Shown piece after piece: positions 1-43,180 of a stretch of DNA of 43,180 nt. The notes beneath the pieces were generated by a model. It saw nothing but the letters and a program-made list of their open reading frames with translations. It made no database searches and was not told the origin of the DNA. Position numbers and translations under genes: made by a program. How positions within the stretch are numbered: position 1 is the first letter of the stretch; the number at the start of each line of letters is the position of its first letter. The stretch comes from Bacteroidetes bacterium HGW-Bacteroidetes-21 (GTDB taxonomy: Bacteria; Bacteroidota; Bacteroidia; Bacteroidales; GWA2-32-17), in contig PHDH01000006.1 of the NCBI GenBank assembly GCA_002840935.1, forward strand, positions 1 to 43,180, read 5' to 3'.

Positions 1-2
1 TG

Positions 3-833
<831 letters not shown>

Positions 834-877
834 CTGGAAAAATAAATCACCATATTTGCATATTAAACATTCCAGAC

Positions 878-1891
878 ATGAAACACAGTTTTAAATACCA
901 AGGCAAATTCCTCACCGAACTCGGGAGTACGATCATTAATCCTGAATTTGCATATCACACTTATGGCGAATTTAATCCGGAAAAGAACAATATTATCTGG
1001 ATTTGTCACGCATACACCGCCAACTCGGATGCCGCCGACTGGTGGGACAGCATGGTGGGTGAAGGTAAGTTTTACGATCCTACCCATTACTTCATCGTAT
1101 GTGTCAATTATCTGGGCTCGTGCTACGGCAGTACGGGTCCCATGTCTATCAACCCAGAGACAGGAATACCATGGTATCGATCTTTTCCCGACATTACAGT
1201 CCGGGATATGGTAAAAGGACTTGACCTTATTCGTCAGCATCTGGGCATTGAGAAAATACACACGATCATAGGCGGTTCTATTGGCGGTTTTCAGGCTTTG
1301 GAATGGAGTATTATAAATCCATCGCTGTTTACCCACACGGTACTTATAGCTTGTAGTGTGAAGACCAATCCATGGGCCATTGCGCTCAACGAGTCGCAAC
1401 GAATGTCAATAGCAGCCGATCCGACTTTTGAGCAAGACATTCCCGGAGGCGGAACCAACGGACTCAAGGCTGCACGTACCATTGCCCTTCTGAGTTACCG
1501 AAATGGCAAAGCCTATAACCTGACACAGGCAGAAAGCAACGAAGAAGTCGTTACCAACTTTAAAGCCTCCTCTTATCAGCGTTATCAAGGCGAAAAACTC
1601 GTCAAACGTTTCGATGCCTACACCTATTTTCTGCTAACTAAAGTCCTTGATTCGCACAATATCGCCCGCAAACGAGCCGGTTTTGCCGAAGTACTGAAGA
1701 CCATCAAAGCAAAAACACTGGTCATAAGCATTACCAGCGACATCCTTTTTCCACCGGAAGAACAGGCATATATGGCCTCCCTGATTCCCGGTGCTATTTT
1801 AAAAACCATTGCTTCCGATTTTGGCCATGATGGATTTCTCATCGAATCGGAATTACTTTCAAAACTCTTATCAAACTTTTATCAAACGTAA
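878..1891 (+). CDS. metX: Homoserine O-acetyltransferase
   Basis: Alpha/beta-hydrolase-fold enzyme that acetylates homoserine with acetyl-CoA, the activation step of methionine synthesis. At 337 aa it is near the usual length. The nucleophile elbow GGSIGGFQALEW puts the catalytic serine at about residue 134. The other triad members are Asp about 288 (in ITSDILFPPEE) and His about 317 (in DFGHDGF). The N-terminal motifs ELGSTIINPEFAYHTYG and CHAYTANSDAADWW are typical of MetX. The ATG start follows metY by 44 bp and the stop is 2 bp before the hom start, so the genes are probably one transcript. Homoserine O-succinyltransferase (MetA) is a different fold and is excluded. Confidence 0.95.
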   Translation: MKHSFKYQGKFLTELGSTIINPEFAYHTYGEFNPEKNNIIWICHAYTANSDAADWWDSMVGEGKFYDPTHYFIVCVNYLGSCYGSTGPMSINPETGIPWYRSFPDITVRDMVKGLDLIRQHLGIEKIHTIIGGSIGGFQALEWSIINPSLFTHTVLIACSVKTNPWAIALNESQRMSIAADPTFEQDIPGGGTNGLKAARTIALLSYRNGKAYNLTQAESNEEVVTNFKASSYQRYQGEKLVKRFDAYTYFLLTKVLDSHNIARKRAGFAEVLKTIKAKTLVISITSDILFPPEEQAYMASLIPGAILKTIASDFGHDGFLIESELLSKLLSNFYQT

Positions 1892-1893
1892 TC

Positions 1894-3087
1894 ATGAACA
1901 GTAAATTAAATATAGGATTATTCGGTTTCGGAACCGTAGGTGGCGGACTTTTTCACGTTCTTGAAAAAGGCAAAACCGTAGATGCCACCATCAAAAAAAT
2001 ATGCATACGCAATCCTCAAAAGGAAAGAAGTCTTTCGCCCGAGCATTTCACATTTAATCCCGATGATATTCTGGATGATCCGGAAATAAATCTCGTGGTT
2101 GAACTTATAGATGATGCCGAGGCAGCCTATGCTATAGTCAAAAAAGCCCTGCAGAAAGGCAAAAGCGTGGTATCGGGCAATAAGCGTATGATAGCCTATC
2201 ATCTGGACGAACTCATTCGGCTTCAGGAAGAGCACCATGTAGCTTTGCTTTACGACGCGTCGGCCTGTGGCAGCATCCCCGTGATTCGCAATCTCGAAGA
2301 ATATTACGACAATGACCTATTGAAGTCAATCACCGGCATTTTAAATGGCTCGTCGAACTACATTCTCACCCGCCTTTTTAACGACGACATGTCCTACCCC
2401 GAAGCTTTAAAACAAGCACAGGACTTAGGCTTTGCTGAAAGCGACCCCACTTTCGACGTCGATGGTTTTGATGCCATGTTCAAACTCGTTATTCTTGCAA
2501 TGCATAGTCTGGGAGCCTATGTCCATCCCGAGAAGGTCCTGCACTACGGCATTTCGCAGATTTCTGTCAGCGATATTCGCTACGCCAAAGAAAAGGGGCT
2601 AAAGATTAAACTCATTGGCCAAATCATCAAACTTGACAAAGATCAGTTCACCCTTTTTGTTCTGCCCCGTCTGGTCCGTCCCGACGAATATATTTTTAAT
2701 GTAGAATACGAATATAACGGAGTGGTGATCGAAGGCGAATGTTACGACAAACAGTTTATGTTCGGAAAAGGGGCTGGAGCATATCCCACCGGTTCGGCTG
2801 TACTATCGGACATTACCGCCCGTATGCATAACTACCGCTATGAATACAAGAAAAACCGCTATTTCAAACCCTTGGAATATACCGATGATGTCTTGCTGGA
2901 AATCTATTTGCGCTATGAGAATCTGGTGGATTTCAGTCTCTTTGACTTCGAAAATATTTCGGAAAAGTACACAGGACCATCCACCAATTATGTCGTTGGA
3001 ACCATACGACTTTCTCAACTAAAGAAGATAGTCAAAATTCTCCCCAAACTCAACGTTTTTCTTGCATTCACAGGCAAATTAGAATAG
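1894..3087 (+). CDS. hom: Homoserine dehydrogenase, monofunctional
   Basis: Reduces aspartate semialdehyde to homoserine with NAD(P)H, supplying the substrate of MetX. The N-terminal Rossmann motif GLFGFGTVGGGL is at residues 8-19. The catalytic domain shows ILNGSSNYILTRLF and LGFAESDPTFDVDGFDAMFK, the conserved NGT/S-NYIL and E-DP-D-G-DA-K signatures. The protein is 397 aa and is not fused to aspartokinase. The C-terminal roughly 90 residues show no clear ACT domain, so feedback by threonine cannot be inferred. The ATG start lies 2 bp after the metX stop, which indicates tight translational coupling within the metY-metX-hom block. Confidence 0.93.
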   Translation: MNSKLNIGLFGFGTVGGGLFHVLEKGKTVDATIKKICIRNPQKERSLSPEHFTFNPDDILDDPEINLVVELIDDAEAAYAIVKKALQKGKSVVSGNKRMIAYHLDELIRLQEEHHVALLYDASACGSIPVIRNLEEYYDNDLLKSITGILNGSSNYILTRLFNDDMSYPEALKQAQDLGFAESDPTFDVDGFDAMFKLVILAMHSLGAYVHPEKVLHYGISQISVSDIRYAKEKGLKIKLIGQIIKLDKDQFTLFVLPRLVRPDEYIFNVEYEYNGVVIEGECYDKQFMFGKGAGAYPTGSAVLSDITARMHNYRYEYKKNRYFKPLEYTDDVLLEIYLRYENLVDFSLFDFENISEKYTGPSTNYVVGTIRLSQLKKIVKILPKLNVFLAFTGKLE

Positions 3088-3099
3088 GACATATTTTGT

Positions 3100-3222
3100 A
3101 TGATACCTTATTTGCTATATATTTGGAAAAAAGTAATTCATGAGAATGACCGCAAGGGCTACAAAATATCCGACCCCTTGTTTATTGCCTGGATTAAAGA
3201 AAATATAATTGATAAGACATAA
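3100..3222 (+). pseudogene. Remnant resembling the C-terminus of an AAA-family ATPase (40 codons)
   Basis: A 40-codon frame starts MIPYLLYIWKK and contains KGYKISDPLFIAWIKENI before a TAA. The motif G-Y-x-I/L-x-DP-L/F-x-x-W-I/L is typical of the extreme C-terminus of the stand-alone AAA ATPases (archaeal ATPase-like family) that are common and mobile in Bacteroidota. Nothing upstream in frame could encode the ATPase core, because the hom stop lies only 12 bp before. The fragment is flanked by the 8-bp inverted repeat ATAGGACA (3084-3091) and TGTCCTAT (3241-3248), and by TTGTATGATAC at 3096-3106 and 3224-3234. I read it as a decayed gene tail. A real small protein cannot be excluded. Confidence 0.4.
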
Positions 3223-3264
3223 CTTGTATGATACAGATTTTGTCCTATCTCATATAACCTAACT

Positions 3265-6200
3265 ATGAGACACTTAATAAACAATATTTTAGAAAACCGA
3301 ATTCTCGTTCTCGACGGAGCCATGGGAACCATGATACAGCAACACAAACTCCGCGAAGAAGATTATCGTGGCGTACGGTTTGGAAATCACCCCCTGTCGC
3401 TCAAAGGCAATAACGATTTATTGTCACTTACACAACCAGCAATTATTCAGGAAATTCACGAGAAATATCTCGAAGCTGGTGCCGACATCATAGAGACCAA
3501 CACTTTTAATGCCCAACGTATTTCTCTGGCCGATTACCAGATAGAGCATCTGGTGTACGAAATCAATGTTCAAGCAGCGAAAATTGCCAAGGCGGCTGCT
3601 GAGAAATTCAGCACTACAGATAAACCCCGCTTTGTCGCCGGCAGTATTGGTCCGACGAACAAAACGGCCTCCATCTCGCCCGATGTGAACAATCCCGGGT
3701 TTCGAGCCGTTTCGTATTTCGAACTCGTCAGGGCCTATGCCGAACAGGTCAAAGGTTTAATCGACGGGGGCTGCGATCTACTGTTGGTGGAGACTATTTT
3801 CGACACACTCAATGCCAAAGCCTGTCTGTATGCCATTTCCGAAGTCTTTGCTGACAAAGGCTGCGAACTGCCGGTCATGATTTCCGTTACCATTACCGAC
3901 GCCAGTGGCCGCACGCTCTCGGGACAAACACCCGAAGCTTTTCTGACTTCGGTAAGCCATTTTCCCATGCTGTCTATCGGTCTCAACTGTGCCCTGGGCG
4001 CAAGACAGATAAAACCATTTCTGCAGGAGCTTGCCCAAAAATCATCCGTCTATATTTCGGTCTACCCCAACGCCGGACTTCCCAATCAGTTTGGAGATTA
4101 CGACGAAGCGCCTTCGCTAATGGCCGAAATCATTAAAGAATTTATAGACGAAAAAATAGTCAATATCGTTGGCGGTTGCTGCGGTACTGGCCCCGAACAC
4201 ATTCGTCTGATGGCTGAACTCGTTGTAGGCGTTACACCAAGAACTTTAAACAAACCCGAGCATGTAACACGACTCAGCGGGTTGGAATCACTCACCATAG
4301 AAAAAGCCACTAACTTCGTTAATATTGGCGAACGCACCAATGTGGCTGGGTCCAAGAAATTCGCCCGGCTCATCCGCGAGAAAAATTATGAAGAAGCACT
4401 GTCAGTTGCCCGTCAGCAAATAGAAAGCGGAGCACAGATCATCGACATTAACCTCGACGACGGCATGCTGGTAGCTGAGAAAGAGATGGAAATATTTCTC
4501 CGTTTGATTTCTTCGGACCCCGATATTACGCGCGTTCCGGTAATGATAGACTCCTCCAAATGGACCGTCATAGAAAAAGGACTGCAAAATATTCAGGGTA
4601 AGCCCATTGTAAACTCTATCAGTCTAAAAGAAGGCGAGAAAGAATTCCTGCGCAGAGCAAATATCATCCGTAAGCTGGGCGCTGCAACGGTGATCATGGC
4701 ATTTGATGAAGAAGGACAGGCCACCGATTTCGAATCAAAAATCAGGGTCTGCGAAAGAGCGTATAAACTGCTGACCGAAAAAATGGGTTTTCCGCCCGAA
4801 GACATCGTTTTCGATTGCAACATACTGACCATTGGGACAGGACTCCCAGAGCACAACAATTTTGCTGTCGACTTTATAAAAGCAGTGACATGGATCAAAG
4901 AAAATCTGCCCCATGCCAAAACCAGCGGTGGAATCAGCAATCTCTCTTTTGCTTTCCGCGGCAACAACAAAGTGCGTGAAGCCATGCATACCGTTTTTCT
5001 CTATCACGCCATCAACGCAGGCTTGGATATGGGCATCGTAAACGCCGGTGCATTGCCTGTATACGACGATATTGAACCCGGCTTGCGTCAATTGTGCGAG
5101 GATATTATTCTCAATCGCCGTAAAGACGCCACCGAACGTTTGCTTACCTTTGCAGAAACATTGAAAGATGAAGCCGGAGAACAGACACACACCGAAGCAT
5201 GGCGTGAACTCCCACTAGAAGAAAGACTCACCCATTCGCTCATCAAAGGTATCCCCGATTATATTGAGGCAGATATTCGTGAAGCATTGAACATCTTTCC
5301 GCAAGCACTAACCATCATTGAAGGTCCGCTGATGACGGGCATGAATAAAGTGGGAGAACTTTTCGGATCGGGGCGTATGTTTCTGCCTCAGGTCATGAAA
5401 TCGGCCCGGGTCATGAAAAAAGCGGTAGCCATTTTGCAACCGGTGATTGAAGAGCAAAACAAAGAAAAAGGCGGTCAAACAAAAGCCGGAAAAATCCTGT
5501 TGGCAACCGTCAAAGGCGACGTACACGACATTGGCAAAAACATTGCAAGCGTGGTCCTTTCCTGCAACAACTACGAAATTATTGATCTGGGCATTATGGT
5601 TCCCACCGAAAAAATTGTGGAAGAAGCCATCAGCCAAAAAGCAGATATTATTGGCTTGAGCGGTCTCATCACCCCCTCGCTGGACGAGATGGCGGCTGTA
5701 GCCTCTTCTCTTCAAAAGCATGGACTTTCCATTCCCTTGCTTATAGGAGGAGCTACTACCTCCAAAATCCATACAGCGGTAAAAATCAGCCCCGAATACC
5801 AGGGTGCTGTAGTTCATGTAAAAGATGCTTCGCTGGGCGTTCAAATTGTTTCGGAATTACTGAACCCCGACCGAAGCGTAGCTTATACCAAAAATATCCG
5901 CGCCGAATACCAGCAAATGGCGGAGGATTTTGCCTCTAAACAGCAAGGAAAAACCAACATCAGTCTGGAACAAGCCCGTGAAAACCGTTTCGTTTGGAAA
6001 AAAGAAAAAGCAAAAATACTTCCCCCTGCTTTTACCGAAGGTAAACCCATCAACGACTTCCCGTTGGAAAAACTGATTCCCTATATCGACTGGACTTTCT
6101 TTTTTCATCAATGGCGTATCAACGGAAAATATCCCGCCATTTTCAATGATCCGGTGAAAGGTCCCGAAGCAAAAAAACTGTACGATGATGCTCAGGTTAT

Positions 6201-6831
6201 GCTACAGCGCATGGTTACAGAAAAGATGGTATCGGCAAACGCTATTCTGGGATTCTTCGAAGCTTCCTCAAACAATGAGGATGTAACAATTACCACCCAC
6301 GAGGGAAAAACGGAGACACTTCATTTTTTAAGAAATCAACGGTATAAAGAAGAAGGTCAGAAGAACTTGTGTCTGGCCGATTTCATCGCCCCCACCGAGA
6401 GCCGCGTGACCGATTATATTGGTTTATTTGCCGTAACTGCCGGCATAGGCATAGAAAAATGGGAAAACCACTTCAAAGCGGAAAATGACGATTACTCTGC
6501 CACTCTGCTAAAAATTCTGGCCGACAGGCTAGCCGAAGCTTTTGCAGAATTATTGCATTTAAAAACCCGCAAGAAATTCTGGGGATATGCCAGCGACGAG
6601 AATCTGACGATAGAAGAAATACTTCAGGGTAAATATCAGGGCATACGACCTGCACCGGGCTATCCGGCCTGTCCTGTGCATGAGGAAAAAGAAAAGATCT
6701 TTCGCTTATTAAACGCTACCCAGCACACCGGAATAACACTAACAGATAACTGGAGCATGTATCCGGGAGCATCCGTTTGCGGGTATTATTTTGCCCATCC
6801 GGAGGCAAAGTATTTTTCGGTGAATGAGTGA
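3265..6831 (+). CDS. metH: Cobalamin-dependent methionine synthase
   Basis: Transfers the methyl group of 5-methyltetrahydrofolate to homocysteine through methylcobalamin. All four modules are present in 1188 aa. The homocysteine-binding barrel (1-about 320) has zinc cysteines at about 241 (LNCALG) and 304/305 (GGCCGTGPEH). The pterin-binding barrel (about 345-620) begins with FVNIGERTNVAGS. The B12 domain (about 640-880) carries DVHDIGKN with axial His at about 754, plus the downstream GLSGLITPSLDEM. The reactivation/AdoMet domain (about 900-1188) has RPAPGYPACPVHEEK. Because the activation domain is intact, no separate activator is needed. The gene lies 177 bp after hom and ends the methionine block. 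No cobalamin riboswitch fits in the upstream gap. Confidence 0.97.
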   Translation: MRHLINNILENRILVLDGAMGTMIQQHKLREEDYRGVRFGNHPLSLKGNNDLLSLTQPAIIQEIHEKYLEAGADIIETNTFNAQRISLADYQIEHLVYEINVQAAKIAKAAAEKFSTTDKPRFVAGSIGPTNKTASISPDVNNPGFRAVSYFELVRAYAEQVKGLIDGGCDLLLVETIFDTLNAKACLYAISEVFADKGCELPVMISVTITDASGRTLSGQTPEAFLTSVSHFPMLSIGLNCALGARQIKPFLQELAQKSSVYISVYPNAGLPNQFGDYDEAPSLMAEIIKEFIDEKIVNIVGGCCGTGPEHIRLMAELVVGVTPRTLNKPEHVTRLSGLESLTIEKATNFVNIGERTNVAGSKKFARLIREKNYEEALSVARQQIESGAQIIDINLDDGMLVAEKEMEIFLRLISSDPDITRVPVMIDSSKWTVIEKGLQNIQGKPIVNSISLKEGEKEFLRRANIIRKLGAATVIMAFDEEGQATDFESKIRVCERAYKLLTEKMGFPPEDIVFDCNILTIGTGLPEHNNFAVDFIKAVTWIKENLPHAKTSGGISNLSFAFRGNNKVREAMHTVFLYHAINAGLDMGIVNAGALPVYDDIEPGLRQLCEDIILNRRKDATERLLTFAETLKDEAGEQTHTEAWRELPLEERLTHSLIKGIPDYIEADIREALNIFPQALTIIEGPLMTGMNKVGELFGSGRMFLPQVMKSARVMKKAVAILQPVIEEQNKEKGGQTKAGKILLATVKGDVHDIGKNIASVVLSCNNYEIIDLGIMVPTEKIVEEAISQKADIIGLSGLITPSLDEMAAVASSLQKHGLSIPLLIGGATTSKIHTAVKISPEYQGAVVHVKDASLGVQIVSELLNPDRSVAYTKNIRAEYQQMAEDFASKQQGKTNISLEQARENRFVWKKEKAKILPPAFTEGKPINDFPLEKLIPYIDWTFFFHQWRINGKYPAIFNDPVKGPEAKKLYDDAQVMLQRMVTEKMVSANAILGFFEASSNNEDVTITTHEGKTETLHFLRNQRYKEEGQKNLCLADFIAPTESRVTDYIGLFAVTAGIGIEKWENHFKAENDDYSATLLKILADRLAEAFAELLHLKTRKKFWGYASDENLTIEEILQGKYQGIRPAPGYPACPVHEEKEKIFRLLNATQHTGITLTDNWSMYPGASVCGYYFAHPEAKYFSVNE

Positions 6832-7146
6832 GAATTTTTACCACTAAGGCGCTAAGATTCACTAAAAAGGTCGTGAATTCTGAATGGCGCATGTCTTTTT
6901 GCCACAGATTTCGCAGATTAACGCAGAAAATTTCTAAACATCATATACGAAATAAAGCAACCTAGGATGAAGGTTATCACATTATCGCACCTTCCCGTCT
7001 ACCGAGACATCGGTAGCGAGAAAGCAGCTCTTTGTCTAAGTATAGAAAAAGCAAAAGCTCCCGATTAATCAGGACGCGACGATCTCTTGCGGAGAGTAAG
7101 AAATAGCATCGCAGTTACAAACTACGATGAGTATGAGGGTATGGGA
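6832..7146. repeat. Gene-free spacer made of degenerate dispersed repeats
   Basis: This 315-bp spacer between convergent genes has no credible ORF. It holds two sequences resembling widespread Bacteroidota intergenic repeats: a 'ccactaaggcgctaag' segment (about 6840-6856) and a 'gccacagatttcgcag' segment (about 6901-6922). It also has a perfect hairpin CTACCGA-GACA-TCGGTAG at 6999-7016, and a degenerate copy of the repeat described at 8141 and 9462 (about 7100-7145). In that copy CATCG and CGATG arms are kept but the inner GC hairpin is lost. The transcripts of metH and of the gene at 7147 probably end here. Confidence 0.6.
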
Positions 7147-8040
7147 TTATTTTCCTGCAATAATAAATTTTCCTGACCCGATGTAATTGTCATTATTTTT
7201 TACTTTATACTGATATGTGCCGGCTTCTAATGCCGAAATATTAATTTCCGCGTTTTCGTCTGTTTGCATACAACAGAGTACTAATTTGCCTGTAATATCA
7301 TAAATAAAAATCTGGCATGGAATAAATTTATTGTCGATTTTAAATTTGATTGTATTCCATGTAGGATTCGGAAATACCTGCAAAATACAGTTATTTATGA
7401 CCTTTTCTCCGATATTTTCTGCATAGTCATCAATAATTATATCGTCAATTATCCAGCCTTCTTTGTTTGTTTGAACGTTATCACTTACAAATGTAAATCG
7501 GTATAATACAGTATCCTCATTTTGAATGTTGTATATTGCACCATATAAACCAAGATTCATTTCGAAAGATTGCCAGTTATTTGTTTTACCAGTAAATATC
7601 ATATCATAATTTCCTCCAGGAAAATTAACCGAATCGTGTAATAAATTTATCCAGTTCATTCCATTGTCAGGAGAGAATTCAATCATTCCAAAATCGTTCA
7701 AGGTATCAGTGTCAACTTTATAAGAAAAATGTAATCTGGCGGTATGTGGAAATGTAAACCCATTGTTGGCCAAATGATAAATTGTGAAAGAAGAAGTATC
7801 ATTTATAGGATAATAATTCACAGTATCTGTAATTATCGCATTGGAGAGCGAATAAGAGCTGCTAAAAAGTGCTTTGTTGGGCCTTCCAATTTGCCAAATA
7901 TTATTAGAGTTCGTGGTAGCATCAATAGATAAATAAATTAGTGTACTCGTATCTTCGAAATTAATCGTGGTAAGACCAAACTGCGCTATCGAAGCTTTCA
8001 TAATAATGACCAGAATGGAGAGTATACATAATCTTTTCAT
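7147..8040 (-). CDS. Secreted protein with T9SS C-terminal sorting domain
   Basis: Likely start is the ATG at 8040, giving 297 aa beginning MKRLCILSILVIIMKASIAQ, a good signal peptide. An upstream start at 8097 would add 19 residues and would lie upstream of the probable promoter at 8071-8078. The mature part looks like a beta-sandwich ectodomain: LHFSYKVDTDTLNDFGMIEFS, then WINLLHDSVNFPG and GWIIDDIIIDDY, as in MAM/immune-inhibitor-like adhesion or protease accessory domains. The last roughly 80 residues are a type A sorting domain (LQVFPNPTWNTIKFK, IYDITGKLV, LEAGTYQYKVK), which directs secretion and surface anchoring through T9SS. Specific substrate unknown. Confidence 0.85.
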   Translation of the reverse strand: MKRLCILSILVIIMKASIAQFGLTTINFEDTSTLIYLSIDATTNSNNIWQIGRPNKALFSSSYSLSNAIITDTVNYYPINDTSSFTIYHLANNGFTFPHTARLHFSYKVDTDTLNDFGMIEFSPDNGMNWINLLHDSVNFPGGNYDMIFTGKTNNWQSFEMNLGLYGAIYNIQNEDTVLYRFTFVSDNVQTNKEGWIIDDIIIDDYAENIGEKVINNCILQVFPNPTWNTIKFKIDNKFIPCQIFIYDITGKLVLCCMQTDENAEINISALEAGTYQYKVKNNDNYIGSGKFIIAGK

Positions 8041-8070
8041 ATAATTTCTAATAAGGAAAGTTTTACAAAC

Positions 8071-8078
8071 CAAATGTA
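8071..8078 (-). promoter_or_regulatory. Bacteroidota -7 promoter box
   Basis: On the minus strand this reads TACATTTG, matching TAnnTTTG, 30 bp upstream of the ATG at 8040. It supports that ATG over the start at 8097. No convincing -33 TTTG is present. Confidence 0.5.
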
Positions 8079-8140
8079 GAACAATTTGCCAAAACATAAA
8101 GAATATTTTGGGGTTTTGTATAGGTAAAAGAAAGGGGTGT

Positions 8141-8197
8141 AGGGAATATATAGCATCGTATTTACTCCCGAAGCATCGGGACTACAATGAGTATGGG
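8141..8197. repeat. REP-like hairpin repeat, copy 2
   Basis: A 57-bp element with nested stems: outer CATCGT-type and (A)CAATG/ACGATG arms, and a perfect inner hairpin TCCCGA-AGCA-TCGGGA at 8166-8181. It differs from the copy at 9462-9517 at only about three positions. It ends 3 bp before the stop codon of the minus-strand gene at 8200, so it would be in that gene's 3' UTR and may protect or end the message. Confidence 0.85.
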
Positions 8198-8199
8198 TT

Positions 8200-9378
8200 T
8201 CAATTACTTTTCTTGTAAAAAAGTGCTTTTCTATTTTTCTTTGGAGTATTTATATATTTATCAAGAAAATCTCTTTGTTCACTTACCTTAGACTGCATTC
8301 GTTGAGCTGACTGTATCAGTTGAGAAACAGATGTGGCAAAGTTTTGATCAGGACTTTTTATTACATTTAATTCATTAACCATAACATTTAATGTAGAATC
8401 GATATTATCAATCATTTGCTTAATCTCTGAATCTGGTTTTTCAGGGATAAACTGTTTATTTTTGTAATCAATGTACAAATTATAATTATTAATAGATTCG
8501 TTATACATATTAGATAAGCTATTGTATTTTTCAGAAGCAATTTTGTTCCTCAGATATTCTACTTCCCGTTTATTATGATTCAGACGATCGAAAACCAGAC
8601 TATTAACTTCGCCTCCTTTTTCCATACGAGCAGTCAATGAGGTTGCTCTATCCAATGCATTTTGTGATTCATATGCTTTCAAGGTATCTAAATAATTGAA
8701 ATAAAGCCGTTCGGAATGTGTAAGTACAACTGTTGCACAAAATTCCTGATAAGGAAGCGGTCTGTTTAGGAACTGCCACATAGGATCGAAAGGCATATGC
8801 GACTGAATCATAAACTCAGGTTTGGCATTAAAGTATGAATTATCAATTTTTGGAACAAAACGCTTGCTTTCGACATAACCTGAACCCCAGGTAGGATCGC
8901 AAAAAGACCAAAGGCTATCTGCCTTTACTACACACCAAACATGGGCAATATAATCAACATAATTCACCTGTTTTGTAAAACCAGAAACAACATATGATTT
9001 TAGACCCGCCTTATTAGCAATGGCATTAAACAACTCAGCATAATGAAGGCATACCCCTTTTTTGGTCGACAGAACTTTTTTGATAACATCGTCTGTGTTT
9101 TCGTAAAAATTTGCAGCAAACATATTTACTACATCATATTTTACATTGGTAGCAACCCAGATAAAAATCGCCCTGTATTTGTCCTTTTCAGAACTAAAAT
9201 TCCCATTAAAATAACCTGCAATATCAGAGACAGAACTGGTTAATGAATCCGGAATACTAAGAGCGATATTATCAACAACTTCAAACTCTTTTGTTTTCTT
9301 TTTCTTTTGGGCATTCACAATTGCCATATTCCCAAAAATCAACACAAATATTATAAATAACCTAAATACTTTATACAT
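8200..9378 (-). CDS. Secreted transglutaminase-like (papain-fold) protein
   Basis: 392 aa with the signal peptide MYKVFRLFIIFVLIFGNMAIVNAQ. Residues about 60-175 form a transglutaminase-core domain with a complete Cys-His-Asp triad: KKGVCLHYAELF (Cys about 110), YIAHVWCVV (His about 146) and SFCDPTWGSGY (Asp about 160). The family includes peptidases and cross-linking enzymes of the cell envelope. The C-terminal half (about 215-392) is charged, probably helical or coiled-coil, and has no known domain. Promoter and signal peptide resemble those of the gene at 9948-10808 at the DNA level. The gene sits between two directly repeated hairpin elements. Substrate and partner unknown. Confidence 0.8.
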   Translation of the reverse strand: MYKVFRLFIIFVLIFGNMAIVNAQKKKKTKEFEVVDNIALSIPDSLTSSVSDIAGYFNGNFSSEKDKYRAIFIWVATNVKYDVVNMFAANFYENTDDVIKKVLSTKKGVCLHYAELFNAIANKAGLKSYVVSGFTKQVNYVDYIAHVWCVVKADSLWSFCDPTWGSGYVESKRFVPKIDNSYFNAKPEFMIQSHMPFDPMWQFLNRPLPYQEFCATVVLTHSERLYFNYLDTLKAYESQNALDRATSLTARMEKGGEVNSLVFDRLNHNKREVEYLRNKIASEKYNSLSNMYNESINNYNLYIDYKNKQFIPEKPDSEIKQMIDNIDSTLNVMVNELNVIKSPDQNFATSVSQLIQSAQRMQSKVSEQRDFLDKYINTPKKNRKALFYKKSN

Positions 9379-9462
9379 AAAACAATATTATATGACTTCT
9401 ACAAAAATAGTTGATTTTTAATAACAACAACTAAAATAGCTTTAAATAATTTAAAATCTGAG
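9331..9462 (-). repeat. Duplicated leader (promoter plus signal-peptide DNA), copy A
   Basis: The segment spans the first codons of the gene at 8200-9378 and its upstream region. It aligns with 10761-10895. A stretch of 17 bases (CCCAAAAATCAACACAA on the + strand, 9331-9347) is identical in both, and so is the pattern through ATAACCTxAATAC. After the less similar stretch around the ATG, the similarity resumes over about 60 bp of upstream DNA. See findings. Confidence 0.7.
9402..9409 (-). promoter_or_regulatory. Bacteroidota -7 promoter box
   Basis: Minus strand TATTTTTG, a full TAnnTTTG match, 23 bp upstream of the ATG at 9378. A TTG lies 18 bp further upstream (9428-9430) at about the -33 position. 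The region belongs to the leader that is duplicated at 10761-10895. Confidence 0.55.
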
Positions 9463-9517
9463 GGGAATATATAGCATCGTTTTACTCCCGAAGCATCGGG
9501 ACTACGATGAGTATGGG
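9462..9517. repeat. REP-like hairpin repeat, copy 3
   Basis: About 56 bp, nearly identical to 8141-8197 and in the same orientation. It contains ATAGCATCGT, the perfect inner hairpin TCCCGA-AGCA-TCGGGA, and ACGATGAGTATGGG. Outer arms CATCGT and ACGATG pair perfectly here. It lies 17 bp beyond the stop of the HigA-like gene. Together with copy 2 it brackets the transglutaminase gene. Confidence 0.85.
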
Positions 9518-9534
9518 AATTTACAGTCCTGCCA

Positions 9535-9906
9535 TTATCTATTACTAAGTTGGTAGTCGTTAATCAAAAGTTCGGCTGAGAGGTTTAATCTGATGGTTAA
9601 TTTGCGAATCATGTCGACTGTAAGTTTACGTTTGCGGTGAAGGACTTCAGAAACACGGCTTTTTCCACCAATTTCATTAACCAGGTCGACCTGCTTTAAG
9701 TGCATTTCCTGCATTCTGATTTTAATAGCTTCAATGGGATCGGGTGCATCAATGTGGTAGTGTTTTTTTTCGTATTCGTCTACCAACAGACCCAGCACAT
9801 CTGCTTCGTCACTTTCGGGAGTCCCAATTTTCGCATCAAAAATTTCGTCGAGGCGTTTGAGTGCTTTGCGATAATCCGACTCTGTTTTTATTAGTTTGAT
9901 AATCAT
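9535..9906 (-). CDS. HigA-type antitoxin / XRE-family HTH protein (orphan)
   Basis: 123 aa. The N-terminal half (MIIKLIKTESDYRKALKRLDEIFDAK, then ESDEADVLGLLVDEYEKKHYHI) is the characteristic dimerisation arm of COG5499 HigA-type antitoxins. The C-terminal half (about 60-120) is an XRE helix-turn-helix: HLKQVDLVNEIGGKSRVSEVLHRKRKLTVDMIRKL. Such proteins usually repress their own operon and neutralise a HigB mRNA interferase encoded just upstream. Here the upstream gap is only 41 bp and the next gene is a TonB-C protein, so no HigB partner is visible. It may be a solitary regulator or a leftover antitoxin. Confidence 0.82.
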   Translation of the reverse strand: MIIKLIKTESDYRKALKRLDEIFDAKIGTPESDEADVLGLLVDEYEKKHYHIDAPDPIEAIKIRMQEMHLKQVDLVNEIGGKSRVSEVLHRKRKLTVDMIRKLTIRLNLSAELLINDYQLSNR

Positions 9907-9947
9907 AATTTCAAATTTTAAATTTCGTTCACATCAATTTTGTCATA

Positions 9948-10808
9948 TTAATAAGCAATTGTAAACAGTTGAAAATTAATAGGAATAGTGAATTGAACCT
10001 TTACAGGCTTCCCATCTTGCATTCCTGGCTTAAAATCGGGCAACATCAAAACAACTCTTTTTGCTTCTTTATCAAGTAACGGGTGAGCACCTTTTACCAC
10101 TTTTACTTTTATTACTTTACCTTGTTCGTTTACGACAAAGTTGACGAAAATCTTTCCGCTAATATTGTTCTCTTTACAGCTTTGGGGATATCGAAGGGTT
10201 TGGCAAATAAATTTCATCATTTCATATTCGCCCCCGGGAAATTCAGGCATTATTTCGCATGTAGAAAATACACACTCTAATGGAACTTCATCCATGCGAA
10301 ACTTTGAATCAAAAAGTTCATTTTTCGTATAATTTGTTTCATTAATATTAAATGAGACTGTTTTATTAGAAATTAAATTTTTCTTATAAAAGAAATATTC
10401 ATAATCAACCTCACAAACGTTTTTAACTGCTTTGCAGAAATAGATGGTATCACTTTTTATGCAATCATACATTATAGTTGTCGTATCTGTGCACTTTGAA
10501 CCATACAATTCTATAGATTTCTTGTCATTTCCTATTATTGCATCATAAAGAGCCTTACAATACCCACAACTATCACCCAACGCTAATTTGGTCATTGCAA
10601 GATAAGTGTAATTAGATTTATTATCCTCTATAGAAGCAGACAACGAGAACATTGAATCGGCTTTTACAAAGTTCTTTTTATTAAAAGCTTTAAGACCTGC
10701 TTTATGATACTTTTTTGCTTTTGAAGAATAGGGCAACTGAGCACTCACAGTGGCATTAATCCCAAAAATCAACACAAGAATTAGTAATAACCTGAATACA
10801 TTTTTCAT
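9948..10808 (-). CDS. Secreted protein with TPR-like N-terminus and TonB C-terminal domain
   Basis: 286 aa with the signal peptide MKNVFRLLLILVLIFGINATVSAQ, close to that of the protein at 8200-9378. Residues about 30-100 look like one or two TPR-like helical hairpins (KAGLKAFNKKNFVKADSMFS, YLAMTKLALGDSCGYCKALY). Residues about 185-286 form a TonB_C domain: EIMPEFPGGEYEMMKFICQ, then GKIFVNFVVNEQGKVIKVKV and LPDFKPGMQDGKPVKVQFTI. Unlike true TonB it has no proline-rich periplasm-spanning stretch, and its N-terminus looks cleavable. It is therefore more likely a periplasmic or outer-membrane-associated protein than an energy transducer. Function unknown. Confidence 0.8.
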   Translation of the reverse strand: MKNVFRLLLILVLIFGINATVSAQLPYSSKAKKYHKAGLKAFNKKNFVKADSMFSLSASIEDNKSNYTYLAMTKLALGDSCGYCKALYDAIIGNDKKSIELYGSKCTDTTTIMYDCIKSDTIYFCKAVKNVCEVDYEYFFYKKNLISNKTVSFNINETNYTKNELFDSKFRMDEVPLECVFSTCEIMPEFPGGEYEMMKFICQTLRYPQSCKENNISGKIFVNFVVNEQGKVIKVKVVKGAHPLLDKEAKRVVLMLPDFKPGMQDGKPVKVQFTIPINFQLFTIAY

Positions 10809-10895
10809 AATAGATTTTTTTTAATCATTATTTACAAAATAAATGATTTTTGATAACAACGCCTAAAATATCTTTGAAATATTTTAAACTCAGCA
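10761..10895 (-). repeat. Duplicated leader (promoter plus signal-peptide DNA), copy B
   Basis: Partner of 9331-9462. It covers the signal-peptide codons and the upstream region of the TonB-C gene. The upstream part (about 10832-10895) keeps TTTTGATAACAAC..CTAAAATATCTTT in the same order as copy A. The -7 box has drifted (TTATTTTG). Confidence 0.7.
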
Positions 10896-10929
10896 AAAAA
10901 CAATTTTATTAAGGTTTCCTTAAAAATCG

Positions 10930-10937
10930 TATTTTTG
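10930..10937 (+). promoter_or_regulatory. Bacteroidota -7 promoter box
   Basis: TATTTTTG matches TAnnTTTG, 19 bp before the ATG at 10957, giving a short leader. The -33 element is not clear. Confidence 0.5.
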
Positions 10938-10956
10938 CAGTCCATTTTCAAAAAAC

Positions 10957-12120
10957 ATGAAGTTTTTAATCATCCCCCTTATTTTACTTTACTTCAGTCT
11001 ATGGGTAAGCACAGATCCCTCCGAAAACGCTGAGTCTACGCCTCAAGACAGTCTGCAGAAAGATAGCACAGAAGTTCTGTTGCTATTTTCTGGAGATGTA
11101 ATGCAGCACATGCCACAGATCAATGCCGCATGGGATACTTCCTGCCAATGTTATAATTACGACTCCACTTTTGCCTATATCAGTCCGCTTTTCAACATGG
11201 CCGACATAGCCATCATCAATTTAGAAACGACATTAGCTGGAAAACCTTATTCAGGATATCCACAATTTACAGCCCCCGACGAACTGGTAACAGGATTGCA
11301 AAAAGCCGGCATCGACATACTAGCAACATCGAACAACCACTCGTGCGACAAAGGGAGAAAAGGGATAGAGCGCACACTGAAAATTATTGACAGTCTGGGA
11401 TTACAACGCACAGGCACTTTTTACGACAGTCTGGATCAAAAGCTTTTCAACCCGCTATATATTGAAGTCAAAGGTTTGAAAATTGCTTTGCTGAATTATA
11501 CTTATGGCACCAACGGAATTCTCACGCCCAAACCAACCATAGTCAACCGTATTGACACTTCGGCAATACGCCGCGACTATCACACAGCCATTATTTCCGG
11601 TGCCGACATTGTCATTCCATTTTTCCACTGGGGCATTGAATACCAAACAGCTCCCAATGAAGAACAAAAAATGATAGCAGAATTCTGCATGAGATTGGGC
11701 ATGAAACTCATCATTGGCTCTCACCCGCATGTGATACAGCCCGCACAGACCTATATTTCGGATAAAGATACTGCAATTGTTGTTTGGTCGCTCGGTAATT
11801 TTGTTAGTAATCAACGACAGATAAATACCGATGGAGGAATGTCTGTTATGGTTAAACTAATAAAAGAGGAACGTCATTATAAAGTCATTAACACAGGTTA
11901 TATTTTGCATTGGGTATATATTCAAACCGACAGCAGTGGCAAGAAAACCTATAAAGTTCTTCCTATAAGCGAGTATCAGAAAAAGACTTCTGCACTAACT
12001 CCCGACGCATTAGAGAAAATGAATTTGTTTGATGAAAGAACAAAAACATTAATAACGACTGTTGAAAATCCAATCAAAGAAATTACGTTTGATTCGCTTT
12101 CTAACAAGTGGGTTTTTTAA
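10957..12120 (+). CDS. CapA-family metallophosphatase-like protein (poly-gamma-glutamate synthesis type)
   Basis: 387 aa with an N-terminal hydrophobic export segment (MKFLIIPLILLYFSLWVST). The PGA_cap/CapA fold is recognised from its calcineurin-like metal motifs: LLFSGDVMQHM (GDxM), NLETTLAG, TSNNHSCDKGRKG (NHxxDxG) and GSHPHVIQPAQ (GxHPHxxQ). Family members act in capsule polymer synthesis or attachment, but many Bacteroidota copies stand alone, and no capB or capC homologue is adjacent here. It is convergent with the large T9SS gene with only 12 bp between stop codons and no visible terminator hairpin. Enzymatic activity is inferred from motif conservation only. Confidence 0.87.
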   Translation: MKFLIIPLILLYFSLWVSTDPSENAESTPQDSLQKDSTEVLLLFSGDVMQHMPQINAAWDTSCQCYNYDSTFAYISPLFNMADIAIINLETTLAGKPYSGYPQFTAPDELVTGLQKAGIDILATSNNHSCDKGRKGIERTLKIIDSLGLQRTGTFYDSLDQKLFNPLYIEVKGLKIALLNYTYGTNGILTPKPTIVNRIDTSAIRRDYHTAIISGADIVIPFFHWGIEYQTAPNEEQKMIAEFCMRLGMKLIIGSHPHVIQPAQTYISDKDTAIVVWSLGNFVSNQRQINTDGGMSVMVKLIKEERHYKVINTGYILHWVYIQTDSSGKKTYKVLPISEYQKKTSALTPDALEKMNLFDERTKTLITTVENPIKEITFDSLSNKWVF

Positions 12121-12132
12121 GTGTGAATTTGG

Positions 12133-15100
12133 TTACTGCCCAACAATCATTACTTGTTTGGATTCAGAAACATCTCCGGCAATGACAACAAAATTATAAA
12201 CACCTGGCTTGAAATTGGAGATATTAACAGGCACTTCCACGTTCTGCATTTCGAGTAAAGCTTTAGACTGATACATGAGTCGACCCAGATTATCGAAAAT
12301 TTGTAAACTGTATTTTTTCTGTTCCAGCCCTTTGAAAGAAATTACAACCTGACCCGGAGAAAAGCCAAACTCAATAGCTCCGTTATTGGCTGGCTTACAT
12401 TCAACTGCGATAACTTCTGACAAAGTGGAAGTTCCATCAAAATCGGTTTGTTCTAATCGGTAATAAGAGCGTTTTGATTCACTAACTGCACCATCGTCAG
12501 TAAAGGAATAATGCAATTCCCGATTAGAATTTCCGGCACCTTCGATAACAGTGACAGGATAAAAGACAAAGCCATCATAGCTTTTTTCAAGGGTAAACAA
12601 ATCGTTATTAAACTCTGTGAGTGTCACCCAACTTACTACAACATCATTTCCACTACAAGTGGCATTAAAAGAAACTAAATTAACCGGAAGTGGAATAGCA
12701 GGACCCTGATACAAAATAAACTTACTAAAGTCTATCACATCTTCTATCAGGAAGCTCTTAGCCCCTACGGTATAGACTGAAGGGTAAACACCATAATCGT
12801 CTATTAATGAAGAAGAAGCATTGGGATAACGATAAGGATTTTTGGCTATTTCGGATGCTGTTAAATCGGTCAATGTGCCAATAAAAGCATCATCATAATA
12901 CAATAACAAATCGTATGTATAACCTGATATATTTCCTCCAGTTGGCGTAATTTCCCAAACACAATTTGAATATTGGCTTCCCAACAGATTAGGGTAAGGA
13001 ACTCCAAATCCATCGGCAAGATCGGGATTTGTTTGCGTATAATATTTCATTGAAACAGATGTAGGAAAGTTAGATCCATTCCAAGTGATAGCTCCCAAAG
13101 TTCTATTGGCAAATGTATAGGTCGTAGTATTTCCGTTTGAAATAGTGCCTGTTTGCCCTGCAGGTATTGGAGTTGATGTAGGAGAAAATTCATCGGCTCC
13201 GATATCAACGCTACCTGCTACGATGGTCGTACTTCTTGGATTGTTATCGATATCGTTGTTTAATGTATGCTGTATCCCTTTGCCATTCACAAACCAAGCT
13301 TCAGTTAAATTTGTTTTAATATGCAGATCGCCATTTGCGACATCTATGAACAAGTTAGAGACATTAACATTTGCGTAATCAGAAGATCCTGATGTACTGA
13401 CAGCAGAAAGACTTGAAGCATCGCCACCTGTTCCAGAACGTAAAGTAGCAATGTCCCAGTTAGCGGCATTCCATAAAGCAACATTTGCAGAGGTATTACT
13501 TACATAAAAATTATAATCCGTAGATGCTGCCGTCCAATTCGTTGCTGGGAGAGTTCCCTGATTTCCAATAGCATAATGTCCACCTGTACCACCTGTACGC
13601 GCATTGGAAAAAATATTATTTCTCATCGTTAAACTTACACTTTGTGTTGTTGTAGTATTGTCACCTCGCAGAATAGCAAAAGAATTGAGAGCTCCAGCAC
13701 CAACAGTCCCTGTAATACTAATGCTATTGTAATTACAATTGGCAGTATATGCGTTTGTGGAGGACTGAAGCCAAATTCCATTAAACTCCGTATTTGTGGT
13801 CAAACCGTCACCTAAAGAAATCATGTTATTACGAATTTCTGCAACAGAAGTAGCAGCGGGTCTGTACACTGTAAGACCACTTGCTGTTGGTGGTGTTGCA
13901 GGAACTGTTCGTGTTGAAGCATTAGAAAGACCCCAAATTTTATTCCTGTTAATTATAGGATTTGATACATTATTTACAGAAATTCCTGCCACATTTGTTT
14001 GAACTGCTCCTGAATTACTTAAAGAAAGATTATAGACAACATTTTCTGTAATAAAACAACTTCCTACCGATGCCCCACTATAGTATATTCCTTGTAATGC
14101 CATGGCATTTATATCAGTCCTTGATGAATTTGATGTCAAATTATAAACTTGATTTGCAGAAATATTTGCAGTACCTGTATTATTGTGATGAATACCACGT
14201 AATATCTGGTTTGTAGAAACAGTAGATGCGGCAGAAGTAATATTAGCAACAATATTGTTCCATATACTGACAGAAGAAGTCGAATTACTATAAATTCCTA
14301 CCAGAACCTGTTGTCCTGATGAAATAATACTATTTACATTAGAAACATGACCAACGGTATTTCCAGTGATAGTTCCTACATTAGCTGGACCAGCAGCAAT
14401 TTCGATTCCATAGAAATAGACGTTACCCGTCCCTGTCAACTGAATATTCTGTATGATATTCCCCTGAATTGAATTTGCTGTCCCAGCTCCAGAACTAACT
14501 GATATTCCTCTGAAAGTATTATTCCCGCCGTTAATCCAAGGAGCGCCACTACAATTAGGACATTGTCCTCCAATAAAATTATTTGTCACCACATGCCCAT
14601 TTCCAGAATTCCCAATAATGTATACTGATGTTTTTGCAGAGGATGGTGTTTGATCATTGTAAAAATGATTCCCATCAACCATCATATTTACACCTGAGTT
14701 TCCAAAATAAACGCCATAATTATTCCAATTACATATTTCGTTTTCACTTATTACAAGTTCATAATTAGAAGCCACATTAGAATATATTGCATTGGAAGGA
14801 GAGCCCATACTTCCTCCGGTAGCATTTCGGACAAGACACTGACTGATGGTATCGGCATAATTCGATCCGGTTGAACCAAAAAAGACGACACCAGTGGTAG
14901 TTGTTGTAGCATTACTTTCAATAATTGAACGAGATATTTTACATCCAATTGAGGAACTATTGAATTGAATGGTGGGTCCAGTCTGACTTGCAGTACCTCT
15001 CGTATTTCTAAATAATAAATAATTATTAATTCCATCAATTTTAAATCGATCTGCGCCATTGAAAGAAATAAGAGGTTGTCCACTGGAAGCAGAGCCTGAG

Positions 15101-18100
15101 ATAGTTCGTAAAATTGTACCATCAGGATTCACGGTTATTTTAAAACCACTTCCATTGGTTTCAGCCCATTCATTTAGAGACACAGAGCCTGATTCATTCA
15201 AATCAGATGTCACAATTAACGTTACATCTCCCTTCAATCCAGTTGCATTTACAGCCTTGAAAAAGCCTTGCGCATCATTATTTGTAAGTGAAGTAAATGG
15301 CTCCGTTGAACCCACATAATAGATCCCTGAAAGAAAACCAGGAGCAGCAGAGCAGAAGTAGCCCAAACCCGGAGTTGCTGAAGCGCTGGTAATTGAGTTA
15401 GCGGCCTGAGATCCGTATACACTGACATAAGTTCCATCTACTGTAGCACATTGGGCTATAATCATATTGGTTGTAGGATTGGTCTCATTAATTCTGAATG
15501 TAGCAGAATTAAAATTAGCCCCACCACTTTGTTGAATATCCCAATATCTTCCGGTGTTTAATTCATAACCCGGGGGATTCACAATGCTCCCTCCACAGTC
15601 AGCATCAAAGACTTCTGCTTGAATCATTACGGTCCCTGAAGTTGACGGATTTATTATTTCAAAGAAAGTGTAACCCGATTTTCCTACAGGGAAAACCCAG
15701 GTATTTGCTCCGTTAATAATGTTTCTTGCCAATGGCCCATTCACATAACTTGTAGCTGAAGCACCAGAGATATTTGCAGTTGCAGTGCCGGAAACCGTAA
15801 TAAGATTTGTACTTGTTGTATTCAGCAAACCACTGGAAAGAATCAGCGCCATAGTGGAATAAGGTGAATTCAAAGTAATACCCGTAGAATTGTTGATTTG
15901 CGTCGTAAGATTAGTTGTATTCAATGTACCAGATCCGGCATATTCCTGTAGGGATGTACCTGCAAAATTAATACGACTATTGGCCGTTGTTGCCAGAAGC
16001 GTACCATTATTGACAACTCCATCATTTCCAATGACATTTATAGCAATCCCATTTAAATTAAACGTACCTGCATTAATATTTAGATTCTCTACTGTAGGAG
16101 TACCAGCCGAAGTAACTGTCATTCTTACATTTCTATTAGATCCTGCAGGATTATCAACAATAACATTTCCGAAATCCATACCATATTGCCCTGGAACAGC
16201 AATAGTAAAACCGTTGGCATTTCCGGTAGTACTCGATACCCCGTTGCCAAATCGAATTGTAGCACCTGTAAAAAACTTATTTTGTTCAGAGCTCTGAATA
16301 TAAAACTCGTTAGAACCCGCATTAGCGTTCGGATCGACAATAGTTAATACCCCACCTGAAAAAAGCACTGTCGTAAGTGAAGGAAACTCTACTACGGTAC
16401 CTGCGGCTAAATTAGCGCCAGCCTGTGGATCGACATTCACGTTTCCTGCAAAAATATTGCAATACCCACTACCTGCGAAATATAGTTTGCCAAATATATT
16501 AACGATACCATCTGGGCCATCCACCTGAAGCGTTCCATTTACGGTACAAGTATTTGCTCCGCCACCGTAGGCAAAAGTACCTGCGCTCACCTGAACCGTA
16601 CCATTAATAGTTGCATTTCCTGCACCCGTAGTCGTAGCAGTTCCAACACACTGAATTGACCCGGAACTATGATTGACCCAAACCCTGCCGGTTGCCCCAC
16701 AAATAGTCTGTGCACCATACCAAGGAGTTAGTGTAGAAGCACTGGACAATTTAAATGTGCCATTCGTTAATGTTAATCTATTTCCATTACCCGATGGAAC
16801 ATTCATTGTAATTACCCGCGTAGCTTCTATACATTTTTCCTGCGTTGTTCCCTTATTTACGGTAATTGAATAAAAACTGCATGTTGCCCCGGTTCCCGAT
16901 ATCATTCCATCTACCACTCCACGAAACTCAACATCGGCAATACTAAACCCTCCAATATCCATGTCAAAAACACCATCAACGATAAGATTACTATTAGAGT
17001 AATAACGCTGTCCCAGAATCAGTTTGCGTGTACCACCCGAAGCACCTGAAACAATATCAAAAGTAGAACCCGCTCGCACCCAAATATCACCATCACAAGT
17101 GAGTGTAGCGTTGGTTCCGGCACCTATAAATTGTAAATGTCCTGTTGTAGTATTATCTCCAATTGACAGATTATTACAAACAGCTGTAGTAATATCAATA
17201 GTTACGGTGGCGCCATTTTGAATATAGACATCATCATTAACATTTGGCAGAACTCCTCCAACCCATGTAGATGTTTGACTCCACAACCCGCCAGCTGCAG
17301 TTGAATAGACTGTCCCTGAAGGCAATGTTGTACAAAAGCCTTCCAAAGCACTACTACAACCACCTTCGTTTACTGCCAGAATTCTCCAATAATAAGTTTT
17401 ATCAGGCAACCCACTGATGGGTCCGGAGGTAGTTGATCCTGATGGCAGTATCATCGCCAATTCATATGTAGCACCTCCATCATCCGACCTGTAAATATGA
17501 AAATGTGTTTCGTTAGATGAATTGTCAACCCAATGCAATGTAACGCTACTTTGAGTAATCCCCGAATAAGTGAGATTTGTCGGAGCAGAAGGCGCAACAT
17601 AAGGAGTAAAAGAATAAATCCTTCTTGCTCCATTGGTAGAAGAAGATAATCCGGCAACTTCACCAGTAGCTACAATAGCTGTTCGGCACAAATAAGTTGC
17701 AGGAATAGTTGTTCCAACTGATGTATTTGCAAAACCTACTGTTTTATATAAAAGACCATTATTTGCATTGGTATTACAGAAACCAATGCCTCCCAAATCA
17801 CTATTATCTCTTCTACGTTGCATGTTCATATATCCATAAACATATTCAATTAACCCAGTGGTTTCGTATAATCTTATTTGAAATGTCAAGTTTCCCAATA
17901 CAGGCATAGCTGTAGGGAATGTTCCATAACAATTTAGCCATTCAACAACACAGACACGATTGGGAGCTGAGCCAATGACCTTATAATGAACTTTACCATT
18001 GGATCCCGTTGCCATATCACACGAAAATGGAACTAAACGAGGTTCATTTACGTCAACTTCCGGTGTTCTGTTAATTGAGGCTAAAGAGGGTCCTAATCTA

Positions 18101-18357
18101 AGAACTCCGTCTTCTGTCGCCACAAACTCTTCGTAAGGCATAGACATAAAATAAAAAGTAAAACCGATAGGGTTTGTTCCTGAAAAAATACCTGTATTCA
18201 ATCCATCGGTATTGGGCGCAACCAAAAGACTGGTGCCAGAGCTCATATCTGTGAGACTGGCATCAGAGGCTGTAGAAAAAGCATAATTGGACGAACTTTG
18301 CCCTAAAAGAAATAGGGGAAATACAAAACAAACAAAGAGTAGTAAAAACTTATTCAT
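12133..18357 (-). CDS. Giant T9SS cargo protein, adhesin-like, with FN3 and beta-helix regions
   Basis: 2074 aa starting with the signal peptide MNKFLLLFVCFVFPLFLLGQ. The first 250 residues form a beta-rich domain that shares a style with other T9SS surface proteins. A fibronectin type III domain lies at about 253-340 (APTNLTYSGITQSSVTLHWV, YYWRILAVNEGG). Residues about 345-1000 are Gly/Thr/Asn-rich strand repeats (NATINGTVQVSAGTFAYGG). Residues about 1100-1560 look like a right-handed parallel beta-helix, with recurring xxIxxNxIxN motifs such as NPIINRNKIWGL. A type A sorting domain fills about 1991-2074 (LQIFDNLGRLMYQSK, FKPGVYNFVVIAG). Few cysteines occur. It is probably a surface adhesin or polysaccharide-binding protein. 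No catalytic motif was recognised. Confidence 0.88.
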   Translation of the reverse strand: MNKFLLLFVCFVFPLFLLGQSSSNYAFSTASDASLTDMSSGTSLLVAPNTDGLNTGIFSGTNPIGFTFYFMSMPYEEFVATEDGVLRLGPSLASINRTPEVDVNEPRLVPFSCDMATGSNGKVHYKVIGSAPNRVCVVEWLNCYGTFPTAMPVLGNLTFQIRLYETTGLIEYVYGYMNMQRRRDNSDLGGIGFCNTNANNGLLYKTVGFANTSVGTTIPATYLCRTAIVATGEVAGLSSSTNGARRIYSFTPYVAPSAPTNLTYSGITQSSVTLHWVDNSSNETHFHIYRSDDGGATYELAMILPSGSTTSGPISGLPDKTYYWRILAVNEGGCSSALEGFCTTLPSGTVYSTAAGGLWSQTSTWVGGVLPNVNDDVYIQNGATVTIDITTAVCNNLSIGDNTTTGHLQFIGAGTNATLTCDGDIWVRAGSTFDIVSGASGGTRKLILGQRYYSNSNLIVDGVFDMDIGGFSIADVEFRGVVDGMISGTGATCSFYSITVNKGTTQEKCIEATRVITMNVPSGNGNRLTLTNGTFKLSSASTLTPWYGAQTICGATGRVWVNHSSGSIQCVGTATTTGAGNATINGTVQVSAGTFAYGGGANTCTVNGTLQVDGPDGIVNIFGKLYFAGSGYCNIFAGNVNVDPQAGANLAAGTVVEFPSLTTVLFSGGVLTIVDPNANAGSNEFYIQSSEQNKFFTGATIRFGNGVSSTTGNANGFTIAVPGQYGMDFGNVIVDNPAGSNRNVRMTVTSAGTPTVENLNINAGTFNLNGIAINVIGNDGVVNNGTLLATTANSRINFAGTSLQEYAGSGTLNTTNLTTQINNSTGITLNSPYSTMALILSSGLLNTTSTNLITVSGTATANISGASATSYVNGPLARNIINGANTWVFPVGKSGYTFFEIINPSTSGTVMIQAEVFDADCGGSIVNPPGYELNTGRYWDIQQSGGANFNSATFRINETNPTTNMIIAQCATVDGTYVSVYGSQAANSITSASATPGLGYFCSAAPGFLSGIYYVGSTEPFTSLTNNDAQGFFKAVNATGLKGDVTLIVTSDLNESGSVSLNEWAETNGSGFKITVNPDGTILRTISGSASSGQPLISFNGADRFKIDGINNYLLFRNTRGTASQTGPTIQFNSSSIGCKISRSIIESNATTTTTGVVFFGSTGSNYADTISQCLVRNATGGSMGSPSNAIYSNVASNYELVISENEICNWNNYGVYFGNSGVNMMVDGNHFYNDQTPSSAKTSVYIIGNSGNGHVVTNNFIGGQCPNCSGAPWINGGNNTFRGISVSSGAGTANSIQGNIIQNIQLTGTGNVYFYGIEIAAGPANVGTITGNTVGHVSNVNSIISSGQQVLVGIYSNSTSSVSIWNNIVANITSAASTVSTNQILRGIHHNNTGTANISANQVYNLTSNSSRTDINAMALQGIYYSGASVGSCFITENVVYNLSLSNSGAVQTNVAGISVNNVSNPIINRNKIWGLSNASTRTVPATPPTASGLTVYRPAATSVAEIRNNMISLGDGLTTNTEFNGIWLQSSTNAYTANCNYNSISITGTVGAGALNSFAILRGDNTTTTQSVSLTMRNNIFSNARTGGTGGHYAIGNQGTLPATNWTAASTDYNFYVSNTSANVALWNAANWDIATLRSGTGGDASSLSAVSTSGSSDYANVNVSNLFIDVANGDLHIKTNLTEAWFVNGKGIQHTLNNDIDNNPRSTTIVAGSVDIGADEFSPTSTPIPAGQTGTISNGNTTTYTFANRTLGAITWNGSNFPTSVSMKYYTQTNPDLADGFGVPYPNLLGSQYSNCVWEITPTGGNISGYTYDLLLYYDDAFIGTLTDLTASEIAKNPYRYPNASSSLIDDYGVYPSVYTVGAKSFLIEDVIDFSKFILYQGPAIPLPVNLVSFNATCSGNDVVVSWVTLTEFNNDLFTLEKSYDGFVFYPVTVIEGAGNSNRELHYSFTDDGAVSESKRSYYRLEQTDFDGTSTLSEVIAVECKPANNGAIEFGFSPGQVVISFKGLEQKKYSLQIFDNLGRLMYQSKALLEMQNVEVPVNISNFKPGVYNFVVIAGDVSESKQVMIVGQ

Positions 18358-18581
18358 TATTTAAACTTCTACACATTTAGACGTAATTTTACCTAAAGGG
18401 TTTCTAATTATTGAAGTAAAAATACGATTATTTGACAAATAAAAAAATAAATGCCATGAAATTTAACATTAGAAAGACATTCTTCGCAATGGAACATATC
18501 TATCTAACAGTCAGTATTATTAAATAAACGTAAAAATTTATATCTGCTAAAAAGCAGTATTCGTCAACAGAATAATAACAT

Positions 18582-19907
18582 TTATAAAAGACTACTGGCC
18601 AAATCTGCCAAGAAGCTTCTTTCTCCTTTTACCAAGTTTACATGGGCAAATATCTCTTGTCCTTTCATTTTATCTGTCAGATAAGTTAAACCATTAGATT
18701 TTGCGTCAAGGTAAGGTGAATCGATTTGGTCAATATCTCCTGTGAATATCATTTTAGTTCCTTCCCCAGCGCGGGTGATAATTGTTTTTACTTCATGGGG
18801 TGTAAGGTTTTGAGCTTCGTCGATAATAAAGAAAACATTCGACAAACTACGACCACGAATATATGCCAAAGGAGTAATCACAAGTTGTTCTTCTTTTTGC
18901 AGCTCATCAATTTTCTGATATTCTGATGAATTTGGTTTGAATTTATATTTAATCACCGCCAGATTATCGAATAAAGGCTGCATATAGGGAGAAATCTTTT
19001 CTTTCACGTCGCCCGGGAGAAAACCCAAGTCGCGGTTAGCCAAAGGCACTATAGGTCGTGCCAGTAAAATTTGCTGAAATTGTTTACGTTGATGTAAGGC
19101 AGCAGCCAAGGCCAGCAGGGTTTTTCCTGTACCTGCTCTTCCTGTCAATGCCACCAATTGTATTTGAGGATTCATTAGCACATCCAAAGAAAATGTTTGC
19201 TCGGCATTTCTGGGTTCAATGCCATAAGCGCGAAGTTTCTCGACCCGCACAATGTTTCCGGAAAAGGAATCGTAGCGAGCCAATGCACTTACTTTTGTGT
19301 TTTTAAGAATAAAGCATTCGTTAGGGTTAGGAGGAGTCGAAAATTTAAATTCTTTCACAGGCACTCCCTGCTCTTCGTACAATCTGGTAATCAGCTTTGT
19401 ATCATATCCATCTACAGTCTGAACGGCACGATTCAATTCGTCCAGATTACGCACTTTATCGTTTTCAAAATCCTGTGCATCAAGGCCCAGGGATTTGGCT
19501 TTCATTCGCAGATTAATATCCTTGCTAATTAGTACGACCTGACGACCTTTGTTATTCTCGGTGATATATTCTGTGATTGCAAGAATACGATGGTCGGGAG
19601 TTCTTTCGGGAAAAGAACTGCTTAAACGATCGGAATACTCTTTTCCGGTTTCGACAAACAATTTTCCTCTGCCCTTGCCTAAAGAAACACCTTTGGTGAA
19701 AAGATTACGACCGGCAATATCATTCAGTTCGCGTGTAAACTCACGTGCATTAAAGCTGATAAGATCACTTCCTTTTTTAAGATGGTCAAGTTCTTCAAGA
19801 ACAACAATGGGGATTACCACATCATTTTCTTCGAACTTATACATACAACGATAGTCATGCAAAATGACATTGGTGTCGATAATAAAAATCTTTTTTTCTT
19901 TAGCCAT
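18582..19907 (-). CDS. phoH: PhoH-like ATPase with N-terminal PIN domain
   Basis: 441 aa, the usual length of PhoH2/YlaK-type proteins. The PIN RNase domain occupies about residues 1-150 and opens with KKIFIIDTNVILHDY, keeping the first acidic residue, with VVLEELDHLKKG next. The PhoH ATPase domain fills about 230-441, with Walker A GRAGTGKT at about 256-263 and Walker B VFFIIDEAQNLTPHE at about 357-370. The arginine- and sensor-like TGDIDQIDSPYLD follows. PIN-PhoH proteins are RNA helicase/RNases, and the family was first seen as phosphate-starvation inducible, though regulation here is unknown. A possible promoter lies 147 bp upstream (20054-20061), leaving a long 5' leader. Confidence 0.93.
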   Translation of the reverse strand: MAKEKKIFIIDTNVILHDYRCMYKFEENDVVIPIVVLEELDHLKKGSDLISFNAREFTRELNDIAGRNLFTKGVSLGKGRGKLFVETGKEYSDRLSSSFPERTPDHRILAITEYITENNKGRQVVLISKDINLRMKAKSLGLDAQDFENDKVRNLDELNRAVQTVDGYDTKLITRLYEEQGVPVKEFKFSTPPNPNECFILKNTKVSALARYDSFSGNIVRVEKLRAYGIEPRNAEQTFSLDVLMNPQIQLVALTGRAGTGKTLLALAAALHQRKQFQQILLARPIVPLANRDLGFLPGDVKEKISPYMQPLFDNLAVIKYKFKPNSSEYQKIDELQKEEQLVITPLAYIRGRSLSNVFFIIDEAQNLTPHEVKTIITRAGEGTKMIFTGDIDQIDSPYLDAKSNGLTYLTDKMKGQEIFAHVNLVKGERSFLADLASSLL

Positions 19908-20053
19908 AGGATTAAATTATTTTACTAAATAAGTGCATTTTTCACCCCTTTCGACAAGAGCCGATGAAAAATAATCAACAGATTAAGTTTAATATCTTAA
20001 AGCAACCTTTTTGGTCGAATAAGAGTACATGAAAAATGCCTTCTCATTCATAA

Positions 20054-20061
20054 CAAATATA
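20054..20061 (-). promoter_or_regulatory. Possible -7 promoter box for the phoH gene
   Basis: Minus strand TATATTTG matches TAnnTTTG in the 251-bp spacer between phoH and the downstream end of the reductase gene. It would give a 5' leader of about 140 nt. No good -33 box, so the call is tentative. Confidence 0.3.
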
Positions 20062-20158
20062 AGGATCATCAATATGCAATGAGAAAACAAAAAACAATCT
20101 AGATGCAAAAAGGATTTTTGACAAAATAATCAAAAATCTGTTTTACCTAATAAAAGAA

Positions 20159-21493
20159 TCAGATCGCCTTCTCTTCTTCAATAAACTTCACTCCAAAAGG
20201 TTCAAGGCCATTAAGAATTGGGAGGTACAGATCAGGTGTCACAGGCACTTTTACTCCACTGCCTGATACTTTACCCTGCACAAAAAGTTCAATGGCAATG
20301 GCCAGTGGCATACCCACAGTAATTGACATGGCAGTATCCACGTTATCTTTGCCAATACAAACTAATGATGAAAGTTTTTCATATTTCTTTCCGTTGAGTT
20401 CGTACAGAAAACGATGTTGCATAACAATCATGTCCAAATCCTCTTTATCGAGTTTCAATTTAGGTTCAAGGATAGACTGTAAAAGCTGAGCGGGACTTGC
20501 ATTTTCTTTAGTCAATGCTTCATTCGAAAACATTCCAAGCCACTCCATTTTCTTAAACATGTCGGATTCGCGTTTGATGCCCAGATACTGACAGAAGGTA
20601 TCCTCAGTCGACTGTCCCTTTACATCGGGCAAATAGGATTCAAGGAAAGTACGTTTCGTAAATTTGTGAGAGTTTTCCAGCACATAGGTATCATCCGTCA
20701 TTCCCAATTGTACAAAGAGATTCCATGCTTCGCAATAGCCTTTTCTACGCATAGTGCCACGGAACAATGTTTTAATATCATTTAAGCCATATACTTCCCT
20801 GTACGAAAGAGAATCTCGGTTGGCATACACATCAAATTCACCATAATCCAATACAGTTGCCGTGTATGTGCGTTTAAATAATTGCTGATAGGGAATATAC
20901 TTATAGGTGCCGTTTTGCAAAAATTTCGAGCCGGCTTGCCCAGCCAAAACAACGTTTCTAGCGTTCCAGGTAAATTTATAATTCCATGGATTATTATCCG
21001 ATTGAGGCGCAACAAGACCACCGGTATTGGATTCGAAACTTTCGAGTTTTCCTCCCAGGTGTTTAATTTCATCAATAACTTTCATGGCCGACATATGATC
21101 GATGCCCGGATCTACACCACATTCATTCATAAAAAACAAACCTGCCGCTTTAATTTCAGGTTCCATAGCTTTCATTTCGGGCGACACATACGAAGCTGTA
21201 AACATGTGTTTTTTATAAGCAAGACATTCTTTAGCTACAATCGGGTGAAACATTGCAGGCAACATAGAGACAACAATATCATGTGCCACCACCAACTCTT
21301 TGAGTAAGGCTGCATTGTGGATATCAAATTTTACTACTTTACCAGCAGGATTCCCGTTTACTTTACGGTTTGCAGTTTCAACATCCGCATCCGCAAGTGT
21401 AATAGTCCAGTTATTCGACTGACTTTTATCGAGCAGATATTTAATCATTGTTGAGGCGGATAATCCGGCGCCAAGAATCAGAATTTTTTTCAT
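20159..21493 (-). CDS. Saccharopine dehydrogenase-like NAD(P)-dependent reductase
   Basis: 444 aa with the N-terminal Rossmann motif KKILILGAGLSASTMIKYLL and strand-2 acidic residue in ITLADADVETA. The C-terminal reductase part has NECGVDPGIDHMSAMKVIDE, SNTGGLVAPQSDNNPWNYKF and GAGSVxVP-like ending GSGVKVPVTPDLYLPILNGL. The family reduces or oxidises the C-N bond of saccharopine-type adducts in lysine metabolism. In Bacteroidota the same family also includes carboxyspermidine/carboxynorspermidine dehydrogenases, but the length and the NPWNYKFTW motif fit the LYS9-like group better. Neighbours (phoH, thioesterase) give no pathway clue. Exact substrate not assigned. Confidence 0.85.
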   Translation of the reverse strand: MKKILILGAGLSASTMIKYLLDKSQSNNWTITLADADVETANRKVNGNPAGKVVKFDIHNAALLKELVVAHDIVVSMLPAMFHPIVAKECLAYKKHMFTASYVSPEMKAMEPEIKAAGLFFMNECGVDPGIDHMSAMKVIDEIKHLGGKLESFESNTGGLVAPQSDNNPWNYKFTWNARNVVLAGQAGSKFLQNGTYKYIPYQQLFKRTYTATVLDYGEFDVYANRDSLSYREVYGLNDIKTLFRGTMRRKGYCEAWNLFVQLGMTDDTYVLENSHKFTKRTFLESYLPDVKGQSTEDTFCQYLGIKRESDMFKKMEWLGMFSNEALTKENASPAQLLQSILEPKLKLDKEDLDMIVMQHRFLYELNGKKYEKLSSLVCIGKDNVDTAMSITVGMPLAIAIELFVQGKVSGSGVKVPVTPDLYLPILNGLEPFGVKFIEEEKAI

Positions 21494-21513
21494 ATTGCCA
21501 TTATTATTTGCAG

Positions 21514-21521
21514 CAAAATTA
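21514..21521 (-). promoter_or_regulatory. Bacteroidota -7 promoter box
   Basis: Minus strand TAATTTTG, a TAnnTTTG match, 20 bp upstream of the reductase ATG at 21493. The -33 region is AT-rich without a clear TTTG. Confidence 0.45.
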
Positions 21522-21606
21522 TATAAATACTAATTAGAAATTAATGACTTTTACCTATTTTTACGTGAACTGTTATTAAGCATAATTCAAGACGACTTTT
21601 TACTTC

Positions 21607-22074
21607 ATGAGAAAATTAAAAAATCCCTACGCCGAACTTCCGGAACATTACTGTTTTGGCTGCTCACACAGAAATCTGAATGGCTTGAATCTGGAATTTC
21701 ACGAAGAAGGTGATTTTATTATAAGTCACTGGCAACCCATTCGCGACTTCGAAGGCTTTCCCAATGTGCTACATGGAGGAATTCAGTCGACCCTGATGGA
21801 CGAAATCGCCAGCTGGGTAGTTTTTGCGAAAATGAATACGGCCGGATTTACAACTCAAATCAATGTTAAATTGCTCAAGCCTGTTCTATTAGACAAAGGG
21901 AAAATCACTATTAAAGGAAAACTCACAGAGACAAAACGCAACTTGGCTTTCATCCATACAGAAATCTATAACAGTGACGACGTTTTATGCAGCGAAGGTA
22001 CTATGGTGTATTTTACGTATAGCCCCGAAAAAGCTAAGGAAGTCCTGAAGTATCCGGGAGGAGAGAGGTTTTAG
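21607..22074 (+). CDS. PaaI-family hotdog-fold thioesterase
   Basis: 155 aa single hotdog domain of the 4HBT/PaaI group, expected to hydrolyse acyl-CoA thioesters in the cytosol. The N-terminal LPEHYCFGCSHRNLNGLNLEF is a hallmark of the subgroup found in many bacteria. The helix motif NVLHGGIQSTLMDEIASW carries the HGG turn and the catalytic acidic residue (Asp in LMDE). KITIKGKLTETKRNLAFIHTEI follows as a core strand. The gene is transcribed divergently from the reductase. Its stop codon touches the start of the tandem repeat array at 22075. The natural acyl substrate cannot be told from sequence. Confidence 0.87.
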   Translation: MRKLKNPYAELPEHYCFGCSHRNLNGLNLEFHEEGDFIISHWQPIRDFEGFPNVLHGGIQSTLMDEIASWVVFAKMNTAGFTTQINVKLLKPVLLDKGKITIKGKLTETKRNLAFIHTEIYNSDDVLCSEGTMVYFTYSPEKAKEVLKYPGGERF

Positions 22075-22399
22075 GTTTGTTGGATGGAGTTGCACAAGTC
22101 TTAGTTTTTTTGTTGATGAAGTTTGACAGGCCTTAGGCTTCGTTTGTTGGATGAAGTTGCACAAGTGTTAGTCTTCGATTGTTTGATGGAGTTGCACAAG
22201 TCTTAGTCTCTGTTTGTTGGATGGAGTTGCACAAGTCTTAGTTTTTTTTGTTGATGAAGTTTGACAGGCCTTAGGCTTCGTTTGTTTGATGGAGGTTGAC
22301 AAGTCTTAGTCTTCGTTTGTGGATGGAGTTTGACAGGTCTTAGTCTTCGATTGTTTGATGGCGTTTGACAGGTCTTAGGCTTCGTTTGTTTGATGGAGG
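22075..22399. repeat. Minisatellite: about nine 32-36 bp tandem units between convergent stop codons
   Basis: The whole spacer between the thioesterase stop (22074) and the SGNH-gene stop (22400-22402) is a tandem repeat. Units begin about 22076, 22111, 22143, 22178, 22212, 22248, 22280, 22315 and 22349, with a partial unit at 22384. Each has a GTTxGATGGAGTT-type half and an ACAAGTCTTAG or ACAGGCCTTAGG half, often followed by a T- or TTCG-rich end. Units 1-2 and 5-6 are the same apart from one T (7 versus 8 Ts), showing a second-order duplication of about 135 bp. There are no unique spacers, so it is not a CRISPR. Confidence 0.95.
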
Positions 22400-23689
22400 T
22401 TACTTTTCCAGTTCGTACATGTAGATGGCATCTTTGCGCATAATACTATCAAAACGAATTCCTGTGCTAAACGACTTTTTAAGTAACAGGTTGAACCAAT
22501 CTTTATTTTCTCTCATTTGTTGCTCTATCTCAGCAACTCTCTTATCTCTTTTCCATGTTTCAAAGTGCAAAAACATCTTGCTTGCTTCTTTAAAAAAACC
22601 CCAGCCAATGTCTTTTAAATTCTGATCATTGCATAAAACAATGACGACATCTGTCTTTTTAATTTCTTCAAAAAGATTTCTGTCTTTAACTAAGGCAGGA
22701 GAATTCCAATGATCGGGGTATACTTCGTTGTAATAATACCAGAATTTTCCATCATTAAAGACCTGTGTAGAAAAACCCGCACTAAACATATCCCAATAAA
22801 AACTATCACTAATAACGATTACCCGGGGCTTTACTTTTCCTTGGGATTCAAAATGAAAACGAGGATATGCCATCTGAGGTTTTGAGATATCACATAACAG
22901 ATTCATAGCGTCTTCAACATCAGCATCACTATGTTCTGTTTCGCTTTTTAATTCTATAGTATCAATAACCATTTTGGCCATATTGATATTTCGCAATTTT
23001 TCAATATAATTAATCAAAGAATCAGCTACTTTAGTCATCCCATAATAACTCCAATGGATTCCTGTTTTGGGATATAACACATACTCAGAGCTTTTCTTGT
23101 TCTCAAGAAACCATTTATTAAAATCAATATATGGAACATCGGTTTGAGACAGTTTCTTGCTTAAAACCTCGTAATTAGTTGGATTCCCTGAAGGTTTATA
23201 ATAGTCGGGAATATATTCCGGATAAAAAAAGCCTTTACCCGTTGCCAATACGATTAACAGGTCACAGTTGAATTTCTTCAAAGAATCCTTGACAATCTGT
23301 ATGGTTTTCACCCTGTTAGTCCACCTCGCCTCCCCAATAAAGTCATAACCAAAATAAGAATCAATATAGTTTGTTTCATAGAGATAATCGGCTTTCCCAA
23401 CCTTAACGTAAGGCACCGAAGATTTACGATACAATGAAAACTGAAATTGATTAAAAAATCTAACCAATACAGGTCGAAGCCAAAAATTTTCATTCCAGTA
23501 TTCTTCATAGTCAGCTTGAAATGACTCGTTAAAAAAACCTTCAAATGTAATTTCAGGCTTCTCTACCGGCACATAAGCTCCTTTGAGAGGCATTTGCTCT
23601 TTAGAACCAAAATGGTATACAACAAAGGGAATAAACAGCAATAAAACAAAAAAAGAAAAAAGAAAATTATATAAGGTTTTCTTTTTCAT
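22400..23689 (-). CDS. AlgX/AlgJ-like SGNH-hydrolase-fold membrane protein
   Basis: 429 aa with an N-terminal transmembrane anchor (LYNFLFSFFVLLLFIPFVVYHF). The juxtamembrane segment FFNESFQADYEEYWNENFWLRP matches the conserved start of AlgJ/AlgX/DHHW-type proteins, which acetylate exported polysaccharides. SGNH-like catalytic elements are visible: VIVISDSFYWDMFS (serine block) and YPKTGIHWSYYGM (the His-Trp motif, although the usual preceding Asp is replaced). No MBOAT acyltransferase partner is encoded nearby. The start codon overlaps the folB stop in an ATGA junction, so the two genes are translationally coupled. O-acetyltransferase function is inferred and the altered HW motif makes activity uncertain. 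Confidence 0.72.
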   Translation of the reverse strand: MKKKTLYNFLFSFFVLLLFIPFVVYHFGSKEQMPLKGAYVPVEKPEITFEGFFNESFQADYEEYWNENFWLRPVLVRFFNQFQFSLYRKSSVPYVKVGKADYLYETNYIDSYFGYDFIGEARWTNRVKTIQIVKDSLKKFNCDLLIVLATGKGFFYPEYIPDYYKPSGNPTNYEVLSKKLSQTDVPYIDFNKWFLENKKSSEYVLYPKTGIHWSYYGMTKVADSLINYIEKLRNINMAKMVIDTIELKSETEHSDADVEDAMNLLCDISKPQMAYPRFHFESQGKVKPRVIVISDSFYWDMFSAGFSTQVFNDGKFWYYYNEVYPDHWNSPALVKDRNLFEEIKKTDVVIVLCNDQNLKDIGWGFFKEASKMFLHFETWKRDKRVAEIEQQMRENKDWFNLLLKKSFSTGIRFDSIMRKDAIYMYELEK

Positions 23690-24045
23690 ACCCTCGGATA
23701 GGTTAAAGTTACACTCACTTTTTGAACCTTGCCTCCAACGGGTGGATTGATTTTGCCTACATTCAGTTTCAATCCTGTAATATTTGGAAAACTTTCCAGT
23801 ATTTTATTCTCGATGCGGTGAGCCAGATGCTCCAAAAGAAAAGATTTTTGTTGCATTTCGTGATTAATTATCTGGTATACCTGCTGGTAGTCCAAAGCAT
23901 CCTTTAAGTCGTCGGATACACCTGCTTTTTCGGTATCCGTTTCAATGGCTACATTTACTACAAAACGATTACCAACCACCTGCTCTTCAGCAAAATGGCC
24001 GTGATAAGCATAAAACTCCATTCCTTCTATCTCTATGCAGCCCAT
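23686..24045 (-). CDS. folB: Dihydroneopterin aldolase
   Basis: 119 aa, the normal length. It converts 7,8-dihydroneopterin to 6-hydroxymethyl-dihydropterin and glycolaldehyde in folate synthesis. The signature IEGMEFYAYHGHFAEEQVVGN contains the conserved Tyr, His and catalytic Glu region. LDYQQVYQIINHEM and LLEHLAHRIENKI form the substrate-pocket helix with its Glu. The catalytic Lys lies in LKLNVGKINPPVGG. It is the first gene of a two-gene transcription unit with the SGNH gene, joined by a 4-bp ATGA overlap. Folate made here would feed methionine synthase, though the genes are not co-transcribed. Confidence 0.95.
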   Translation of the reverse strand: MGCIEIEGMEFYAYHGHFAEEQVVGNRFVVNVAIETDTEKAGVSDDLKDALDYQQVYQIINHEMQQKSFLLEHLAHRIENKILESFPNITGLKLNVGKINPPVGGKVQKVSVTLTYPRV

Positions 24046-24059
24046 GTTGGATTTTTGAG

Positions 24060-24067
24060 CAAATTTA
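24060..24067 (-). promoter_or_regulatory. Bacteroidota -7 promoter box for folB
   Basis: Minus strand TAAATTTG matches TAnnTTTG, 14 bp upstream of the folB ATG, giving a leader of only several nucleotides. Confidence 0.45.
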
Positions 24068-24209
24068 ATGGCTTTTCTTTGAAAAACAGGTTCAAATCAA
24101 AAAAAAACGAGAAGACATACATTCTCTGCACTTATTTATGATACTATTTCTATCGTTTTATTTCTAATTTTACAACTTCAACACTTGTTCATTCTTTATA
24201 AAAATTAAA

Positions 24210-26312
24210 TTGCCCAATATTAAAGACAACATACAATTCCTTCCAGGAGTAGGCCCCAAAAGGGCAGTTTTGTTTCAGAAGGAATTGCATATTGAGACGG
24301 TGGAAGACCTGCTGTATTATTTCCCTTATAAGCATATCGACCGCACCAAATTTTATAAAATAGCCTCATTACACGGCGAGTTACCTTACATTCAGATCCG
24401 GGGACATTTTATCCATTTTTCTGAGACAGGTATTGGGCACAATAAGCGACTTACCGGCGTTTTTTCCGACGAATCTGGAACGGTTGAAATTATCTGGTTC
24501 CGTGGCGCAAAATGGATACTGGAAAAGCTGAGAAAGAATGTCGAATATGTTGTTTTTGGTAAGCCTAATCGTTTTTTCGACAAGATAAACATTGCCCACC
24601 CCGAGATTGAAGAAGCACGAATTTACGAAGCCGGTCTTACTTCGGCGCTTCAACCACAATACAGTTTAACGGAAAAAATCAAGGACGAACATATCTCGTC
24701 GAAAACCATACTTAAACTAATTGAAACGGCCTGGGCGAAATACAATTCCTCCATCAGCGAAACGCTTCCACCCTCCATTATAGATCCATTGCGACTCATC
24801 CCTCTTCGTCAGGCAATTTTCCAGATTCATTTTCCCGAAAACGAAAATTTGCTAGCTAAAGCAAATTACAGACTCAAATTTGAAGAACTTTTTGGCATAC
24901 AGTTAAAACTAAACTACGACAAAAAGATACGCGAACGTTCTGTGTCGGGCTTTCTTTTTCCCAAAGAAAAAGACGACCGTGTTGTGCAGCTTTTCAGCAA
25001 CCTTCCTTTTAACCTCACTAAAGCTCAAATTCGCGTTCTTGGAGAAATTCGCAGCGATGTAACCCGCGGACGACAAATGAACAGACTACTTCAGGGCGAT
25101 GTGGGTAGTGGAAAAACCATGGTAGCCATTTTCTCCATGCTCATGGCTGCCGACAACGGAGCTCAGGCTGCCATAATGGTTCCTACAGAAATCCTTGCAC
25201 AGCAACATTTTAAAAACATTTCAAATCTACTTTCTGGACTGCCTGTTAAAGTAGGAATTCTTACCGGTTCGACCAAAAAGAAAGACCGTAAAATAATTCA
25301 CGAAGAACTTGAAAACGGGTCACTCCACATCTTAATTGGAACCCACGCCCTGATTGAAGATACGGTAAAGTTTCATAAACTGGGACTGGTGGTCATCGAC
25401 GAACAGCATCGCTTTGGTGTGGCACAACGGTCAAAACTCTGGACAAAAAGCGCTACCCCACCTCATATTTTGGTCATGACGGCGACACCCATTCCCCGCA
25501 CACTGGCACTCACGCTTTATGGCGATCTGGATGTTTCTGTGATTGACGAATTACCTCCCGGCAGAAAACCCATACAAACTGCTCATTTCAACGACCACGA
25601 CCGATTGACTTTGTTCGCACGCCTTAAGCAACAACTCGACGCCGGCAGACAAGCCTATGTTGTTTTTCCCCTGATAAAAGAATCTGAAAGCCTGAAATAC
25701 AAAGATCTGGAAGACGGCTATCACAGCTACTCCAGAGTTTTTGCGCCTCCACAATACGCCATCACAGTAGTCCATGGACAGATGAAAAATGAGGAAAAAG
25801 AAATATCCATGCGCTATTTTGTAAATAAGCAAAGTCATATTCTCATTGCTACGACAGTAATCGAAGTGGGCGTAGATGTTCCCAACGCCACCGTGATGAT
25901 TATTGAAAGTGCCGAACGCTTTGGTCTTTCTCAATTGCATCAGCTGAGAGGTCGTGTTGGACGTGGTGGCGATCAGTCGTACTGCTTTTTGGTCTCGGGC
26001 GACAAACTTTCTAACGACGCGCATACCCGCCTTAAAGCCATGGTGAGCACCACCGACGGGTTTGAGCTATCTGAACTCGACATGAAACTTCGCGGGCATG
26101 GCGACCTCGACGGAACTCAGCAAAGCGGCGATCCTATTAGTCTCCGCATAGCCAGCCTGACTCATGACGGAAAAATTCTCGATCTGGCCAGAGATTCCGC
26201 TGTAAAAATCTTATCCGAAGACCCCGAACTAAAAAAACCAGAAAACAGAATTCTGCATGGGCATCTCAAAAATTTGCAAACTCAGGTTGTGGACTGGAGT
26301 AGGATAAGTTAA
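24210..26312 (+). CDS. recG: ATP-dependent DNA helicase RecG
   Basis: 700 aa SF2 helicase that remodels stalled forks and Holliday junctions. The N-terminal wedge/OB part begins IQFLPGVGPKRAVLFQKEL and YYFPYKHIDR, then ETGIGHNKRLTGVFSDESGTVE. Helicase motifs are Walker A LQGDVGSGKT (about 290-300), VVIDEQHRFG (about 395), TATPIPRTLALTLYGDLD, VIEVGVDVPNATVMIIE and the QLHQLRGRVGRG block (about 575). The start is TTG at 24210. No in-frame ATG lies between it and the upstream TAA at 24165-24167, and the family's N-terminal motif begins right after it. It is transcribed divergently from folB, and the next gene follows after 10 bp. Confidence 0.96.
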   Translation: MPNIKDNIQFLPGVGPKRAVLFQKELHIETVEDLLYYFPYKHIDRTKFYKIASLHGELPYIQIRGHFIHFSETGIGHNKRLTGVFSDESGTVEIIWFRGAKWILEKLRKNVEYVVFGKPNRFFDKINIAHPEIEEARIYEAGLTSALQPQYSLTEKIKDEHISSKTILKLIETAWAKYNSSISETLPPSIIDPLRLIPLRQAIFQIHFPENENLLAKANYRLKFEELFGIQLKLNYDKKIRERSVSGFLFPKEKDDRVVQLFSNLPFNLTKAQIRVLGEIRSDVTRGRQMNRLLQGDVGSGKTMVAIFSMLMAADNGAQAAIMVPTEILAQQHFKNISNLLSGLPVKVGILTGSTKKKDRKIIHEELENGSLHILIGTHALIEDTVKFHKLGLVVIDEQHRFGVAQRSKLWTKSATPPHILVMTATPIPRTLALTLYGDLDVSVIDELPPGRKPIQTAHFNDHDRLTLFARLKQQLDAGRQAYVVFPLIKESESLKYKDLEDGYHSYSRVFAPPQYAITVVHGQMKNEEKEISMRYFVNKQSHILIATTVIEVGVDVPNATVMIIESAERFGLSQLHQLRGRVGRGGDQSYCFLVSGDKLSNDAHTRLKAMVSTTDGFELSELDMKLRGHGDLDGTQQSGDPISLRIASLTHDGKILDLARDSAVKILSEDPELKKPENRILHGHLKNLQTQVVDWSRIS

Positions 26313-26322
26313 CATTGCCGGT

Positions 26323-27759
26323 ATGAAAAAATTCTTGAAAACATATTTCTACCTAATCCTCCTTGGACTCGTTCTCTGGATTACCACTGCCTGGCTAAGC
26401 GTTGGATATTATCAGGCCGACGAACATTACCAGATTTTGGAATTTGCATTGTACAAACAACAGGTTATTCAGCAAAGCGATCTGGCATGGGAATATCAGG
26501 CGCAATTAAGACCGGGCCTACAACCATGGATTGCCGCTAATTTCCTGAACGCTACCAAAGCCATCGGCATCAGCGACCCGTTTTTGCAAACAGCATTGTT
26601 AAGGATGATTACCTCGTTACTGTTTTTTGTATTGTTCATATTTCTAACGGTTAAATTATTGTGGGAATATCCTACCCGAAAATACACGTGGTTACTTCCG
26701 GCCCTGGGTCTGTTTCTCTGGTTTATTCCTTTTGTGGCCTGCCGGTTTTCGTCAGAGACCTGGTCGGCATTGTTTTTCTTTGCCGGAGTTCTGCCTTTTG
26801 TAGGAAGAAAAAATAAGCCAAAGCCACTGACACTAATTGTTTCCGGCTTTGCTTTGGGATTGTCGTTTCATTTCAGATATCAGGCTATAATACTGATCGC
26901 CGGACTTTTCCTGTGGCTGCTTCTGATGAACAAAGCTCAGCTGAAAAACGTCCTACTGCTAACTGCAGGGCTGATTCCAGCATTATTCGCAGGAATACTG
27001 GCCGACAAATGGCTGTACAACGAATGGGCATTCCCTTTCATCAACTACCTCGACTTTAATATTTTCAGCGGGCAGGCCAACGAGACTTTCGGGACTTCGC
27101 CATGGTGGTATTATTTCGGTCGTTTTGCTGAGAAGTCAGCCATTGTGCCGGGATCTATTGTTTTATTGTCACTGTTTTATTTTCTCTTTAAGAATCCCAG
27201 ACACCTTTTCAACTGGCTTTGGCTACCATTTTTGGTGGCTCATATGTTTACCGGACACAAGGAATTGCGCTTTCTGATTCCGGTTTTCCCGGTCATTCCT
27301 TTTGTGCTTTTTTACATGTTTCAGGAAACACGGCAATACTTCACCCTGAAAAGATTTGTGTTGAATCCGTTGATAACTTTAGCCTTGACGTTGAACTTTT
27401 TCATGCTGATTATCCTTGCCTATTCCCCGGCAGAATTTTCGGTGAAAGCGCTGGAAGAAATTCAGAAAAATCCTGCAAAATCAAACACTGTCTATTATTC
27501 GGGAGAAAACCCTGCATCTCCCTTTGGACTACCTAACAATTTCTACACAAACAAAACGATGACTTTTGAAAAAGTCGATTCATTGCCCGCAACAGCAAGC
27601 GGTTCGAAATACATTTACATTACCTACAAAGGAGCACTGCCCGAAGAATTCGCTACTACAAAACCTGTTTTACAAAGTATTCCTAGCATTTTGCGCTTCT
27701 TCAACTTCAATGGCTGGCTGGACAGGACGACGCGAAGTGAGTTGAGGATTTTGGACTGA
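26323..27759 (+). CDS. GT22-like (Alg9/PIG-B-type) membrane mannosyltransferase
   Basis: 478 aa polytopic membrane protein with about ten hydrophobic segments. The first loop after the N-terminal helix reads GYYQADEHYQILEFA, matching the acidic catalytic-loop motif (HPDE-type) of lipid-phosphosugar-dependent GT-C enzymes. CRFSSETWSALFF follows. The diagnostic motif HKELRFLIPVFPVIPF matches the HKExRF signature of the Alg9/Alg12/PIG-B family, CAZy GT22. Bacterial members probably transfer mannose or a related sugar from a polyprenyl carrier on the periplasmic face, perhaps to surface glycans or glycoproteins. It starts 10 bp after recG. The acceptor and donor are unknown. Confidence 0.82.
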   Translation: MKKFLKTYFYLILLGLVLWITTAWLSVGYYQADEHYQILEFALYKQQVIQQSDLAWEYQAQLRPGLQPWIAANFLNATKAIGISDPFLQTALLRMITSLLFFVLFIFLTVKLLWEYPTRKYTWLLPALGLFLWFIPFVACRFSSETWSALFFFAGVLPFVGRKNKPKPLTLIVSGFALGLSFHFRYQAIILIAGLFLWLLLMNKAQLKNVLLLTAGLIPALFAGILADKWLYNEWAFPFINYLDFNIFSGQANETFGTSPWWYYFGRFAEKSAIVPGSIVLLSLFYFLFKNPRHLFNWLWLPFLVAHMFTGHKELRFLIPVFPVIPFVLFYMFQETRQYFTLKRFVLNPLITLALTLNFFMLIILAYSPAEFSVKALEEIQKNPAKSNTVYYSGENPASPFGLPNNFYTNKTMTFEKVDSLPATASGSKYIYITYKGALPEEFATTKPVLQSIPSILRFFNFNGWLDRTTRSELRILD

Positions 27760-27846
27760 GAATTTTTTGATTAAATCATAACGGTAATTATCGATCCCAG
27801 AGGGATCAAATATTTATAAAAAACAGTAAAACAATTCAACTGTCCT

Positions 27847-27890
27847 GTAGGTCGTATGTTTGCTAAATAAAATAAGTTTCAGATTTTTTT
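27847..27890 (+). repeat. Left 44-bp inverted repeat
   Basis: Perfect reverse complement of 29459-29502. It starts GTAGGTCGTATGTTTGC and ends TTTCAGATTTTTTT. Confidence 0.95.
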
Positions 27891-28009
27891 GAAGGGGCAT
27901 AATATTTATAAAAATATAAATACAATATTGCATTGTCCCATAGGGACAAAACTTTCTGGACTGTTCTGTCCCTTCTATGTTGCTTTCCAAATTTATTTTC
28001 AGATTTTTT

Positions 28010-28017
28010 TACCTTTG
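28010..28017 (+). promoter_or_regulatory. Bacteroidota -7 promoter box for the small RNA
   Basis: TACCTTTG matches TAnnTTTG and follows a run of Ts. It predicts transcription starting about 28022-28024, exactly where the first RNA stem begins. No clear -33 TTTG. Confidence 0.55.
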
Positions 28018-28021
28018 TAAA

Positions 28022-28115
28022 GTATATCAGAAGAGGACGTGAGCTCTGCTGGAGAGCAACTCACCAGCAATATGATATATGGCTTTGAATGAAACTCCCG
28101 TGTTGGGAGTTTTTT
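28022..28115 (+). ncRNA. Candidate structured small RNA, about 95 nt, inside the IS110-type element
   Basis: A -7 box (28010-28017), a compact structure and an intrinsic terminator define a transcription unit without an ORF. The closing stem is GUAUAUCA (28022-28029) with UGAUAUAU (28073-28080), 8 pairs including one wobble. Inside is a 9-bp hairpin: GUGA (28039-28042) with UCAC (28061-28064), then GCUCU (28043-28047) with AGAGC (28053-28057), loop GCUGG, with an AAC bulge on the 3' side. The terminator follows. The unit converges on the transposase gene. It may be the element's guide RNA or a small RNA carried by it. I do not recognise a named RNA family. Confidence 0.5.
28092..28115 (+). 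terminator. Intrinsic terminator of the small RNA
   Basis: Perfect stem AAACTCCC (28092-28099) and GGGAGTTT (28105-28112) with loop GTGTT and Ts through 28115. The arms extend at DNA level through GAATGA (28087-28092) and TCATTC (28115-28120), and imperfectly further out to about 28075 and 28135. On the opposite strand the T-run is missing, so it works for the + strand. Confidence 0.75.
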
Positions 28116-28323
28116 CATTCATTGCCTATATGGCTAAAAAACTCATCTGCTATTATTTTTTAAGAACGTAAACCATAAAAACAACCTTCTATAAACAGAC
28201 TCATATTGAGCTGCAATGTCACTTTTAATTTTTACAGTAAGAGAGCTGAATCCTACAGGAAACGGACTTTAGTCAAGACTAAAGCCGCAAGGGCCAGTAT
28301 CAGACTCACTTAGACGATTGTAT
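28116..28323. other. Non-coding part between small RNA and transposase stop
   Basis: No ORF. The only clear structure is a perfect short hairpin CTTTAGTC-AA-GACTAAAG at about 28267-28284 with GC-rich surroundings, which could serve as the 3' end or part of a structured RNA on the transposase strand. Confidence 0.5.
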
Positions 28324-29412
28324 TTATGGTTTTGTATGTTGCAAGTTTTTAGTATAGTCATATTTACAATTGTTTTTAAGTACAAAGTTAATTCTGGAAA
28401 CAAGTTTTTTTGCAATTCTTATAATAGCCTCATTTGGTTTCATTCGTCTGCAATACTTGCTGTAGCATAGAGATAAGGATGGATCTACCCTGGCTGCAAT
28501 CCAAGCACTTTCAATAAGAGTACTTCTTAAAAAGGAATGTCCTCTTGAAGTTAAATTGCCGGTTCCATCTTTATCGCCTGAAGATTTTGTAGAAGGTACA
28601 AGACCAACAAATCCACACAATTGATCAGTATTGCTAAATCTTTGAATATTTTCGAATTCAGTTAACAATATCATTGCCGTTATAATGCCTATACCAGAAA
28701 TACTGCGAAGTAGTTCTACAGAGGTCTTGTATGAAGGTGTTTTAGATAATGTCTGAACTTGTTTGGTTACTTTTAACAGTGTTTCTCTTAATTTAAGTGC
28801 GGCTTCCAGCATGTTGTCCAAAGTCATTTTACCTGTTTGCTCTTTCATTTCTATATTCTGTAGCCAAATAATAAATTTATTTGACCAGTGCGAGTTTTTA
28901 AACGTATCGGGCACATGAATTCCATGAAAGTGTAAAAATGATTTTATTCGATTTTTGCATCGGGTTAAATCCTTTACAAGTATGCTTCTGTATCTAACCA
29001 AAGAGCGATCCTCTATAGATTTTAAGCTTGGCACGTAGATCGGGGTTAATTCTTGTGCTCGTAAAGATCTTGCCAATTTAATACTATCTCGTTTATCCGT
29101 TTTTTGATCTCGTTCTTTACCAGTAGTTGGTATATCTGCGGGGTTTACTACAATAGAATTAAGACCCAGTTCTATTAGTCGATTATGTATCCAGTACCCA
29201 CAAAATCCTGCTTCATATACAGAATGATAAGTGCAATCTGGAAAATTCTTTGCCAAATAGGCATGAAGAATATCAGGACTAGGTGGCTGTGAAAAGGTCT
29301 TATGAGTAATGCTTTCCGTCATAATTGTCACTTTCCAATCATTTTTATGGACATCAAAACCGACATAAATGTTTTGACCTGTTAAATTAATTTTGTTACT
29401 TTGTATTCTCAT
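28324..29412 (-). CDS. IS110-family transposase (DEDD/serine recombinase)
   Basis: 362 aa. The N-terminal RuvC-like DEDD domain shows NIYVGFDVHKNDWKVTIM (first Asp), HSVYEAGFCGYWIH (Glu), and ERDQKTDKRDSIKLARSL (the two later Asps). The C-terminal Tnp_20 domain has LLRSISGIGIITAMILLTE and CGFVGLVPSTKSSGDKDG, where the serine before G matches the catalytic serine position of the family, followed by LTSRGHSFLRSTLIESAWIA. The reading frame is intact, so the element may be active. IS110 enzymes are directed by a structured RNA from the element's own non-coding end. The start codon is buried in a large inverted repeat (29411-29477). Confidence 0.95.
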   Translation of the reverse strand: MRIQSNKINLTGQNIYVGFDVHKNDWKVTIMTESITHKTFSQPPSPDILHAYLAKNFPDCTYHSVYEAGFCGYWIHNRLIELGLNSIVVNPADIPTTGKERDQKTDKRDSIKLARSLRAQELTPIYVPSLKSIEDRSLVRYRSILVKDLTRCKNRIKSFLHFHGIHVPDTFKNSHWSNKFIIWLQNIEMKEQTGKMTLDNMLEAALKLRETLLKVTKQVQTLSKTPSYKTSVELLRSISGIGIITAMILLTEFENIQRFSNTDQLCGFVGLVPSTKSSGDKDGTGNLTSRGHSFLRSTLIESAWIAARVDPSLSLCYSKYCRRMKPNEAIIRIAKKLVSRINFVLKNNCKYDYTKNLQHTKP

Positions 29413-29477
29413 AAGTTTCAGATTTTAATTTGTTTATGGCTGCGAACTATAAACTTACAAAAAAATCTGAAACTTAT
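29411..29477 (-). promoter_or_regulatory. Large inverted repeat overlapping the transposase start codon
   Basis: ATAAGTTTCAGATTTT (29411-29426) and AAAATCTGAAACTTAT (29462-29477) pair perfectly over 16 bp with a 35-nt loop. In a transcript entering from outside the element the hairpin would cover the ATG. This is the kind of protection against read-through expression known from other IS families. Confidence 0.6.
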
Positions 29478-29502
29478 TTTATTTAGCAAACATACGACCT
29501 AC
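29459..29502 (-). repeat. Right 44-bp inverted repeat
   Basis: Perfect reverse complement of 27847-27890. Its inner part also forms the outer arm of the hairpin at 29411-29477. Confidence 0.95.
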
Positions 29503-29683
29503 GGGGCAATTTAAAAAAATCAAACATTGCTGAAAATCAGCTCACCCTTCAGGGAGGAGCAAAGATGATTTTCAGCAAATCTCGATTTTTGAGACAACCT
29601 CAATTCAAAAAATTCAAAACTTTTTTGAGAAAAAACAAACTCAATAAATATTTGTATTTTCGTAAAATTATAAATTTCAACGA

Positions 29684-31282
29684 ATGCTGAAAAAGTTTCC
29701 ACACACTTACGTTATTGTTTTTTCGATTATCATCGTTTCTGCTTTGCTTACCTGGGTTATTCCCGGCGGCGAATTCAACCGCCAGACCATAGATGTAAAC
29801 GGTACCGAAAGGCAGGTCATTGAACCGGGGTCATTCCATATTACCGAAAGCAATCCACAATCGTGGCAGATTTTTACGGCCATGTTTAAAGGGTTTGAGA
29901 AACAGTCTGGTATCATTGCCTTTATTCTGATACTCGGAGGTGCTTTCTGGATACTCAATCAAACCCGTTCTATTGACAGAGGAATACATTCCTTTGTCAA
30001 ATATTCCAGTCGACTGGAAAAATTCTCGTTTTTCCGAAAAGTCGGACTTCATAACGTTATTTTTACGATTATCATCCTCATGTTCAGTCTTTTTGGAGCC
30101 ATCTTTGGCATGAGTGAAGAGACCATTGCTTTTGTCATCATTTTTGTTCCTTTTGCTATTTCCCTTGGATACGATTCTATTACCGGCGTAGCACTTTGCT
30201 ATCTGGCGGCTCATGTGGGTTTTGCTGGCGCCATGTTAAATCCATTCACCATTGGAATTGCTCAGGGCATTTCGCAAGTACCACCTTTTTCGGGTTTGGA
30301 ATACCGTTTTTTCTGTTGGATAATCATTACACTTTCAGGTATAGTCTTTATTCTTTGGTATGCCAATAAAGTAAAGCGAAATCCCAAAAAATCTCCCGTA
30401 TACAAGGAGGATGAACATTGGAGAACAGCTGCCATAAGTAAAGATGGGGACGAAATTCAAAAAATCAGAAATAAAAGGATGTGGATGGTCTTTGGCATTG
30501 TCTCTGCAATACTGATCTATTGGGCTATTCGTTTACCATTATCCGAAATAACTGCCGGAGACAAATCGGCCATTTTCCCGGTATTACCTGTCATTACAGG
30601 CATTTTTATCGTTTTTGCTTTTATTTCTTTGTTTCGCTCTGTACATTATTTTATTCTCAGCCTGTTAATGCTCACCATTTTTATGCTGGTAGCAGGGGTA
30701 ATGGCTTTCCAGTGGTATATTATGGAAATTGCCGGTTTATTTTTAGCCATGGGTGTTTTTTCGGGATGGGCATATGGTTATGGTCCAAACCAGATTGTAA
30801 AACATTTTCTGGAGGGATCGAAGGATATTCTTTCTGCAGCATTAATAGTCGGGCTAGCTGGTGGAATTATTGTTGTTTTGCAAGAAGGAAAAGTTATTGA
30901 TTCTATTCTGAATTCCGTTTCTCATTCGATGCGCGACATGGGAAATGTTGCTTCGGTAGGTATTATGTATACCATACAAACTTTCATCAATGTCATTATT
31001 CCCAGCGGTAGTGCCAAAGCTGCACTCACCATGCCCATTATGTCGCAGTTTTCTGATCTCATTGGCATTTCACGACAAGCAACAGTCATGGCATTTCAGT
31101 TCGGCGATGGCTTTACCAACATGATAACACCAACTTCGGGCGTACTTTTAGGTGTATTAAGCATGGCCAAGATACCCTACCAAAAATGGCTTAAATTTAT
31201 CTGGCCCTTTATGCTTTTTTTAATTATACTGGGCTTCCTACTTCTCATCCCTACTGTCACCATGAAACTCAACGGGTTTTAA
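29684..31282 (+). CDS. YfcC-family (DcuC/ArcD-like) membrane carrier
   Basis: 532 aa integral membrane protein with about 12-13 hydrophobic segments. The family start FPHTYVIVFSIIIVSALLTWVIPGGEF is typical, and the periplasmic loop after the first helix is present (QTIDVNGTERQVIEPGSF). The core has GAIFGMSEETIAFVIIFVPFA, AHVGFAGAMLNPFTIGIAQGI and the late motif IIPSGSAKAALTMPIMSQFSD with FQFGDGFTNMITPTSGVLLG. These are the hairpin/SGSA and TP-SG signatures of the IT-superfamily YfcC group, annotated for C4-dicarboxylates or basic amino acids. The substrate cannot be decided. It is the first gene downstream of the IS element, and polA follows after 11 bp, so both may share a transcript. Confidence 0.88.
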   Translation: MLKKFPHTYVIVFSIIIVSALLTWVIPGGEFNRQTIDVNGTERQVIEPGSFHITESNPQSWQIFTAMFKGFEKQSGIIAFILILGGAFWILNQTRSIDRGIHSFVKYSSRLEKFSFFRKVGLHNVIFTIIILMFSLFGAIFGMSEETIAFVIIFVPFAISLGYDSITGVALCYLAAHVGFAGAMLNPFTIGIAQGISQVPPFSGLEYRFFCWIIITLSGIVFILWYANKVKRNPKKSPVYKEDEHWRTAAISKDGDEIQKIRNKRMWMVFGIVSAILIYWAIRLPLSEITAGDKSAIFPVLPVITGIFIVFAFISLFRSVHYFILSLLMLTIFMLVAGVMAFQWYIMEIAGLFLAMGVFSGWAYGYGPNQIVKHFLEGSKDILSAALIVGLAGGIIVVLQEGKVIDSILNSVSHSMRDMGNVASVGIMYTIQTFINVIIPSGSAKAALTMPIMSQFSDLIGISRQATVMAFQFGDGFTNMITPTSGVLLGVLSMAKIPYQKWLKFIWPFMLFLIILGFLLLIPTVTMKLNGF

Positions 31283-31293
31283 CCTCATAATAT

Positions 31294-34089
31294 ATGGAAA
31301 ATAAAATCTTTTTTTTCGATGCTTATGCCCTGATATATCGTTCTTACTACGCATTTATTCGCAACCCACGCATCACTTCCAAAGGAATGAACACCTCGGC
31401 CATTTTTGGATTCGTTAATACATTGGCTGACGTTCTGTATAAAGAAAAACCAACGCATCTGGCGGTAGTTTTTGATCCCCCAGGACCTACTTTCCGCAAC
31501 GAGATGTACGACGCTTACAAAGCCAATCGCGAAGAAACGCCCGAAGATATCCGTAAATCTGTTCCTATATTAAAAAAAATACTCGATGCACTGAATATTG
31601 CCGTAGTTGAAATTCCTGGATTTGAAGCAGATGATGTTATTGGGACACTGGCTTTCAGAACTGGTTCCCAGGGATTAAAAACATACATGATGACTCCCGA
31701 CAAGGATTATTGTCAGCTCGTCGGGGAAAATATTTTTATTTATAAGCCAGCCCGCAGTGGTGGTGACGTTGAAATAATAGGCGTTGAAGAAGTAAAAAAG
31801 ATTTTTCAGATCAACGAACCTAAACAAGTCGTCGATGTGCTTGCTTTATGGGGCGATGCCAGCGACAATGTGCCGGGAGCTCCGGGAATTGGCGAAAAAA
31901 CAGCCAAGCAACTCATTTCTCAATACGGAAATCTGGAAAACCTCTATCACAATATTAACAAATTGACAGCCCGACAGAAAACAAGTCTGGAGGAAAACAA
32001 AGAAAGAGTTTTGCTGGCCCGTAAACTGGTCACCATAGAAACGGCTGTTCCTATGGATTTCTCGATTGAAGCCTCTATATTACGGCAGCCCGACACCGCC
32101 AAACTCACCGAAATATTTGATGAACTGGAGTTCCGATCGATCACCAATCGCATTTTGAATACCATGGGGAAGGCCATTTCTGATAATTCTGGCGAACCGG
32201 AAATCATACAACCTGACAATACCAAGCACGACTTATTCAATCAGGAAATTCCCGTCAATAATCCGGCACATAATTATCTTACCATTAAAGATATTGAAAA
32301 GACATACCATCTGACACAGAAACCCGAAGAAGTAAACCACCTTATTTCTTTACTCATTTCATCGGGAGAATTCTGTTTTGATACAGAAACCACGGGGTTG
32401 GATCCCATGCAATCGGAATTGGTAGGGATGTCATTTGCCGTTAAAGAAGGAGAGGCCTTTTATGTCCCGGTTCCTCAAAACAAAGAAGAAGCATCAAAAC
32501 TTACCCAACTGTTTAAGCCGGTATTTGAAAATCCTGTCATTGCAAAAATAGGCCAGAACATTAAGTTCGACATGCTCATGCTGCGAAATTACGATATTGA
32601 AGTACAGGGTAATTTGTTCGACACCATGCTGGCTCATTATGTGCTGGATCCCGAGCAACCACATAATCTGGATCATTTGGCCAGAGTCTACCTTAATTAC
32701 CTTCCCATCCCCATCGAAGAACTGATAGGCAAAAAAGGAAGATCACAGCTCAGCATGAGGTTAGCTGATCCCGACAGGCTAAAAGACTATGCCTGCGAAG
32801 ACGCCGATGTCTGTCTGAAACTAAAAAACATTCTTGAAAAGGAGATTGAAAAAGAAGGCTTACATTCCGTTTTTTACGACATTGAAATGCCGCTGGTACC
32901 GGTTTTAACCGACATGGAATTTCATGGAGTGAGACCCGATATTAAAGCATTGAAAGACATGTCGCATCGTTTCAAGGAAGAGCAACGACAAATTGAAAAA
33001 GAGATTTTCGAACTTTCGGGCATGCAGTTTAACATGAATTCGCCCAAGCAATTAGGCGATGTCCTTTTTGTCAAACTTAAAATCGTCAGTGATCCCAGTC
33101 TGACCAAGACCAAGCAGTTTTCGACCAGCGAAGAAACATTGCAGAAACTTGCCGGAAAGCACCCTATCATAGATAAAATTCTCGACTACCGTTCATTACA
33201 AAAACTGGTCAGCACCTACACAGATTCTTTGCAAGAACAGGTAAATCCCCGCACCCGAAGGATACATACTTCGTTTAATCAAGCGGTCACTTCCACCGGA
33301 AGGTTGAGCAGCACAAATCCCAATCTGCAAAATATTCCTATTCGCGAAGCCAGAGGCCGGGAAGTGCGTAAAGCATTTCTGGCGAGTGACGACAGTCACA
33401 TATTTCTCTCGGCCGATTACTCGCAAATAGAACTCCGGTTGATGGCTCATTTTAGTCAGGATCCAGTGATGATTGAAGCCTTCAGTAATCACGAAGATAT
33501 TCACAAAACTACTGCAGCCAAGGTCTATAAAATAACGCCAGAGGAAGTCACCAAAGAACAGCGTTCGCGTGCCAAGACAGCCAATTTCGGCATCATTTAT
33601 GGCATTTCCGCTTTCGGCTTATCGGAACGCATGGCCATTCCCCGCAGCGAAGCCAAACAAATCATTGACAGTTATTTCGAGACATTTCCCGGCGTCAAAA
33701 AGTATATGGACGAATGTATCCGCACCGCTCGCGAAAAAGGAGAAGTATACACCCTCAGCGGTCGCAAACGTAAGCTCCCCGACATTAATTCGCGTAATGG
33801 GAATGTTCGGGGTATGGCCGAACGGAATGCCATTAATGCGCCCATACAAGGTACAGCAGCAGATGTCATAAAAATTGCCATGGCAAAAATATATCAGGCC
33901 TTTCATGATCAGGGGCTGAAATCGAAAATGTTACTGCAGGTTCACGATGAATTAAACTTCGACATTCCTCAGAATGAACTGGAAAAGGCTACAGAAATCA
34001 TACGAAGAGAAATGGAAAACACGACTCCATTAGATGTTCCACTGACCGTTGAAATAGGCACAGGAAAAAACTGGTTCGATGCCCATTAG
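31294..34089 (+). CDS. polA: DNA polymerase I
   Basis: 931 aa with all three activities. The 5'-3' exonuclease (1-about 290) has FFFDAYALIYRSYYAF, VFDPPGPTFR, GFEADDVIGTLA and LWGDASDNVPGAPGIGEKTA. The 3'-5' proofreading domain (about 335-520) keeps its metal ligands: FCFDTETTGLDPM (about 361), IGQNIKFDMLML and KDYACEDADV. The polymerase domain (about 560-931) has motif A SADYSQIELRLMAHFSQD (about 704), motif B RAKTANFGIIYGISAFGL (about 758) and motif C QVHDELNFDI (about 882). It functions in Okazaki-fragment maturation and repair. The gene is convergent with dacB, 23 bp away. Confidence 0.98.
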   Translation: MENKIFFFDAYALIYRSYYAFIRNPRITSKGMNTSAIFGFVNTLADVLYKEKPTHLAVVFDPPGPTFRNEMYDAYKANREETPEDIRKSVPILKKILDALNIAVVEIPGFEADDVIGTLAFRTGSQGLKTYMMTPDKDYCQLVGENIFIYKPARSGGDVEIIGVEEVKKIFQINEPKQVVDVLALWGDASDNVPGAPGIGEKTAKQLISQYGNLENLYHNINKLTARQKTSLEENKERVLLARKLVTIETAVPMDFSIEASILRQPDTAKLTEIFDELEFRSITNRILNTMGKAISDNSGEPEIIQPDNTKHDLFNQEIPVNNPAHNYLTIKDIEKTYHLTQKPEEVNHLISLLISSGEFCFDTETTGLDPMQSELVGMSFAVKEGEAFYVPVPQNKEEASKLTQLFKPVFENPVIAKIGQNIKFDMLMLRNYDIEVQGNLFDTMLAHYVLDPEQPHNLDHLARVYLNYLPIPIEELIGKKGRSQLSMRLADPDRLKDYACEDADVCLKLKNILEKEIEKEGLHSVFYDIEMPLVPVLTDMEFHGVRPDIKALKDMSHRFKEEQRQIEKEIFELSGMQFNMNSPKQLGDVLFVKLKIVSDPSLTKTKQFSTSEETLQKLAGKHPIIDKILDYRSLQKLVSTYTDSLQEQVNPRTRRIHTSFNQAVTSTGRLSSTNPNLQNIPIREARGREVRKAFLASDDSHIFLSADYSQIELRLMAHFSQDPVMIEAFSNHEDIHKTTAAKVYKITPEEVTKEQRSRAKTANFGIIYGISAFGLSERMAIPRSEAKQIIDSYFETFPGVKKYMDECIRTAREKGEVYTLSGRKRKLPDINSRNGNVRGMAERNAINAPIQGTAADVIKIAMAKIYQAFHDQGLKSKMLLQVHDELNFDIPQNELEKATEIIRREMENTTPLDVPLTVEIGTGKNWFDAH

Positions 34090-34112
34090 CATCCACCAAT
34101 AATATTCTTTTT

Positions 34113-35690
34113 TTATTGTATCGTCTTTGTTGTATCGGGGGTCCACTCGACCATGCGTATCATCACCTTTTCGAGTTTGGATTTCATTTCAGGAATCGAA
34201 CAAGAAAAATTGTTATTTATAAGACTGAAAATTATGGTATGGCCATTGAGCGTCTCAGCATAACCTGCATAATTTACAACTCGGGTCATGGTTCCACTTT
34301 TTGCAAAAATATGTTTTTGCGCATGAGTATTCTTGCAAAGTCTCGCAAGGGTGCCATCTTCGCCAGCTTCAGAAAGGGTATTACGATATTCTTTGTAATA
34401 GCCACTTTTATTTTTGATATACGAAAGCATCTCGACCAATAACTGAGACGGAATAGCGTTGGCGCGACTTATTCCAGATCCATCAAAAAGGTAAAGGCCC
34501 CGCGTGTCAATTTTTTTGCCAGAGAGGTAGGCATAAATGCCAGCAATACCTGCGACTCTGGTAGCTGTTCCTTTATAACCCTGACCTATAAGTTTAAGTA
34601 TTGTTTCGGCAAAGAGATTATTGCTGTATTTATTGGTTTCACCCACAAGAGAACCCGCAGTTCTAGAAGGCAAACTATCTATTGTCTTACGGTTTAGCAG
34701 TGAATCTGGAAGTTTAAAACTATTTCCCGATAACATAATGGCACGCGTTGTAGTCGCTGTATCATTAATTCTAACCCCGTTTTGTCTCAACCATTTAGCA
34801 AATTCAGTGGCAACTGCCAAAGGCGGATCAGGCAATATACCTGCCATTTTGAGGCTGGTCATGGACTCTGGCACATAACCTCTGATCTCTATCGTGTTAT
34901 TATAAGGCATCCCAATGAAATATATTTCGGCTTCAGCTCCACCAAAACTTTTGGTCATGTTATGAAATTTCACGCCATGAACAAAAGGCTTCATATTGTC
35001 GGGCGTGGCATTAATAAGTCCCTTTTTCTTGACATTAAAGGAAAGCGTAAATAAATTTTCATTCACCATAAGTCCGGGTGTTACCCCGGCATAATAACTC
35101 ATGGCTTCTCCAACCAGCCAGCCCGGCGACACCATTTCATCATCAAAAACATCGGCATCTGCAATTACTTTTCCGGTAATAGAATCTATGCCCATGCGCT
35201 TAATGACTTGTCCAAAGCGATTGAGATATTCTTTGCTCTGATTTCTACCTAAAGTAGGATCTCCGCCCCCTTTAATGATAATATTGCCTTTAAGAATATG
35301 TCCGTCGACAATCTGACCTGAATATTGAATCAATGTTCTGTTTGTCCGACCACCAGCCTTTTCAAAAGCCGTTGCCGTAGTAATTAATTTGGTCACCGAG
35401 GCAGGAATGAGACTCATCCGGGGATTATGTGAATAAATGACATTTTCGACCGAATCGAGAGAGATCACTATACTATTTGAAGCATACATCATTGAACTAT
35501 CTTGAAGTAATTGCTCAATTTCCCAAACCAAACTATCTGTAAAGGCAGGTTGGACAGAATCTGCTATATTGGACAATTCGCTAGTAAGAGTATCGGAACT
35601 ACCCTCTTTGGCTTCCGATGAAGGTCCGTTACATCCAATAAATATAAAAACGGCAAAAAATATTACGAATAATGAAACAATCTTAAACAT
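34113..35690 (-). CDS. dacB: PBP4-type D-alanyl-D-alanine carboxypeptidase/endopeptidase, lipoprotein
   Basis: 525 aa from the ATG at 35690. A TTG at 35696 would add two residues. A lipoprotein signal FKIVSLFVIFFAVFIFIGCNG puts the lipidated Cys at about 20. Class C penicillin-binding motifs of the S13 family are complete: SVTK (about 97-100, in LIPASVTKLITTATAF), SNN (about 356, in KYSNNLFAETIL) and KSGT (about 462, in FAKSGTMTRVVNYAGY). The long insertion between SxxK and SxN (GGGDPTLGRNQS and similar) is typical of PBP4. It trims and opens peptidoglycan cross-links at the periplasmic side of a membrane. It follows the permease gene with only a few bp between. Confidence 0.94.
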   Translation of the reverse strand: MFKIVSLFVIFFAVFIFIGCNGPSSEAKEGSSDTLTSELSNIADSVQPAFTDSLVWEIEQLLQDSSMMYASNSIVISLDSVENVIYSHNPRMSLIPASVTKLITTATAFEKAGGRTNRTLIQYSGQIVDGHILKGNIIIKGGGDPTLGRNQSKEYLNRFGQVIKRMGIDSITGKVIADADVFDDEMVSPGWLVGEAMSYYAGVTPGLMVNENLFTLSFNVKKKGLINATPDNMKPFVHGVKFHNMTKSFGGAEAEIYFIGMPYNNTIEIRGYVPESMTSLKMAGILPDPPLAVATEFAKWLRQNGVRINDTATTTRAIMLSGNSFKLPDSLLNRKTIDSLPSRTAGSLVGETNKYSNNLFAETILKLIGQGYKGTATRVAGIAGIYAYLSGKKIDTRGLYLFDGSGISRANAIPSQLLVEMLSYIKNKSGYYKEYRNTLSEAGEDGTLARLCKNTHAQKHIFAKSGTMTRVVNYAGYAETLNGHTIIFSLINNNFSCSIPEMKSKLEKVMIRMVEWTPDTTKTIQ

Positions 35691-35697
35691 AGGCAAA

Positions 35698-36942
35698 TTA
35701 ATTAAAACGAATGGCTTTTACCGGACTGATTCGTGAAATAATAAACGAAGGTAAAGTCAACATAATCAGAATAACGACCATAAAACCAAGATTTAACAAC
35801 AAGAGATAAAACAAATCCAGTTGCACCGGAACATATTCAATATAATAAGAAGCTTTATCGAGGCGGATGAAATGAATAAATTGCTGCAACAACACCAATC
35901 CTATGCCCACAACATTTCCCCAAAACATTCCATTGCGAATAAGGAAAGCAGCCTGATACAAGAATATTTTCCGGATACTGATGTTGGAATATCCGAGCGC
36001 CTTAAAAATACCAATCATATTGGTTCTTTCCAGAATAATTACCAGGAGACTGGAAATCATATTAAAACCAGAAACTAGTGTCATAAGAATAAAAATCACC
36101 CACAAATTCGTATTAAAAAGCCCTATCCAATCGAAAATATAGGGGTATTTTTCCATGATGGTCTGTGTTTTTAGCCTCGATCCATCAACACCAATATAAG
36201 AACTGGTCACATTTCCAATCTGTATAACGATATCTTCTATCTTTGAAAAATCATCTATAGTCACTTCATAGCCACTAATCAGATTATCTTCCCAGTTATT
36301 AAGTTTCTGTATATGTCGCATATCGCACAATGCAAACATTTTATCAAACTCTTCCATATGCGTTTCATAAATCCCGCTGATGGTAAACTTTCGCATACGC
36401 GGAGGTTGTTCAATAAAATATAGCACTAATTTATCGCCAGCTTTAACATTCAACAAATCAGCAATAACACGAGAAATCACTATTTCGTCGGATTTGACAG
36501 AATCCAGTAAAGAAAAAGATTTTCCTTCAACCATCGTTTCGTTGAAAAAGGACCAGTCGAAGTTTTTATCAATTCCCTTAAGTACAATTCCCTGCGCTTC
36601 ATTTTTTGCTTTAATAATACCTGCTTTAGTGGAAAACGACTGGATATGTGTAACCCCGTCAATTTTTGAAATTAAACTGGTATCAACGGAATTTACGAGT
36701 ATTGGTTCGGTTTCGTAGGAATAATTATTATCGTAATTAACAATCTGAATATGTGACCCAAAACCAAATATTTTACTTCTTATTTCCCTTTTAAAGCCAG
36801 AAACAACCGACATCGAAATAATCATCACCGAAAGACCCAGGGCAATACCAATCAGTGCAATTTTCACTACCGGCCGGGAAAACTGTTTTCCGGTATCTTG
36901 GTGTCTTAGCAGACGTTGAGCTATAAAGAGGTTCAGATTCAT
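35698..36942 (-). CDS. LolC/LolE-like ABC transporter permease (FtsX/MacB family)
   Basis: 414 aa from the ATG at 36942 (MNLNLFIAQRLLR). A TTG at 36954 overlaps the promoter region and is less likely. An N-terminal transmembrane helix (KIALIGIALGLSVMIISMSVVSGF) is followed by a periplasmic domain of about 230 aa (GFGSHIQIVNYDNN; VKAGDKLVLYFIEQPPRMRKF). The C-terminal three-helix FtsX domain has LWVIFILMTLVSGFNMISSLLVIILERTNMIGIFKALGYSN. The arrangement is that of LolC/E, which extract lipoproteins for outer-membrane delivery. The gene sits directly upstream of a lipoprotein PBP4 gene, but the ATPase LolD is not nearby. A lipoprotein-releasing role is likely, not proven. Confidence 0.88.
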   Translation of the reverse strand: MNLNLFIAQRLLRHQDTGKQFSRPVVKIALIGIALGLSVMIISMSVVSGFKREIRSKIFGFGSHIQIVNYDNNYSYETEPILVNSVDTSLISKIDGVTHIQSFSTKAGIIKAKNEAQGIVLKGIDKNFDWSFFNETMVEGKSFSLLDSVKSDEIVISRVIADLLNVKAGDKLVLYFIEQPPRMRKFTISGIYETHMEEFDKMFALCDMRHIQKLNNWEDNLISGYEVTIDDFSKIEDIVIQIGNVTSSYIGVDGSRLKTQTIMEKYPYIFDWIGLFNTNLWVIFILMTLVSGFNMISSLLVIILERTNMIGIFKALGYSNISIRKIFLYQAAFLIRNGMFWGNVVGIGLVLLQQFIHFIRLDKASYYIEYVPVQLDLFYLLLLNLGFMVVILIMLTLPSFIISRISPVKAIRFN

Positions 36943-36956
36943 AAAAAAAAGCAATA

Positions 36957-36987
36957 CAAACCTACATTATTTTTTTTTCACTTCAAA
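36957..36987 (-). promoter_or_regulatory. Canonical Bacteroidota promoter TTTG-N19-TAGGTTTG
   Basis: On the minus strand, TTTG (36987-36984) is separated by exactly 19 bp from TAGGTTTG (36964-36957). This is a full match to the TTTG/TAnnTTTG promoter of the phylum. It drives the permease-dacB operon, starting 14 bp or less from the ATG at 36942. Confidence 0.8.
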
Positions 36988-36992
36988 GCGCT

Positions 36993-37000
36993 TAACTTTG
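36993..37000 (+). promoter_or_regulatory. Bacteroidota -7 box of the FGE-domain operon
   Basis: TAACTTTG matches TAnnTTTG. It lies 11 bp before the ATG at 37012, so the mRNA would have a leader of only a few nucleotides. The -33 equivalent is a T-run (36970-36973). This places the start at 37012 and excludes the one at 36916. Confidence 0.6.
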
Positions 37001-37011
37001 TAGAAAAAAAT

Positions 37012-37728
37012 ATGATTTACCTGCAAATAATCTCCATACTACTCGCAGTAACTCTTGGAGGAAAGGGCGATAATCCTCCGGGAACAAAGATGATAAGTGA
37101 AGGGTTTTATTCCGATATTACGGAAGTCAGAAATATCGACTGGCGCGAATATGTGTATTGGGAAAAAAGAGTCAATGGAGATACCTCAGAGCAATATCTC
37201 AATTCGCTTCCTGACTCATCTTACTGGAAATATCCCGGTCTTTCATTTAATGAATACTATGCTCAACCAAAATACAACAATTGTCCGGTGGTATGTATCT
37301 CCTATGCGCAAGCAGTAAGCTATTGCCAATGGAGAAGTGACAGGGTAAATGAAAATTATTACCGGAAAAAGAATAAAATACAGTATACAACGCAAATCGA
37401 CTATTCAAAAGTCATTATTCCTGTCGTTGTGACCTATAGACTTCCTTCGCCGGCAGAATGGGAAAAATTAGCCGCTTTGGACGGCACAGCAAAATCTGTT
37501 TTTTCTTCTCAGGGAAATTATGGTCAGGCTGTTTGCAGCATGAAGTCGGATGCCTCGGGTCTTTGTGACATGGCAGGCAATGTGTCGGAAATGACTTCGA
37601 TGCAGGGCATTGCCAAGGGGTGTAGTTTTACGAATAAAGCAGAAGAATTCAATATTAAAACAGACTTCACTTATAACAAACCCACTTTTTGGCTTGGTTT
37701 TCGCTGCGTATGTGACAAAACAAAATAG
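37012..37728 (+). CDS. FGE-sulfatase (SUMF1-like) domain protein
   Basis: 238 aa from the ATG at 37012 (MIYLQIISILLAVTLGGKGD), which has a short hydrophobic export segment. The body is a formylglycine-generating-enzyme-like fold: MISEGFYSDITEVRNIDWREY at the start, CPVVCISYAQAVSYCQWRSDR in the middle, YRLPSPAEWEKLAALDGTAK, DMAGNVSEMTS and WLGFRCVCDK at the end. The family includes sulfatase activators but also non-enzymatic parts of the gliding/T9SS machinery (GldJ, GldK). This protein is shorter than either and no sulfatase is adjacent. It has a divergent promoter with the permease and forms an operon with the next small gene, 5 bp downstream. Confidence 0.85.
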   Translation: MIYLQIISILLAVTLGGKGDNPPGTKMISEGFYSDITEVRNIDWREYVYWEKRVNGDTSEQYLNSLPDSSYWKYPGLSFNEYYAQPKYNNCPVVCISYAQAVSYCQWRSDRVNENYYRKKNKIQYTTQIDYSKVIIPVVVTYRLPSPAEWEKLAALDGTAKSVFSSQGNYGQAVCSMKSDASGLCDMAGNVSEMTSMQGIAKGCSFTNKAEEFNIKTDFTYNKPTFWLGFRCVCDKTK

Positions 37729-37733
37729 TTTTT

Positions 37734-38246
37734 ATGAAAAACTTGCTTTTTCTTTTGGTCCTTATCGGATCCATTTCTGCCGGATACTCCCAAAACACTT
37801 ACGTTGCGCCATCCAAACATTATTTTGCCGTAAGCCTTCAAGCGAGCCCCGAAGACCTGATTACCTTTGCCATTATCAGTTTAAATGAAGCCGGAGATAG
37901 ACAAGTAACTTACCTGAGTCGTCGTAGTTTTATACGACAAATGATAGGACTTGAGTATAGTATGGCCAATCCCGAAGAGACAAATTTGTTAAAAGATGCC
38001 GGTATTGATGGCCCCGAAGTATTTGACAATCTATGGAAACTGAGATATTCTGAGAATCCCTATAAATCGGAAAGCATAAGCGAAGGCTGGTCGCGAAACA
38101 GATATTCACCGTCACCCGAACAATTAACTATGTTAAATGCTTTTGGCATCTCGAAATTATCTGATTTTTCATACGGAAACAACCTTATAGAACTATTCAA
38201 AGCCATGAATAGCGACCAGTGGGTGGCAGAGTATTTTGGGAAATAA
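37734..38246 (+). CDS. Secreted protein of unknown function
   Basis: 170 aa with a clear signal peptide (MKNLLFLLVLIGSISAGYSQ). I recognise no domain. The mature part has no cysteines and is rich in Ser, Glu, Tyr and Asn. It begins NTYVAPSKHYFAVSLQASPE and contains RQMIGLEYSMANPEETNLLK and SRNRYSPSPEQLTMLNAFGI, which look helical. It starts 5 bp after the FGE-domain gene, so the two are co-translated and may work together in the periplasm or at the surface. It is convergent with ribH, 24 bp away, with no terminator hairpin seen. Confidence 0.8.
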   Translation: MKNLLFLLVLIGSISAGYSQNTYVAPSKHYFAVSLQASPEDLITFAIISLNEAGDRQVTYLSRRSFIRQMIGLEYSMANPEETNLLKDAGIDGPEVFDNLWKLRYSENPYKSESISEGWSRNRYSPSPEQLTMLNAFGISKLSDFSYGNNLIELFKAMNSDQWVAEYFGK

Positions 38247-38270
38247 GAAAATAAAAACTAAAAGACGGAC

Positions 38271-38768
38271 TTAACCCTGATCCACTTTATCCACTAAAGC
38301 CATCATCTTAAGTGCAGCCACAGCGCACTCTACTCCTTTATTCCCATGCTTTCCACCCGCTCTATCGATAGCCTGTTGCTGTGTATTGACAGTCAGAACT
38401 CCAAAAATAAACGGAACTTCGTAGGAAAGATTGAGCTCTGTAATTCCATAGGTCACACTTTGACAGACGTAATCAAAATGAGGTGTTTCGCCCTGAACTA
38501 CGCAGCCCAGCGTAATGACTGCATCGGGTTCGTAGTTTTCGCAGACCATTTTTGCCGCAAAAGTCAATTCTACGCTACCGGGAACCAATTCTACAAAAAT
38601 ATCTTTCACAGCAACACCATGTTTTTTTAAGGTCTGTACTGCGCCATCACGCAGGGCGAAAGTGATATCATTATTCCATTCGGAGACTACAATAGCTACC
38701 TTTTTGCCTTTTCCCGAAGGAACTTTCTCGGTATCAAGGGCTGAGAGATTTTGTTTTTTTGTCGACAT
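38271..38768 (-). CDS. ribH: 6,7-dimethyl-8-ribityllumazine synthase
   Basis: 165 aa, the usual size. It condenses 5-amino-6-ribitylamino-uracil with dihydroxybutanone phosphate in riboflavin synthesis and forms icosahedral or pentameric assemblies. The motifs are KKVAIVVSEWNNDITFALRDGA (substrate aromatic contact Trp), LVPGSVELTFAAKMV, ITLGCVVQGETPHFDYVC (the phosphate-binding GxTxHxDYV region with catalytic His) and GGKHGNKGVECAVAALKM. It is a single gene with its own promoter (38788-38795). Other rib genes are not in the window. Confidence 0.96.
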   Translation of the reverse strand: MSTKKQNLSALDTEKVPSGKGKKVAIVVSEWNNDITFALRDGAVQTLKKHGVAVKDIFVELVPGSVELTFAAKMVCENYEPDAVITLGCVVQGETPHFDYVCQSVTYGITELNLSYEVPFIFGVLTVNTQQQAIDRAGGKHGNKGVECAVAALKMMALVDKVDQG

Positions 38769-38787
38769 AACGATTTATTATATCTGA

Positions 38788-38795
38788 CAAAAGTA
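38788..38795 (-). promoter_or_regulatory. Bacteroidota -7 promoter box for ribH
   Basis: Minus strand TACTTTTG matches TAnnTTTG, 19 bp upstream of the ribH ATG. No FMN riboswitch would fit in such a short leader. Confidence 0.5.
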
Positions 38796-38900
38796 TTTAA
38801 AAAATACGAAACGAAACTTGTCGTAGGAGATGATTTTGTGGGGTGTTTATATGTTCAAAATTGTCTCATATCTTTTTTTCAGAATTATGATATTAATGAT

Positions 38901-38908
38901 TAATTTTG
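38901..38908 (+). promoter_or_regulatory. Bacteroidota -7 promoter box for purH
   Basis: TAATTTTG matches TAnnTTTG. The TTG at 38906 that would extend purH lies inside this box, so the true start must be downstream (GTG at 38933). Confidence 0.5.
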
Positions 38909-38932
38909 AAAGTTAAAATAAATTTCCTGAAA

Positions 38933-40447
38933 GTGAGTGATTTAAAGAAGATAAGAGCAGCACTGATTTCTGTTTACTATAAGGATGGGCTTGACGAATT
39001 GCTTGATATACTTAAGAAGAACGAAGTTATTTTGTATTCCACCGGGGGTACTTACGACTATATTTGTAAAGCTGGTCACGAATGCCGTACCGTAGAATCT
39101 TTAACAGGATATCCTTCTGTACTTGGCGGCAGGGTTAAAACATTGCATCCAAAAGTTTTTGGAGGCATACTTGCCAGAAGAGACGACGATGGCGATATAA
39201 AACAAGCGCTGAGTTACGATTTTCCGTTTTTTGATCTGGTGGTTGTAGACCTTTATCCTTTTTCGGAAACGGTAAAATCGAAGGCTGCTGACGAAGAAAT
39301 AATTGAAAAGATAGACATCGGGGGAATTTCTCTGATACGCGCTGCGGCCAAAAACTTTAAAGACGTTTGTATTATTAGTAGCCGCAAACAATATCATAGT
39401 CTCTGTGAGATTCTGGGAGCAAATCAGGGAGCTACGTCATTGGAAGAAAGAAAAGATTTTGCCCTGAAAGCCTTCGAAGTAAGTTCCTCTTACGATACTT
39501 CTATAGCTTCCTGGTTTGGCAGTACTACTTTTTTGCCAGCTACAGAAGAAAAAGAGGTCCTTCGTTACGGTGAAAATCCTCACCAGAAAGGCTATTTTTT
39601 GGGAAATATGAAAGAGATTTTCACTCAACTTAGCGGCAAGGAAATCTCATACAATAACATTCTCGACATTGATGCTGCCATAGAACTGACCAAAGAATTT
39701 GAAAAACCGGTGGTGGCTATCATCAAACATAATAATGCCTGTGGAATGGCAGTCAGGGAAAATCTTTCGGACGCTTGGAAAGCCGCATTGGCAGGCGACC
39801 CTGTATCCGCCTTTGGAGGAGTCATTGCCATCAACCGTCCTGTGGACGAAAGTCTGGCACAGGAAATTCACTCATTATTCTTCGAAGTCATTATCGCCCC
39901 CGAATATTCGGAAAAGGCGCTTGAAATATTCGCACAAAAGAAAAACCGCATCATACTTCGACTCGACCATTATCCCGAGAAAAAAATGATGTACCGCACA
40001 GCCCTCAATGGCATGCTGGCTCAGGATCCCGACGCGCACAAACTCCAGCCCGAAGAAATCCATTTTGTGACGGACAAGAAGCCGACCACTCAGGAAATGG
40101 AAGATTTGATGTTTGCCAATATTGCGGTAAAACATACCAAATCTAACGCCATCGTTCTGGTAAAAGACAAACAGTTGCTGGCTGGCATTGGCGGTCAGAC
40201 TTCCCGCGTAGATGCACTGAAACAGGCCATACAAAAGGCAAAAGCTTTTGGATTTGACTTACGGGGAGCTGTCATGGCCAGTGATGCTTTTTTCCCCTTT
40301 CCCGATTGTGTCGAAATTGCACATTACGAAGGAATTACTGCCGTAGTTCAGCCTGGCGGATCAGTAAAAGACAATGAATCAATTAACTATTGCAATAACA
40401 ATGGTTTATCAATGATATTAACAGGGTACAGACATTTCAGACATTAA
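38933..40447 (+). CDS. purH: Bifunctional AICAR transformylase / IMP cyclohydrolase
   Basis: 504 aa from GTG at 38933, whose protein starts (M)SDLKKIRAALISVYYKDG as in relatives. The in-frame TTG at 38906 is part of the promoter. The enzyme catalyses the last two steps of IMP synthesis. The N-terminal cyclohydrolase (1-about 190) has STGGTYDYI, TGYPSVLGGRVKTLHPKVFG and DIGGISLIRAAAKN. The transformylase part (about 200-504) has RYGENPHQKGYF, AIIKHNNACGMAV with the catalytic KHNN-CG, KHTKSNAIVLVKD, GQTSRVDA and MASDAFFPFPDCVE. It uses 10-formyl-THF. It is followed after 15 bp by mreB and is probably the first gene of the cell-shape operon. Confidence 0.96.
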   Translation: MSDLKKIRAALISVYYKDGLDELLDILKKNEVILYSTGGTYDYICKAGHECRTVESLTGYPSVLGGRVKTLHPKVFGGILARRDDDGDIKQALSYDFPFFDLVVVDLYPFSETVKSKAADEEIIEKIDIGGISLIRAAAKNFKDVCIISSRKQYHSLCEILGANQGATSLEERKDFALKAFEVSSSYDTSIASWFGSTTFLPATEEKEVLRYGENPHQKGYFLGNMKEIFTQLSGKEISYNNILDIDAAIELTKEFEKPVVAIIKHNNACGMAVRENLSDAWKAALAGDPVSAFGGVIAINRPVDESLAQEIHSLFFEVIIAPEYSEKALEIFAQKKNRIILRLDHYPEKKMMYRTALNGMLAQDPDAHKLQPEEIHFVTDKKPTTQEMEDLMFANIAVKHTKSNAIVLVKDKQLLAGIGGQTSRVDALKQAIQKAKAFGFDLRGAVMASDAFFPFPDCVEIAHYEGITAVVQPGGSVKDNESINYCNNNGLSMILTGYRHFRH

Positions 40448-40462
40448 AATATTTTTTCACCT

Positions 40463-41485
40463 ATGGGATTATTTTCATTTTTCACACAAGAATTAGCGAT
40501 TGACCTCGGAACGGCCAACACTATCATAATTTACAACAACAAAATTGTGGTCGACGAACCTTCTATCGTGGCGATTGACAAAGAGACAAAAAAACTGGTC
40601 GCTATTGGCGAAAAAGCCCGCCAGATGCACGGAAAAACGCATGAACACATTAAAACAGTTCGCCCTTTGCAAGATGGTGTAATAGCCGACTTCCATGCTG
40701 CCGAAATGATGATCCGCGGATTCATCAAAATGATTAGTCCTAAAAACAGACTATTCACCCCCGCATTACGTATGGTAGTGTCCATTCCATCCGGAAGTAC
40801 CGAGGTTGAGGTCAGGGCTGTACGCGACTCATCAGAACATGCCGGTGCCAGAGACGTATATTTGATTTACGAACCAATGGCAGCAGCTCTGGGTATTGGC
40901 CTCGATGTTGAAGCGCCCGAAGGAAATATGGTTGTTGATATCGGAGGAGGTACGACCGAAATCGCAGTAATTTCTCTTGCAGGTATCGTTTGCAACAAAT
41001 CCATCCGTATTGCTGGTGATGAATTCACAGCAGACATTCAGGAATACATGAGGAATCAACATAATATCCGTATCGGAGAAAGAACGGCCGAGGAAATTAA
41101 AATTAATGTAGGTGCTGCTTTACCCGACATCGACAATCCACCCCCCGATTTTTTGGTCAAAGGTCCTCACCAAATGACGGCATTACCGGTTGAAGTTCCT
41201 GTATCATATCAGGAAATTGCCCACTGTCTGGAAAAATCCATCAACCGTATCGAAGCTGCAGTTCTGCAAGTGTTAGAAGAAACTCCTCCTGAATTATATG
41301 CCGATGTATACAATAACGGGATTTATCTGGCTGGCGGAGGCGCATTGCTCAGAGGTCTTGATAAACGTTTATCCAACAAGCACAATATGCCTGTAAAAGT
41401 CGCCAATGACCCATTACATGCTGTTGCAAGAGGAGCCGGAATCGCCCTGAAAAACATTGACAAATTCAGTTTCCTCAGACGCTAA
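40463..41485 (+). CDS. mreB: Actin-like cell-shape protein MreB
   Basis: 340 aa, standard length. It forms membrane-bound filaments that direct lateral wall synthesis. The N-terminal amphipathic segment MGLFSFFTQELAID is followed by phosphate-1 LAIDLGTANTIIIY, then DEPSIVAID, VVSIPSGSTEVEVRAV, the phosphate-2 loop NMVVDIGGGTTEIAVISLAG and the adenosine motif IYLAGGGALLRGLDKRL. The gene follows purH by 15 bp and precedes mreC by 22 bp, the usual order in this phylum. Confidence 0.97.
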   Translation: MGLFSFFTQELAIDLGTANTIIIYNNKIVVDEPSIVAIDKETKKLVAIGEKARQMHGKTHEHIKTVRPLQDGVIADFHAAEMMIRGFIKMISPKNRLFTPALRMVVSIPSGSTEVEVRAVRDSSEHAGARDVYLIYEPMAAALGIGLDVEAPEGNMVVDIGGGTTEIAVISLAGIVCNKSIRIAGDEFTADIQEYMRNQHNIRIGERTAEEIKINVGAALPDIDNPPPDFLVKGPHQMTALPVEVPVSYQEIAHCLEKSINRIEAAVLQVLEETPPELYADVYNNGIYLAGGGALLRGLDKRLSNKHNMPVKVANDPLHAVARGAGIALKNIDKFSFLRR

Positions 41486-41507
41486 TTCTGCCTAACAGTC
41501 AGGATGT

Positions 41508-42332
41508 ATGAGAAATCTGTTGAATCTGATCATTCGTTATCATTTTACACTGCTTTATCTTATCCTTTTTATTATTTCGTTTATGATGTTGCTGAACTTT
41601 AACGAGTATCAGCGCACCTCTTGGATTAAATCATCATCTTATGTTACAGGCAACGTATACGAAGCCTTTTTCAACGTAAGAAAATATTTTAGTTTAAAGC
41701 ACGAAAATGAATTGCTTGCAAGAGAAAACAGAATTTTAATGAATCGACTCATCAGCAACCAATATGTTTGTGATGCCAATTTTAAAAAGTCAAAAAGCAG
41801 TTTGATTCAGTTCAAATACATGGATGCAGTTATAGTGAATAAAACTGTCACCAGGCAAAAGAATTTTCTGACTATTAACAAAGGTTACCTCTCAGGCATC
41901 AAACCCGAAATGGGCGTCATTGCCCCAGATGGTGTCATTGGGATTGTTAAAGATGTGTCAAAGCACTTTTCAACGGTTATTCCCATTATCAATATCAACT
42001 CCCATATTAGCGCCCGCATCAGAAAGAAAAACTTTTTCGGAACTATTTCCTGGGATGGAGGCGATTATAAAACAGCCAGTCTGAATGAAATTCCCTTTCA
42101 TGTTCCTGTAAAGACCGGTGATATTATTGAGACCAGTGGATTATCGACTATATTTCCTGCGGGTCTTGTCATTGGCATTGTTGAATCAGTTTCCAGAGGA
42201 ACAGATGATTATTTTCTGGAAATAAAAGTAAGACTTTCTCCCGATTACCTGAAAGTTACAAGTGTTATGATTATTGAAAATCGTCTTAAAGAAGAACAGA
42301 CAAAGCTGGAGGAGAAGTCGGACAATGGTTAA
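41508..42332 (+). CDS. mreC: Rod shape-determining protein MreC
   Basis: 274 aa bitopic protein. One transmembrane helix lies at about 13-31 (TLLYLILFIISFMMLLNF). A predicted coiled coil at about 60-85 (ENELLARENRILMNRL) follows, then a periplasmic two-barrel domain: NFLTINKGYLSGIKPEMGVI, GVIGIVKDVSKHFSTVIPII and VKTGDIIETSGLSTIFPAGLVIG. It links MreB filaments to PBP2 in the elongasome. An AGGA sequence lies 4 bp before the ATG. The stop overlaps the mreD start by 8 bp. Confidence 0.94.
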   Translation: MRNLLNLIIRYHFTLLYLILFIISFMMLLNFNEYQRTSWIKSSSYVTGNVYEAFFNVRKYFSLKHENELLARENRILMNRLISNQYVCDANFKKSKSSLIQFKYMDAVIVNKTVTRQKNFLTINKGYLSGIKPEMGVIAPDGVIGIVKDVSKHFSTVIPIININSHISARIRKKNFFGTISWDGGDYKTASLNEIPFHVPVKTGDIIETSGLSTIFPAGLVIGIVESVSRGTDDYFLEIKVRLSPDYLKVTSVMIIENRLKEEQTKLEEKSDNG

Positions 42333-42837
42333 ATATCTTCCCATAGTACTGCTGTATTCAGTCATTTTGTTACTTACACAGGTACTGATTTTAAATAACA
42401 TTTATCTGTGGGGTTACATCAATCCTTTTATTTACATTTTCGTAATTATCATGCTGCCTTTCGAGTTTACTGTCTGGGTGAGTCTGGTAATTGCATTTCT
42501 ACTAGGAATTTCGGTCGATTTTTTCAGCAACACACCCGGATTGCATACAGCGGCTACTTTAACTATGACCTATTTCAGACCTTCGGTACTTCGACTCATT
42601 GCACCTCGTGAAGGATATGATTCTGGAACAAAACCCGAGATCAAAGAACAGGGAGTAATGTGGTATCTAAGGTACACTGGTTTTATGGTATTAATTCACC
42701 ATATTTTTCTTTTTTACCTCGAAGTTTTCAGTTTTTCTAGTTTTTTCGAGACTCTTTTCAGAGTCTTTGTCAGTTGGATATTCAGCATGATACTCATCAT
42801 ACTTATCCAGTTCCTTATTCAGAAGCCCAATAACTGA
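42325..42837 (+). CDS. mreD: Rod shape-determining membrane protein MreD
   Basis: 170 aa from ATG 42325 (MVKYLPIVLLYSVILLLTQV), preceded by the strong Shine-Dalgarno GGAGGAG at 42308-42314 within the end of mreC. An ATG at 42274 in the same frame would start too deep in mreC and give a charged N-terminus unlike the family. There are about five transmembrane segments, with conserved NNIYLWGYINPFIYIFVIIM and LGISVDFFSNTPGLHTAATL. It acts with MreC. The overlap ATGGTTAA couples mreC stop and mreD start. Confidence 0.92.
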   Translation: MVKYLPIVLLYSVILLLTQVLILNNIYLWGYINPFIYIFVIIMLPFEFTVWVSLVIAFLLGISVDFFSNTPGLHTAATLTMTYFRPSVLRLIAPREGYDSGTKPEIKEQGVMWYLRYTGFMVLIHHIFLFYLEVFSFSSFFETLFRVFVSWIFSMILIILIQFLIQKPNN

Positions 42838-42839
42838 AT

Positions 42840-43180
42840 ATGTATAACCCAAATATCAACCGGCGATATCTTGTAGGTGGAATTTTTATTCTCTTCTGGA
42901 TAATCTATATTGTCCGGCTTTTCTACATTCAGGTAATTGATGACTCTTATAAATTTTCGGCTGAAAACAATTCGCAACGAAGAGTCGTTAAATATCCGCC
43001 CAGGGGAGTTATATACGACCGTAATGGAATCCTGATGGTTCAGAACGAAGCTGCGTTTGACCTGATGGTAATCCCTCGGCAGGTTAACGAATTCGACACC
43101 ACAGAGTTTTGTCAGATGCTGAATGTAGAAGTGGCTGATTTTACAAAAATCTATCAAAAAGCCAAAGACTATTCAGGTTA
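42840..43180 (+). CDS. mrdA: Penicillin-binding protein 2, transpeptidase of elongation (5' part, cut by window end)
   Basis: The first 113 codons are visible, starting ATG at 42840, 2 bp after the mreD stop: MYNPNINRRYLVGGIFILFW. A single transmembrane helix occupies about 12-30 (VGGIFILFWIIYIVRLFYIQV). The class B PBP dimerisation-domain motif follows: NSQRRVVKYPPRGVIYDRNG, then NEAAFDLMVIPRQV. The catalytic SxxK, SxN and KTG motifs lie outside the window. Its position after mreBCD supports PBP2 rather than FtsI. It cross-links new peptidoglycan together with RodA. Confidence 0.93.
   Translation, partial: MYNPNINRRYLVGGIFILFWIIYIVRLFYIQVIDDSYKFSAENNSQRRVVKYPPRGVIYDRNGILMVQNEAAFDLMVIPRQVNEFDTTEFCQMLNVEVADFTKIYQKAKDYSG

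What the first reader, a model, noticed from the sequence alone, without database searches (positions are those of the whole stretch)
28010..28120. Candidate unnamed structured small RNA with promoter box, nested stems and intrinsic terminator
Seen in sequence: TACCTTTG box at 28010-28017; an 8-bp closing stem (28022-28029 with 28073-28080) starting at the expected transcription start; an internal 9-bp hairpin with AAC bulge and GCUGG loop; and a perfect 8-bp terminator followed by Ts. There is no ORF. The agreement of independent signals within about 110 bp is hard to explain by chance. It sits inside an IS110-type element, a family whose recombinases need a structured RNA from the element's non-coding end.
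Basis: partly seen in the sequence, partly recalled or inferred. Interest (0 to 1): 0.82.

Follow-up and report, generated by a model that had tools for sequence, protein, structure and literature searches.

The report
Pseudoknotted RNA shared by unrelated transposons
The predicted small RNA is real: it is one copy of a large, undescribed, pseudoknotted RNA family that sits at the 3' end of several unrelated kinds of jumping genes in Bacteroidota, which suggests a shared RNA part in how these elements move or are controlled.

Summary
The feature exists and is not chance. Window 28022-28146 (+) encodes a roughly 125-nt structured RNA behind a TAnnTTTG promoter. Its stems change compensatorily. 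I found two further long-range pairings (pseudoknots) that tie a conserved 3' tail back to the core: 62/63 and 69/71 pairs kept through several base-pair types.

The RNA lies between the transposase 3' end and the element end of IS256 Zn-variant (15 of 16 elements reaching the C-terminus), IS110, IS3/IS481 and IS21 elements. It was usually convergent with the transposase and never at its 5' side. All are circle-forming, copy-out/paste-in families; none of 30 sampled IS4/IS5-type (DDE_Tnp_1) elements had it in that place.

It is not the IS110 bridge RNA. The window's IS110 has a separate bridge-RNA candidate on the opposite strand (28147-28320), and across related IS110s the guide matches the element's own host flank.

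No Rfam or literature match was found. Function is unproven; I favour an element-encoded trans-acting regulator or cofactor of transposition that works through a host factor.

The parts
28010..28017 (+). -7 promoter box TACCTTTG (Bacteroidota type) of the RNA gene
   Evidence: exact TAnnTTTG in 50/129 homologues vs 4.7 expected in shuffles, clustered 32-35 nt before the core
28022..28146 (+). Structured RNA gene (start inferred from the -7 box; 3' end inferred from the end of the conserved tail)
   Evidence: CM R1 hit 81.6 bits; homologues; fold z -6.1
28022..28080 (+). P1 closing stem 28022-28029/28073-28080 enclosing the conserved internal loop (GAAGAGGA / CAGCAAUA)
   Evidence: P1 covaries in all pairs; loop co-variation of positions 28033-28034 with 28068-28069
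28039..28064 (+). P2 (28039-28043/28060-28064), invariant P3 hairpin with GCUGG loop and CAA bulge
   Evidence: P2 97-99% paired with compensatory changes in 4/5 pairs; P3 invariant
28081..28126 (+).
   Evidence: inverted repeat I9; base of P4: own partners -15.2 vs swapped -6.6 kcal/mol
28128..28146 (+). Conserved 3' tail AUAUGGCUAAAAAACUCAU: GCU 28133-28135 pairs with AGC 28066-28068 (PK1); UC 28143-28144 pairs with GA 28052-28053 of the P3 loop (PK2)
   Evidence: PK1 62/63 standard pairs over C-G, G-C, A-U, U-A; PK2 69/71 Watson-Crick over A-U, G-C, C-G; mutual information 1.1 bits vs next best 0.2
28147..28320 (-). Separate bridge-RNA candidate of the IS110 element; possible target guide 28285-28303, donor-loop segment 28182-28195
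   Evidence: conserved fold in 13 relatives; guide matches own host flank across the set, permutation test; the window's own match is visual only, with one mismatch
28324..29412 (-). IS110 transposase, 362 aa (DEDD_Tnp_IS110 + Transposase_20)
   Evidence: Pfam; single copy in genome
27972..29494 (.). IS110 element; right end CTTCTATGTTG at 27972, left end near 29494 (approximate)
   Evidence: flanks of related copies diverge exactly at CTTCTATGTTG; left ends compared; positions

Best explanation
A new family of element-borne non-coding RNA. SHOWN from sequence: it is a roughly 125-165-nt + strand RNA gene with its own Bacteroidota promoter. It folds into a closed domain (P1-P2-P3) plus a long hairpin (P4), and its A-rich 3' tail docks back onto the core by two pseudoknots. 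It lies inside the right end of IS256 Zn-variant, IS110, IS3/IS481 and IS21 elements, downstream of the transposase. INFERRED: it is made as a stable free RNA and acts in trans, independently of transposase sequence, by binding a conserved host factor through its invariant P3 hairpin and tail. In that way it controls or assists the circle-forming, copy-out/paste-in step that these families share. It probably belongs originally to the IS256 Zn-variant lineage and was acquired by the others.
For: Family. Covariation. Excess of G-U over A-C mismatches on the + strand indicates this strand is the RNA. Promoter. Inside element ends. Transposase context: of 128 distinct RNAs, 72 have a recognised transposase nearby, 66 convergent, 6 co-directional, none at the 5' side. 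15 of 16 IS256 Zn-variant elements whose C-terminus is present carry it; 0 of 30 fetched DDE_Tnp_1 (IS4/IS5) loci have it in that place. All four host families are listed as copy-out/paste-in families (PMC9333248). Both orientations occur, and there is no preference for pairing with the transposase start region, so simple antisense action is unlikely. PK2 is rebuilt with both A-U and G-C within each of IS110, IS256-variant and IS3-like elements.
Against: No transcript data. The host factor and the effect on transposition are pure inference. The circle-forming correlation rests on four families and one control family. Most IS110 elements lack the RNA (2 of 30), so it cannot be essential for that family. 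Conserved structure alone would also fit a ribozyme or an aptamer. The origin in IS256 Zn-variant elements is suggested by frequency only.
Confidence: 0.4

Rival explanations
1. It is the IS110 bridge RNA / seekRNA that guides the recombinase.
For: It lies in the long non-coding right end of an IS110 element, where IS1111-type elements keep their guide RNA (PMC11187229).
Against: The same RNA occurs in IS256, IS3 and IS21 elements with DDE transposases. It is identical in seven G033 copies whose flanks differ. A separate bridge RNA region lies on the transposase strand, and its guide tracks the element's own flank.
Confidence: 0.02
2. A riboswitch-like sensor: the pseudoknotted core binds a small molecule and decides whether transcription stops at P4 or runs on as antisense RNA into the convergent transposase gene.
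For: Compact H-type pseudoknot with an A-rich strand, as in preQ1-I aptamers (own knowledge); U-runs after the P4 tip in 54 of 63 homologues; convergent orientation in 66 of 72.
Against: The tail that completes the fold lies beyond the putative terminator. Only 38 of 63 have five Ts. Six elements are co-directional, with no gene left to control.
Confidence: 0.12
3. A self-cleaving or otherwise catalytic RNA that processes element transcripts.
For: Two pseudoknots, about 25 invariant nucleotides and association with mobile elements.
Against: No match to any ribozyme family; topology differs from the HDV fold I could compare from memory; no conserved cleavage context evident.
Confidence: 0.1
4. 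The structure matters as DNA (folded strand at the element end, or a two-way terminator insulating the transposase), and the RNA is a by-product.
For: Always near the element end; P4 has A- and U-tracts on both sides, so it can stop transcription both ways.
Against: G-U pairs are tolerated and A-C are not, and the promoter is conserved, which point to RNA. Terminator function does not explain the pseudoknots.
Confidence: 0.1
5. An antisense regulator that pairs with the element's own transposase mRNA, like RNA-OUT.
For: Element-encoded and mostly convergent; in IS256-variant elements its tail overlaps the last transposase codons.
Against: No preference for pairing to the transposase start region in 27 elements. 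In IS110 elements the RNA ends about 180-230 nt short of the transposase gene. The conserved parts are shared by unrelated transposases.
Confidence: 0.07

Closest known systems
IS110/IS1111 bridge RNA (seekRNA)
   Same: Structured ncRNA from the non-coding end of an IS; present in this very element
   Different: The bridge RNA candidate is the neighbouring - strand feature (28147-28320) with a flank-matching guide; the + strand RNA has no such guide and also occurs in DDE-transposase elements
Ssr9/Asr9 sRNAs of ISPpu9 (PMC8450116)
   Same: Small RNAs encoded up- and downstream of the transposase in one IS; shown to affect transposase expression
   Different: Described for ISPpu9 only, acting by mutual base pairing; not a conserved pseudoknotted family shared across IS families
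Omega RNA / reRNA of IS200/IS605 TnpB
   Same: RNA from the right end of an IS, with pseudoknots
   Different: Same strand as tnpB, guide read from beyond the element; here no TnpB and mostly opposite strand (own knowledge)
preQ1-I type H-type pseudoknots
   Same: A-rich strand running to a loop-loop pairing (works-like resemblance only)
   Different: No sequence match in Rfam, not upstream of genes, much larger
MRSC-65-2 mobile/repeat motif (PMC11109978)
   Same: Multi-copy structured motif near transposases
   Different: Conserved UYCCGG repeat, described as found in diverse phyla; unlike this sequence

Membership tests
IS110/IS1111 bridge RNA | Encoded on the transposase strand in the non-coding end | tested here: not met
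   RNA is on +, transposase on -; the - strand feature 28147-28320 meets it
IS110/IS1111 bridge RNA | Guide segments match the element's own flank / end | tested here: not met
   The opposite-strand region shows it across 11 elements (9 of them clearly, the window's with one mismatch); the + strand RNA is the same in copies with different flanks
IS110/IS1111 bridge RNA | Found only with DEDD (IS110) recombinases | tested here: not met
   Found with IS256, IS3/IS481, IS21
Any Rfam 15 family | Covariance-model score at or above gathering threshold | tested here: not met
Intrinsic terminator of a 95-nt sRNA | RNA ends at hairpin plus U-run | tested here: not met
   Pseudoknotted tail lies beyond the U-run; the actual 3' end was not measured
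R1 family (this RNA) | Core CTCTGCNGGNGAGCAAC..AGNNATA, covarying P1/P2 | tested here: met
R1 family (this RNA) | PK1 and PK2 pairings | tested here: met
   window C28068-G28133 and A28053-U28143 fit; family counts
R1 family (this RNA) | Location between transposase 3' end and element end | tested here: met
R1 family (this RNA) | Expressed RNA | not testable with these tools
   no RNA-seq available

The most novel reading that the evidence does not exclude
A plug-in RNA module that unrelated DDE and DEDD insertion sequences share because it controls or assists circle-type (copy-out/paste-in) transposition. It would be the first ncRNA component known for IS256, IS3 and IS21 elements, acting through a common host factor.
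Probability: 0.25. Interest if true: 0.93.

Novelty: categorically new. Interest (0 to 1): 0.78.

Why it matters
Non-coding RNAs of insertion sequences known so far belong, to my knowledge, to one transposase family each (bridge RNA: IS110; omega RNA: IS605; RNA-OUT: IS10). A single, elaborately folded RNA shared by four families of unrelated transposases points to a host process or cofactor that many mobile elements exploit in the same way, in one of the commonest bacterial phyla of gut and water. It offers a direct handle on what limits copy-out/paste-in transposition, and it gives a ready covariance model, pseudoknot pairs for mutation-and-rescue tests, and cultured hosts to test them in.

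Tried and rejected
Rfam at gathering and relaxed thresholds on three family members: only chance hits. tRNA/tmRNA: none overlapping the RNA. Plasmid and phage collections by blastn: no match; three hits in viral contigs only. Protein coding of the conserved ATGCCTAAGAAAACTCAT tail: rejected, in-frame stops and frameshifts are tolerated. Pairing to the transposase start region in 27 elements: no enrichment. IS110 bridge RNA: rejected. The pairing GCUGG loop with CCAGC (minimum-energy fold): not supported, because the loop base varies without a matching change. Literature by sequence string and by topic: nothing matching; only open-licence papers are held.

Full report
1. The observation. There is no ORF across them. 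The region folds far better than shuffles (z -4.2; z -6.1 for the longer 28019-28150). The feature is single-copy in its own genome, and Rfam has no family for it.

2. It is a family. A DNA search of 60 related genomes found clear homologues, including one 80% identical over promoter, core and tip hairpin. Nearly all are Bacteroidota, with stray cases labelled Cloacimonadota, Planctomycetota, Sumerlaeota, Acidobacteriota and others. A covariance model built from 100 sequences finds it in 61 of 395 genomes and 44 of 197 genera of the class. Many genomes carry several copies, often at contig ends, as expected for repeated mobile DNA.

3. Structure. On 100 aligned sequences, P1 and P2 show compensatory changes in 11 pairs: 375 double-changed cells against 133 in shuffles, and covariation score 0.589 against at most 0.153 for slid partners. 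The P3 hairpin CUCUGCUGGRGAG is nearly invariant. In fixed register G-U outnumbers A-C about three to one, which marks the + strand as the RNA. The internal loop comes in three matched types (AGAGG/GCAAUA, AACGG/GGGAUA, AGCGG/GGAAUA).

4. The 'terminator' is not the end. In most homologues the hairpin continues below its U-run into a longer helix, P4. In the window this is 28081-28126 (inverted repeat I9). P4 basal strands pair with their own partners at -15.2 kcal/mol and with other sequences' partners at -6.6; the best of 5000 permutations averaged -8.3. After P4 comes a tail, AUGSCUNARAAAACYCA, which is not coding. Two positions of the tail covary with the core. AGN before the AUA pairs with N'CU of the tail: 62 of 63 sequences, over C-G, G-C, A-U and U-A. 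The R of the P3 loop pairs with Y of the tail: 69 of 71, over A-U, G-C and C-G, against a permutation mean of 34 and maximum of 50. The mutual information of that Y with its partner column is 1.1 bits, and with the next best column 0.2. The change recurs within IS110, IS256-variant and IS3-like elements separately. My reading is that the A-rich linker runs along the P2-P3 helix and closes an H-type pseudoknot; that geometry is inferred.

5. Where it lives. Flanks of copies diverge at fixed points upstream of the RNA core, so the RNA is inside the elements. Neighbouring ORFs are transposases: of 73 nearest opposite-strand ORFs, 30 are IS256 Zn-variant, 13 IS110, about a dozen IS3/IS481/IS21 and one ISAzo13 (examples). 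Of 128 distinct RNAs, 72 have a recognised transposase beside them: 66 convergent, 6 co-directional, none at the transposase 5' side; many of the rest are cut off by contig ends. Conversely, of the IS256 Zn-variant elements found in 390 genomes, 15 of the 16 that keep their C-terminus carry the RNA; this count is mine, from the match coordinates. Only 2 of 30 fetched IS110 loci do. None of 30 DDE_Tnp_1 (IS4/IS5) loci from RNA-carrying genomes has it at the 3' end; the one nearby strong hit, L222, lies on the 5' side at a contig edge. IS3, IS21, IS256 and IS110 are all listed as copy-out/paste-in families (PMC9333248).

6. Not the bridge RNA. In the window's IS110 and 12 relatives, the 180-230 nt between the transposase stop and the new RNA fold, on the transposase strand, into two conserved stem-loops (consensus energy -25 against about 0 for shuffled columns). 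One of these holds a segment equal to the host sequence just outside the right end of the same element. The longest match averages 8.3 nt for own flank and 5.3 for other elements' regions, and none of 10,000 permutations reached it. The strict match fails in two of 11 elements, the window being one; by eye the window's segment CTGGCCCTT differs from its flank CTGTCCCTT at one base. This fits published bridge/seekRNA behaviour (PMC11187229, PMC11208160) and assigns that role to the - strand region 28147-28320.

7. Function. No tested model is proven. Antisense pairing to the transposase start is not supported, and co-directional copies argue against antisense or read-through control as the general role. 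I commit, at about 40%, to a trans-acting, element-encoded regulator or cofactor of circle-type transposition working through a host factor. Steps shown: gene, fold, strand, location. Steps inferred: expression, partner, effect.

8. Novelty. No Rfam family, and no paper in the open-licence library, describes such an RNA. Subscription papers could not be checked, and preprints hardly at all. The nearest precedents are element-specific RNAs: bridge RNA, and Asr9/Ssr9 of ISPpu9.

Noticed in passing
window 28147-28320 (-): Bridge-RNA candidate of the IS110 element in its right end; in 9 of 11 related elements the guide clearly equals the host sequence beside the element, so targets could be predicted.
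   Followed up: partly
window 27835-27891 and 29458-29514: 57-nt inverted copy (93%) of the IS110 left end lies just outside the right end, apparently a remnant of a second IS110 insertion.
   Followed up: partly
window 27780-27965: Short palindromic host repeats (CCCAGAGGGATC, GTCCCATAGGGAC) surround the insertion; the element may target such repeats.
   Followed up: no
L011, L023-L028 (G033): Seven near-identical short elements carry the RNA but only a transposase C-terminal remnant or none, i.e. MITE-like derivatives that keep the RNA.
   Followed up: partly
L054, L061, L141 (Chryseobacterium, Epilithonimonas): Co-directional arrangement: the RNA follows the transposase on the same strand, with the element end about 36 nt after the tail.
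   Followed up: partly
L071 1402-1460: IS256-variant right end has two copies of TAATGGACAAAATTGATGC before the RNA promoter, possible double transposase-binding sites.
   Followed up: no
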